From contig NC_134678.1 of the NCBI RefSeq assembly GCF_024713945.1, positions 2,728,001 to 2,792,000 on the forward strand: DNA of 64,000 nt. The letters run 5' to 3'. Below, one piece after another: positions 1 to 64,000 of the stretch. Both the position numbers and the translations under genes were made by a program. This DNA comes from Dermatophagoides farinae. Its lineage: Eukaryota > Arthropoda > Arachnida > Sarcoptiformes > Pyroglyphidae. The notes below the pieces were generated by a model. It made no database searches and was not told where the DNA came from. It saw nothing but the letters and a program-made list of their open reading frames with translations. Every line of letters begins with the position of its first letter. Position 1 is the stretch's first letter.

Positions 1-2327
1 AACTTATGATGATGATTATCGGTGATCACAAGCAGCAGTTTAAAAAAAACAACAGATTACATTTTCCAAAAAGGAAAAAAAACATCAATACACCACACAC
101 ACATACGGATTGATTATGTAAATCGCAAAAAAAACAAGAACAAAAATCAAAGTATAACAACAAAGGGGAGGGAAAAAAATTTATATTCAACGAACACGAA
201 TAAAAGCTCGAAGCCAAAGGCTTATATATGTGTGGGGAAGATTTTTGAGAGACTAAAATGAAATGAAAAATTTCAAAAAAAAAAAATTAAAAACAATAGA
301 GGTCAATGCTAAATGATGATAATTATTATAAATGTAATTAATTTTAATATGGATGCATAATATGGATGGTTTCCCTTTTAGCCATTTCAAGCAATTTTTT
401 TTGCCACTATGACATAATCACATAAATAATAATAATAACTTGTTGTTGTTGTTGTTGTTTTTATGCTTTGTTTTGATGAATGTATTTGAGATTTTTATTT
501 TTTCACATTTATAAATTCATCATCACATTATAATGCAATTATATATTTTTTTTTCTCTCTTGAATGACACAATAGAAATTCGTAGACAGACAACAAAATG
601 GCATCAAACAACAATCAATTCAATTAACATAACAATAAAAATAAAAAAAAAACACAAAAAACAATAAAAAAAATAATATATGATGATGATCACACATTGA
701 GAATATATTTCCAGAAAAAAAGATGGAAATAAAAATCACATCTAAACTGACCAACAACAACAACCAAAACAACAACAGGTGACCATCATCATCAACCTAT
801 TTGTAGTCACACACACACATACACACAGTTAGTGGCCTTTAGGGGAGCCAAAAAAAGAATAGCACCGACACTAAAATTCGTTTTGCTTGTTGTTATGTTG
901 TTTCCAAAACCACTTGTCAAAGCTGTTTGTTGTTGTCTGTGGTCCAGACCGTCATGAACACCAAACACAATATACACATGAATAACAAGCTATCAGCAAG
1001 ATGAACTATACAATCGAACCAAAAACTAGTGGATATTCTCTCTTAGAATGATTAATAAAATTGTCGAACATTTTTTTTTTCATTGAATGATTATTGTCGT
1101 TATTGTTGAAACTTTATTGTCGACAATTCTTCAATTTCTTTGATGAAATTCGTGAATAGATGTGTATAATGATCATGATCATTTAGGAGATTGAAAAGAA
1201 AAAAACCTAAACAAGCCTTTCATACACAGACACACACAGAGAGAGAGACACACACAAATTAGAATTTTTCAATCAGAAAAAAAACTTGATAATTTTGTTT
1301 AATGAATTTAAATACTAAAAATAATGAATACAAGCGTCATAATGAATAGGATAGGATGATGATAATGATGATAATGATAAATGGTTGCATATAAACGGAC
1401 GACGTCCGTCATTGACTAACAGACGACGACTGAATTGAATGAAATTTTGGCGTGATGTTGATTTTCAATAGTGAATGAATCCAAAAAAAAAAAAATGTGA
1501 GAGAATTGAATGGAACTTCATATAGCCGCGTTTACAACAACGACGACGATGAGAGGATATCACATCATTTTTACATGATGAAAATGGTGAATTGGGAAGA
1601 AGAAAAAGAAAAATACAAGCAAGTTGTGTGTGTGTGTGTGTGTGCTATAGCAGATCAAATGTTTGTGTGTGTGTGTGTTGTATGTTTGAACAGGGAGAAA
1701 AAAAAGAGCCAAATATACACAAATATACAAAGGGTGGGAAAAAAAATGGGATTCAATAGCGCAAATGCCATGCCATGCATAGGAAGATCTACAACCACCA
1801 ACATGTATAAACCATGAAAAAAAAGAGGAAATAATAATAAAATAAATATATACAAAGATGATCATAAATCTGTTGTATGTTATATATTGGGTTTTTTAAT
1901 TTTTCTTTTTTTGCAATGTGTTTGATTACTTCGTAGTTTTGTGTGTTCGTTCGTTCGGGGTTGTGTTGATGGTTTTCTCTATGCATTGTGAGGTTTGGAT
2001 CAATGGATAAAATATTTTTATAATGAACATTTGGCCGCATCCGTTGGTTTGAAAATGATGATAGTATATGGTTGTTATGGCAATTAATGATGATGATGAT
2101 GATGATGATGGTTGCCTAATAATCAAATCGATGAGGATTTGTTTTTCAATGCAACAAGCATATATCCATGTTGTTAATCTGTTGAATTCAAATGAATTGA
2201 CGAAATTAAAAAAATTGAACAGAAAAAAAATTTGTAGTACATAACGATGGCCATGATGAATATGATGATGACATCAATGATTGTTTAATTTAAATTTTAT
2301 AAATAAATCCTACAAAAAAAAACTTAC
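1..2327. other. AT-rich simple-sequence region, no supported gene
   Basis: This stretch is dominated by A/T homopolymers, GATGAT-type triplets (for example around 2089-2110), short CA/GT runs (1625-1642, 1663-1680) and GTT runs (441-458). Open frames here follow the repeats or lack splice and start context. If the signal-peptide exon at 2328-2388 is real, this would be intron of that minus-strand gene. I see no RNA gene. Confidence 0.6.
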
Positions 2328-2388
2328 CGTTGCAAAATACAAATGTCCACAAAAATATTAGACCACATTTGAACCTATTCAAAAACAT
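2328..2388 (-). CDS. Possible first coding exon (signal peptide) of a minus-strand secreted protein
   Basis: On the minus strand an ATG at 2388 opens a 20-codon frame that reads like a signal peptide: charged start (MFLNRFK), hydrophobic core (LIFLWTFVF), then Cys-Asn. It ends at a strong donor, CG|GTAAGT, in phase 1. An AG just upstream of the ATG, after a pyrimidine-rich stretch, could be an acceptor, and a further minus-strand donor (CGCAG|GTAAAA) lies near 3471, so a non-coding 5' exon near 3.5-3.9 kb is conceivable. No matching phase-1 exon was found between 1 and 2327, so the rest would lie outside the window or be missed. Out-of-frame ATGs precede the start. Speculative. Confidence 0.3.
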
Positions 2389-2810
2389 ATTCTGATCATT
2401 AGAATTAACCAATAGAATTGGTCACATGAATTCGAATCATCATGAGCAGCAACCATTATCGATAACATTGAAAATTTTTTTTCCTTCATATACTATGAAT
2501 GAATGTGTTTTCAATGATGATGATGATGATGGTGAATGATGATTATGACAACTACAAACTACTATACGAACAAGTTCTTATAAGAACTTGTTCATTGTAT
2601 TTTTTTTTCCTTGATTGATTTGATAGATATTGATTTTTGTTAGTAACAAAAAAAAACGAATCATTCGTGTGAATTTATAAAGAAAAATTTGTTTTTTTTT
2701 CTATTTTCATTTCCCATCATCATTATATTATATTATATATACCAAATGTATACATCATTTTTGTTGGCAGGTATGATGAATTTGATTGGATTATTATTAT
2801 GATCTTTCCA

Positions 2811-2842
<32 letters not shown>

Positions 2843-4046
2843 GTCGTTATTCAGATAATTTTTCTTGGTTTCCAAAATTTTTTTTTCTGGCAACAATTCC
2901 AAAAAAAAACAATGCAAATGATGAAGTAAAAATAATTTGTCATTTGAATATGTCTCATTGGATTATGATACACACACACACACACACACATTTGGACCAT
3001 TTCATTCCAAAATATTTAACAATAATTTATTAGATTTTTATATTTTATATTTGTCATTCATTGTAATCATCATAACAACGAGATTTGATGATGATGATGA
3101 TTACTTTATGTTGACAATGGTCGACCTTCCACAGTGCACATACAATTCAAATTTTACAAGCAAATATTACGAAATAATTTTTAATGAAAAAAATAAAATA
3201 AAAATTTAAAACAATTTTTACGACCTAAAAAAAAAAAAAATAGCGATACAAAACAAGACGATGTAACTGCTTTTGCTGCTAATGACAGCCACAATGAGAA
3301 TTACGATGATGATTATGATGATGAAATTTTTTTTTTAGCATAATAATGAAGAGATGAAAATGATGATGTTGACAACAAATGTCATCAAATACTATTCGAT
3401 AATTTATTGATAATAATGATCAAGTCGTATCATCATCATTTGAATTCTTTAAAGTTTCTATTTTTTTTTTACCTGCGCCTTAATTTGTAAACACATTTGA
3501 AAAAATTTTACATCCGCTTACGGTGGGCATAAGGGGAGTCAAATTTTTTTTTTTTTGCACAAGGCCTCGCAATTTTCTCGGCCGGCTCTGACAATGCCCA
3601 ATAAACATTTTGCAATGGAACCAATTTGGTTTTTGATTGCTCTAAAACCATCATCGATAATAAGATATATACCATCTTGTATACAAGCAAAAATATTGTT
3701 TAGTCATGTGTCGCTATCTGCAAACAAAAATTGTGAGTATACTTGCCCAATTTTTTTAAACAGATTTTTTTCAGCCTAACCTAACTATGACAGTGCAATT
3801 CAAAGCTAGTTCAAAAACAACGTTCCCAAAATTTTTTCTCTCGACAGATGTGCACATGTGCAGACGTGCCACACGTTGTCACTCGGTCTTATTCAAACGG
3901 TATATCTTTATTTTGTCTCGATATTTGCACAAGTCGTTCTCTCTACAATCCTTGCTTTTGATAGTTGTCTTTAAAGTTTGGTGTATCGTGGAATAAAAAA
4001 AATTTGAAGACTATATAGTCTTTATCTACATTCTACTTTTTTTTCA
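2389..4046. other. Intergenic region and probable SMC6 promoter side
   Basis: It contains simple repeats (CA run at 2810-2838), a 26-bp perfect palindrome at 2568-2593, and a less repetitive, more complex stretch at about 3470-3990 just upstream of SMC6. The complex part could be 5' UTR or promoter of SMC6, or a non-coding exon of a divergent transcript. No convincing coding frame. Confidence 0.45.
2810..2838. repeat. (AC)n microsatellite
   Basis: Uninterrupted dinucleotide run of about 14 units, directly readable. Confidence 0.95.
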
Positions 4047-7000
4047 ATGGCATCTTTTTATAAAAGTACGATGGCCGCAAATAGTGCTATCAATTCGAAT
4101 CAAAATGACATCCACAACGGTGATATTGGACATATCCGTGAAATACTTTTGAAAAATTTCATGTGTCATAAACATTTCCATTTGCAATTTGGACCTAGAA
4201 TCAATTTCATTGTCGGACAAAATGGAAGTAAGTATTTGTTTGTTTTTCACTTGAATTAAGAATAAATCCACATTTTGTTTAACAGGTGGAAAATCGGCAA
4301 TACTAATAGGAATTGTACTAGGTCTTGGTGGCCGTGCAAGTTGTACGAATCGTGGTTCTGGCCTTTCACTGTTCATTAAAAATGGTGAATCGCGAGCCCA
4401 AATAACATTGAAAATAGCCAACTTTATTGATGGAAAATCAACAGATGAAAGCTATAAATATGATCGATACGGTAAAACTATTATTGTTGAACGTACAATC
4501 AGCATAAATGGTACAAGTTCCTATAAATTGAAATCAGAATCTGGAAAGATTATTTCAGAAAAGAAAGAAGAATTGGATAATATTCTGTCCCATTTTTGCA
4601 TTTTTATCGATAATCCAATTTGTGTTCTTACACAAGAAATTTCAAAAAATTTCCTCAATTCCAAAAATGCTTCGGACAAATTTAAATTTTTCATCAAAGC
4701 CACCCAGATTGAAGAAACGAAACGATTGTATGATAGTTGTAAAGAAGATTATGAATATTCTAAAAAAAAGATTGCGGTAATTATTCTCTTTTTTTCACTT
4801 GTTGACAGTTTAATATTAATTTTACTTTTACCAGGAAAAAGACGAATTGCTTAAATCTTACAACGAAAAATTAGAAAAATATCGTAAAGAAGTTAACACA
4901 ATCGAAAAACTACGAAACAATGTGAATCTCATGAAACAATTAAATAATGAATTACATTGGGCTTGTATTAATGAATACTATAAAGAATTGAATGAAAATA
5001 TTGCAAAATTGGATGATAATAAAAAGAATATAGAAAAATATGATAACGAAAGGAACGATATTCAACAAGAAATAAATGAAATTAATCAACAAAAAGCCGA
5101 ACTAGATGAACGTTTGCATAATTTTACTTCAATGGTCAAACAAGCACAAAATGATTCTCATATGGCAAAAAAGGAATCAGAGGATATGCGATCTCAATTG
5201 ATTAAAAAAGAATCGGAAATGAATGTTGTTAAAAAAGAGTTGAGTAAATGTCGTTCAGAAATCAATGGTATTCGTAAAAGGATCGATGGAATCGAAACGA
5301 ACAGCCAAGAATGTCAACATTTAAATATCGAGGATCTTATCAAAAAACTTGATGAAGAAATGACAAGTAAAAAATCCAAAAATCAATCATTAAAATTAAA
5401 ATTGATTGAATTGCAACAACTCAAGGATCAACAGGTTAATGAAAAAATTCATATCGAAGAAGAGGTTCGAAAAAATCAAGCTCAAATGAAAGTTAATCAA
5501 AGTGAGATTCTTCGTTTAAGAAGTGTTGAAAACAATCGTTTGGGACGTTATGGTCCCAAATATACTGAATTGAATAAACAAATTGATTTATTACATAAAA
5601 ACAAAAAATTTAAACACAAACCATTCGGACCTATTGGTGAATATATCCGATTAAACGACAATAAAGCTGCATATGCTGTTGAAATCTTTCTGAAAAGGAT
5701 GCTTTTTGCCTATGTTGTCGATAATGATGCTGATGCTTGTATCCTAAAAGATCTCGTTAGTCGATTATTCAGAGGGGATTTACTGAGTAAACCCTCAATA
5801 ATTATAAGAAAATTTGTTCCATTACATAATGTATCCAGATCTCAAGCAATTTCACCTAATTATAAAAATTTTCTTCAATTATTGAATATCAAACGTGAAG
5901 ATGATCCGGTTGCCAATTGCCTTATCGATCATCAGAAAGTCGAACAAGTTCTTTATATTCCTAATTACCGCGAAGCACAACATATTTTGTCTCGACGAGA
6001 ATTGGTACCGAACAACTGTATCCGCTGCTATACATCCGATGGGGATTTAATGTATCCATCGACAAATCATAGTGATTACAAATCATATCCTAACAGAAAT
6101 CAGAATAAGTTTGCAAGAATTTTAGTCGAAAATCATACGCAAACTATTGAAAATTGTCGTAAACAAATTGATTTTCTCCAAGAAAAAATTGAAAATTTAT
6201 GTCATCAACTTCGTGAACAAAATCGTTTGATAGAGGAGAATAAAAAGGAAATCGCAATGATTTCACATGAAATTAGTCAATGCGAAATTGAACAACATGA
6301 TTTGGAAAGTCAACGTTCTGAATTGGAGGTAAATTATCTTTCATTATTGATCGTGTTTTTCAATTGATAACAATTTATATATTTTTTTTTTTTTTGATTT
6401 AGGCAAAAGCTGCCATCAAACCGGTAGAGGCTGTAGCCTTAAAAGATGAGGTTTTCAAACTAGAAGAGGAACAAATTGAACTGAAAAATCAACTCCAGAA
6501 ACTTGCGATTGTACGTGATGACCTTAAAAATAAATATAACGAGTTATTGAAAAAATGTGATGACAAACAACAAGAATATGAAAATCTTCGAGAATCTCGT
6601 GATCCCATTACCGAAAAAATTGAAAAATTAAATGATAAACAAAGAGTTCTTATGAATAGATCAGAAAAGAAAACTAATGATTACGAAAAATTATTGGATT
6701 CGAAATCAAAGCTGGAAAATGAAATCAAAGTTCATCAGCAAAAACTTCATGAAGAGGAACAATTGGCATTAGAAGAGACCGAAACAAGAATTGAAACAAC
6801 AAGAAGTTCGGCAGAAATTGGAAAAGAAATTAGTGATATAGAAAAATATCTTGAAATAAATAAACACATAATGGATCCAAAAGTTCAAGAACAAACATTT
6901 GAATCCTTTTACAAACTACAACAATCGACTAGCAATGTCAAGATTGAATTGGATGCTTTAAATACATATTTTTCCAAATTGGAAACATCAAGCAAATCTC

Positions 7001-7518
7001 GTGAGACTGCTTATCATATGTTGATATCATATATAGAAAAAATGGTCAACATTCATTTTCAAGAATTCCTGAAACATAAAGAATTCGAAGGATATATTGA
7101 TATCAAGTTTCATGAATCATCTAATAGTAATAGTGAAAGCGAAGCAAAACGTAAAGCAAAAACATTGGATCTTGTCATAAGACCACATAAATCTTTATCA
7201 CAATCACAATATAAATCGAGTCAAGAAATTCATAGCTTTTCAAATACGAAAAGTTTGTCCGGTGGCGAACGTTCATTTTCTACCGTTGCTTTCATTATAT
7301 CTTTATGGCAGGTTTGTCCATCACCATTCCGAATTCTTGATGAAGTTGATGTTTTCATGGACATGGTCACAAGACATATCACATTGGATAGTTTGGTTGA
7401 ATTCGCTGCTACTAAATCGAATAAACAATTCATCTTTCTTTCACCATTATCATTACAACAATTTAATCACAGTCAATTTATTAAAATTTTTCAAATGCCT
7501 GAACCGGCAAGAAAATAA
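4047..7518 (+). CDS. SMC6: SMC6, structural maintenance of chromosomes protein 6
   Basis: SMC6 is an ATPase subunit of the nuclear SMC5/6 complex, used in homologous-recombination repair and chromosome segregation. Four exons: 4047-4227, 4286-4776, 4835-6328 and 6403-7518, giving about 1093 aa, the usual size for the family. The Walker A motif GQNGSGKS (residues 57-64) is split by intron 1 and restored in frame. Two long coiled coils flank a hinge near residues 485-640 (FGPIGEYI). The ABC signature LSGGERS is near residue 1007 and Walker B, with LDEVDVFMD in place of the usual LDEFDVFMD, near 1035. Introns are short (58, 58 and 74 bp) with GT-AG ends. It converges on the MTFR-like gene 163 bp downstream. 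Every diagnostic motif is present, so the assignment is firm; only the exact initiator is inferred (first ATG in frame). Confidence 0.95.
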
Positions 7519-7681
7519 TTATTTTTGTACAAAAGTAATCAAATCTAAATATATAGTTTAATGTAAAAGAATTACAAATTACAATTCATTTCATAAATAC
7601 GAAAAATAAAAATTGTTCTTGATAAAAAAAAAAATTAATCATCATATATACTTAAATCGTTGTCTATGATTTCATTGTTAT

Positions 7682-8734
7682 TTACATACTGAATTCGTTT
7701 CGGTCGGAAAATTGACTTTCATCCATTGATGTCATTGTGCTGGAATGATTGATATTCTGTAGATGGACAATAGTGTGAATGATTTGCTAAATAAAAAATC
7801 AGCTGTACTTACGGCAAATTTTCGTTTCAAAGCATTCTGTACCATATCGTTTAATGATTGATTTATAAGATTTCGATGATCATTGATACCTAGTAACGAA
7901 TTTCGAGTAATTTTTCGCAATAATTTACGTTGTTGAATTAGATCATCAAGAAATAGTCTGCTTATAATAAAGAGAATAAAGAAAAAACAAAAAATATTAA
8001 TGATTGAAATGTTTGAAAAAAATACCTAGGATAGTAATTGGCGAAATTTGTGGAACATATTAAGGAATTTTTATTTGTAACAAAATTCCATAAAATCTGA
8101 TCAACTAATCGATAGGATTGTTTGGATGTTGTTGATGATAATGATAATGCTAACCTTTGTTTTTTATTCGAAACGAAATCGTCTTCATTTTGATCAAAGC
8201 CACCGTTGAATTGAATTTTCTGCTGTGATACAAAAACTGGATTAGGAGTACTAGTGAAATTGAATTCTTTCGGTGGTGGTGGTGGTGGTGGAGGCGGTAT
8301 TGGAATATTCATTACTTCCATAGTCTTGACATTCGAATCATCAATCGATATGTCACTTAGATTGATCTGCTCATGAAGATTGCTTCCTTTACAAAGACAA
8401 CGATTAAGATCCCATTCCAATTTTTCCACACGATCGGATAAATTTTTGATAATCCTTTCATGTTGATCTATACGTTCGATGATTTCAATAAATTCGTTTA
8501 AATTTAATTTTCGTTCGGATAGCTAATTGAATGGAAAAAAACTAAGAATTAAACAATTCAACAGAAATAAGAAATGCTTACCATTGTAAATAATTGCACA
8601 ATAGAACAGGAATTAAAGACAAAATAAGTGAAACGTTTCCAAATAAAATTCCACAATTTAAATAGCAGAATATAATCATAAATGAAATGAATAATTTTGG
8701 CCATAAGATAAAATAAGATATTATAAATCGACAT
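7682..8734 (-). CDS. Mitochondrial fission regulator (MTFR1)-like protein
   Basis: Four phase-compatible exons on the minus strand: 8582-8734, 8026-8522, 7813-7957 and 7682-7756, giving about 289 aa. The N terminus is hydrophobic and aromatic (about 50 residues). A predicted coiled coil follows (SERKLNLNEFIEIIERI), then a run of nine prolines preceded by PIP, then a C-terminal helix ending NALKRKFA. This order (coiled coil, polyproline, C-terminal ALK(K/R)KFA-like helix) and the length fit the MTFR1/MTFR2/MTFR1L family, which affects mitochondrial fission. Identity rests on architecture and the short C-terminal motif, from memory of the family; another proline-rich coiled-coil protein is possible. 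It is divergent from VARS2, also mitochondrial, with 258 bp between the start codons. Confidence 0.55.
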
Positions 8735-8992
8735 GATCGCTAGAAAATGGATGAAAGAAAAATAAAATAAAAATTTTAGTTTTCGTTTCTATTTAAAAAA
8801 CAATTGCCATATTTAGCTTCAAAAATCAAGATCAAGATCAAATTTAAAGTTCAAGTTTTTAAGTTTAAAAACGCGCCCGCTTATAAGTTTATGAATCATA
8901 TATGGACACATTCTTTGTGGATGAAAATTCTATGAATCACATGTTCTGTGATCGCGCGCGGTCAATCAATTTGTATATAAATTTATTTTATC
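8735..8992. promoter_or_regulatory. Shared divergent promoter region, MTFR-like / VARS2
   Basis: A 258-bp gap separates two divergent start codons, so both promoters must lie here or overlap the genes. It contains two short GC-rich patches unlike the surroundings (CGCGCCCGC near 8873-8880 and GATCGCGCGCGGTC near 8951-8964). Inferred from layout; no specific factor site is claimed. Confidence 0.4.
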
Positions 8993-11900
8993 ATGATATT
9001 GAAACTTTGTAGTCGTTCTGTTGTTTTGAAAACATTGATACTTTCAAGTTCAAAAAGGCTTTATCATGGATCAAGAATCGACCAAAAAGTAATCGATTAT
9101 TTATCCAAATTTCCAGATACATATGAACAAAAAGAATGTGAAAAATTTTGGTCATCCATATGGGAACAGCGTGAATTATTTGTCATTAAGGATACGGAGC
9201 CAAAATTTCGTCTTTTATTACCACCACCAAACATCACTGGTTCATTGCATTTAGGTAAATTATTCAAAACGTTATGATTGATGCCTTAATTTCATTTTCC
9301 TTTCACAGGTCATTCATTGACTGTTGCAATTCAGGATGCTTTATGTCGATATCATCGAATGAATGATAAAATTGTCAAGTGGTATGGTGGTACCGATCAT
9401 GCAGGAATTGCCACTCAGATTATCATCGAAAAAATCCTATGGGCCAAATATGCTAAAACTAAGCAGGATATCTCTCGAGAAGAATTCGGTGCTATCATTG
9501 AGAAGTGGAAAAAAGAACGAATTGATGAGATTGAAAGGCAGCTTAAATCGCTAGGTGTTTCGATTGATTTTCAATCCAATTATTTTACGTTATCACCAGA
9601 AATGTCTAGAAATGTAAATGAAGCTTTTATTGAATTATTTAATCGTGGAATGATATATCGAGCATCTTATATGGTCAATTGGTCATACTATCTGCAATCA
9701 ACATTGTCGGATATCGAAATTGAACATAAATTCATATCTGGTCCAACAGAATATAAAGTACCTGGCTGTAATGAATCTTTTCAGCTCGGTGTTATACATT
9801 ATTTCAAATATCCACTAGAAAATATTGATTCAAACGATTTTGTTACGATAGCAACTACAAGACTTGAATCAATTATGGGCGATGTAGCCCTTGCTGTTCA
9901 TCCCGATGATACACGTTATTCACATCTTATAGGAAAATTTGCATTTAATCCATTTACCAATGAAAAAATGCCAATTATAGCTGAAGAAAGTGTAAAACCT
10001 GATTTTGGCACCGGTGTACTTAAATTAACTCCGGCACATAGTTTTGTTGATCATGAAATTGCCCTTCGACATAATCTACCATCAAAAACCATTTTCAATG
10101 ATCAAGGTTTTATTGACTGTGAATATAAACCATTGAACAATGTACATCGATACTCAGCTAAAGAGTTAGTCAAACAAGAACTTGAAAAACGTAATCTCTA
10201 TTGTGGCTTGAAAGAACATGGACATTGGCTGCCGATTTGTTCTCGAAGTGGTGACATAATTGAATCGCGCATTGTGCCACAATGGTTTCTGAAAACAGAT
10301 GAGGCTCGATATGCTGCCGAATTTGTAGCTAATCGTGACAATCTTTCTGAATCATCCAAAGAAGTTTGGAAACAAATAAGTAAAAATTTAGATGAACATA
10401 GTCGAAACATGGCCATCATTCCATCAGGATATCGAAACACATGGAAAGATTGGTTTAGCCGCTATAAAGATTGGTGCATTTCTCGTCAGATTTATTGGGG
10501 ACATCAAATACCTGCATATGAAGTTATACTTGATTCGAAGCCAACAAATATTTGGATAGCTGCAATGAGCGAAGAACAAGCTTTGAATGTTGCTTGTGAG
10601 AAACATGGTTTCAAAAAAGAAGAAATCGAAATACGTCGTGATCAAGATGTCCTAGACACTTGGTTCTCATCGGCATTATTGCCACTTGCCGTAACCGGGT
10701 GGTTTCAATCGAATTCTTTTCAAGACCTTCCACTTTCATTAATGGAAACTGGTCATGATATTATTTTCTTCTGGGTAGCAAGAATGACTTTAATTTCATT
10801 AATGTTATCTGGACGCATACCATTCGATAAAGTTTTATTGCATGGAATGATATGTGATGAAAAAGGCAAAAAAATGTCCAAATCAAGGGCCAATGTTGTT
10901 GATCCTCTTCATCTAATCGAAGGAGCTTCATTTGATCAGATTTTACAACAAAATAAAGATTATCTCGATTCTGGTTTAATAACACGCGAAAAGTTTACAC
11001 AAGTTATGAATAGATTGATTAAAACTTTACCGAAGGGTATTCCCATATGTGGTGCAGACATATTACGATTATCTCTGCTTCAATCAAGATTTAAGGAACA
11101 AAATGTTAAATTTGATCTAAAAAATGCAATCAAAAAGCGTGTGTTTGCCAATAAAATGCATCAAACAATCCGTTTTATTTTGATCAATTTAACGAATGAA
11201 TTCAAAGAAACACCAACGTTTTTGGTCAATGATACACTTTCGAAAGTGGATAAATGGATTCTATGTAAATTAGCAGATTTGGTAAATCACTGTAGATTCA
11301 CATTTGATTCTTACGATCTTCATCATTCGGCCAAACAAATCGAACAATTCTGGATTGATAATTTATGTGATGTATATTTGGAAAGTATCAAAAAAGACAT
11401 TGTCGGCAAAACGGAATCTTATGAAAAATCCATGAATGTTATGCTATACGTAATTCGACAAGCGCTCAAATTGATTCATCCATTCATGCCATTCATAACG
11501 GAAAATTTATATCAACAATTGGAATATCGCCTCACTTCAGATTATTCATATCGCAGCATCTTGGAATCGGAATATCCAAAAATACAAGACGATCCAGTTC
11601 TTGTTCATTTTGATCGTTCCATCGACAAAGATATGGAAAAAGTCATTGAAATTACGAAAAAAATTCGTTGGTTCAAACAAAATTTCCATATTCCAAAAGA
11701 TAGTGCAATAGAAAAGATACGTATTGCTTCATTATATGAAAATTTATCCGATTTTCAATCATTGATCGAATCTTTTATCAGAATCGATATCTGCCCAATT
11801 GAATTCGTAAATCTTTATGATATTTATAAATATGATGATGATGATTGTTATTGTGTTAAAGTCGATATCGATAGCAAAATTCGATCCATAAGAAGTGATG

Positions 11901-12142
11901 ATAGTTCATCCACTACCGATTCAGACGAAGAAAAAGAAAATTTAACTGCAAACAATTCGCTCAAATGGAATGAAATCTACATCTTATTTTCGATCAATCG
12001 TGAACAATTGAAATTAAAATTAACAGAAAAATTCAAAAATAGTCAAACAAACAAATGTGACCAATTGATGGCCGATATGGATTTATTTCATTTTGAAAAT
12101 TTTACAAAAAATTATAAAAAATCGACAAAAATTATTAGCTAA
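8993..12142 (+). CDS. VARS2: Valyl-tRNA synthetase, mitochondrial
   Basis: A class I aminoacyl-tRNA synthetase that charges tRNA-Val with valine. Two exons, 8993-9254 and 9309-12142, encode about 1031 aa. The first 25 or so residues are basic, hydroxylated and free of acids (SSSKRLYHG), as in a mitochondrial targeting peptide. The HIGH-box region PPPNITGSLHLGH is split by the 54-bp intron. The CP1 editing domain follows (TTRLESIMGD, then TPAHSFVDHE), then LPICSRSGDIIE, DTWFSSALLPL and the KMSKS loop (KKMSKSRANVVDP), then the anticodon-binding domain. Phrases such as LPICSRSGD and PAHS match mitochondrial more than cytosolic ValRS. An acidic, serine-rich insert (SDDSSSTTDSDEE) lies near the C terminus. 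The TTRPET editing motif reads TTRLES here. The coding end is 13 bp from the convergent NOC4L stop. Confidence 0.93.
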
Positions 12143-12155
12143 ATAATAATAAACA

Positions 12156-13790
12156 TTATAAATCATAGTAAAGGCTACAATCAAGATCATATGAAAATTT
12201 TTTTTGATCATTCAACGAAGTTTTTGTTTTGTCTATCACATCATCCATCGAAGTTTCAAGAATATCTTCCATATTCCATTCATAACGAGGCAATTCACTG
12301 CTAATCTGTTTGGAAAGTAAAACTATTTCAGGATGATAATGTGATTGAAGTAGATTCAATTCCCACATATAGCTATTCAATGCTTGAGTTTTTTCTGGAT
12401 CTTGTTCTTGATCAAGAAATGGATCTTGTTCTGGTTCAATTTGTTTATAGTCTAACATTCGTTTGATCATTGGATGTCTGATGAATAAATTTCCTATGAA
12501 TGGTAATAAAATCAATATTGTGTCGGGGCTTGAAATGATTGTTAAACGGGCAAATTTTTTTGCAAACGAAGCGACAATTGTGGCTGATATATGCGTAGAT
12601 GTGAGAAATAAATCACACCAAAATAGAAATCGTGGTCGATGTTTTACATAAGTAATTGCAGGTTCTAGAAGACTGTAAAGTTGGCCATAAAAATTTGGAT
12701 ATTCTAAATTGCATTTATGAATTAATGTATAAAGTGGGCTTAGACTTAGAATTGAGATGATTCCTCCAGTTTGAAAAGAATTTATTAGAAAATCGGCCAA
12801 TAATAATGGATTTTCGAAATGTCTTATGGCATATTTGTCAAGATAGAGAAGAGATTTTTTAAACACCTGTGGTGGTAATTGAAAAGTGAAATACTTTATC
12901 CACAATGAAGAATAGATTTCGGCATCACGTGAATAATTGAATTTAAATTTGCGTGTAGGTAACTGTATCCATTTAGCTATATGGTTACCACTATCATCAG
13001 AATCATCAATGCGATGAAGCTCACAAAGACGAATCAATGTTTTACGGTCGTTATTAGATTTGTTAACTTTCCTAAATTCTGATTGTAAACTTTTGGGCAA
13101 CAAATCTTCAGGTGTAATCAATCGAATAGGAGAAAGCATATCGATAATATTGAGCATTAGATTTTGTTTATCATTCCCTTTATTCTCATCAATAATCTTA
13201 TGCAATATCGTCATGGTGAAATGAATAACATCATCGTATTGGTATTTCGAATAGAAGGCAATCAATTCTTGATTATAAATTAGTTCAGAGATTAGAGATC
13301 GAACAATTTTCTCCAAAAGTACAACAGGAAAGCTTATTTCATCATTATTGGTTGCGTAACGGTAGGGGAATTTTCCTTCTTCTTCAACAAATTTCATCAG
13401 CAATTCTAAACACAATTGTCTCAGTTTCAATGAATAGTTGGATTCTTTGTTTTCCAAAATTCGAATAAAAAGACTGATGGTTGATTCGTAAAGAGTAATA
13501 AGCCAAGATTTGAATTTATTGATTTTGCTATATTGATCTGTATCATCATCCTTAAGCAAGACCATTTCACGAGAATCAATATAATTGGTCCATATCTTTG
13601 ACAAACATCGTATCAATGATTCAGCGTAAAGATTACTCGCCTGAATCTCATCCAAATTTGAGAGAATATCAATTAGATCAATGATTCGATTGACATTTTT
13701 TCGATCTTGAAGTATATCTGATGTAATTTTGTTGAATTCCTGTAACGGAATTAAATTTAAAGATTTAGATTCATTCATTTTCAAATCCAT
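12156..13790 (-). CDS. NOC4L: Nucleolar complex protein 4 homologue (NOC4L)
   Basis: A single-exon gene of 544 aa. NOC4 works with NOP14 in maturation and export of the small ribosomal subunit in the nucleolus. The C-terminal half is the CBF/Mak21-type helical repeat domain, with family-typical phrases: LIHKCNLEYPNFYGQLYSLL, then RPRFLFWCDLFLTSTH, then VASFAKKFARL and LPFIGNLFIRHP. The tail keeps DPF followed by ALNSYMWELNLLQSHYHPE, which is highly characteristic. The N-terminal half is helical and diverged. The start is the first ATG of the frame (MDLKMNE). It converges with VARS2 and is divergent from prefoldin 3 (262 bp between starts). Confidence 0.92.
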   Translation of the reverse strand: MDLKMNESKSLNLIPLQEFNKITSDILQDRKNVNRIIDLIDILSNLDEIQASNLYAESLIRCLSKIWTNYIDSREMVLLKDDDTDQYSKINKFKSWLITLYESTISLFIRILENKESNYSLKLRQLCLELLMKFVEEEGKFPYRYATNNDEISFPVVLLEKIVRSLISELIYNQELIAFYSKYQYDDVIHFTMTILHKIIDENKGNDKQNLMLNIIDMLSPIRLITPEDLLPKSLQSEFRKVNKSNNDRKTLIRLCELHRIDDSDDSGNHIAKWIQLPTRKFKFNYSRDAEIYSSLWIKYFTFQLPPQVFKKSLLYLDKYAIRHFENPLLLADFLINSFQTGGIISILSLSPLYTLIHKCNLEYPNFYGQLYSLLEPAITYVKHRPRFLFWCDLFLTSTHISATIVASFAKKFARLTIISSPDTILILLPFIGNLFIRHPMIKRMLDYKQIEPEQDPFLDQEQDPEKTQALNSYMWELNLLQSHYHPEIVLLSKQISSELPRYEWNMEDILETSMDDVIDKTKTSLNDQKKFSYDLDCSLYYDL

Positions 13791-14052
13791 GTGGTTTATT
13801 TGAAGAATCCTATTTTAACATCATTGGTTTGATCAGATCACATGGTTTTAACACACACCTAAATTGCTTCATCATGAGTATACTGTCTTAAATCACGTGA
13901 CAAGAATATTTTGACTGTTTCAACTCAATGAAATTAACATGCCTGATGATTGTGTGTGGCTGATATAATAATTTAAATTTAAATTTAAATATAATTAATA
14001 ATTTCTAATTCCAATTTTCATTATAATCGTACAATTGTCATTGGGAACGAAA
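13791..14052. promoter_or_regulatory. Shared divergent promoter region, NOC4L / prefoldin 3
   Basis: A 262-bp gap between divergent start codons. It includes a palindromic AT block (TTTAAATTTAAATTTAAAT near 13973-13989) that could be a TATA-like or nucleosome-poor element. Inferred from gene layout. Confidence 0.35.
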
Positions 14053-14820
14053 ATGTCATCTGAACCAATTATAAATAGTGTTGGAATTCCCACAGCTGAA
14101 TTTTTGGTAATTTTTATTTAATAATTTAAAAAACAGATTCTCAAATTTATATCTTATATAATTGATCACAGCAAGATGTTGATGCTTTTATGCAAAAACC
14201 GGAAAATAATTCGGCAAGTGAAGTAATTAAACGATTAGATGAATTATATATGAAATATAAATTCATGGAACAAAATCTTCATTTGAAAAAGTCCAAATTA
14301 TTACAACAATATCCTGACATTGAGAAGAATCTAGAGATTCTAAAAACACTCAAAGATAAACATGTAAGTTGCATTTCGAATTGCCTTTTTCTCAAACTAA
14401 CTAATCGATAATTAGACAAAAAATGAAGAAATGGACGCTAATTATCAACTGGATTATCATCTATACACAAGAGCAATCGTTCCACCAACAGATAAAGTTT
14501 GCCTTTGGCTTGGTGTATGTATATTTTGATAATTAATTTCTTCCTGTTGAAGCGAAAATGACATATTTTGATTGCATGTAATGTAGGCAAATGTAATGCT
14601 TGAATATTCAATTCAAGAAGCAGAAGAATTGTTGAATAAAAATTTAGCTCAAGCTGAACGATCATTAAAACAAATCGAATTGGATATGGATTTTCTCAAA
14701 GATCAGATTACAACAACCGAAGTTAATATGGCACGAGTATATAATTGGGATGTACGTAAACGAACGACCGAACAGGTACCAAAAAATCAAACGATTGATG
14801 AATCAAAAATCTTGGAATAA
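14053..14820 (+). CDS. VBP1: Prefoldin subunit 3 (VBP1 homologue)
   Basis: An alpha-type subunit of the cytosolic prefoldin hexamer, which hands nascent actin and tubulin to the CCT chaperonin. Four exons: 14053-14106, 14172-14363, 14416-14514 and 14587-14820, all phase 0, giving 192 aa (close to the usual 190-200). It begins MSSEP, then GIPTAEFLQDVDAFM, the typical PFDN3 start. Two long coiled coils (EVIKRLDELYMKYKFMEQ and NLAQAERSLKQIELDMDFL) flank a beta region (TDKVCLWLGANVMLEYS). It ends with NMARVYNWDVRKR, the hallmark of the family C terminus. It converges with DBF4 217 bp downstream. Confidence 0.95.
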
Positions 14821-15037
14821 AACAACAATGGATAAAATTCTTGTTCTTGATTTTTATGGATTAAATCATTTTTTAATAAATTTTGTTCATAATAATCTGT
14901 CCCTATAGGACCGAATAATATAATTAAGGAAAAGTCAATTTATGAAATGAAAATAAACAACGAATTAATTTTTATCAAAACAAACGAAATGAACTAAATA
15001 TGTTTTTTTTATGATTTACGACCAAATTTTTTTTCAT

Positions 15038-16547
15038 CTACATTTCTACATTTTGATTGTCATCAATTTCGTTGTGGATGACATCATTTTCATTCGGATG
15101 TCGATTAAGTAGATCGTGTATAGCAACAAAACTTCGATTTTTCGATGCTGAACTCCATGTTGCTGCATTGATCGAATGAAATTTCGTTATCGATGATGAT
15201 GGTGTTTTTGCTGCAATAATTTTCGGGCTTTCTTCCATAGGGATTGAATTGTTAAAAGATATCTGTTTGTTCGTCAAATCGGCTAAACTATTATCAGAAT
15301 CGTTAGCAATTGTCGTACGATTCTTGACAAATGGTCCTTTCACAAATGGTGGCAATGAATTGATAACGCCAATTAATTCGTTAAAATTTTCATTATCGCT
15401 AAAAAATTCTGCGTGTTTTTGGTAACTTAGATGCTAAATAGGAATGAAAAGAAAATTTGTTAAAATAATTACATCCACATCGATAACGAATAAATCTTAC
15501 CGATTCGAAATCCGTATAATCTTTATGGCAAATTTCACAAAAAGTAACATTTCTCCTCTTTTTATTATCAACAACCTTATTATTCGGAAGAGTATTGGTC
15601 GGAATGGATTTGCCATTTATAATGTTTGGCGTGTTTGTATTTGTTCCAGTCAATATTGGTGTGGTCAACATTGTACATTTTTCATTTAATTGTTTGTAAA
15701 TGGTCGGTACGGTTGATTTGTTCGATTGTTGTGATTGATTAGGATGTGGCTGTTGACTTAACGAATTAACATTGATCAATGGTTTCGCTTTGAAAAATGG
15801 ACATGATTCGGGCTGATATTCGAAATTCAACTGGGGCCATTCATTCAATTCTTTGAAATTCGGTCTATATTTGTTTGAATTATCGATGATCTTGATGAAC
15901 GGTGGACATAATTTACGTGTCGTATTCTGTTGGTTGATGGTGGATTGTTTCATTTTACGAACATTTTCAATATGATCTTCACAGAATTGCAATAATCTAC
16001 CGGTTCGTACTATTTTAATGTTAAATATACGCGCCAATTCTAGTGGGTCAGATGCTTGAGAAAATGTTGACGCTGTCGTCTTTTCCAACAATAATTTTCC
16101 TCTGGACTATTAATATATAAAAAAATATTTAAAAAAAAACTTCAAACAAAGCTTTTTACAGTACTAAACTTACAAATGCATTATTAGTATTTAGAGCCAA
16201 TTTTGGTGTTGGTGAACATTGTTCCAAGCCTGTCACCGTTGTTTTTTCTATTTTAGGTCGACTGGTCACAACAATGCTGGTATTTTTATTGATGAACATA
16301 TCGATTTTCTGCATAAATGGATATTTTCAGAAGAAAAAATGTTTCCATAAATTAAACATGAAATAAATCAAAAAAAAAAAAAAAAAAAAAAAATAAGACA
16401 TACGCCACCGAGTTGTATAATTTTTTCGGATAATGTTGCATTTATTTGGGTAGAATTTTTTGGATCCAAAAAGAATGAATATTTATCAAATGGTCGACCA
16501 GATGATGTTGTTGTTGTCGTTTTTAAATTATTGCCAAATGGATCCAT
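15038..16547 (-). CDS. DBF4: DBF4-type regulatory subunit of the CDC7 kinase
   Basis: DBF4 activates CDC7 kinase, which phosphorylates MCM helicase to fire replication origins. Four phase-0 exons: 16404-16547, 16174-16308, 15501-16106 and 15038-15433, giving about 426 aa. All three family motifs are visible. Motif N, a BRCT-like start, is DKYSFFLDPKNSTQINATL then IIQLGG at residues 21-48, continued by an AxxFNIKIVR segment. Motif M is PPFIKIIDNSNKYRPNFKEL in exon 3. Motif C is the DBF zinc finger FCEICHKDYTDFESH-LSYQKH, a C-x2-C-x9-H-x5-H pattern split by the last intron right before its first histidine. The protein is short compared with vertebrate DBF4 (about 670 aa), mainly because the C-terminal tail is reduced. 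Confidence 0.9.
16371..16393. repeat. Poly(A) run inside DBF4 intron 1
   Basis: About 23 uninterrupted A residues on the plus strand, between DBF4 exons 1 and 2. On the transcribed strand it is poly(T), acting as part of the intron. Confidence 0.9.
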
Positions 16548-16960
16548 TATTTATAAATTTTTTAAAATTTCAATAAGATTCGAAAGAATGGTTACGGATA
16601 TTATTGTTTTGTGAATACACATGTAGAAATAAACGAAAAAAAAACTCATCGGTTACATTCGATGACTTAAAACCGCCAAAATTGTTGCGAACACAATATA
16701 CAACACACATTGGAGAACAACACAAAACAAGGAATGGAATAAAACACGCGCGTGCGCGTTTTACATCAAGCTAAAAACATTTGGAATTCAGACAGACACA
16801 AGACAAACAATTTAATTTTTTGTTATGTGCTCAATTCGAAGTCAAAACTGGTATTTTCTTTTATCTGTTCTTTTAAAAATAAATGGATGGAGCCATTGAT
16901 GATAATCATGTATTCCAATCATTACACATGTGTTTTTTTTTATATTTTTCTATATCATCA
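16548..16960. other. Intergenic region with DBF4 5' side and CpG-rich palindrome
   Basis: It separates the DBF4 start from the RhoGAP stop; both genes run on the minus strand. A GC-rich block at 16745-16758 (CACGCGCGTG followed by CGCG) stands out about 200 bp upstream of the DBF4 start. The remainder is AT-rich without a coding frame. Confidence 0.4.
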
Positions 16961-18780
16961 TCAATCTAAATTAGCAAATATATCATTTGCATAACATATC
17001 ATCAATTCAATTACACGAATTTTTAGATGAACATCTAATAATATATGCATTGTACCAATATTATTATGATTATTGCTAAGGCCATTTTTCATCAATGATG
17101 ATGATGATGATGATAGAGAATTTCCTTTTATTCTATCATTATTATTGTTGTTGTTGTTGTTGTCGTTGTCATTGCTGCCAGTTTTGTATTCATGTTGAAT
17201 GTTTCTGGAAATGAATGGATGGATGTATATATATTATTTAGTTTAAATGAAATAATTATTTTTCATTTACATTTTTTGATAACAATAAATTAATATAATA
17301 ATATACCTTTCATCACGAAAAATTATTGGAGCAAATACGATTGCTAATGAATTGGCTGTCATTTCCGTTATATGTTGACGATCAACTATACGTTTTAAAT
17401 GATAGATTATATAGGCTAAATTGTTTCGATATGTTGCTGTTAGACATCCAACTAATCGTCGTAATTCAAATACCAAAATAGCAATACCAGATTGTGTATA
17501 TGGAACTTTTCTTACTGGCCATTCACTACCGATTGTAATTAATTCTTTTTGAATGTTTTTATTGAATATTGGTGTTGATATCTATGAATTGAAATTTAAT
17601 TTATTTATTTAGTAATTTTGATCTCATATTTGTAAACGAATAAAAGTGTAAACAAAACTTACACAAAGAAGATAATGTTTAACAACACCGGCAATATCAT
17701 GAGGACTAATCTGGCTAATATCAATAAGATGTGAACCAAATTCAAAACTTAGGCACAATTTTTCGATATTGGTTGAATCGCCATCCAATTTATATATGCC
17801 ACGTAATTGATGTATAGGCCTTTTTTCAATCTCAATAATGCATGTATGTAATACATCAGATATTTGATTATTATCAGATATTTCTAAACCGAACACAGCC
17901 AATCGTGGTGGCATCACTTTATTTGGACATGTTACATATAAATTTTGTAAACATTTTTTATGTCCGGCCAACTTGCACTGTATTTTTTTATTTTTTTTTT
18001 TTCGTTTGACGTTGTTCATCATCATCATTATCATTGGTGTTGTTATTGTGGTTGGTTGATGTTATTCGAATATATGGATAAAATATAATAAAAAATAGTA
18101 GTGGAAAATATAATTAAATTCAGTACACTGTCAACTGTGCATAATGATAATTGAATAAAAATGTCCAAACGGTTTGTTGGTTTGTTTTCCGGTGAAATAA
18201 CGTAATAAAACAAATAAAAAAAAGGAAAAAAGAAAGAAAAAATTGTTAGAATAACATTTTTGTTGCTTACCTGTACACATTCATAGCAATAGAAATAAAT
18301 ATTATCGGAACAAATACGACATTTTGTTGGTTTCATATTCAGTACATACGTTATTCGTTGATAATCATGTTCCTTATATTTCAATCTTGGTTTGACATTT
18401 ATATATCCAGCTAGAATAGAAGCCAAGATGATATTTAAAAAAAAACATAATTGAAATGGCCACAGAATATAGAATAATATAAACAAATACAAAGAAAAAA
18501 ATATTAGAATTAGAAATTCTATAAACCATTTTCAATTATCTACAAATCGCTTGAAGGCATTAAAACCAAAAGAAAATAAATTCATTCACTATAGTGTATA
18601 CGCAATGTTTGTTTTCAGGATAATTCCTTTTTTTCTTTATCCTTTTCTCACTCTCGTTATTTAATTTAACCATATAAATGGTGTGTATACGTGAAAGCGG
18701 TTATTATTACGTAAACAGTGTTCCATGTTATTCTCGATTGTTAAAGGCGATTTAATTATTTTCTTGAGAATCGGATACAT

Positions 18781-18834
<54 letters not shown>

Positions 18835-21800
18835 CATATAAGTAATGTTCCATAATGCCCAGAATTAGAATTTTATGGACAACACCAATTTACAAAGGTG
18901 AATTTACAGAAAAAAAATTACTTATCCCAATCATTAATATCCAATTAATCGAATCACCATCAACAAAATTAATGAATGGTACGAAATGAAATAAAAACTT
19001 ACCCAATTTTTTCATTGTGGCATTTGTACGTTTATTTTCAAACTTTTTTTTATCATCCAAATGATTACTTGTTGTATCATCAACATTGTTTTGGCCATCT
19101 TTATCGATAGAAATTGATCCAATCGAATTGAGTATAATATCTGATTTGGCACGCGAAACTTTTGGTAATATTGATGTTGATTTAATACTACGTCCTAATT
19201 CGGACGAATATCGTCGATTGGCTTCTTATATACGAAACACGTTCAATATATATCAGACATATAAAGGGACAAAATCCAATTGAAAATCAGTGTATAAAAT
19301 TTTGTATTTGTTTAGTTTGGAAATAAATGAAAAACAAACGTTGTGGAAAAATAACTAAAAACTGTTCATTTGAACTTTTAGCATTCCAATTATATTGTTT
19401 TGATTTCTAATTTTCTAAACATTTAGATGTATGGTTGGTTCTCTTTACAGTCTACTACAAATAGCATTCACATTAATATAACAAACTACAAACTACGAAT
19501 TAGAACAACATTTTCGGATATCAATAAACGTCATCATCATCATCATCATCATCATTGGTCATCATCATCATCGATCTAAATTAGGAACTAAAGTCGTCAA
19601 ATGAAATAAAAGTAAGGAAACAAAAAAAGAAAACCCATCAAATCACGAATAGAATTCTGTAATGTAAAGAAAATAATTGAGAGCTATTGGATTTTCTTTT
19701 CTTTTTTTTATCATTCAATGTTGTTGTTTGTCTTTGATTACAATCACAGTTTTCCTATTATTATTCTATACATTTCAATTCAGGATTCTATACTATCAAA
19801 TAAGTTTATTTTCTTTACTCAAATTTCATTCGAATAATAGCTTTTGTTCAATGTTATCGGATGACTTTATTCTTTTTCTTTCACTACACAAACAATTTGT
19901 GTCATCATCGAATTTTCATTCAACTAACTATTATTATTATTATTATTATTATCATGTACAATTGAAATATTCTACATTTTATTTTGACTAAAAACTCAAT
20001 TCAAGTTCAATAGAGAGAATCGTGACAATCAGCGACAAAAACAACAACATTATTTCGGAAAAAATGGTCATTCGTAGATAGATTGATCGTATTCAAGTCT
20101 TTTGTAATTATGATCGGTTTTTTTTATTTCTTGAAAAAATAAATTCCAAATGGTCAGCAGAAAAAAAAACTTCATCATTACAGTAGTTTGCGTTATTTTT
20201 TTTTTCTCTTTCTTTCGTTTTATTTTTTTTTTAATAAAACTTGAAAGAAAAGTTCTTTTAAATTCTGCGTGTGTTGTATACAACGAATATGATTCATTTT
20301 GTTACGTTATTATGGTGGACGATTAGAATTTCAAGGTCAACAAGTATCTAACTTTTTGCTTGCTTTTCTTTTTGAACCATTTTATTCATTCAAAACAATA
20401 ATTTGAAGTGATGGAAATTTTCCAATATACTTGCACACACATACACACACACACACAGACACATGTGATCAAATGAACAGAATATAAAGAAGAATATCCA
20501 CTTGAAAAAGCAAATTTAATAATGAAATAGCTTCAAACAAATGTGAATATGTGTGTTCGTGTAAGCTGGTTGATTGGTTGGTTGGCTCAGAATGAAAAAA
20601 AAAATTCCTCCGAAATTGGAGTTAAATTGGATCGTTGACTTTACCATCGGTTATTGTGTCTAACATTACTAGTGACCAACAGTTAAACATCACGAAATAA
20701 CGCAAAAAAAACAAAGCCAAATAACAACGAAAAAATAAATCTAAAATGGAATCAACTTTTTTTCTTGTTCATTGTAGCGAGATTTTTCTTCATCATCAGT
20801 TTCGAAATTTCATTATCAATGCCACACACACACCAAATTTTCTATATATTCCATTAGATAAATCATCGAACATACAAATATTGGATCCAATAAAAACGAA
20901 GACCAGAATAAAATCCAATTTTGGAAATCGATAATGTAATGAAAAAATAGATAAAAATTGATACTAAAGAGAATTTTTTATTTATCTTTTATCATCATCA
21001 TCATCATCATCATGACTTATTCAGTGTTTTTCATTTCTTTTTATATATAATTCTTTCGTCATACAGTCCATTTGATTTCACTGATTCGATTATCAATTAC
21101 ATCGTAGTTGAAAGTTGCCATAGAATAACGATATAATAATTTTAAACAAATAAATAAACAAACCAAAAACTAGAAACCAATATTTTCCAACTGATTTAAT
21201 CGTAAATGATTGGACAAGAATTTTCGATTATAGTTTTTCAACCAAAAATCAAACAAAAAAACCAGTTTAATATTTAATATATATAAAATATAATTTCAAT
21301 CAATTTCAAAAGCATTTAGCCATTATAAACATCTGGTGATCGATTGGACTAAAAAAAAATCACCATGGATCTTATTAGCGACCAATTATCTTAATGGCTT
21401 TTTCCCCAAACAAATTAATTGTCTCTTGGTAAAATATTCGAGTTGTGTGTGTGTGGTTGTGTTTGTGGTTCAACAAACAAATTTATTTTTCCAGATCAAA
21501 ATTAGTATTGTAATTGACGTAATAAATCGATGGTCGATTATGTAGGCAATACAATAATCGTTGTGCTGGTGGCGGTGGTGGTGGTGGTCGGAAGTGAGTA
21601 TTAAAAAGAATTGAGTATGGAAAATTGAAATTCATTTTATTACGATGCAAAAAAAATTCTGGTGGGTTTTTTTTACCCAATAAAAAGAATTTGCAAAAAT
21701 AACTTTTTTTTCAATGACAAACTACATTTAATCCATCAACGTTTTTTTTCAGCGAATATAGGAACTTTTTTTTAATAATAATAAAAAAAAATTCAAGAAA

Positions 21801-23343
21801 ATTGAATCAAGAATTTTTCTTTTCGTTATTTACTTTATGAGAATGATTGTGAACAAACGAAAAAAAACAAAAAATAAAAAATAAATGAACGTGGAAGATA
21901 GATAAGCCTCAAATTCTTATGACAACAACAACAACAGCAGCAGCAGAAAAAAAGTTGAAATTCATAATCACATTTTCAGCCAACCACCAGCATCGATCCC
22001 CATCCGCAAAAAAATATGTCTTTAATGTAGAAAAATGAGAAAACTGCCACACACACACACACACACACTTGTAAACATCAGAGACTTTTCATCATCTATA
22101 ATCTTATTTTGATTCATATCATAAATATTTTATATTGAATAAATTCATCTAGATCTTTTCAAGTGTTCATCATCATCATCATCATCGCGGGATCTTATTA
22201 GATATATTACAGTACTATTCTTACCATCTAATATATTGATAATAATGACATAAATATTCAAAAAAAATATAAGGCATTAATAAAATAACCAAACACAAAT
22301 GGAGATTGACAGAATAAAGAATATATAAACAAACTGACAGCAAATCAACGACAAAAACAAAATCAAAAAAAAAACATTAATATAATTTGTATCATTATTA
22401 TTAAAGTTTACATCATATTATTGAATGAATGAATGAATGAATAAATGAATGGACACCTATGGTTTTTATATTTGAAACACTTGAACATTGTAATTTACAA
22501 CAATTCTTTGTTGTCAAAATGTAATGTGTTTGTCTTATTCTGTATTGTGTATCGATAAATGTGTTTATGCTTATATGTATAGTATCCTCTTGACAATCAT
22601 GACAAAAAATATCAAAAAAAAAAAAAAAAAAATTGACAACGTCATCCAAAGCAACGTCATCAATGGTTGTTGTTGTTGTTGTTTTTTTTTGCAGCAACTG
22701 CATATTTATAATAAATATTTGAACAAAAAAAAAAGAAATAGAATAGTTAAGATACCAATTATACATTGGTTGCTGGTAGTAGCCACCTAAGATCATCAAT
22801 TCATTCATTCATTCATCTATTTTATCTATTTATTTATTTATTCATGCAAGAATCGTTCAATCATCGAAAATGTCACTATAGATAAATTTGGATTGACAAT
22901 AAATGATGATAACGATAAAAAAAACAGGAAAAAAATCGAAAAGAAAAATGTAACATATACTTATAAAAAACAACAACAAATGCTATGTGCACACATAAAT
23001 TGGAAATGTTAATGATTTTTTTTTTGGTTATTTCTAGGAAAATTCTACATAGTCATTCTGTGAAAATTCTAAAATGATGTTATTTATCTTTGGAACAAAC
23101 ACAAATTTGAATATTATTAAATATTTATTTAGTAGAGAGAGAAAAAAAATTTTTAGAATATAAAGATTCACCTTGAACATTCGTATCCTGTAGACAAAGT
23201 CGATCAACACTAGATTGATTAGAATTTGTCGTTGTCGTATATGAATAACGGCGATCATTATTATCCATATCGAGAATTGTAACATCCTCTTGATTATGAT
23301 GATCCATTTCGAATGTAACACATAAACGTGTTCGTTGTGCCAT
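16961..23343 (-). CDS. Small C1-RhoGAP protein, GMIP/ARHGAP29/ARHGAP45 type, without F-BAR
   Basis: Six exons with matching phases: 23172-23343, 19003-19224, 18271-18410, 17663-17977, 17307-17581 and 16961-17204, giving about 455 aa. The first exon joins across a 3.9-kb intron; its phase fits (G|AA) but this link is the weakest. Residues 146-194 form an atypical C1 zinc domain ending C-x2-C-x4-H-x2-C-x7-C (CVQCKLAGHKKC). Then comes the linker PPRLAVFGLEIS and a RhoGAP domain (about residues 200-440) with KLCLSFEFG, SPHDIAGVVKHYL and NSLAIVFAPIIF (Asn360), most like GMIP/ARHGAP29/ARHGAP45, which act on RhoA. Two oddities: the arginine-finger motif GIYR reads GIYK (Lys241), and the RELPEP-like segment is missing. 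Those relatives carry an N-terminal F-BAR domain; none is visible here. An in-frame stop lies just before the chosen ATG. Confidence 0.75.
18782..18833. repeat. (CA)n microsatellite
   Basis: About 26 uninterrupted CA units, in the intron between the second and third exons of the C1-RhoGAP gene. Confidence 0.97.
19225..23171. other. Long AT-rich intron of the C1-RhoGAP gene
   Basis: It holds no exon I can support. It is made of A/T homopolymers, CAT and CA runs (19539-19555, 20436-20456, 22051-22068) and two tetranucleotide patches in opposite orientation, GAAT units near 22423-22447 and ATTC units near 22800-22816. The length contrasts with the 60-700 bp introns in the rest of the gene, so this could also be intergenic DNA if exon 1 belongs elsewhere. 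Confidence 0.5.
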
Positions 23344-26300
23344 TATGATGTTTTTTTTTCACTCGAATTTGTTTTGAATATTTTGTTTTTTTTCCCAATA
23401 TGATTGACGAATTGAATTAAACTGAATTTATATGGTAAGCTTTTTATTCCAGTAATCATATAGAATGATAAATAATCATTTCGAAATTCATGACACACAC
23501 ATATGCTAGAAAAGATTCTAGTTATCGATATTTTATATTGATTGAATAGTATAGTCAATAAAATTGAAATGAATCAATTTCGTGTGGCAAAAAAAAAATT
23601 TATTTCAATTCAAAATAAACAATTGTGAAAGATTAATTTCCGTTCCATCACAAATCTAGTGTATGAAACGAAATGAATAAACAAATAATAATAACTCTTT
23701 GAATTACGTCAATTGATGATGATGATGATGAAAAAAAACAAATTTGTTATTTGTTGAATGTTATAATAGGAATTGTTGTCATCAAAATAATGATGATCAT
23801 TGACTTGAACCAGAAACAATGAATATCACAATTCAGAATGAACAACAAAATCAACGTTTTGTTATTGTATCTAATAGTTCTATACTGATATAATGAAAAT
23901 AATATTACTGTGTGTCAGTAGCTGTTGTCGACGACGCGCATCAAAACACTGGAACATTTTTTTTTTGTTTCTTTCAAAAACATAGATTCGAAACAGATGC
24001 TTGATGATTATTCCCGCCGACGAAAACCAAAAACGAAGATGACTACCATTCAGAATTCTATTTTCAATATATAATTGAACAAAAATTTTCAGTGTCAGTG
24101 TCAGAGCTATATGTTTTTTGTAAACTGTTGTCTATTGAGTATACGAAATTATCATCGATATATGAATCATCGTCGTGAATGACGTTTGTTAACTATCAAA
24201 ATTAGAATCAGAAAATCCATACATGCGCATTGATCCATTTTCAAGGTTTTTTTTTCGTTCCAAACAAAAAAAGTGGTTATTCTCTATTTCTTAACTATAC
24301 ATCACTAAATTCCATATTAATTCTAGTATGAACCAAAAAAAAAAAAAAAAATCTCAATTTTCACAGTATAATAGAAACATCACACTGAAACCAACAGCAA
24401 CATTAACAGTCAATTTGGATCATGTTACGAGAATGAAGATTAAATCTAGAAAAAAAAACTTAATGTTGAAAATACACAAACTGGCTTTTTTTTTGTTAAT
24501 ATTTCGATTCATCCATATGTACATCGACATGAATGGTTCATTATTGAGAATAATTATTTACCGTTAATTTATCGGACAACATTATATTATTATATGAGTA
24601 ATTTAATTTTATGAAAAAAAATTGCCATTTATTTTTCCAATTTGTTGTTGTTATTGTTATTGTTACTGTAATTTGATTAAGGAAATCGTGAAAAGATAGC
24701 TGATGAATAATCGAATTTCCTGTTTGATTTTGTCAAACGATTCTCATACCATTATACATCTTTGTTTGAGACCCAAATAAAGTTTCTGGAATTCTTCATT
24801 GTCCATCACATATACAAGCACAGACATCTTTTTTTTTCATCATTATTCAGTAATAATGCACATTTTGTTTTATGCATATGTTTAGCACATGGAGAACAAA
24901 AAAAAATTCCACCATAATAAATATGTAGATTTTTCAAACATGAACTTTTTGTAACAACTTTTTTTTGAAAAAAAGGAAAATAGAATATTCTTTCTTTTTG
25001 AAGAAATTGGCCTATAGAACTAGACTTGCACAAAGTAATTCTCAAATTTATATCGGAATAAAAATCGAAAAATAATTAACAACTTTTCTCGCGAATGAGG
25101 ATTCCATGACGTATGGAAATGTTTTTGGAACGAATCCAAAAACATTTTTGATTCTTAAATTTTTAATAATTATAATAATAACAAAAATAAAATTATTATT
25201 GTTGAAAAGATTGAAAAAATGGATTTGAATTTTAACCATAAAAAAACAGTGACATGACCCAAATATTCAAAATGATGAAAAAAATGAAAAATAAATTTAA
25301 AATGAAATTTTTATAATCATCAACAAAAAAAAACTTTAAGCTTTTTTTCCGGTTTTAATGATCTACAATGATGATTATGGATATGATGATGATTATGAAA
25401 AAAAAAACTGAATAAAGCAGCAATTTGTTTTCAACAAAATTTGAAGCTGATGAATTCATAAAGATTTTTTTTCCATATAATTATTACTGACATACATAAA
25501 ATTTTTTGGATATTTTTATTATATGAAATAGATGAAAAACATTTGACAGCAACATTCATCGGAAATCGTTATACCATCATGAACAACATTCTAAAAATAG
25601 CCATCATCAAAATCAGTACAAATTAATCCATATTACCAAATTATTATTGATCAAGTTTTCTTTTCATTTTCATTCGTATTAAATGTAGGAAAAAAAATTA
25701 ATCAATAAACAAGTACAATGTATATGTGTATAGCTAAGGAAAAAAAATTGAAAGTTGATAACACAAACTATGATTTTCGTCTATATAGGAATAATATTCT
25801 AATCAATAAATTAGAATCCAGAAACATTATTATAACTATAGTTCATTTTATGAATAAAACATTATTCAAATATTTTAATCGATCAATATATATTGGAAAT
25901 TTATTTGTAATGTTCGATCAAATACTGATTGAAAATTTCTTTCTTCCACTTCGAAGGACAAAAATTCACCATGTTTATTTACTTGTTGTCATGATTGTTG
26001 ACATTTATCCCATTGTTTGTTGTATTTGGCCTTGAATCAATTCCAGGGCTTCATCATAATTGTATTGAATTTCCATTGAAAAAAAAAATTTCCATTCATC
26101 CTAATGGTTGGCTGGTTATATAATATTAGATTGCATAATGGAAAATGAAAGCTTGAATAAAAATGAATATATATGAAAAAAAAATAATCACATGATGATT
26201 CAGTAAACGGAATTCCGTTCGTCAAATTTTTGTTTCATTCCCCATTTGACTTTGAACCATGTAAAATCAGAAATTATATCATGATGATGATGATGGTAAT

Positions 26301-26442
26301 GATAATCATTATCATAGTCTCAAGTTAACCATCTAGAAACGGCAAAAAAAAATATTTTTTTTTCATCACTATTAAAAAACCGGAATATTTGTTTCCACAA
26401 TTTATATACGCGACTATTTTTCGTAGCAATATTTTTTATTTT
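23344..26442. other. AT-rich intergenic region, no supported gene
   Basis: Upstream of the presumed C1-RhoGAP first exon. Contains simple repeats, A/T runs and scattered frames under 110 codons whose composition follows the base bias. One slightly more complex patch at 23925-24020 may be promoter or 5' UTR of the RhoGAP gene. No F-BAR-like exon was found here. Confidence 0.55.
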
Positions 26443-26640
26443 TTCTGGCAGAAACATTTCTGTTTTTGAAAGTATTCTTTTTGGCAGAAAAAAAATCATT
26501 TTCTGTCAGAAGAATTATTTTTTTTGGCAGAGAAATTATTTTTTTCAATTAGATATATTTAATTGATTTTTGGAAGTAAAAATATTCGATTTTTGGAAGA
26601 AAAAAAAATTGATTTGTCAGAAAAATTATAATTAATTCAA
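26443..26640. repeat. Degenerate short tandem repeat (TTTTTGGCAGAAA-type)
   Basis: Roughly eight diverged units of 20-30 bp built around TTTTTGGCAGAAAAATT (for example near 26479, 26527 and 26570), immediately 3' of the zinc-finger gene on its strand. Unit boundaries are fuzzy. Confidence 0.6.
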
Positions 26641-26657
26641 TTTTTGCTAATTGATAT

Positions 26658-27239
26658 TCAAATTTTTGTTGGTCCATATTTTTCACGCTTAATTCGTTGT
26701 ATAGCGTTATATACTTGGGTTTGTTTCAATACATTTCCTTCTCCTTTTAGCTTTTCATAAATTTGTTTTGGTTTTTGCCTTTCTTCATACATCGATGTTA
26801 TTTTGTTTTTCAATTCTTTTGTTAATCGATTACTTGTTGAGATGATTTCGCTACATGTATGATCTTCGTTGTTTTGGTATAAATAAATTGATTCAGAAAA
26901 TTTGTCATATGAGATAAAAATGCGTGCTCGGCATTGCATGTCATTCTTTTTCACCTGGAAAAAATACGATTAAATTATAATAATATTATCATATATTGAA
27001 CATCATATATTTACCTTGTTGCATCGGTAATATTGTTTGATATCTTTCTCAGTATCACTCCGATACCACTTACTCCAATTTTCACCAATAAATTCTTTAA
27101 GTTCTTCATTATTAGTAAAAATTTTCATTTGGTGCCAGTTTTGTTGATGTTTGTTATAATCATTGAATATAGTGATTTCGGAACTTGAAGTATCTTCGCT
27201 GGAATAATATTCCGCCACAGTTGAAAAAGACCTATACAT
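26658..27239 (-). CDS. Small protein with a WRKY-GCM1/FLYWCH-type zinc finger, transposase-derived
   Basis: Two exons, 27015-27239 and 26954-26658, give 173 aa. The intron (60 bp, GT-AG) falls inside the finger and splicing restores it. Cys73, Cys83, His107 and Cys109 form a C-x9-C-x23-H-x-C pattern after a WSKWYRSD and YYRC context. This matches WRKY-GCM1 superfamily C2HC fingers, the DNA-binding domain at the N terminus of many Mutator-like transposases and of FLYWCH proteins. A helical tail with KPKQIYEKLK and YNAIQRIKREKYG follows, again typical of MULE transposases just before the catalytic domain, but the frame then stops, so no DDE nuclease is present. It may be a domesticated DNA-binding protein or the spliced remnant of a transposon. 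The intact frame and clean intron favour a working gene. Confidence 0.65.
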
Positions 27240-28248
27240 TATTGTTGTACTTGTTGCACACTGATGATGATATGGAAAGACAAGGTAAAAAATAATCGAA
27301 TGTTTGAATACAATTTTTTTACCATCTTGTTTAAATCACAGAAAAAACCTAAACATTTTTTGAGCGCGAAATTTTTTTGGCCATGACATGTTCATCATCT
27401 TAGTTGATTCGCAAGAAAATCAAACGCTTGCGCGCGAAATTTTTTTTTTTTATTTGGTCATGACATATTCCTCTACATATGTGTGTATAAATCGCAGAAA
27501 GAAATAAAATGTTTGAGCGCAAAATTTTTTTTTGGCCATGACATGTTCATCATCTTAGTTGATTTGTAAGAAAATCAATGCAAATTTTTATATATAATAC
27601 CAGTATTCAGTGATATATTTTATTTATTTATTTATTTAAATACAAGAGAAACACACTGCCAATAAGGTACTTGTGTCAAATATTCTATGATATAGTAACT
27701 TTAAAATAAAAACGACTTTAAATTCTTGAATATATTTCATTTATTCATGCATGGATGCATAAATAATGCCAGTGGAAAAAAAACATTGAAGTAAATGTGA
27801 ATCGACGAAACAAATGTCGAAGTTGATCAGAGAGAGAGAAAAAAAACGTCCATTCCAGAAATAATGGATATTTTCATTTCATATAATGAAAACATACTTA
27901 AAGGATTAGCTATAATAGAGGCAGAATAAAGATTGCCAAAAAAAAGAGAGTTGATGTTAAGAAGATTATCAAATTCATATTACATATATATAATAGACAT
28001 ATACATGTGAACAATAGAATTAGCTGCAATGAACAAAAAAAAACAACCGGATATTAATATGTTGAGATGGTAATGGAATGTGATTTCCTTTTTATATGAA
28101 ACAGCAACAATAATAATGATAAAAGTTGAATCATCTTCACAAATTTTATTTAGAAATGTTGAAAAAAATCCATTTTATTAATCATTACAATTACAATGTT
28201 TTTAAAACTATTTTAGACGATTTTTGTCAAAATAGATATTATAATGAT
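27240..28248. other. Intergenic region with duplicated block upstream of the zinc-finger gene
   Basis: It contains the repeat block at 27336-27578 (separate entry) and then plain AT-rich DNA with A and T runs up to the last exon of the orphan acidic protein gene. No coding frame supported. Confidence 0.5.
27336..27578. repeat. Direct repeat of about 88 bp with a third partial copy
   Basis: Two copies (27336-27423 and about 27490-27578) share an identical 31-nt core at 27379-27409 and 27534-27564, beginning GGCCATGACATG. A shorter related copy lies between them (about 27424-27474). Each copy has a GCGC motif followed by A/T: GCGCGAAA at 27364 and 27432, GCGCAAAA at 27517. They sit 100-340 bp upstream of the zinc-finger gene start. 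Confidence 0.85.
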
Positions 28249-30270
28249 TCAATTTTTTCGTTTCAAAATTGGCAATTTAGAACAGTTATTATTCATTTTC
28301 ATTGATTTTAAATTATTCGAAGTTAGTACAGGTAATCGAGATTTTTTCAAACTTGTAATTGTTGATTCAATTTTTTTGTTAGCCAAAGTTGTGATCTACA
28401 ATGATGACAAAAAAAACATAAATTTTTTTCCATTAAAATAAATTCAACTGACAATATTGAATGAATGTTATGTTATCATGTAAAACCTTACCTTACGATC
28501 GCTAATGGTTGCAAATGGTTTTGATGGCAAAACTTTTGGCGTAACAATCCGAGTTGGAATGTGCTTTTGCTTTTTATTATCCAAACTTAATAAAGGTGAA
28601 CGAATGGCAATGGGTATAGTAGTTATTGTCTTTATTTGTTTATTCTTTTTTTGTTCAAGTTCTTCTGGTTGTTGTTGTTGTTGTTGTTCATGTTGAATGT
28701 TTTCGACTTGATCTAATTCAGATGGTATATTTTTTTCTAGTTCACATGGTTTGTCAATTTCCGGTGCATTAGAATCCATTTTTTCGATTTCATTGCTGAT
28801 TGTTTTGGTCGTACCTAATTGAGATGAATTCTTGATCAAATCGCCAAAAATAGTGGATTGTGAATAGGATATCGACAATAAAAAATCACATGATGTATTC
28901 GTTAAATCTAACAATGTAAGATTTTCATCCTCTATTGTCGAACAAGAAATTTTTCCATAATCCTCCATGACTGTTTCTCTAGTGCTTGTTGTCGGATTAA
29001 TTTGATCATCATCATCTTCATTATTAGCAACAATACACATTTCGTTCGACTGTTGTGTTTGTTCGTTATTAACATTTCCATTATTGATGATTGGTACATC
29101 TAATGATGGGATTATATGTTCAGCACTATTTTTCGGATCATTCACCTCATCTTTTTCCTGTTTTGCTGCCGATTCCATAATATTAGCTATTTATTTATAA
29201 CGATCAAATATTGACAGAGAAATAAATTTTTCATCTAAAAAATATGTTATAGACAACAAAAAAGCCATTACCTTCATCTTTTTGATAAGTCAATTCTTCC
29301 GTTGGTTCTTTAGCCATTTCAATACTTGAAAGAAGGTCCAATTGCGATAAAGAGACGTCTAATAAATTTAATAAATTATCATTTCCAAATAGCGTTGCTA
29401 GTAATGAACAAAATAAAGGTAAAAAATAAATTAGTCAAAATTTAATGTCTTCCATTAGCTTTTTTTTATCAATACCAGGTATTTTGTCTCCGTCATCGGG
29501 ACTGTAAATCAAGTTTTGATTCAATGGTAAGGAATAATCCAAGAGTTTTTCAATTTTTTGTTCGGCGTTTTCATCGTCAGATTCAGCTTTGATTTCAATT
29601 GGCTGCTGTTCGAAATCTTGTAAAGACTTTGATTGTATGGATACTTCGGGTATTTCTTCAAAAGCTAAATTCAAAATATTAGTCGAGCTAAATTCATTTG
29701 AAACTAAATAAAAGTTGAAATTTGAAAGTTAATGTTTGTATCAAACAAAAAAATCTATGCATCAAGTCATACGTAATTGGCTGGGTTGAGAAATTCCCGA
29801 ATCAGATTTTGTCTTAGCAATTGAATTAGAATTATCAACGGAATCTATTTTGAAAAAAAATTACAATTTAAATTCAAACAATTTATTGAATCAATCTAAC
29901 CTGTGATGGGTCGAATTTCCGATAGATTTGAACATCTTAACAATTCATAAGATGTAGTCGATTTCGTTGGCTGATTCGATTGTTCAATGGGCGATATTGA
30001 AATTTTTGATTGGTACAAATCTTTGTTTTCTTTACAATTGTCGCTGACATTACCTTCATCAGTTAAGGTCGTCGAGTTTAGTTTCATGATTGAACTACTA
30101 TTTTGGCACGTGTTTTCCATTGATAAGGAAATTTGTTTTCCAGAATTATGTTCATGTTCAGCTGTTTGATCAAGTGTCATATTTTCATTCAATTCTTTGT
30201 GAATATCCCAAGAAACATAAGTATCTTCAAACTTATCTAAGTAAAGAGTTTCATCATTGTGTTCGTCCAT
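28249..30270 (-). CDS. Orphan acidic, low-complexity protein (six exons)
   Basis: Six exons with consistent phases: 29901-30270, 29773-29844, 29476-29703, 29272-29397, 28492-29186 and 28249-28395, giving about 545 aa. I do not recognise a domain. The protein is rich in Glu, Asp, Asn, Ser and Gln, with a run of seven glutamines and acidic stretches. Three short segments share a loose pattern: LLNLLDVSLSQLDLLSSIE, then LTLLDLTNTSCDFLLSIS, then TNILNLAFEEIPEVSI. The tail turns basic (KSRLPVLTSN, then KLPILKRKN). Such proteins are often disordered nuclear adaptors, but that is only an impression. If exon 3 is read through its donor it ends at a stop at 29435, a possible shorter isoform. It is divergent from SPOUT1, 227 bp between start codons. 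Confidence 0.7.
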
Positions 30271-30497
30271 TTTTGCTTGATAGTAAAAATATAATTATAA
30301 GAAAAAATTGGCGGTTTATCAAATTTGACGGTTGATGATTGATAAAACGAAAACCGTTGAAAAGCGTGCTCCAAAAATGCTACAACACTGCCATCTTTTA
30401 ATAAAAATTCGAAAACTAAATGAAATTATCACATGTCTATGATTTCAGGAACTATATTTTGGAATATTCTCGAATCTTACGAAATTTCTTCCAAAAC
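30271..30497. promoter_or_regulatory. Divergent promoter region, orphan acidic protein / SPOUT1
   Basis: Two start codons face away from each other across 227 bp. A small motif pair, GGCGGTTTATCAAATTTGACG near 30310-30330, could mark regulatory DNA, but no factor is claimed. If SPOUT1 starts at 30420 the gap is only 149 bp. Confidence 0.4.
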
Positions 30498-31555
30498 ATG
30501 GAGGAAAAATCAGGAGAAATTGGAAGATTATGGACCGTCAGCATTGCGGTTCCATCATCAATCGTTGATAATGCTCAATCCGTCGAATTGAAATCCTATC
30601 TGGTAGGACAAATTGCTCGTTCTTTGGTCATATTTAAAATTGATGAAATAGTTATTTACGATGAATATTGTATTCCTGGGTAAGTATTTTATTCAATTTA
30701 AACCATTTCTAATTCTGAACTAAAAAAATTATCATATCAGCACTCCTGAACAAATTGTACTTGACAAAAGAAAAGAAACAATGGTTCAAACTTTGCGAAT
30801 TCTTGAATATCTTGAATGTCCACAATATTTACGGCGAAATCTGTTTCCAATCCAGAAATATCTTCAATATGCTGGTTTGTTAAATCCGTTAGAAGCACCA
30901 CATCATTTGAGTTCGACAGATCAATGTCCATATCGAGAAGGTGTCGTTCTTAATAAGCCACATAAACAAGGATCATTTGTCAATATTGGTCTCAGACAGG
31001 AATGTCAAGTAGATAGAAGTTTACAGCCTAATGTTCGTGTAACAGTTAAACTTGAAACAAATATAGGTGATTCGAAAAAATTACGTGGCAAAATCGTATC
31101 GCCATCAGAACCGCGAGAAAAATTGGGTCTTTATTGGGGTTATTCAATACGAATGGCCAACTCTTTGAATGAAGTATTTGATGGCTGTCCATATGATGGT
31201 GGTTATGATTTAAAAATAGGCACATCAGATAAAGGTGACAATGTAGATAAAAAAATCAAGAAAATTCCCTTCACCAGCTCAATTCATACATTAATTGTTT
31301 TCGGTGGACTTCGTGGTATCGAATCGGCACATGAATCTGATGAATCATTAAGCCATGTTCAAGATACAAGTGAATTATTTGATTACTATTTGAATACTTG
31401 TCCAAATCAAGGATCAGATACGATTCGTACTGAGGTCAGTAAAATGTGTTCAAACTAAATCTAATCATATATCTGTCTTTTTTTTCGCTTTACAGGAAGC
31501 CATATTGATCACGTTATCTACATTACGACGTCGTTTATTTAAACATCAAACCTAA
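30498..31555 (+). CDS. SPOUT1: SPOUT1 / CENP-32, SPOUT-domain RNA methyltransferase
   Basis: Human SPOUT1 (C9orf114, CENP-32) is a SPOUT-fold RNA methyltransferase that associates with kinetochores and spindle poles. Three exons: 30498-30679, 30741-31434 and 31496-31555, about 311 aa. Near-identical phrases run the whole length: WTVSIAVPSSIVDNAQS, then LVGQIARSLVIFKIDEIV, then ILEYLECPQYLRRNLFP, then LLNPLEAPHHL, then LGLYWGYSIRMA, then LIVFGGLRGIE and TCPNQGSDTIRTEEAILITL. The last is the trefoil-knot SAM-binding end of the SPOUT fold. The start at 30498 has a strong context (AACATGG); an upstream in-frame ATG at 30420 would add 26 residues, but a possible acceptor (TTTCAG) lies between, so the true 5' end may be spliced. 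Confidence 0.93.
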
Positions 31556-31916
31556 CAAAACAATGGCAATGCAAACTTTTGTTTTCCTGTATTTTTTTTC
31601 GTTCGTGTTCATTGATTAAATTGTATTGTTATGTAGGTGTACTTGAATGTGTAATTAAATCTATCACAAAAATGTAAAAAAAATGTTATAATATATGAAC
31701 AAGTTGAATAATGAACAAGCTTCGAAAATTGCAAATGGTGACTTAGTCGTATGGAAAGTTGGGCATAAATTGCCATTTGTTTTTTTTTTTTTTTGAATTT
31801 TTTTATATATATTGATTTTATTTCTCCCATTTTTTTCACTTCAAATATATCTGACTGTCTGTCTTCCTTTGTTTTCTATCTAACGGTATCGGCAGACATC
31901 GATTTCAATCATATAG
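31556..31916. other. Intergenic spacer
   Basis: AT-rich spacer between SPOUT1 and the four-TM gene, with T runs (31782-31795) and pyrimidine-rich DNA just before the next start. No gene seen. Confidence 0.6.
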
Positions 31917-33147
31917 ATGAAAAAAACAATGAACATAACAACTAAATTAGTCAATAAGGCGGCAAAACGTACAATAGTAGATGACAAGACATTTTTTGCA
32001 AATCCAAATACAATTAATCCATTTCTAAGAACAACAACAAAGACAACGACTACAAAAACGGATACGGTGAATGCAACGGATTTGGAAAAAAATCGACATC
32101 ATCAAAAATTAATAGACGAAAAATATTATGCTTTGATAGTCAATTCATCAACTAATCGTACTGTACGATTGATAAATAATGCTCAATACATACTTTTGTC
32201 ACTGTCAATTTGGCAATTAGTATTGATTATTTGTAATTTATATACAATACTTATATCAATTTGGCGAAAACGTAATCAATTGGTCATTTATGATCGTACA
32301 TTTTACTGGCTAAGCTTTTTACAAAATCTTTTCATATTTTTTTGGGCTACCGGATCCATTTCTACAATTATTACAACTACAATATTTATGACAACAACAA
32401 AATCAAACGACGAAAACAGGGGAGAAAAAACTACAAAAACAACAACGACCACAATAACAAAACGAACAGATAATCTATCTTCATTTACAATGTTTGGAAT
32501 GTTTGCCTTGATATTGATTGTATTCGAAATTCTTTTATTTTACCAATTACTATTGTTCATATCACGTACTGATAATCCACTATTATTAAATGGTAAGATT
32601 ATTTAATATAGCTAAAATAAGACTCGAAACAATTTTGTTTAATGATAATCACAAATCATCTTTTCACCAATGATAGAGTATCATTGAATTTTTTTTCTTT
32701 TTGATTTAGTTTGTTAATAGATTTATAATCGATTGATGATGAATTATTGAATTGACTTTTCAATACTTCATTTTTTTTATAGCCATGTGTGAAATTTACG
32801 AATTTTTTCCTTAATCATAATTACGAATGATGTTGCTTTTTTTTATATATTTCATAATCGAATTCCAATCCTGTTTATTTTATTTATTAATTTATATTTG
32901 TTTTCTTTATTCATAAATTTATAATATAGGCTTTGGATGGCAAGAAACAAGCCATTTATTAATATTGCCCATTTCTAGGATCATATGTTTTTCACTTTGG
33001 ATATATTTCATGAATCATCAGCTATCATTAATGCAATGGAGTAAAGAAGAATTTCAATTACCAATGGTAGATCCATTGACTGAAGATATTACATTGAATA
33101 CTTATTCACCATCATATATTGGAAGAATTATGCCAATCAATAATTGA
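31917..33147 (+). CDS. Orphan four-transmembrane protein
   Basis: Two exons, 31917-32592 and 32930-33147, joined in phase (G|GC), give about 297 aa. A Thr-rich N-terminal region (residues 36-55) with several Asn-X-Ser/Thr sites precedes TM1 (about 89-115), TM2 (128-157), TM3 (190-215) and TM4 (235-253). A second Thr-rich, charged loop (residues 158-185) separates TM2 and TM3. The tail is about 45 residues (QWSKEEFQLPMVDPLTED). The four-helix layout could suggest a tetraspan or claudin-like protein, but the tetraspanin CCG motif and the claudin W-GLW-C-C pattern are absent. Function unknown. Strongly hydrophobic stretches in both exons and good splice sites support a real gene. Confidence 0.7.
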
Positions 33148-34714
33148 TATATTGAATTCCATTAAAAAAAATATTGCATTCAATCCTTTGACAAATAGAA
33201 TATGAACATTTATAAAATATATGTGTATGATAAATAAAAAAAAAACTTTATTTCATCAATTAACTTTGAACAATAATATTCATTGTATGTATAAACAATA
33301 TCATTAGTCATCATCCAACTATTGTTTTTCGGTTAGAGAAAAAAAAGGGAGAAGAGATTAAATACAGACAAAAGATTTTCAAATAATTTGGTTTTTTTTA
33401 CGTTACAATAATACAGCAATAACATCGGACTATTATTCTGTTACAATTTGAACAAAACAATTGATAATCCATGATATAATTATCATCAACAAACGAAATA
33501 GGAAAAGAAAAATGAATGTGAAAACAAAAATTGAACGACAATTTTGATTTATAAAAGTTTGACGATAGGATTTATATATTTTGAATGAATTCAAGATTGA
33601 CCATAGATAGAGAGAGAGAAGGAACGAGCAAATAAATGAGCGGACAATAAAAAACAAAAAAAAAATAGAAACGGTGACAATCATTTGCGAATTAAGCATA
33701 GCATCATCATCAACATCAAGATTTTTTCATTCTTTTCGTATATGTGTTTATTCGTTGGTTTTGTTGTTGTTGTTGTTGTTGTTGTTCTATAAATTTGATT
33801 ATGAACAAAGGCAGCTTAACAGGAATTGTAAAAAGATTATATTTGGCTAATAATAGTTAACCAGAATAAAAAAGAAATTAGTTTAATTATTATCGAGAAA
33901 ATGTCAGTATATGTCATTGAATTTGAAATTATGATGTTGTCTATGTTATGTTATGGACCAAAACATGACCAATAGATATTTTATCGTTGAAAAAAAAATC
34001 ATATTTCTGATGCGTTTTAGATTCAACTTTAGATATGATGGCTGTCCTTTTGAAGAACAAAGTAAACAAACTCGTACACCCACGGATAAACAAATAAAAG
34101 ATTCCATAGAATTTTGCCGGTCATTTCACTTCGATCAATATTTTATTGTCATACAAAAAAAACGATTATACAAGATTAAGGTGACAAATTGATATTCTAG
34201 ATCTGGAAAAGGGATGACCATCATATTTGATGATGATGAAAAAATATTTTGAAATTAAATTATTCACAATTCCATCATGATTTTTTCATGATAAAAATGT
34301 AATTATAGTATTCATTTTAAAAACATTGCCATTGCATTCATAAGAATGGTTCCAGAAACATGAAAAGAAAAAGTGCCCATACACACACACACATATGTAC
34401 AAAGAATATTTTATTCTCTTGAGAATCACGATCATATATTACTTTTTGTTATGATATGTTCAATATCGATTTTTCCATTCATTCTAATGAATAATCCGTA
34501 CACGATTTACATCTCTTGGGCATCAGACATCTGTTTCCATTGTTTGTATGTTTACTGTTGTTCATTTTTTTTTTTTGTTTTTGGTGGTCATTCAATTCAG
34601 TATTCTGTTTATTTTCTTTTTTTTTTATTGATATTATTTTTGTTTTTGTTGTTGATGTTTTTTCTTTTAATCATTGTCGTCATCATAACCATTGGAATAA
34701 TAATCACAATATAA
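33148..34714. other. Intergenic region, simple repeats
   Basis: It separates the four-TM gene and the serotonin receptor 3' end, which converge. It includes a GTT run at about 33759-33786, a short GAGA run near 33610 and T-rich DNA at 34565-34680 that is probably receptor 3' UTR on the minus strand. No coding frame supported. Confidence 0.6.
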
Positions 34715-37700
34715 TCACCGTTGTCGTCTTTTTTTTCCACATAATATCCGCCGAAATCCGTTCCGAAAATCAGGACTTGAATAGAAAAATTACAAACAGT
34801 TAAGAAAAAGTAATTAACAGAGAATGGTCATACCTGAAAATGGTATATATTATTGGATTGAGCAATGAATTACAATAGCCGAGCCATAAAAATATACTAA
34901 AAGTATATTTACTAGGCTGACAATTCTTGCATAATGGCATAACCAAAGCCATGACAAAAAATGGCAGCCAACACATGACGAATATACCTGGATAAAATAA
35001 GAATAAATGAAATTAAAAAAATTTAAACAAATACAAAAAAATGTTGAGAAAAAAAAGAAAATAATAAGGCAAATTGAATTTAAGAAATTTTCATATTTTT
35101 CTCCATATACACAAACGGATAGATTAAACACACTCAAATAACTGTAGTAGTCTGGAAAACTATCTGCTTTCACACTATCACATACAAATTACATTTATTA
35201 GACGAATTGAATTCGGTATATTTGTATTTGAAAACCAAAAATTTTTCATGAAAAAAAACTTATTAGCTGATTAAATTGCACCAGAATGCATACATTTCAA
35301 TGATCATGAGTACAATCAAACAATGTCAGAGAAAAAAAAATAAAACAAATGGTTCGATTTTCAATCCTATCATTATCATGATAGTGAATTAATTTGAATT
35401 TTCTTTTTTTTTTTGAAACTAGAAAATGACAATTTTAAGGTTGATCGTTCCTAATTATCGTCTTTGTGTAGGAAAAATTGTACCAAAATTTCTCATTGGT
35501 TTGAATATTCACTTTTTTTTGTTATTATATTCATGTTGTTGTTAAATTGAAAAACTGATAGTAATAACAATCCAACATACCAGTGATAATGGCCAAAATT
35601 TTTGCCGCTTTTCTTTCTCGTTTTGATTCAATAGATTCTTTGATAGCTTTACGCATTTGTATCTGATTCATTTGTAGATGTTGTTGAGCATCTTTATGAT
35701 TAGTTTCATTTTCAATTATTGCTGTCGCCGTCTTCGTTATTATTGTTGCCGTTTCTGTAATATGGACGGCTTGTTGTCCGGTTGTTGGGGAAATATCATT
35801 CAAACCGGAATAATCATTGTCACTATTACATGTTATAGTTTTTGATGGTGGAGTTGATGGGAAATTTTGTTTTATCAAACAGGGCACTTCATTTGTAACA
35901 GCTATCATCATTGTATTCTCATCAATAGAAGACGAAGTCGATGATGACGAATGAAATGAAGATGAATGTTTTCGATGATTTCTGTGATTCAAATCATTAT
36001 TTGAATTTTGGTAGCTGTTTTCATTATTGTTGTTTCTATTATTATTGATGTGATTATTGTGGATATGATGATGATAATGTTGAACACTTTGATTCATTAA
36101 TGTGGAAGCATTCAAATCGAAAAGACACTTTTCATTGTCATTATTGCCAATATAATCACCACAGCTACCATGATTTCCTGTATCAGAATCATTTGTACGT
36201 TGTATTAGCTCTATTTGTTGTTTCAATTCATCATTGTTCATTAAATCGTCATCAACATTACATTGTTCTAAATAGAATGATAAAAGATTGTGTTAATATA
36301 AGAATATAAAATCACAAGTTTCATCTTCACCACAATAATGACCACACCTTTTTCATGTGGAAATTCCATCGATTCAATTTGATCATCACTATTGTTTCGT
36401 AATACAGGATTTGATGAATTTTTTTCAGTAGGCGTTGACGTTAAGTTTTGTGGTAATGAAAATATTTTATTCTTGAACGAAAACTTTTTTGCAACCATTT
36501 TATCGTCTGAATAAAAAATAATGAAAAAGAAAAATGAATTAAATAAGAGTGTTGACACCTAGACGCGTCTCAATTTTTAGATACTAATTGATTTGAAAAA
36601 AATCTGTGATTTCTATACCAATCTAATTTAATTGATTTTTTATTGATTGAACAAACATTCATAATGAATTTACTTACCCATATGATTCATTATTTTTGGA
36701 TTGACAGTAGCGGATGCCGGTGCAATTGTTTTGCCTGGTTTATGACGAATCCTTTTGCGTGCAACCTATGTATGTGTGATGATATTTTAAGAGAATATTA
36801 TTTATTGTTATTTGTCATATTTTTATTGAACTTGATTCATATATTCAGAATAATTTATAAAAGCTTTTAGTTGAAAAAATCGATACGATTAATTTCTTTT
36901 GGAAAAAATTCACAACACAATTTTTCTGCCAATACACAAGCGATTAGAATCACGATTTTAACTCCTGGGAATTCCCATACACCATTCAATGATAAGCGAT
37001 TACGATGTTGGAAAAAAAACGAAAATTTAAAAACTATCAATTTTTTCAATCAAATACGTTTGTCACATTCATCATTTCATTTGAAGTGAATATTGAATAT
37101 TTTTTTTATAAGTAACAAAATCAATCAAGAAGAAAAAAAATTCAGAAAAAATCAAAAGCAAAGAAAAAAAAATGAAAATCATGATCGACTACTAACCTGA
37201 TAAATTTTCCAATAAAGTAGTAGAATAAATATTAATGGACCGTAAAATGTAGAAATAGTGGCAAAAACTTGATAGCCAATATCTTGTGAAATAAGACAAC
37301 GTTTTTCTTGTTCAACACGTACATTAAAATAAGGATCTTTCCAACCAAGTATTGGTGGTATTGAAACGATTGCTGCCACGGCCCAAACAGCGAATATCAT
37401 CCAACATATTCTTTGTGATGTACGTTTATGTATATAATCAACATATGTAACAGCCCAATAACGATCCTAAAATGATAATAATAATAATAATAATAATAAT
37501 AATTGTTATTATTATTATTGAAACCAATATTGAAAATCATCATTAGTTTGATATTGATAGTAGAGATAATGGTTGTTGCTATAATGATGAACATTGATTT
37601 GGTCAAAAAAAAATTGTCAATGTTATTATATTCAATAATACAATAATAATATAACGATTTTAATGTTGCAAGTTGAAACTTTCAACTTATGTCACATTTT

Positions 37701-38844
37701 ATGGCTGAGTATAAATGTTTTTGTTTGCAGAACGGACAACCACCAGCTGATCTGATTTGTTTTTTTTTTGTCCTATTCACAATAAACAATAGGAAAAAAT
37801 ACAATAAACAAGAACCAAAGGAAAAAAAATAATCATTTACAGAGAATGTGTATGTCCGTTTTACAAAGAATGTTTGATTTCCAATTATAATTGACGCTTC
37901 ATCGGTTCTTTTCATGATGTTGTACCAGTGTAAAAAAAAATCATCATTACACTGATGATGGGTGATAATAAAAATCCTAAATAATTATTGGTTAATAGTC
38001 TAGTATTCGAGGCGAAAGTTTTTCATCGTTCATCATAAAGTTACAGATTTTTTTTTTTGTACAATCGATTGGACACAAGCAACTGTAGAAAACAAAAAAA
38101 TTAAACTAAATCACATCAATCATTGATGGTCAATCAATTGTGAAAAATACTGATAGATCATGATGTATATTTTACTATACTGTACAGTGTACACTAAACG
38201 TTATTTTAATGATATATATTTTTTTTCCAAAGAATGATATTTGTTGAATAAAATATCCAACAATCATCGTCAATATGATAGAATAATCTGAATTGTTAAT
38301 GAAATATAATATGAACTGATGATTTGGATTGAATTTATCATCGATCGATGAACAGTGGAAAAAAAAGAGAAAAAAAATTGTTTTGATAAGAAAAGAAAAT
38401 AAAACTTACCAAAGCTATGGCCAATAGATGTAATATACTAGCTGTACAGCAAATAACATCGGCTGATGTCCATATATCACATAATAATGTACCTAATGAC
38501 CATTGTTGACGAATTTCACTAACGGCACCCAATGGCATTACAAAACAGGCAACCATTAAATCTGCAACAGCTAATGATAATACTAAATAATTAGCTGTAG
38601 TACGTAAATTACGTTCCATTATAATGGCAGCAATCACAAATACGTTTCCAATAATAGTCAAACAAGTCAATATGCCTAAAATTAGGCTTACGGATAAAAT
38701 ATAAACAATGGTATTGTCTTCAAAATTAACATCAATTTTGACAGCGGCAACAGCATTAATCGAAGTATTGTTGATGTTATTTGTTGTAGTCATCATAGTA
38801 GTAACAATAACGGGCATAATGTTTGTTTGATTTAGCTTCTCCAT
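34715..38844 (-). CDS. Serotonin receptor, 5-HT1-like GPCR
   Basis: A class A biogenic-amine receptor at the cell surface; the relatives couple to Gi and lower cAMP. Seven exons: 38410-38844, 37197-37466, 36678-36765, 36348-36506, 35581-36267, 34834-34987 and 34715-34775, giving about 617 aa. N-terminal Asn-glycosylation sites precede TM1 (GNVFVIAAI). TM2 has LAVADLMVACFVMPLGA; TM3 has the amine-binding Asp in SADVICCTASI, then DRYWAVTYVDYIHKRT. ECL2 has GWKDPYFNVRVEQ and Cys in RCLISQD. TM5 is TFYGPLIFILLLYWKIYQVARKR. ICL3 is very long (about 310 residues, Asn/His/Ser-rich). TM6 is KRERKAAKILAIITGIFVMCWLPFF; TM7 has LNPIIYTIF and a short tail SPDFRNGFRRILCGKKRRQR. GWKDP, SQDxxYQVFAT and KRERKAA match fly 5-HT1A/1B best, so tyramine, octopamine and dopamine receptors are less likely. 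Confidence 0.9.
37474..37502. repeat. (AAT)n microsatellite in receptor intron 1
   Basis: About nine AAT units directly upstream (transcript sense) of the DRYW exon of the serotonin receptor, followed by TTATTATTATT that can pair with it. Confidence 0.85.
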
Positions 38845-39403
38845 TTCTCATTTACATTAATAAATTGATCTGATGATGATGATGATGATGACGAGGATAG
38901 TGATGTGTTTTGAATTATTTTCAAAGATTATCTTTTGATTATATTTTTACTTCGTTATCGTATTGTTTACACATTTAGCGTTTTCTTTTTTTTTTTTGGT
39001 TATATAACAAGAGGATGGAATGATAATTTTTGTGATACAAGATTGACACACACAAGATGTTAAGTCAATATCACATTGTTTTTGTTGTATTCATTTCAAT
39101 CATGTTCATGATCAATATCGTTGTTTTTGTTGATATTCTTTTTCTTTTTCCATTTCACAATTTTCATTCAAATACATTTTCATAACAAATAGGATTAGTG
39201 CCGGCAAAATGAAATAATTGTCAACAATCATTGCACTTAATCGACGATGATGATGATGATGTTTGAAACTTGAAACATGAAACATTTACGTATACAGAAA
39301 ACCAAAGCATACAGTTTTAGAATATTCACGTTAATTTTTGTTTTTTTTTTTAATTGAATAAAAATCTATTGAGAGAAAAACGAGAAAATGAGAACAAAAC
39401 AAT

Positions 39404-39592
<189 letters not shown>

Positions 39593-41214
39593 GTTACTGA
39601 ATCAATATTATTCTGCTGATCAATTGTACCAAATGAAAATTTGATGAAAAACAAACCAACTAATTTTATGAAGTTATAATGAAAAGTTTTTTTTTCTTTT
39701 TTTCATTTTGGTTTTTCTCATTATCAATTCGTTTATCGAAATTCTGTGGTTTGCATCCATCGCTGTCCATCAATGACGACGATGACAGTGAAAAAACTTT
39801 ATCAGTATTCCGGCCCGGGGAAAAAAATGTGAATAAGCTATATTAAAGTTTTTGATTTTTATTTTCTGACAAACTGAAAAAAAATATTTATAAAACTTTA
39901 AAAAATATTACGTAATTTTTTTCTCTCCACGTTCATTAAATATATATAAACGGATTTCGTGACATTTTTAAATGTACATTCGAAATGGTTTTTTTTTTGT
40001 TCCATCACTCTACCGCCTTTTTGACCAAAAAAAAAAAAAAAATATAGTGAGACTTTATCGAACGACAGACAACGGAAACAGGCGCTAACAAAAAAAAAAA
40101 AAAGTTTCGCTTAATATATCGGAATTTTATTTTCCACCCAAATAACAATTCATTCATCAGTGGATATATCGTTTGCATTGAAATTTCAAAATTATGTGTG
40201 GAAAATTTTTTTTTCTGGTAATTTCATCATCATACTTTTTTTTCCTTCCATATGGACCGTTTTATAATAAATTGAATGGAACGAAACAACCAGAAAAAAA
40301 TTGGATCGATTTTTTCTGCACATAACGAAGAGAAAAAAAAACCTCAAATGAGCTTACACACACACAAACTTGGCCAAATAATAATTCGATAATGTTCATA
40401 TATGAACAAATGAGAGTGAAAAAAAATTAGAGAATATTAAATTGATTTAAACTAAACTAAACGTTTACTTTTTCTCTTCACTTTCATTTGCTCTAATTTT
40501 TTTTTATTTTTGTTGCCGTTATTAAATTAAAAACATATATATATGCATAGCCATTGTAGAAAGAAATTTCAGGAAATGTATTAATGCAACAAATCCAATA
40601 CACACACACACACACACACACCCAATACCAGTCGATATCGGAATTATTTTCTTTATTTTTTTCGGCTTTTTTACTTCGTGATTCTAGTTAAAAGATTCAT
40701 TAGGATTTTTCTGTCTTTTTTTTTGCTTGTTTCCTTTTCTGAAATTCTGATTTTCGTGTTTGTATTTTTTTTTCTTTTCTTCTCGATCGATGATAGATTT
40801 TTTTTTTTGGCCATATGTTTCATTCTTATTGGTGTTTGGATCCATTTTTTTTTTTGCTTTAAGAAGATTGAAAAAACCAAAAAATCTATCTAGTTATATA
40901 AGGTTCATAATCGGTGTAGCATTGCCACTAAATGTGTTTGCTGTATTACCACAATATTGCACAAAAAAAGGATTGCTGAAAAAAAAATCATTTTCATTAC
41001 ATTTATCCAGAAACATTAATGGAACAAGAAAAAAAACCACTAGAATTAGACGAATAAAAAAAATTAGATCAAAATAAAAGAAAAGTGTAAAGATCATAAC
41101 AAAACAAAACACAACGGAAAAGCAATAGTGTTCATTTTATTGTTTGAATTACATACATTAAAATACATTGATGATTGTCTTTCATGTCACGCAATCTACT
41201 TTTTGATTCTATTG

Positions 41215-41215
<1 letters not shown>

Positions 41216-41246
<31 letters not shown>
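41216..41246. repeat. (CAT)n microsatellite
   Basis: About ten CAT units. Representative of the many CAT/ATG runs in this desert. Confidence 0.95.
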
Positions 41247-44200
41247 GCTAAAGCATTTGAGAGCCAATCAAAAAATGATAGATTCACAATGAATAGTAAT
41301 GGATGAACATTCATTCATGTAATAATTGTATATTCGATTCATGCAGACAAACAACCGCACAATGAATATATATGGTGATAAAATGTGGTAAAATACAACA
41401 TTACTATGAAATAAAAAATGAAAAAATAATGTATATGATATATATACATTGTATTATAATGATTCATATATATATTGGGCATCGAATTTCCATATCTAAA
41501 ATATACTACTTTGTTGAAAATAATGATGATGATGATGAGCTACGAAAAATCTAATGTCATTCATTTTTATCTATCTATGTTTATAAGTAGAAATTCAGAA
41601 TTTTCTTTGTTTATACGACATTTTGTTGTATTTCTATGGAAAAAAAACAAACAAACAAAGTATATGATTGTTTGATTTGTCAATTTTTCATAATACCATT
41701 GATAATATCACTTTTCGTTCATTTTAAGTATTTTTTTTTTTTTTTTTTTTTTTTTGACAGAAATGTTGTCATTAATATACGATAAAACATGTGAATATAG
41801 CAACCAGAAAATAAAATCAAATGTGATACTAATAATAAAAAGGAAAATTGAGAAAAAAAAACAAAAATTTGATGAACAATGATGGCTTGTAGTTTTGCAT
41901 TTTGCAAAAAAAAACATGAACAATTTTTTTTCTTCATTTTGTTTCCATTGAATTTGCCAACAATGTGGGCAAAAATGAACAAACAAAAAAAAAAAAAAAA
42001 AAGAAAAAACCCGATTGCAAATGGAACCACGAAACACAAATACAGAAAAAAAACCTAATGAAAAAGTTTGGTTATTTTTTTCATGGTTCTTTTTTTTAAA
42101 AAAAAGCTAAATTTTTTTCTTCTCCACCATCAAATGATCATCATTTGTCTTTGGTGGATGGAAAATAAAAACAAAGAAAAATAACAAATATTTATCATCA
42201 TCATTAAAATTATTGTTGTCATTAATCGATTGGTTTTTTTCTTCAATTTTCATTGATTTTAATGTTGAATTGTGTCATATGAATGTGATCTGAGAAGGCT
42301 TAAATAGTTTTTTTTCTGTTAAATACAAATTTAATGATAAGAAAACTTGATAGTTTGAAAATGATTGAAACAATTGTTTACTTTATTACAACAGTTATTT
42401 TATATTATATAACTATGATGATTTACTATATATATTAATGAAGACGTTATCTATTCAAAAAAAAAAAATGATGAAAAACCAAAAAAAAAAATGATGAAAA
42501 ACCATTGTATCAATAATAATGATAGCTATAGCCATGTTTAAAGAGATAATGGGTATATATTTTTCGATATAAGCGTATAGGAAACTATAGAAATTTTTGA
42601 TCATCATCATCATCATCATCATTTATGTATCAAACATACAGAATAATCAAAACCACTAAACAATATATGAATGAATATTGACCAGAATAAAGCAAAAGAA
42701 AGATAAGAGATCCAAGATGGATCTAAGAGAAAAATTTCCGCTTACTGTATATGTTCTGTGTGTATGTGATATTTTTATCCCATTCATTTATTTTGCAACA
42801 TTATATAATGAATATTTTTCTCGTTATTATCACTTTGTTTTTTTTTGTTCATTGTCATCATCATCATCATCATCATCATCATCTTAATCGGTCATCATCT
42901 TTTTTTATAATATAAAACATCGTTGGCGGTATTGAAATAATAGGTTTTTTCTCTTTCTTTTTTTTGTTTGTTTGTCATACATACATTGTAAAATATTGCT
43001 TTACTTGTAATTAATCAAAGCGATGCCAACACACGCATACACACACATAAACACTAGACAAACAGAAACTATAAATGAAGAATCGGTTTAGGCTTGTCGT
43101 CTTGGGAACGGTATAGAATCCTAAAATAAAAGCGAATTAATAATAATGAAAAGAATAAGATGGAATAAAACGCTGAAAAATAGAACATACAGAAAACCTA
43201 AACATATGGTGTATAAGCGTCATATCTCATGATGAAGCTGAAAACAAAAACTAACTAAAAAGACAAATGTAGAATTCGAAATGAAAAAGAAAAAAAATCA
43301 TAAAAAAGAATAAGATTTTTGTTTCAGCAAGAATATTGTGTGTTTTTTATTTTTTCAACCAAAACAAGAAAAATGAAAATGTTAAATGAAGGAATCGAAT
43401 ATTTTTTCAATGATTTGTTGTTATTGATTCATACACACACACCCGCACACACGGCTTAAAGATTTAGTTGGGAAAAGTTTTTCATTCCAAAGAATCAAAA
43501 TTCATATTTTCTGTCTTTTTTTCCAAATGCAATTGTATAGCTGTAATGATAAACATTTGTGTATAAAAAGATGATCCATTTGTTTGAATATTTGATGTGA
43601 TTTTTGTTTTTTAGCAACTAAAAAACCAACCAACCAAATGATAAACATACAAAAAAAAGATAAAATTAGAACAAAAGTAAAGTAACGAAAATAAAACAAC
43701 TTTCGAACAAAAAAGTAAAAAACAAACTATAAATCCATATGGATTGAAAATTGAAAACAAAAATTCTGGAATAACAACAAAGAATAAACGATAAGCGAAG
43801 AAAAAAAGAACCGAAAGAAACAAATTCTCCTGGTTTGGATCAGGAGAAAAATTTTTTTTGTTTTGAGTAATGAAAAACCAATTTCATTATGTCAGTTGTT
43901 TTACATTGTTATTGAAACAACAAAATATTATATTTCTTCATGAAAAATTCTGAGACACTCAAATTCTATTCCAAATGTCGTTGTCGACAACAAACAACAG
44001 ACAACAGATCTTTAGAACAACTAAAAACAAAAACAAAAACAAAAAAAAAATATACCCATCACCGCCAAAAAACGAAACAAAAACACTTTTATTACATTTG
44101 GAATTCATAATAATAAATGAAGTTTTCTACCATTTCAATATACGGGAAAATAGGGAATGATGGAATAAGACGATCAAACAAGATTTCCGGCTTTAATAAA

Positions 44201-46151
44201 CATGAAAAATAAAGGCTATATGTGCTGACCACATGAGAGCAATAGGGGTGGAGAGATAGAGAAAGGAAAAAATGGGGATAAAAACTACCAAAACAAAAGA
44301 TCTGAACCCGCTGTGAAGCGTTATTTTTTTTCTGTTGGTATCGAATATCAAAACAAATACCAATTGCTGTCCTTGTAAACCGATGGATGGATCTTTGGTT
44401 TCATGTATAATTTGACTTTTTCTTGTTTTCATTTCGTTTTTCGTTTTCTAGAATATTTAGTTTCGTTGAATGAATCATTGAATGAATGATTTAGTTTGCA
44501 TTATTCGCGATCGATTGCTAATCAACAGACCGAAAACAAGTAATGAAATGGATGGCTAGGCGATTGTGTGATGTACCATAGATACCAAATTTACATTAGG
44601 CTCATCTTTTTCATATAGAGAAATGAAATTTACAATAACAAACATCAATATTTTCCTTTTTACTCTGTTTTTATTGATTGTTAAAGATTCAAAAGAATTG
44701 AATCTGATTGATTTTTTACGTATGGAAATAGTCAAACCGTTTAATTTGATTTTCTATATGCACCATAATAATAAAACAAATTATAATATGAAAAAAAGTA
44801 AACGAGTAATATTTATTGCCATCATCGTATAGTCTAGTTATATACAGTGTATAATAATATATCTTCATCATATAATTTATCATATGAACACAAAACATGA
44901 TGATGATGATGATGATGGATGCTGATGAATGAACTCAACGAATTTTATATCATACTCGTAATAGTTTTTTCCTATCATGTTCAATCATCGAAAAGCTTTA
45001 TCATTAAAGATTATCAAGACCAATCATCAAAGAGTCGATTGGAGAAAAAGGGCAGCAAGTGAAAAAAAAATTGAATCCAAATTCGATTAGTTGATTTATA
45101 CACCCACACACACACACACACACACACAAACAACGCATATTTATAAACAGAACATGAACATAATTCAACCAGAAATTTATTCGCTTGATTACATCAATTA
45201 CAATCAAAAAAGATGATGATGATGATGTTGTTGTTGATGATGAAGAACTGAAAAAAAAGAATATATCAACTTGAAACTTTTCAATTACGATTAATTACTC
45301 AAAAGGAAATGAAAAAAAAGATGATCCAAAAAGAAAAATTGTTCAAAAAAAAATTGGAGAAAAATCTTTCTCCCATAATCAGCAAATTATTTATGTGAAC
45401 AACAGATGACAATGACAGTGATAGAAAAATGAAACTGAAATTTTGTATGAAATGAGAAAAATTTTCCTATAAAAACGTTTAGTTAATTCCAAAGTAAATT
45501 TTTTAAAAAAACGTATCATATCATAATCAGTAATATGATAAATAATAATACTCATGTGGTGTGAAAATTTTATCCATTCATTCATTTGAAATGAAACCAA
45601 ACTAATCAGGATTGTTTTGAGAATGAATGAATTTTCAATGGTAATATAATCAACATTTGTTAATTAAACTTGTCGAAATCTAATACTCATTATTCTTCAT
45701 TCATTGTTAATGATAATAATGATGGTACTGGATTCAAATAATTTATTTAGTCATTTTCTATTCAATCATTGCCATATTTCCAAAACAAAGAATACAATGT
45801 GAAATATTCAAGAAAAATAAACAATTCATTGCAACATTTGTGTGAAAAACAAATCAATGATTGAATGGTGGTTATGCATGGTTTGAATCAAATTAAGGTG
45901 CACACTATTATATATCACTGTAGTTTGCTTTCAATAATTTTCTATCGTTTTCAAATAGCGATTTCTTTTTCAAATAAATCAAATTATTACATTTTACATG
46001 GGTTATGGATTGAAAATTCAATCAAAACCGGAAATGTTATTACAATTCATTCAATGAATAAAAGAACTGATGACCATATATACAAACACACACACACACA
46101 CACAATCACACAATGTCAGAATGGGTATACCAATTGAATAATTGTCAAAAG

Positions 46152-46179
46152 AACCAGATTTTCAAGTGAAAATCTGGTT
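46152..46179. other. Perfect 12-bp stem hairpin followed by T run
   Basis: The arms AACCAGATTTTC and GAAAATCTGGTT are exact reverse complements around an AAGT loop and are followed by T residues. Nothing around it indicates a known RNA; in animal DNA this may be chance or a mobile-element relic. Confidence 0.5.
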
Positions 46180-49100
46180 TTTTTCCAGAGAAAGAGAGAG
46201 AGAAAGCATTCTTCTTTTATAATTTGAAAACTTGAAAAAGAAACCAAACCAGAGATAGAATCTAATCATATTGAAATTGAATGATTACATCATAATCGAA
46301 ATCAGAATGGGGAATAGGAAGAAAATTTTATTTACCCATCCAGTATTATTTTTTTCTTTTAAAATACAATGCATCGAATTCAAATGGAATTTTTTTATAT
46401 GCACTTTTTTCTTGGTTAAGTGGATTAACAACGTTAGTATGAACATTTATAAACAGTTATGGTTATGTGCAACTCAAGTTGCACAAAAAAAATACCATTC
46501 TTTGACATTGATGGGAAAAAATAAATAAATAGTTATATAAACCTATAGAGTTAGATATGGATAGCTTGAAGCACGGTATAAAAGCACAAAAAAAGCAAGA
46601 AAATAATTGAAAAGTTTTTTTTTGTTGCTGATTCAAGATAAAAGATAAACATTGATATAAACGCACGTAAATACAACAAGTGAATATATATAGAATTTGA
46701 ACATAGTCCACAAAATATTGTATAACACATAAATAAATGAATGAATTTTCAGTCATGGCCACAAGAATTCTTGATTCCATTGGAAATTTGAAATATATGC
46801 AAACAAAAAGAAAAAGCTGGTAATATGTAAAAAAGGATAGTTTATTATATTTTCATTGTATACACACACGCACACAGAGAGAGAGAGAGAGAGAAAGAAA
46901 CAAAACAAAGGCATAAAAACATAGACCAAATAATTGGACTGAATAAGAGAAAAAAAATTGTTGTTAACATAAATAAACGAGTTAGAAATTTGCATATATG
47001 GATATTTATCAAACACTATACTGTTCAGAATAGAATGTATATTAATTAAATACAGAATTTGATAAAATTCTAGTGAAAACAATTGTATATGAATTTTTTT
47101 TATCATAATGCTCTTTAAACAGAAATTCTGTTGTACAAAATTTTATAATTGAAATGAAGGTAAAAATAACTGTATTGTGAATATGTATCAAAATTTTGAT
47201 TTCAATGATTCTTTTTCATTGAAAAAATTTTGTAATTGTATAACAAATAATGAAACCTAATCATAATCACAATGAGAATTTACATCACCATCATCATTAT
47301 CATTATTATGATGATGATGATGATGATGAAAGGAAATCTCTTTTTCTTTTTTTTTATTGATCGATTCTGTTTGTGAAGGCAAAAAAATAGCTAAGATAAT
47401 CAATTTTTTTCTAGTTTCATTTCTTTTTTTTCTATGTTGAATGTTGATTTTCTCACAAACATTACACATACAATGGTTGTTGTCATTATCTAATGACACT
47501 TGGCCAAAATGAAAAAAAATTGAAAACTAGAAAATACAACCGTTCAAATGTACCGGATAATACGAGAAAGTTATTCGAGATTTTTTGTTATTGTTTTCAA
47601 CAACAACAACAACAAAAAAAACTTTCACTTTTTCTTATTATTCTTTATAAGTAATTTTTTGTGATTCATTCATCCATCTAGTTTTATATCTGATGTTTTT
47701 TTCATTTTGAAACAAATTTGAAAAAGCAAAAAAAAAACAACAACAACAACAACATCCATGATGATGGCTGTTATTGTCATTGAAAATGACAAAATCAATT
47801 TTTCATATGAAAAAAAACAACAAATGAAGAAACCAAAAAAAAAAAAAAAAAAAACAAAAGATAAATCACATTAAACTAGACTAATATTGTTTGTTTTGTC
47901 GATTTCCATGTAATGTAAGACAATCAGATAATAAATATAATGAAGGTATATATATAAAAAAAAATTGAAAATCGATAACAATAATTTTAAGTGATGATGA
48001 ATAAACAAACAAACCATTGCGATTCCATACAAATTTTAATATTCTGAATTAGCTATTTGTTTGATGAAAGTGAATGAAAAAAAACAGAAACAAACAAACA
48101 TTTTGCAGGCATTAATTCAATCACATCAAATTAGTGAATGAAATTCAAACTTGAATTTATTTTGTGTTTTAATAAAAATATATATAGATAGATCTATTGT
48201 CTAAAAACTTAATCAAGTTTATTGAATAAATTTGCATAGATTGAAATGAAAGTAATCTGAACAAATTTGATCATCCAATATGAATGTCTGATTTTTGTTG
48301 TTTTCATTGTTTTTTTTTTGGAAAATTTCAAACACAAAACTTTTTTTTTGCCTTGAAAACTTTTCAATGAAAAAGGCTTAGTAGATGAATTATAATATAT
48401 AAATTCTTCTTACTATTGTTACAATTTTAATTTAATTTTTCTCAATTATTTTAAGCAAATTTTTTTTTTGAAAATGTTGAAAATACCGAGAAATAAACAA
48501 TAAGTATAGGCTTAAATGAAAATGAAATGAAGAGAATCAAAATTGAGTAATTTCAATTTCTATTCACGATGTCTGCGTGTGTGTGTGTGGAAAAGTAGCG
48601 ATATAAAGAACAGAATTTGTTTGTTTTTTTTTTTTTGCTAACATCATAAAAATGATTAAAAAATGAAAATGTTTAGTAGTGGAAAATATGAGATTCAGGG
48701 CTTCAAAATTAATGTAATAAATCTATTTTAAAATTCTAAGCACACAAACTTTCATACAAAAATACATATAAGAAACGTTGGCAATTATACAATTTTGTCA
48801 TCGTAAAAAGAACATCAGATTGTATCACGCTGGATTCAGAAAAAAAACGAATTTCGGTAGTGAAGCCAACATTTTTTTCCATCTCATTCAAATTATTAGT
48901 TACAAAAAAAAACATTGAATATTTTCAACGAAGAAAAATCAAAACATTTTATGAATGCTATGGAAATCAACAACGGCAAAGATGCCATCATGAAACATGA
49001 TTGTCGATAATAATAACAATTTCAAATTATAAAGTAAACAGAATTCTTGACATTCATTGAAAATCGGCGCCCCCCTATCATCATTTTTTACTTAGAAGCC

Positions 49101-52100
49101 CCTATGTCTCTTTCCTTATCTGAAAAGTTTCAATGCATTTGTGATAGAGTGGATTTTTTTTTTTGCTTTTCCTAAAATTTGATTCACTACAACATTTCTT
49201 CGTGTTTATGCATTTGTATCACTGTTCAAATGTATGTGTGTGTAACCGAATAATTGAAGGCAAATTTTTGAAAGACGAGTGAATCTACTTGGAATCATAA
49301 TCATTTATAAACAGATAATTTAACATTTGATGTAATGCAGAAGAAAAAAAAATTATGACGATAAAGTATCTATTTAAATGCAGACACATACATTTTTGTC
49401 GATTTCAAAAACAGAAGTTAAATTCAGAGAACAGAATCAAAAAAAAAAAATGAGAAAAAACTGGTTGCCATAAACACAACAACAGAATAAATATGTGTAT
49501 GTTCATACAGACAAGGCGTGTGATTTGAATTATCATTATTATACGACAGCTATGTTCATACACATGCATGCACACAGAACAACAGGAATCTGTATATATA
49601 TTTTTGTTTTGTTTGTATCAAAAACAATATATTCAATTTAGAAACATTCAAATTGAAACCAATTTTTCTCTCATTTATTTATGATTATTTATGAAAATTA
49701 AATAAAAAGCGACTATTTTGTTTTTTCGGGCAAAAATCTTCCATTAAAACAAATCCACATGACTATTTGTTTGATAATGTAATGTCTGTATATGGAACAA
49801 AAGTGCGGAATGTTTTTTTAAATTACATAATTATAATGAAATAATATATTAAAAGCTGATGATATGTGTGTATTGTGAATGTGAAATTCTTTTTAAATTC
49901 AACAGGAAAAAAAGAATAATTTTGCATAATTTGTTCCAAGAATTTGTATTTGTTGATTAAACCAATATTAAGAATTTTTGTCATCTACTAATCATGTTTG
50001 AAATTCTGACCTACAAAAAAAATCACAAAAGGTAATGTATAGGTATTGGATGTTTACACACACACACAAACAATCGTATATAATCTTTTGTTGAATGAGG
50101 TTTTCTAAATATAAAGAATAATTTCAATATTAGACATCTGATCTTTTTATATATCGAATGGAAATGAAAAAAAATTGCTGCAAGCGGCAATAAGAGAATA
50201 AAGTAAACTATAGAAAATGTATTAAACATATTCTTCGAACATTCGATGGAGAAAAACCAGCAAAAATTCATACACACAATTGCTAAATGATGACGCAAGT
50301 GATCAAAAATTGGTTGGAGTAGTAAAAAAAAAAATTTATATTGAAAGGAATTCCATCATCGTTTTACGCACACAATCAATGATGATGATAATCATGTTGA
50401 TGCCAAAAAATATGAATGATTAATCATCAAATTCATAAAAAAAACCTACATAACACGGAAATCTACTATAAATATGGTGCATAACAATTGTGGTTACGTA
50501 ATCGATGACTAAATATTAACTATGAAAGATAATTTAAAATACAAAAAAAAATGCTAAACAAATAAAATGTGAATAAAACAAAATAAAAAAAAACAATAAA
50601 AATGAAATGAACAAATCGATCCATAGAATAATCGTCACCATGCATTACCAAAAAAAAAAAAAAAAAAAAATATGTAATAACGGTGATGATGATTATGATG
50701 ATGATAGGAACAAGGAAAGTTGACAACAAATGAACGATGAAAAATATGGCAGACATAATTAATAATGACAAAAACATATTTTCAACAACCCGGCATACTT
50801 TTTATTCATTCATGTAATGAAAAACACATACACACACACACACACACACATAGACATGTAGCTTGTGCATGTTCCACATTTATCCGATTTACATATCCAT
50901 CAGCAGCAGCAAAAGCAGCAAAACAAAGGAAAGAAAAGAATTTTTGCCCTAAAGATCGTTTCAAACAAATGATGATTATGATATTAAGTTAATAATAATA
51001 ATTTATTATGACACACACACACATGCACTTGCATCAATTTCAAACTGTAGTATTAATAATCGTTCAGTAGTAGCTATATTACATTTCAAAAATGTATATG
51101 AAGGAATGTTCAAGAAATTAATAAGAATAATATGCAATGACGATATGATATGATACAAAAGAAGTGAGAAAAAAAAGAAATCAACTTGCTATGTTCAAAA
51201 GAATTTGAAATATTTAGCAAAAGATTTTTTTTCCTCACGAATAAAATGTGCAAGATAAAAATCATTCAAATGTGTAATCAATCTTGATTCCCATTTCCAG
51301 TAAGTAACAAAATGAATGATAATATATATTTGATGGTTATCATGTTAATTTCTTCGTTTCTATCACTCTTTTTCTTTCCATTCAAAATGATTGTCCAAGA
51401 TAAAAAGTTTTCTGCAAAAAAAAAAAAAAAAATATACTTTGTCATTCTCAATGGAATGAATTTTAACATTTAGAAAGCCATTTCGTATATATATTTGAAT
51501 GAGAAATATTGTTGAAAGAAAAAAAATCTTGTGCATTTCAAGAATATTTATTCCTACAAATCATTGGTAGAAAAAAAATCAAGCTTCTTTTCAATATGAA
51601 AAATGTCATTATCAAAGTATGTAATACCATTGACCAAACCTTAAAGTTAAAGCTAGACAACTTGAATCTGTTATCTGACTGAAACTTTTTTTTTTCTTTC
51701 CGATGCATACAATGAAAAGTTTAATGATGCAAAATGTAAATGGATATGCATACAATGAATGGATCCATGACACACAGATTAAGTGTATTATCCAAGTCAA
51801 ACGAATAGAATTGAAAACATGAAATGTATTACAACAATGAAAATCAATGATGGCAAGTTTTTCATTCCATTATTTGACCATCAATGAATAATAATAATGA
51901 GAATGATAGACACTATCTACTAGTTGAAATCCGGAAAATATATTGACATGTCATCATGATAAAAGCAAAAGACAAAAACTGATCACATTCTGTCAAGCCA
52001 AGACACAATTTTGGATCAATAAAATGAAATGAGCGAGAAAAAATCGATAAAAAACATGGATATGTCGAAAATCTAAAATATAATTGCCAGCAACAAAAAA

Positions 52101-55100
52101 AACACACACACACACAGAGAGATTATTATCATAATTTAGATTGTTGTAAACATTGACATTGAATTAAAATTCAATTCAATTAGTTTTTCTGGCAATTTTA
52201 TTAATTCACTCATTGCGGTTCAATTATGTTCAATCCATTGTTCCATTCATCAATTTCTTCCGTTTATTTCATGAAGAATTTGAAAGAAAAAAAAAGATCT
52301 TTTTCAATCTATTTTATCCATCCATTTATTCTTTCATTAATTTCATCTATTATACAGCAGCCATTAATTAGACCATTAATCAATCAATCTTGTTGTAAGC
52401 AAGCTTTTATTTTATTGAACTTTTTACATATACATGATTAGATGTTTAATATTATGAATACAAAAATGAATTGTTGAACATGTGTAACACACACACACAC
52501 ACATAATCTATTCTTGATAAAATGTACAAAACTAATAATATGAATAGACTTTTTTAATAATAAATTGACATCTATGCTTACATACACAGAAAAAAATGGA
52601 TAAAAATAGTAAAAAAAAAGAATTTTTTTTCAATTAGATACTGATGAATAGAAGAGTTGTTTATCAGAATAAGATTTCATTGATTTTATGTCTTGTATAT
52701 ATGTCGATTTTTGTTGTTGTTTGTGTTGTTGAAATGAATAGATTTCCATTGGACTATTATTTATATATTGTTTCTATTCTTGTTATACATGCTGATAATG
52801 GATGAAATAAAATTCTGATTATCTCGAACAATGGATCGATAGATATTTTTGATGGAATATACCATTGAAAACAAATATGAAACAAACAAGAAAAAAAAAG
52901 TACATGAAGCCCATCTCACACTTTATTTAGGATTATATCTTGGCAATACATCAAATAGTTGAAAAAAAATAACGACATGTAAAGAAAAATTACAAAGAAA
53001 AAAAAACGCAGAACCATAGATTGACAAGCTTTCATTTATATAACCCGACAATAGTGAACAATATATGAAATAATGATTGGTATAAGTATCGAAGAATTTG
53101 AAACAATGATTCAATCATTTTGGTGCATGAATTCGACAAAAAAAAAATATCACATTAATAATAACAAAATACAGTTGAACCTGAAATTGTGCCATTGTGT
53201 ATATTGTAAGCACCTAGTTTGTGGATATTTCCGTACGTCCGTATAAGTACGTACAAATATGTCCTCGATACTGAATAGAATCAAGTCTTTGTTGATTGAA
53301 ACAAAAAAAAATGAAAACAAAACTTTCAACATATATTACATATAAGAAAAACAAATACCAATATAACAATATAGAATAAGAACATAGCTTGTATGACCAA
53401 GAACGGAAAACTTTAATGCAACAACTTTAAGATGTAGATGTAGATGAAAAATTAGTGAATATATGAGAAAAGTGGTCAAAATGATAACAAATAGATTTTT
53501 TTTTCTTTTCATTTTCCTTATTGGAAACAAGTTTTTCTTTTTTTTCACTACCCAAAAAAAAAACAATGTGATCAATCATTGACATCAAATTCGAAATGAT
53601 TAGTTCAATTTAATGCTATTAGGTTTATTCATTCGATTTGATTGTATTCGATTAGAAAACAATACAACGCAGAATCCTTTCATTATTTCATGTTAATTCA
53701 TCAGTTAAATAATATTGGATTGGAAAAAAACCTATTAATTTTCAGCAAAATTTATCCATGATCACAGAATGGCCATAACAGAATAAAGAAAAATATATTT
53801 AGCTGGCATTCAATTTTCTGCAAAAAAAAAAATGTACGTGATGAAAAAAAAATAAAAAGAATTTCAATCGAGTATTCAATGGAATTTATTCTTTTTTTTT
53901 TGTCTTAAATCTTTTAGCGTCAACAAACAAATCAACAGAAAAAAAGAAAGAAAACGGAAACGATAAATTCTTCTAAAAAAATCAATTGAGTGAATGAATT
54001 GTTTCGAAGGATTTCTTTCACTATTTTTTTTCTACTATCTTAAGATAGTCCATATAGAGTGCAGAAAAAAAATATGCCAAACATTCGAATGTCAGTTTGA
54101 AGCAAGCAAAGCCGGTCAATTTATGTCATGTTGAAAATAAAAAAAAACGAAACGTTAAAAGAATATAAACTGACAAGTGTAGACTATTTTTTTTTTTTTT
54201 TTGGATTCAACCAAGCAATAACTACAACTACAACAACGATAATTCTATAGCATTGATACAACATTATTACCATTAAATGGTATATGGTATGCCTTTTTGA
54301 CTAAGTTTTTGATCCTGGCACTTTTTTTTGGCTTTCCAATCATCAAAAGTATTTCGACAAGAATTTCTTTGGAATCAAACAAACAATATATACTTAATGA
54401 TGATCACGGAATCAGAATCAGAATTCTGAGAATGTCAGGAACAATTATCATTGATGAACAAAAAAAAATGATGAGATGAAAAAAAAACACATTAATGTGA
54501 GAAATAATAAAAAGCTAATCACTAATGTCACTGTGATTAGAATATTTTCATGTAATGAGAATGAAAAAAAAATTGTATTTTCTGGTATTGTGTATTGATG
54601 GTATATAAACACGATGTTTTTCTTACACAGAGATTCACTTTGATTATTTTTATTATCGACCAATTATGTGTTATGGTCAAATACTGATAAATGGAATCGG
54701 AATGATGAACGAAAAAAGGAAAAAAAATTAAATTAATGAAAATGTACTTTTAGAAAAAAAGAGAAAAAAAAACAAGATGTTTATTGTTCAAAATCATCAT
54801 CATTATCAGGCAAACAAATAATCAGAATAATGATTGGTAGCAGATGTTATGATGATGATGATGATGATGACTGATTACACACACCTAAACATAGAGATAA
54901 CAGGATTAATTTCATATATATGATGATGAATGGAGAAATTGTAATTCATTCACACACAGACTACAAACACACACAGACAACAAACAGACACTGATGTATG
55001 GAAATGGAGTGGTGAATAATAATAATTTTTTTTTCTTCTTTACTTGTTTATCTAAATATTCTTTTTATTTTTTCTTCGTTTTTTTTCGTTCATTATTATT

Positions 55101-58100
55101 GATATTTTATTCGTCAGTGCATGTTTGTGTGTGTGTGTGTGTGTGTTTATTTGTAGAAAGAAAAATGTTTAGCATATTCTTGTTTTTCTTTGCATAAATA
55201 TTATCGATTCAGTTATGAATGAATAGAGACAAACAACAACAACAACCATTCATTTGGGTGTGTTTATTGATTGGCTTGCTGATAATATTTGGAATTTTTT
55301 TTGTATATTTATTATCATTATGATGATTTATAAACTAGTCTTGACATTATTATCATCAAAATCATCAACTATTGTGAGCTCGGAAACGGTTCTTATGAAT
55401 GAATTGAAAAATTCTTTAAAAAACAAGCACAAAGAATATTGGAAAGAAAAAAAAATCACATCTATCTAAAGAAAATATATGCAACGAAACGAAAAGTGAA
55501 ATATTCTTCAATGAAAAAAAAATTCAAACACTTCATAATGGCAAAGAAAAAAAAATTAAAATTTTCTATACTCACACATTCTTCGAGATTACAGGTGATT
55601 TGAATTTTCTTTCAATTATTGATGCCAAACAAAAATATCAGTCAACAACAACAATCAGTTAAAAGTTTTTTTCAAATAAATCAGAAAAATATCTCAGCGA
55701 AAACAGAATAAATTTATAGATAATGTTACTGGATACACACATATACAAATGATATTAAAATCGATAAACAAATGATATGTTTTTGAATAATTGAAAAGAT
55801 TCTAGTCAACATGAACATGAATACATTAGTAATAAGTCAAGACGTAAAAGTTAAAAGTTTTTGACTGTTCAACGTGTACATTATACAACTGTGTAGAAAG
55901 TTTTATATTTTCTTGCTGTGAGATTTACAAATTTCAATTGCGTTTTTGAACCAAGAAAAAAAACGAGACAAATAATTTGGTTTTCATTTGCAAGAATGTG
56001 CTAGCTGAAATTCACAAACAAACTGACATTTTTATGCGAACACATTTTTTTTTTTTTTTTTGATTGTTACCAAAGAACTGTCTGCAACGGTTATCACACG
56101 CGCACTAAAAAAAACCCAATAATCATAATATAATTTTTTCTAACAAAACGTTAAACTGTAGAAAAATTCTGAATCGAATTCTATGTGTTGAGTGAGAACA
56201 AGTGAGAATTTTTTTCTATCAGCGCAAGTCTATTTGATAACAAACGGGAGCCAAAGTATTTTTCTGTTGGTAATCATCGTCATCATCATCATCATCATCA
56301 TTGTTTGATTTTTTTTTCAAAAGACTTGGTGTATAAAACAGAACAATCAATACACCAAAAAAAAAACACAATGCACACATGTTAACGGATTGTCAGAATA
56401 AGAAAGAATAGAAAAAAAACATTCAACCGAATAATAGCCGAACAAACCGGACGACAAATGGTTTGAATTTTTTTTCTCTCTTACAAGAATTATTTTCTAT
56501 CTCTGATTCTATAATAATAAAAAACGAATTTAAAATTATTATCAGGAAAAAATTGAATTCTTTGGTTTTTTCTCATGGCTTTTTTAGGCTCAGGTCATTG
56601 TCGTCAGTTGTCATATATGCCACATTTGTTCGAATACATTTTGCTACGTTTTTTTTTTTGGTCAAGAAAGAATCGACGATAATGGGAAAACGAAATTTAA
56701 GGATGATGGGCCATGATGATATTTTTGTAATAAAAAAATTTGCCTATCTCGTGGTTGATGTTTTTTTTTCGTTCTGTTGATTTTTTCTTTTTTTTGTGGC
56801 CATTAATTCTTTTTATGTACAATTTTTCTTGGTTTTTTCTTTCTTCTTGCTATTATATTTGAGTCCAACCTAGCTATGTCTTTTTTCACGGTGGAATTTT
56901 TCTTTTTGTTCCGGTTACATGATCAAGTGAAGTTTTCCAGTGTACATGAATACTCAAATTTGTTTCAAGTGAATTGCAAGAATTTGTTTTTTTGTTCTTT
57001 GTTTTTTTTTTTTGGTTTTGTTTATCATATTGTTGTTCATATTTGTTTTTTCTGTTGTTTTATATATGAATTTTGGTCTTTTTTCTGATATTTTTGTTGT
57101 TGTTGTTGTTTTTGTGTTTTGTGTGGATGTTTTTATTTTTTTTTGTTGGTCATTTTCATTTTCAAATGTCGACTTTAATTTTTGATCTCATTAAGTTGTG
57201 GAGAATAATAATAATAATAATAAATGATGATGATGAAAACACAGTGAAAAAAAACATGTTTATCCAAAAAAAAAAAAATAAAAATAAAAATAAAAATAAA
57301 TGTTGCAACAAAAACAAATACTATGTTGCATACGAATATATGAATGGAGAGAGAAAAAAAAAGTAAACAGAATAGATGGACAATCATTTTCTTTGGAAAT
57401 CCTAAGCTATTTTCTCATTTCTTGGTTTCAATACACACAAATGAATGGCAATGTTTTTTTTTTGATGCTTTAAGTTGGCGGTTGTGTGTTTGACATACAG
57501 GCTGTTTTTAGCATATATCCACACTTACACACATTTTATGTGTGTGAATTGAATTTGTTGATAGCCACCAATAAACATAACACACATCAACATGTTTACT
57601 TATTCATAGATAGACATTTGTCAAAATTTTATTTCATAACCATCATTTTGCCATATATATATCTGATGATAATAATGGGACGATATAGTGATGGAAACCA
57701 GAAAATAAATGCAAATGCTTAAAATAACAAGAATTCTAATTGAATATAGAATATTCTTTTCCCCATAATAGACAAACAAACAAGTTTGGAATTTATTATC
57801 ATAATATTCATATATACATACGGATTCGACGGCTATTTTTTCTTAATGATAACGAATATATTGTAATGTGAAATTAAAAAGTTTTCAATTTAATATCCAA
57901 AACGTCCACTCTCTCGCTCACAATGTTGTCATCATCATCATTATAATTCTGATGATGCCATTTAATGAGGTTAATTATTTTCATTTTATAAACTTGATTT
58001 TTAATTTTTTTTTTCTTCTTTTCATCACGAGTATGCAACGACGGGTGAAATAAACAAACTTTACGAACTTTTCACTCAATGAGCGAAATTTGTATGGAAA

Positions 58101-58269
58101 AATAAACTTTATTTTTTGTTTAAAAAAAAATATTGTTCAAATTCAATCAGTTGATGATTGTATTCAATGTTTTTTGTTTGTTTGTTTGATTATAAAACGA
58201 AAAAAAATAATTTAACAAGCAGCAACCAAAATTGCTTGAATCCAAAATATACTTGATAATGAGCTATAT

Positions 58270-58278
58270 ATGTTGAGC
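58270..58278. repeat. Left 9-bp target-site duplication
   Basis: ATGTTGAGC lies immediately outside the left inverted arm and is repeated exactly at 59253-59261 on the other side of the element. Confidence 0.85.
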
Positions 58279-58742
58279 GGTTGTGTCACAAATTGTCGAA
58301 AATAAAAATGTCGAATGCAAAATGGTCGAAAATATTTGATCGAAAATAATAAAGTCGAAACGACAAAAACGTCGAACAGACAAAAATGTCGAAAATAAAA
58401 AAGTCGAAGATTGAAATGTCGAAAATGGCTTGAGCCCTTATCCCTTAAAATTATCACTAACGAAAAAGACTCAAATATTATTTTTTCATTTCAATTCTGG
58501 ATAATCACACATTAAGATGATAAAATTTTATTTTTATTCGAACTATTTGGATTCATATTATTATCAATTCACTTTATATTTTCATTCAAATTTGTTTGTG
58601 ATTATTATTTGATTGTTTATCGATTTACTACAGCATCAAAATTATCTTTAAGTAATTATTGTATTGAAGAGTGGGTGATAAAAGGAGCATTCAATGTTAT
58701 GAACGGTCTTCACAGGGCCAAAAATGTTTATTTTTTTCTAGT

Positions 58743-58767
58743 TTAGGTTAGGTTAGGTTAGGTTAGG
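58743..58767 (+). repeat. (TTAGG)5 telomere-type repeat inside the element
   Basis: Five perfect TTAGG units in the middle of the foldback element. TTAGG is the ancestral arthropod telomere repeat. Its position inside a transposon between inverted arms shows it is interstitial and not a chromosome end. Confidence 0.95.
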
Positions 58768-58792
58768 TGGTCTCGGTTCATTAGATTAATAC

Positions 58793-58815
58793 AAACCTCA
58801 CCTTCGGTGAGGTTT
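58793..58815. other. Perfect 10-bp stem hairpin at the element centre
   Basis: AAACCTCACC and GGTGAGGTTT pair exactly around a TTC loop, 25 bp after the TTAGG block and close to the midpoint of the foldback element (about 58765). In single-stranded form it would nest inside the large outer foldback. Confidence 0.85.
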
Positions 58816-58934
58816 GGATAAAACTATTGTATTGACAAACAATCTAGAATAGAGATCAAAGTCTAAAATACTATAAATCGGTTCATCGATGTTTTACACT
58901 TTTGTCTCAGAAAATTTCCTTGTCTTTGACAATA

Positions 58935-59010
58935 ATAAGTAAAGTCAACACTGACGATATCGGCATTGAATAAAGTAAAGTTAACACTGACGTTCTCTGC
59001 ATTAAATAAG
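58935..59010 (+). repeat. Diverged direct repeat in the element interior
   Basis: Two imperfect copies of about 36 bp, each containing an AA(C/T)ACTGACG core followed by (T/G)GCATTGAATAAAG or TGCATTAAATAAG. They sit between the telomere-type block and the right arm. Directly readable, moderate divergence. Confidence 0.6.
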
Positions 59011-59252
59011 GGAAAAGTCGCCACTGTGTATCCAGAATTAAAATGAAAAAATAATATTTGAGTCTTTTTCGTTAGTGATAATTTTAAGGGATAAGGGCTC
59101 AAGCCATTTCGACATTTCAATTTTCGACTTTTTTATTTTCGACATTTTTGTCTGTTCGACATTTTTGTCATTTCGACTTTATTATTTTCGATCAAATATT
59201 TTCGACCATTTTGTATTCGACATTTTTATTTTCGACAATTTGTGACAGAACC

Positions 59253-59261
59253 ATGTTGAGC
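59253..59261. repeat. Right 9-bp target-site duplication
   Basis: Second copy of ATGTTGAGC, directly abutting the right inverted arm. Confidence 0.85.
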
Positions 59262-60711
59262 TCATTAACTCAACATACATTTCATAACTTTGTTGTTTTT
59301 CATATTTATTTTTTATTTTTATTTTTTTTTTTTTGTTATTTCATTCATTCATTCCTAGTGAGCTAAACTTTTATTTATTTATTTTTTTTTTTTACTTTTT
59401 GTTTTATCTCCAGTTTCTATTATTACAGATTCAATGTTAAACATAATTCACTTTTAGTTAGTTTGCCTGCGGTATGTATATGTTGATCATCGTCATTTGA
59501 ATGATAAGAATGTGTTTCATCATCAATGATCACTATATATCTATTCCAGGTAAAAAAAACTAACAAAGATAATATGTAATGGCATCTAGAAATAATGATA
59601 ATGATGATTATTATTATTATGAAAGAAATGAAAAAAAAACACTAAAACAACAATAACAACAACAACAACAAAAAAGTTTGCATACATAATGATGAAAAAT
59701 AATCATCAAATCACTATACTGGCAAGATGAAAAATAAAAAAAAAGCCATGAGTTTATTATGATGAAGTGAAGAAAAAAATAAATAAATTTCAGGAACCAG
59801 AAACAAAGTTATTTTATGTATCAGGAAACACCTTATGAGATCATCATACAATTTATAATACATTTTTATGAACGAATGAACGGAATATGAATGGATGGAT
59901 TTTTTTTCATAAGGAAATTACATTTTTTTTCGAGAGAAAAAAAAAATGTCCCACTGAATGAAAATGATTATGATGATGATAATTTGTCGAGATATGAACA
60001 TGGTCACTATGATAAAAAAAAATTTCAAATTTTTTTTCACTGGACAGAATTAAACAACGAGATAACAAAAAAAAACTTTTTTCTTTCTCTTTCTTTCTCA
60101 TACAATGGGATATAAATATTTTATATGTTTTTCCATTTCCAATTTTGATTCCATTCCATTGAACTTAATCCAGAGTTTGGTTAAAAAAAATGATAAAAAA
60201 ATTTCTCATTCTTTTTACACAGCAAATAAAATCCATTAGAGAGAAAAAACAAAGTTAAAAGAGTAGAAAAAATGAGTAAAAATCATAAAAACAATAATGA
60301 TAATAATGATAACGACAAAACAAGAATGATCAAAACGTCTGAGAATGTTATTTTTTTTCTATTCAAAGTGGTAATATGTATCAAAAAAAAGATGAAAACA
60401 CATATACCATTACGGGATATTAATATGGCTAGAAAAAAAATATATATGAACAAGTGAACAACGACGAAAATGTGAAAACCAGATTAATTTATTCGTGTTC
60501 TTATTGCAATATATGTGTGTGTGTTCAACTTGACAATTTTTGTGTGCAATTACTAATAGAAAAAGCAAGAATATTCAATCCACATCCAAACTGTTAACTA
60601 ACCGACAAATATATGCACAAATCAAACATTGAGCACACATAGATCATTACATCATTACATTATATTTAATTTGATAATCGAATAATTTATCGATTATTAA
60701 TGACATTATAT

Positions 60712-60970
60712 TCACGTAATGATGGTAACATCATCATCATCGAGAATTTTGTTAATTTTTGTTTTCATGGATGGAACGTGTGCGTGATTTGGAAAAATGT
60801 GTTGAAATTCAACTTGTATTGATTTAGGATTTGTACAACGATAGAATGAATTCTTCACATTTGAATCATCACTGGATATAAATAGGTATAATAGTTTTGG
60901 ATCGATCACATTACGCAAGTTGAAAAAATGGTTTTCAAATATCGAAAAAAAAACAATTTTGGAAAAGGCT
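60712..60970 (-). CDS. Possible 3'-terminal exon of an unknown minus-strand gene
   Basis: An open minus-strand frame ends at a stop at 60712 and reads back through a phrase-like sequence (NLRNVIDPKLLYLFIS, then SFYRCTNPKSIQVEFQH, then MKTKINKILDDDD). There is no good ATG, but a T-rich acceptor (TTTTTTTAG) near 60970 would start an exon in this frame. Composition is less repeat-driven than nearby DNA. No family recognised and no upstream exon found, so it may be chance or a pseudogene fragment. Confidence 0.2.
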
Positions 60971-61237
60971 AAAAAAACATGAATGATTGATATGAATAAT
61001 AAACTAAGACTGATGTAAATTCTATGTCATGACTGTTGATTGATTTACAAAGTGTTTAGAATTTTTTTTCCGTTTTTTTTTATTCCGCATCATATCAAGA
61101 TTAATACTTACAAAAATTTATGTACATTTTTTTCCATTCTCAGAATTGATTTGTACAATGTTATTAAGATATGATTAAATGGTCAAAAAGAGAAAAAAAA
61201 ATCATGTTCAAATAATGAAAAATTCATCATATTTCAT

Positions 61238-61263
61238 ACACACACACACACACACACACACAC
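61238..61263. repeat. (CA)n microsatellite
   Basis: About 13 CA units, directly readable. Confidence 0.95.
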
Positions 61264-62700
61264 CATAAATACATGGATAAGAATAGTGATGCATAAAATT
61301 CGTTTTATTCCAACTTGTTTATTTGGTTGGATGGCTGGTTTGTTGATGATTCTGAGTTCTTGAGTAATTTATCAACAAAAATGAGAAAAAAAAGTCAAAA
61401 AAAAATGTAAACATGAAACGTTGAATGTATACAAATATTGTGTTACAAGTTAATCATTAAAAAATAATATAATCGTATAAAAAGTCATAGTTTAGTGAAT
61501 GTGGATATACTATATATGAAATGGGAAAAGTGCAACTGGAATTTGTTTTTTTTTCGAGGTTCTTTTCTTCATATTTTTTTGGCCTGAGAAATAACAAGAG
61601 CAAAAAAAAAACGAACAGAGGACGATAATGTCATCAAGGAGAAGCGAGAATGTTTCTTTTTCTTATTCATTCCAAGAACATTGGTCACACTGAAATGTAT
61701 ACAGAGATGAGAGGATTATTTTGCAATAAAATAAAAAATGAATATTGCTATCAAAATATGTAATGGTGAACACAAAAAAAAACAAACATAATGCCAGAAA
61801 ATGTGAATGAATGAAAAAAGTGAATCTGTTTTTAGGTATATTCGGTTCTTTTTGTTATGCATAAAAAAATATGAAAAAATTAATTTTTTTTTTTTTGATC
61901 AATTTCAAATATTTCCACTTTTATGATGATATCTGCATTATGGTTTGGCATCTGGCAATATTCACTCAATAACACTTGAGAATCAAATAGCATTATGATG
62001 ATAATAATCAATGATGATTTCAGCATTTTATTTTTGTTGTTGTTGTTGTTGTTGAACGAAATAATGAGTATCAAATTCTCTATTCCATCTCAAAATACAA
62101 ATATGTTTTGATACTCGAGTAAAGAAAGCTATTGACTGTTATTGAAAAAAATATGATGATGATGATGATGATGAACTTTGTCATTAAAGGATTCACAAAA
62201 TATGCATTGATTATTTTTATGGAAATGTCTAGATGAAAATAATCTAATTCTGAGATTGTAATGAAAATAAAGAAAAAGACTTGAATCTTAAAATGAAAAG
62301 ATATATATTTTTTTTTGTCTTTAACATTATGGATTCTTTAAGAAGTATAATTATTATATTGTATTAAATTATTAAGTTTTTTTTTCTTGATGACAGAATT
62401 CAATGACATGAATTTGATTTTCAATGAATTGAGATGTAAAATATTTTCATTGTCAAATAATAAATATAGATGAATAAACACTTTAATCAGTATAGTTAAA
62501 GAATTTCCTACAATGAAGGAGTGTATTCAAGATGAAATGTTGAATTTTTGGTTTGATTGTTGGAAAGGAATGAGAGAAAAAAATTTTTCGCCAACTCACA
62601 AATAAAAGCCATATATTACAATCAGAATCACAATTTTGATTAATTTTCTAGATTCACATATTTGTGAATAATGTGTTTATATATAGAGAAACACTGTTTT

Positions 62701-62940
62701 TTTTAGTGTCTACAACAAAACAAAACAATAAAAATGTCAAATTTAATATTGAAAAATTAGGAATAACAACAACATTGAAAATAAAAATAAGAAATAGGAG
62801 TAGATTGGTGTTCGATAATTAGATTCGATATCCAACTGCTACTTAAACAATTGGCGTTTACGCCTTTCTGAATTAGTTTTAGAATTGCCTCGAACCTGCC
62901 TGTTATTTGTTAATCGTAATAAAATACAACTTGGTGGCAG
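62701..62940 (+). other. Probable 5' LTR/leader of the retrotransposon, start not resolved
   Basis: Sequence just before the gag frame changes from simple repeat to complex DNA from about 62800. AATAAAA at about 62919-62926 and the run ATACAACT|TGGTGGCAG resemble an LTR 3' end with a polyadenylation signal followed by a primer-binding site that starts TGG, the complement of a tRNA CCA end. The LTR start cannot be fixed because the 3' LTR lies beyond the window; TGTTCG near 62812 and AGTGTC near 62707 are candidates. Confidence 0.35.
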
Positions 62941-64000
62941 ATGTATTTTGTGATTTTAATTGTGTTATTTTTGGCGTTTTTTGTTTATCAATTGTTTCTA
63001 AAGGCCAAAGTTGTCCATAAAAGATTGCCCACTGTTCCTAAGTTTGATGGATCGAAACCATTTTTATGGAAAAATTTTATAAAGACTTGGGAAATTTTCG
63101 AAAGATGTGTGGGAGAAGAAGCCGCGGAAGTAATATTCTTCAATGAAGCTTTGTCCGGTGCGGCGTTGGACTATGTCATAGGCCTCGACAGGAGGGCAGC
63201 GATTAAATTTTTGGCTGGTATTTTCGAGAATAAATCGTCCGTGTCTCGTTGGATTCGTGAGGACGCGAGGAATTTGTCGTTGGTTAAAGATGAGTTGGAT
63301 CATTCCAATATTCTTGGGGCTTTATCTAAAATTAGATCTTGGAACAATCTTTTACCGGAATCAACAGTTTCTGTAGTCGGATTATCTGCAGTTTTACGAG
63401 ACAAATTTCCTGTGGCTTGGTTGGCCGAGATTAGCGAAGGCGAAGAAATCAACATCAGAAAATTGGCGTATATTCTAGAGAGACGTGAATTCGGTGCTAG
63501 GCCATTCGCATCGATTGTTGAGAGTTCGATTAATGCTATAAATTCACAACAATGGGCTTCGTCATCGAATGGAAAATTTGGTCAAAGAAAAGAAATTCGA
63601 TGTTTTTCTTGTGGCAAGTTGGGTCATATAGCTAAGAAATGTTGGTCTAAGAATAAATCGAGATTGGAAGGGAAGGAAGTCAGTGGTGAACAAGCTGTTA
63701 AACAAGTTGTTGAGTCTGAACAATCTGTTGCTGAATCGTTAATAAAGCATGTTGATAATTATGTCTTTGGTGTTAATGGCTGTTATCATGATCAACCTTT
63801 TATTGTTTTTGCTGTCGTTGATGGACAGAAGATTCGCATGCTGGTGGATACTGGAGCAGCCATAAGTATCTTGCCTTTAAGGACATTTCCGAATTCTTTA
63901 CCGGCTTCTAAAGTTTTTAAAGGGGCGTTTGGTCATAAAGCTGAAGCGTTTGGTCCTTGGAGCAGAGACATGGTGATCGCAGGAAATCATTTCTTGTTGG
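62941..64000 (+). CDS. LTR retrotransposon gag-protease polyprotein (partial, runs off window end)
   Basis: An open frame of 353 codons with no stop before the window end. After an N-terminal hydrophobic segment (residues 1-22) comes a gag-like helical domain beginning VPKFDGSKPFLWKNFI, resembling the PxFdG start of Ty3/gypsy-type and domesticated gag proteins. A CCHC zinc knuckle follows: C221-x2-C224-x4-H229-x4-C234. A retropepsin-like aspartic protease has its catalytic motif DTGA at residue 303 (LVDTGAAISILPL). Gag and protease share one frame without a frameshift. Reverse transcriptase, RNase H and integrase should lie to the right. The codons use more G and C than local genes, which fits a recent mobile insertion. 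It appears intact as far as visible. A gypsy-like (Ty3) assignment is likely but needs the missing pol region. Confidence 0.85.
   Translation, partial: MYFVILIVLFLAFFVYQLFLKAKVVHKRLPTVPKFDGSKPFLWKNFIKTWEIFERCVGEEAAEVIFFNEALSGAALDYVIGLDRRAAIKFLAGIFENKSSVSRWIREDARNLSLVKDELDHSNILGALSKIRSWNNLLPESTVSVVGLSAVLRDKFPVAWLAEISEGEEINIRKLAYILERREFGARPFASIVESSINAINSQQWASSSNGKFGQRKEIRCFSCGKLGHIAKKCWSKNKSRLEGKEVSGEQAVKQVVESEQSVAESLIKHVDNYVFGVNGCYHDQPFIVFAVVDGQKIRMLVDTGAAISILPLRTFPNSLPASKVFKGAFGHKAEAFGPWSRDMVIAGNHFLL

Follow-up and report, generated by a model that had tools for sequence, protein, structure and literature searches.

A small family of recently mobile, hairpin-forming foldback transposons in the mite Dermatophagoides farinae

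Within the window, the 64,000-nucleotide stretch of Dermatophagoides farinae DNA that was analysed here (C2:2728001-2792000), a segment of 974 bp at 58279-59252 begins and ends with long arms that are nearly reverse complements of each other, and the question is whether this structure is a transposon and, if so, of what kind, how recently it moved and by means of which enzyme. A preliminary description had proposed a non-autonomous transposon of the foldback type in what seemed to be a mite, and the arm coordinates given there, together with about seven mostly transitional differences between the arms, units of 14–17 bp and a flanking 9-bp duplication, prove to be correct to the base. The foldback element is composed as follows.

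58270..58278, no strand: left target-site duplication, ATGTTGAGC, identical to 59253-59261
58279..58503, plus strand: left arm, 225 nt, with the terminus GGTTGTGTCACAAATTG, which is common to the nine near-full copies; 97% complementary to the right arm
58290..58426, plus strand: TCGA-headed units of the left arm, 14–17 bp apart (tandem repeat call and unit spacing)
58504..59028, no strand: loop between the arms, with no open reading frame of 120 aa or more; different or replaced in other elements
58739..58768, plus strand: (TTAGG)5 array in the loop (tandem repeat call)
58779..58829, plus strand: short loop hairpin (inverted repeat I18)
58937..59009, plus strand: loop repeat of 36 bp, present twice in direct orientation and related to arrays in the arms of subfamily B
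59029..59252, minus strand: right arm, 224 nt, with the terminus GGTTCTGTCACAAATTG (read inwards), complementary to the left arm
59107..59241, minus strand: TCGA-headed units of the right arm (tandem repeat call)
59253..59261, no strand: right target-site duplication, ATGTTGAGC

The left arm of the window copy contains nine TCGA starts with spacings of 15, 15, 14, 15, 17, 17, 15 and 15, a pattern that is mirrored in the right arm. Compared with each other, the arms show seven differences, comprising six substitutions, five of which are transitions, and a single 1-base gap. When folded as single-stranded DNA the element reaches -285.8 kcal/mol, whereas 20 shuffles average -90.9 (sd 5.7), which gives z = -34, and an open reading frame scan of the window found none of 120 aa or more overlapping it. 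In Drosophila FB elements short tandem repeats make up the long inverted arms, and the target duplications are of 9 bp. The mite element, whose long inverted arms are built partly of short tandem units and thereby place it in the foldback (FB-like) class, resembles FB and FB-NOF, as likened by description, in arm design and in its 9-bp duplications, but differs from FB-NOF in that no NOF-like coding copy was found in the mite.

The assembly (62,435,336 bases in 22 contigs) was searched with the whole element as a DNA query, which gave 117 matches and 34 candidates, all 34 of which were scored, and the copy counts are to be taken as lower bounds. There are at least nine near-full copies, including that in the window, which measure 886–974 bp; they stop at the same bases, the start and the end being identical in all nine, and every one is flanked by an exact duplication, 9 bp long in six cases and 8 bp in three. 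Two further elements, L031 and L033, have the ends of the near-full copies and altered loops. The loop of L031 contains an extra stretch of about 370 bp, with the rest partly the same as in the near-full copies, and L033:1086-2756 (C5:2853285-2854955) has the family arms, GGTTC at both ends and a loop of about 1.1 kb that is for the most part unrelated. Subfamily B is formed by four elements of 1454–2481 bp (L037–L040), whose ends are related to those of the near-full copies. The members of the family differ in their inner part.

The termini of the 15 two-ended elements, from the two subfamilies, read GGTT(C/G)TGTCACAA or GGT(T/G)CTATAACAA and lie in inverted orientation. A search with the terminus pattern, allowing up to two mismatches, returned 41 matches (31 exact, three with one mismatch and seven with two), against two for a reversed control pattern, and the best 34 of the 41 resolve into 15 pairs, the widest of 2481 bp, and four single ends. 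One terminus is present at four places (L032 and L034–L036), and one fragment (L041) is without any.

Exact duplications, found at different sites, flank 14 of the 15 two-ended elements, eleven of them 9 bp long and three 8 bp. L033, the sole exception, has none; it is possibly a recombination product, and would be compatible with the suggestion in the preliminary description that such arms can promote rearrangements. When the left flank of one element was paired with the right flank of another, a duplication of at least 8 bp appeared in 0 of 210 pairs. The duplications of L005, L007, L008, L037 and L039 are of low complexity and individually count as weaker evidence, and the pooled duplications are 72% A+T, the same as the window, with no site motif evident. 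That the copies arose by segmental duplication or in the course of assembly, with no transposition at all, would accord with their small number and with a two-ended element such as L033 that lacks a duplication. This is highly improbable, since the homology ends at fixed bases and 14 of the 15 carry their own exact 8–9 bp duplications against none in the control, and the different flanks and duplications at the 14 sites likewise speak against an assembly artefact.

Repeated copies with common ends and, in 14 of 15 cases, target duplications likewise place the family in the foldback (FB-like) class, and the repeat-built arms, the 8–9 bp duplications and the recent movement support the original reading as a foldback transposon of a mite that is apparently non-autonomous. 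No published foldback family of Dermatophagoides was found in the open PMC literature searched. The D. farinae element is recently mobile, non-coding and hairpin-forming, and represents a new, small family of an already known foldback type.

Movement must have been recent because three copies on different contigs (L004 on C4, L005 on C3 and L006 on C2) are identical over 928 bp, each with a different duplication. The window copy differs from these three by one substitution and 46 gap columns, and differences between copies lie mostly in repeat units, namely 17 bp in the arm of L003, the 36-bp loop repeat and one TTAGG. The preliminary description had also argued for recent movement, from the high identity of the arms; the conclusion stands through the identity between copies, but the argument from the arms was wrong. 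Of the seven arm differences of the window copy, two separate left from right in every one of the nine copies and two are mixed; the other three are found in each copy whose two arms both retain the bases (the left arms of L008 and L009 are shortened, and L003 is short of 17 bases). As most of the arm differences are common to the copies, arm divergence is largely older than the burst, and arm identity is not the clock; its use as an age estimate was ruled out by these common differences.

With a probability of roughly three in four, the family can be described as a non-autonomous foldback DNA transposon that is moved in trans, most likely by a MULE enzyme. A transposase supplied in trans would recognise the ends, perhaps helped by the repeated arm units, and insertion at staggered cuts would be repaired to give the 8–9 bp duplications, whilst the number of repeat units would have been changed by slippage. 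The enzyme would most likely be a member of the Mutator (MULE) superfamily. Target duplications of MULEs are of 8–11 bp (PMC6446971), a range that takes in the eleven 9-bp and three 8-bp duplications of the mite family, and the long arms also fit. Because no transposase frame was found in any family copy, and no longer element with the family ends was found in the assembly using the terminus pattern with up to two mismatches (more diverged ends would escape), the superfamily call is drawn from the duplication length and the anatomy. The Mutator membership proposed earlier agrees with the length of the duplications, but no coding copy was found to bear it out.

The same foldback transposon might instead be moved by an enzyme from a different superfamily (hAT, P/Galileo-like, Merlin or Rehavkus), an alternative that we judge unlikely. 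Duplications made by hAT and P elements are of 8 bp or fewer (8 bp for hAT), whereas 11 of the 14 in the mite family are of 9 bp; the remaining three, at 8 bp, would suit such an enzyme, as would the presence of five hAT-domain matches in the assembly. All five lie far from the family termini, however, and with three of 14 duplications of 8 bp and no hAT domain near the family ends the family does not classify as hAT. The Merlin domain PF12762 (IS1595-type) gave 0 matches in the assembly, although a diverged one could escape such a search. The foldback shape is known from other superfamilies, Galileo being P-like (PMC3573991), and Rehavkus likewise makes 9-bp duplications (PMC6446971).

The preliminary description had proposed to look for a longer relative with the same termini and a MULE transposase. 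None was found with the whole-element query or with the terminus pattern at up to two mismatches, and the only MULE-type domain found is a fragment elsewhere. The Pfam MULE search of the assembly gave this one match, on C3, at 26.5 bits against a cut-off of 27.6 (27.7 for the frame alone). The locus contains a FLYWCH domain and a partial MULE domain (profile positions 30–94 of 99), and another of its frames encodes a LEM-3-like GIY-YIG domain; a second copy of the 5' part of the locus, 98% identical, lies about 3.4 kb upstream. The Tm1-A and Phantom transposases are described as combining FLYWCH with MULE (PMC3169594), and the Phantom or FLYWCH-MULE type (PMC6446971, PMC3169594) is like the mite family in duplication length and in that a FLYWCH and partial MULE locus is present in the mite genome, although this locus is without family ends in the stretch examined. 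Three weak candidates for family end pairs with duplications around the fragment were dropped. Other FLYWCH frames lie on C1 and C8, and the one on C1 was set aside as a possible partner, since the 383 aa of it that were read are of low complexity with nothing MULE-like by eye.

Two short stretches tie the C3 locus to foldback loops, one of 41 bp (88%) in L037 and one of 79 bp (85%) in L043. Since similar sequence to the 41-bp stretch is found at three further places, the link is a lead and not a proof. A segment of 34–41 bp around TTCAAAGAGAACGT(T/A)ACG recurs at 88–97% in L037:2219-2259, L078, L083, L084 and L052:699-739 and 4139-4179, and at two of its unrelated places it sits inside a longer match of 70–73%. 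At about 4004-6400 of L052 (C3:1392000-1401999) short (CCTAA)n-like tracts separate the FLYWCH, partial MULE and GIY-YIG frames, and in two cases an AATAAA-like signal and an A run immediately precede the tract, in the manner of polyadenylated pieces joined to telomere-like repeats.

On our best reading, the mite family appears closest in design to FB, Tetris and the nematode Tm1. Tm1, a Mutator/Foldback family of Meloidogyne, is described as having composite inverted arms with a variable number of units of about 14 bp, duplications of 8–10 bp (mostly 9), termini that are unequal at the two ends, mostly non-coding members and, in one class, hairpin-bearing loops, in all of which it is like the mite family (PMC3169594). 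It is unlike it in that one M. incognita member encodes FLYWCH and MULE domains, no coding member having been found in the mite, and in its arm unit CGATTCAGTATCGC and motifs CGGTTAA / CCTACCC, which differ from the window element when compared by eye (PMC3169594). The end difference of mite subfamily A is one base, unlike that of Tm1. Tetris of Drosophila virilis, likened here by description, is also a foldback element reported with only non-coding copies, 8–10 bp duplications, tandem repeats inside the arms, variable rearranged forms and an autonomous partner that was not found, and it differs in arm units of about 220 bp and in its fly host (PMC4079207). Tetris was assigned to Mutator from its 8–10 bp duplications (PMC4079207).

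In the loops, TTAGG units number five in the window copy and four in each of the other eight near-full copies, an array that might be a telomere remnant, and one unit of the 36-bp loop repeat is absent from L004–L007 and L009. At the centre of the loop hairpin, six of the nine near-full copies have CACCTTCGGTG and the other three its reverse complement, a small inversion for which template switching at a hairpin could be the source; it is recorded at window 58787-58813 and at L002, L003 and L008. Three Rfam matches to the hairpin all fell far under the gathering scores and were read as chance, so that it was not taken for a known RNA.

In subfamily B the arms contain arrays at 38- and 76-bp offsets, and the 36-bp loop repeat of the window matches arrays in both arms of L037–L040, in both orientations, so that a loop sequence of one subfamily forms part of the arms in the other. 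The loops of L038–L040 are alike, with 97.7–99.7% ungapped identity and 120–327 gap columns, and the duplications of the three elements differ; a common loop with different duplications indicates that the loop cargo moved together with the arms. An RVT_2 domain is found in L038. The loop of L039 contains three pieces, which abut within 0–2 bp.

716-1033: a 318-bp dispersed repeat
1032-1447: an internal copia reverse-transcriptase segment, 83% to C6:5009742 and 82% to C8:1433458
1448-1586: a satellite-like unit, with arrays on C5 and C4

The loop pieces may have been exchanged by template switching in gap repair or replication and then moved as cargo, and the description of FB4 as carrying other DNA after template switching (PMC8277862) fits the loops of the mite family. 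For the loops only, ordinary nested insertion of mobile elements with later deletion, and no template switching, is a possible rival, though with the odds somewhat against it. Among the best 40 of 188 candidates scored, matches to the 318-bp piece at 81–89% identity stop at 1033 in no fewer than 36 other places, and at least 21 of these matches start at 716; since the piece recurs with common ends it may be a complete small element, making that part of the loop perhaps a nested insertion. Against this as an account of the whole loop, the pieces that follow are an internal segment of a copia reverse transcriptase and a satellite-like unit, all abutting within the same narrow limits; the joints were inspected for duplications by eye. 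Large arrays whose unit contains CTAACACGACCAGTTCAGAATCGAGAAAATGACAAGTCC in both orientations occupy 1841-2518 and 4081-6386 of L081 (C5:2844500-2852200), where they adjoin a copy of the 318-bp repeat and look like a source of some parts of the subfamily B loop.

One module of the window loop (query 448-613) has an 86% match in L043 and, over part of its length, an 83% match in L046, both of which have inverted arms (93% and 90%) whose units are unrelated to those of the window element. These foldback-like loci, L043:483-1664 and L046:877-1312, have arm units of the CGAAAATAGC or GAAAATAGCC type together with the window loop module. Target duplications were looked for at both and none was found, and a whole-genome search with L043 (89 matches; best 40 of 44 candidates) gave only partial matches besides L043 itself; with no duplications and no second full copy of L043, the two were not established as mobile families of their own.

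A bolder and rather doubtful proposal would be that mite foldback elements with unrelated arms use one recombining pool of loop modules (the (TTAGG)n-plus-hairpin module, copia pieces and satellite-like units), that template switching shuffles these modules between elements, that a transposase now lost or nearly lost then carried them along as cargo, and that the elements could be natural sources of siRNAs. Dust mites are reported to have lost piRNAs and expanded siRNAs, with a reliance on Dicer-made siRNAs (PMC5805368), which is why self-complementary elements could serve as such sources, and an siRNA defence fed by foldback hairpins is directly testable in these animals.

In the published annotation of D. 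farinae, DNA transposons amount to 736 elements, or 0.09% of the genome, and the word MULE is absent from the main text of that genome paper (PMC11074847). The family, of interest for its very recent copies, missing transposase and composite loops, adds a recently active foldback transposon to a compact and medically important mite genome. Its identical copies offer a good target for finding the transposase behind them, and its loops are a record of sequence exchange within animal transposons.

Elsewhere in the window, one frame matches Der f 21; in its alignment with 5ynx, 111 of 113 residues are identical, the exceptions being the first two. A (GA)92 tract with 98% matches lies at 39404-39587, not far from a frame (38338-38844) that has a rhodopsin-type receptor domain, and long frames at 9317-12142 and 12156-13790 contain class I tRNA synthetase (including the leucyl editing domain) and CBF/Mak21 domains.
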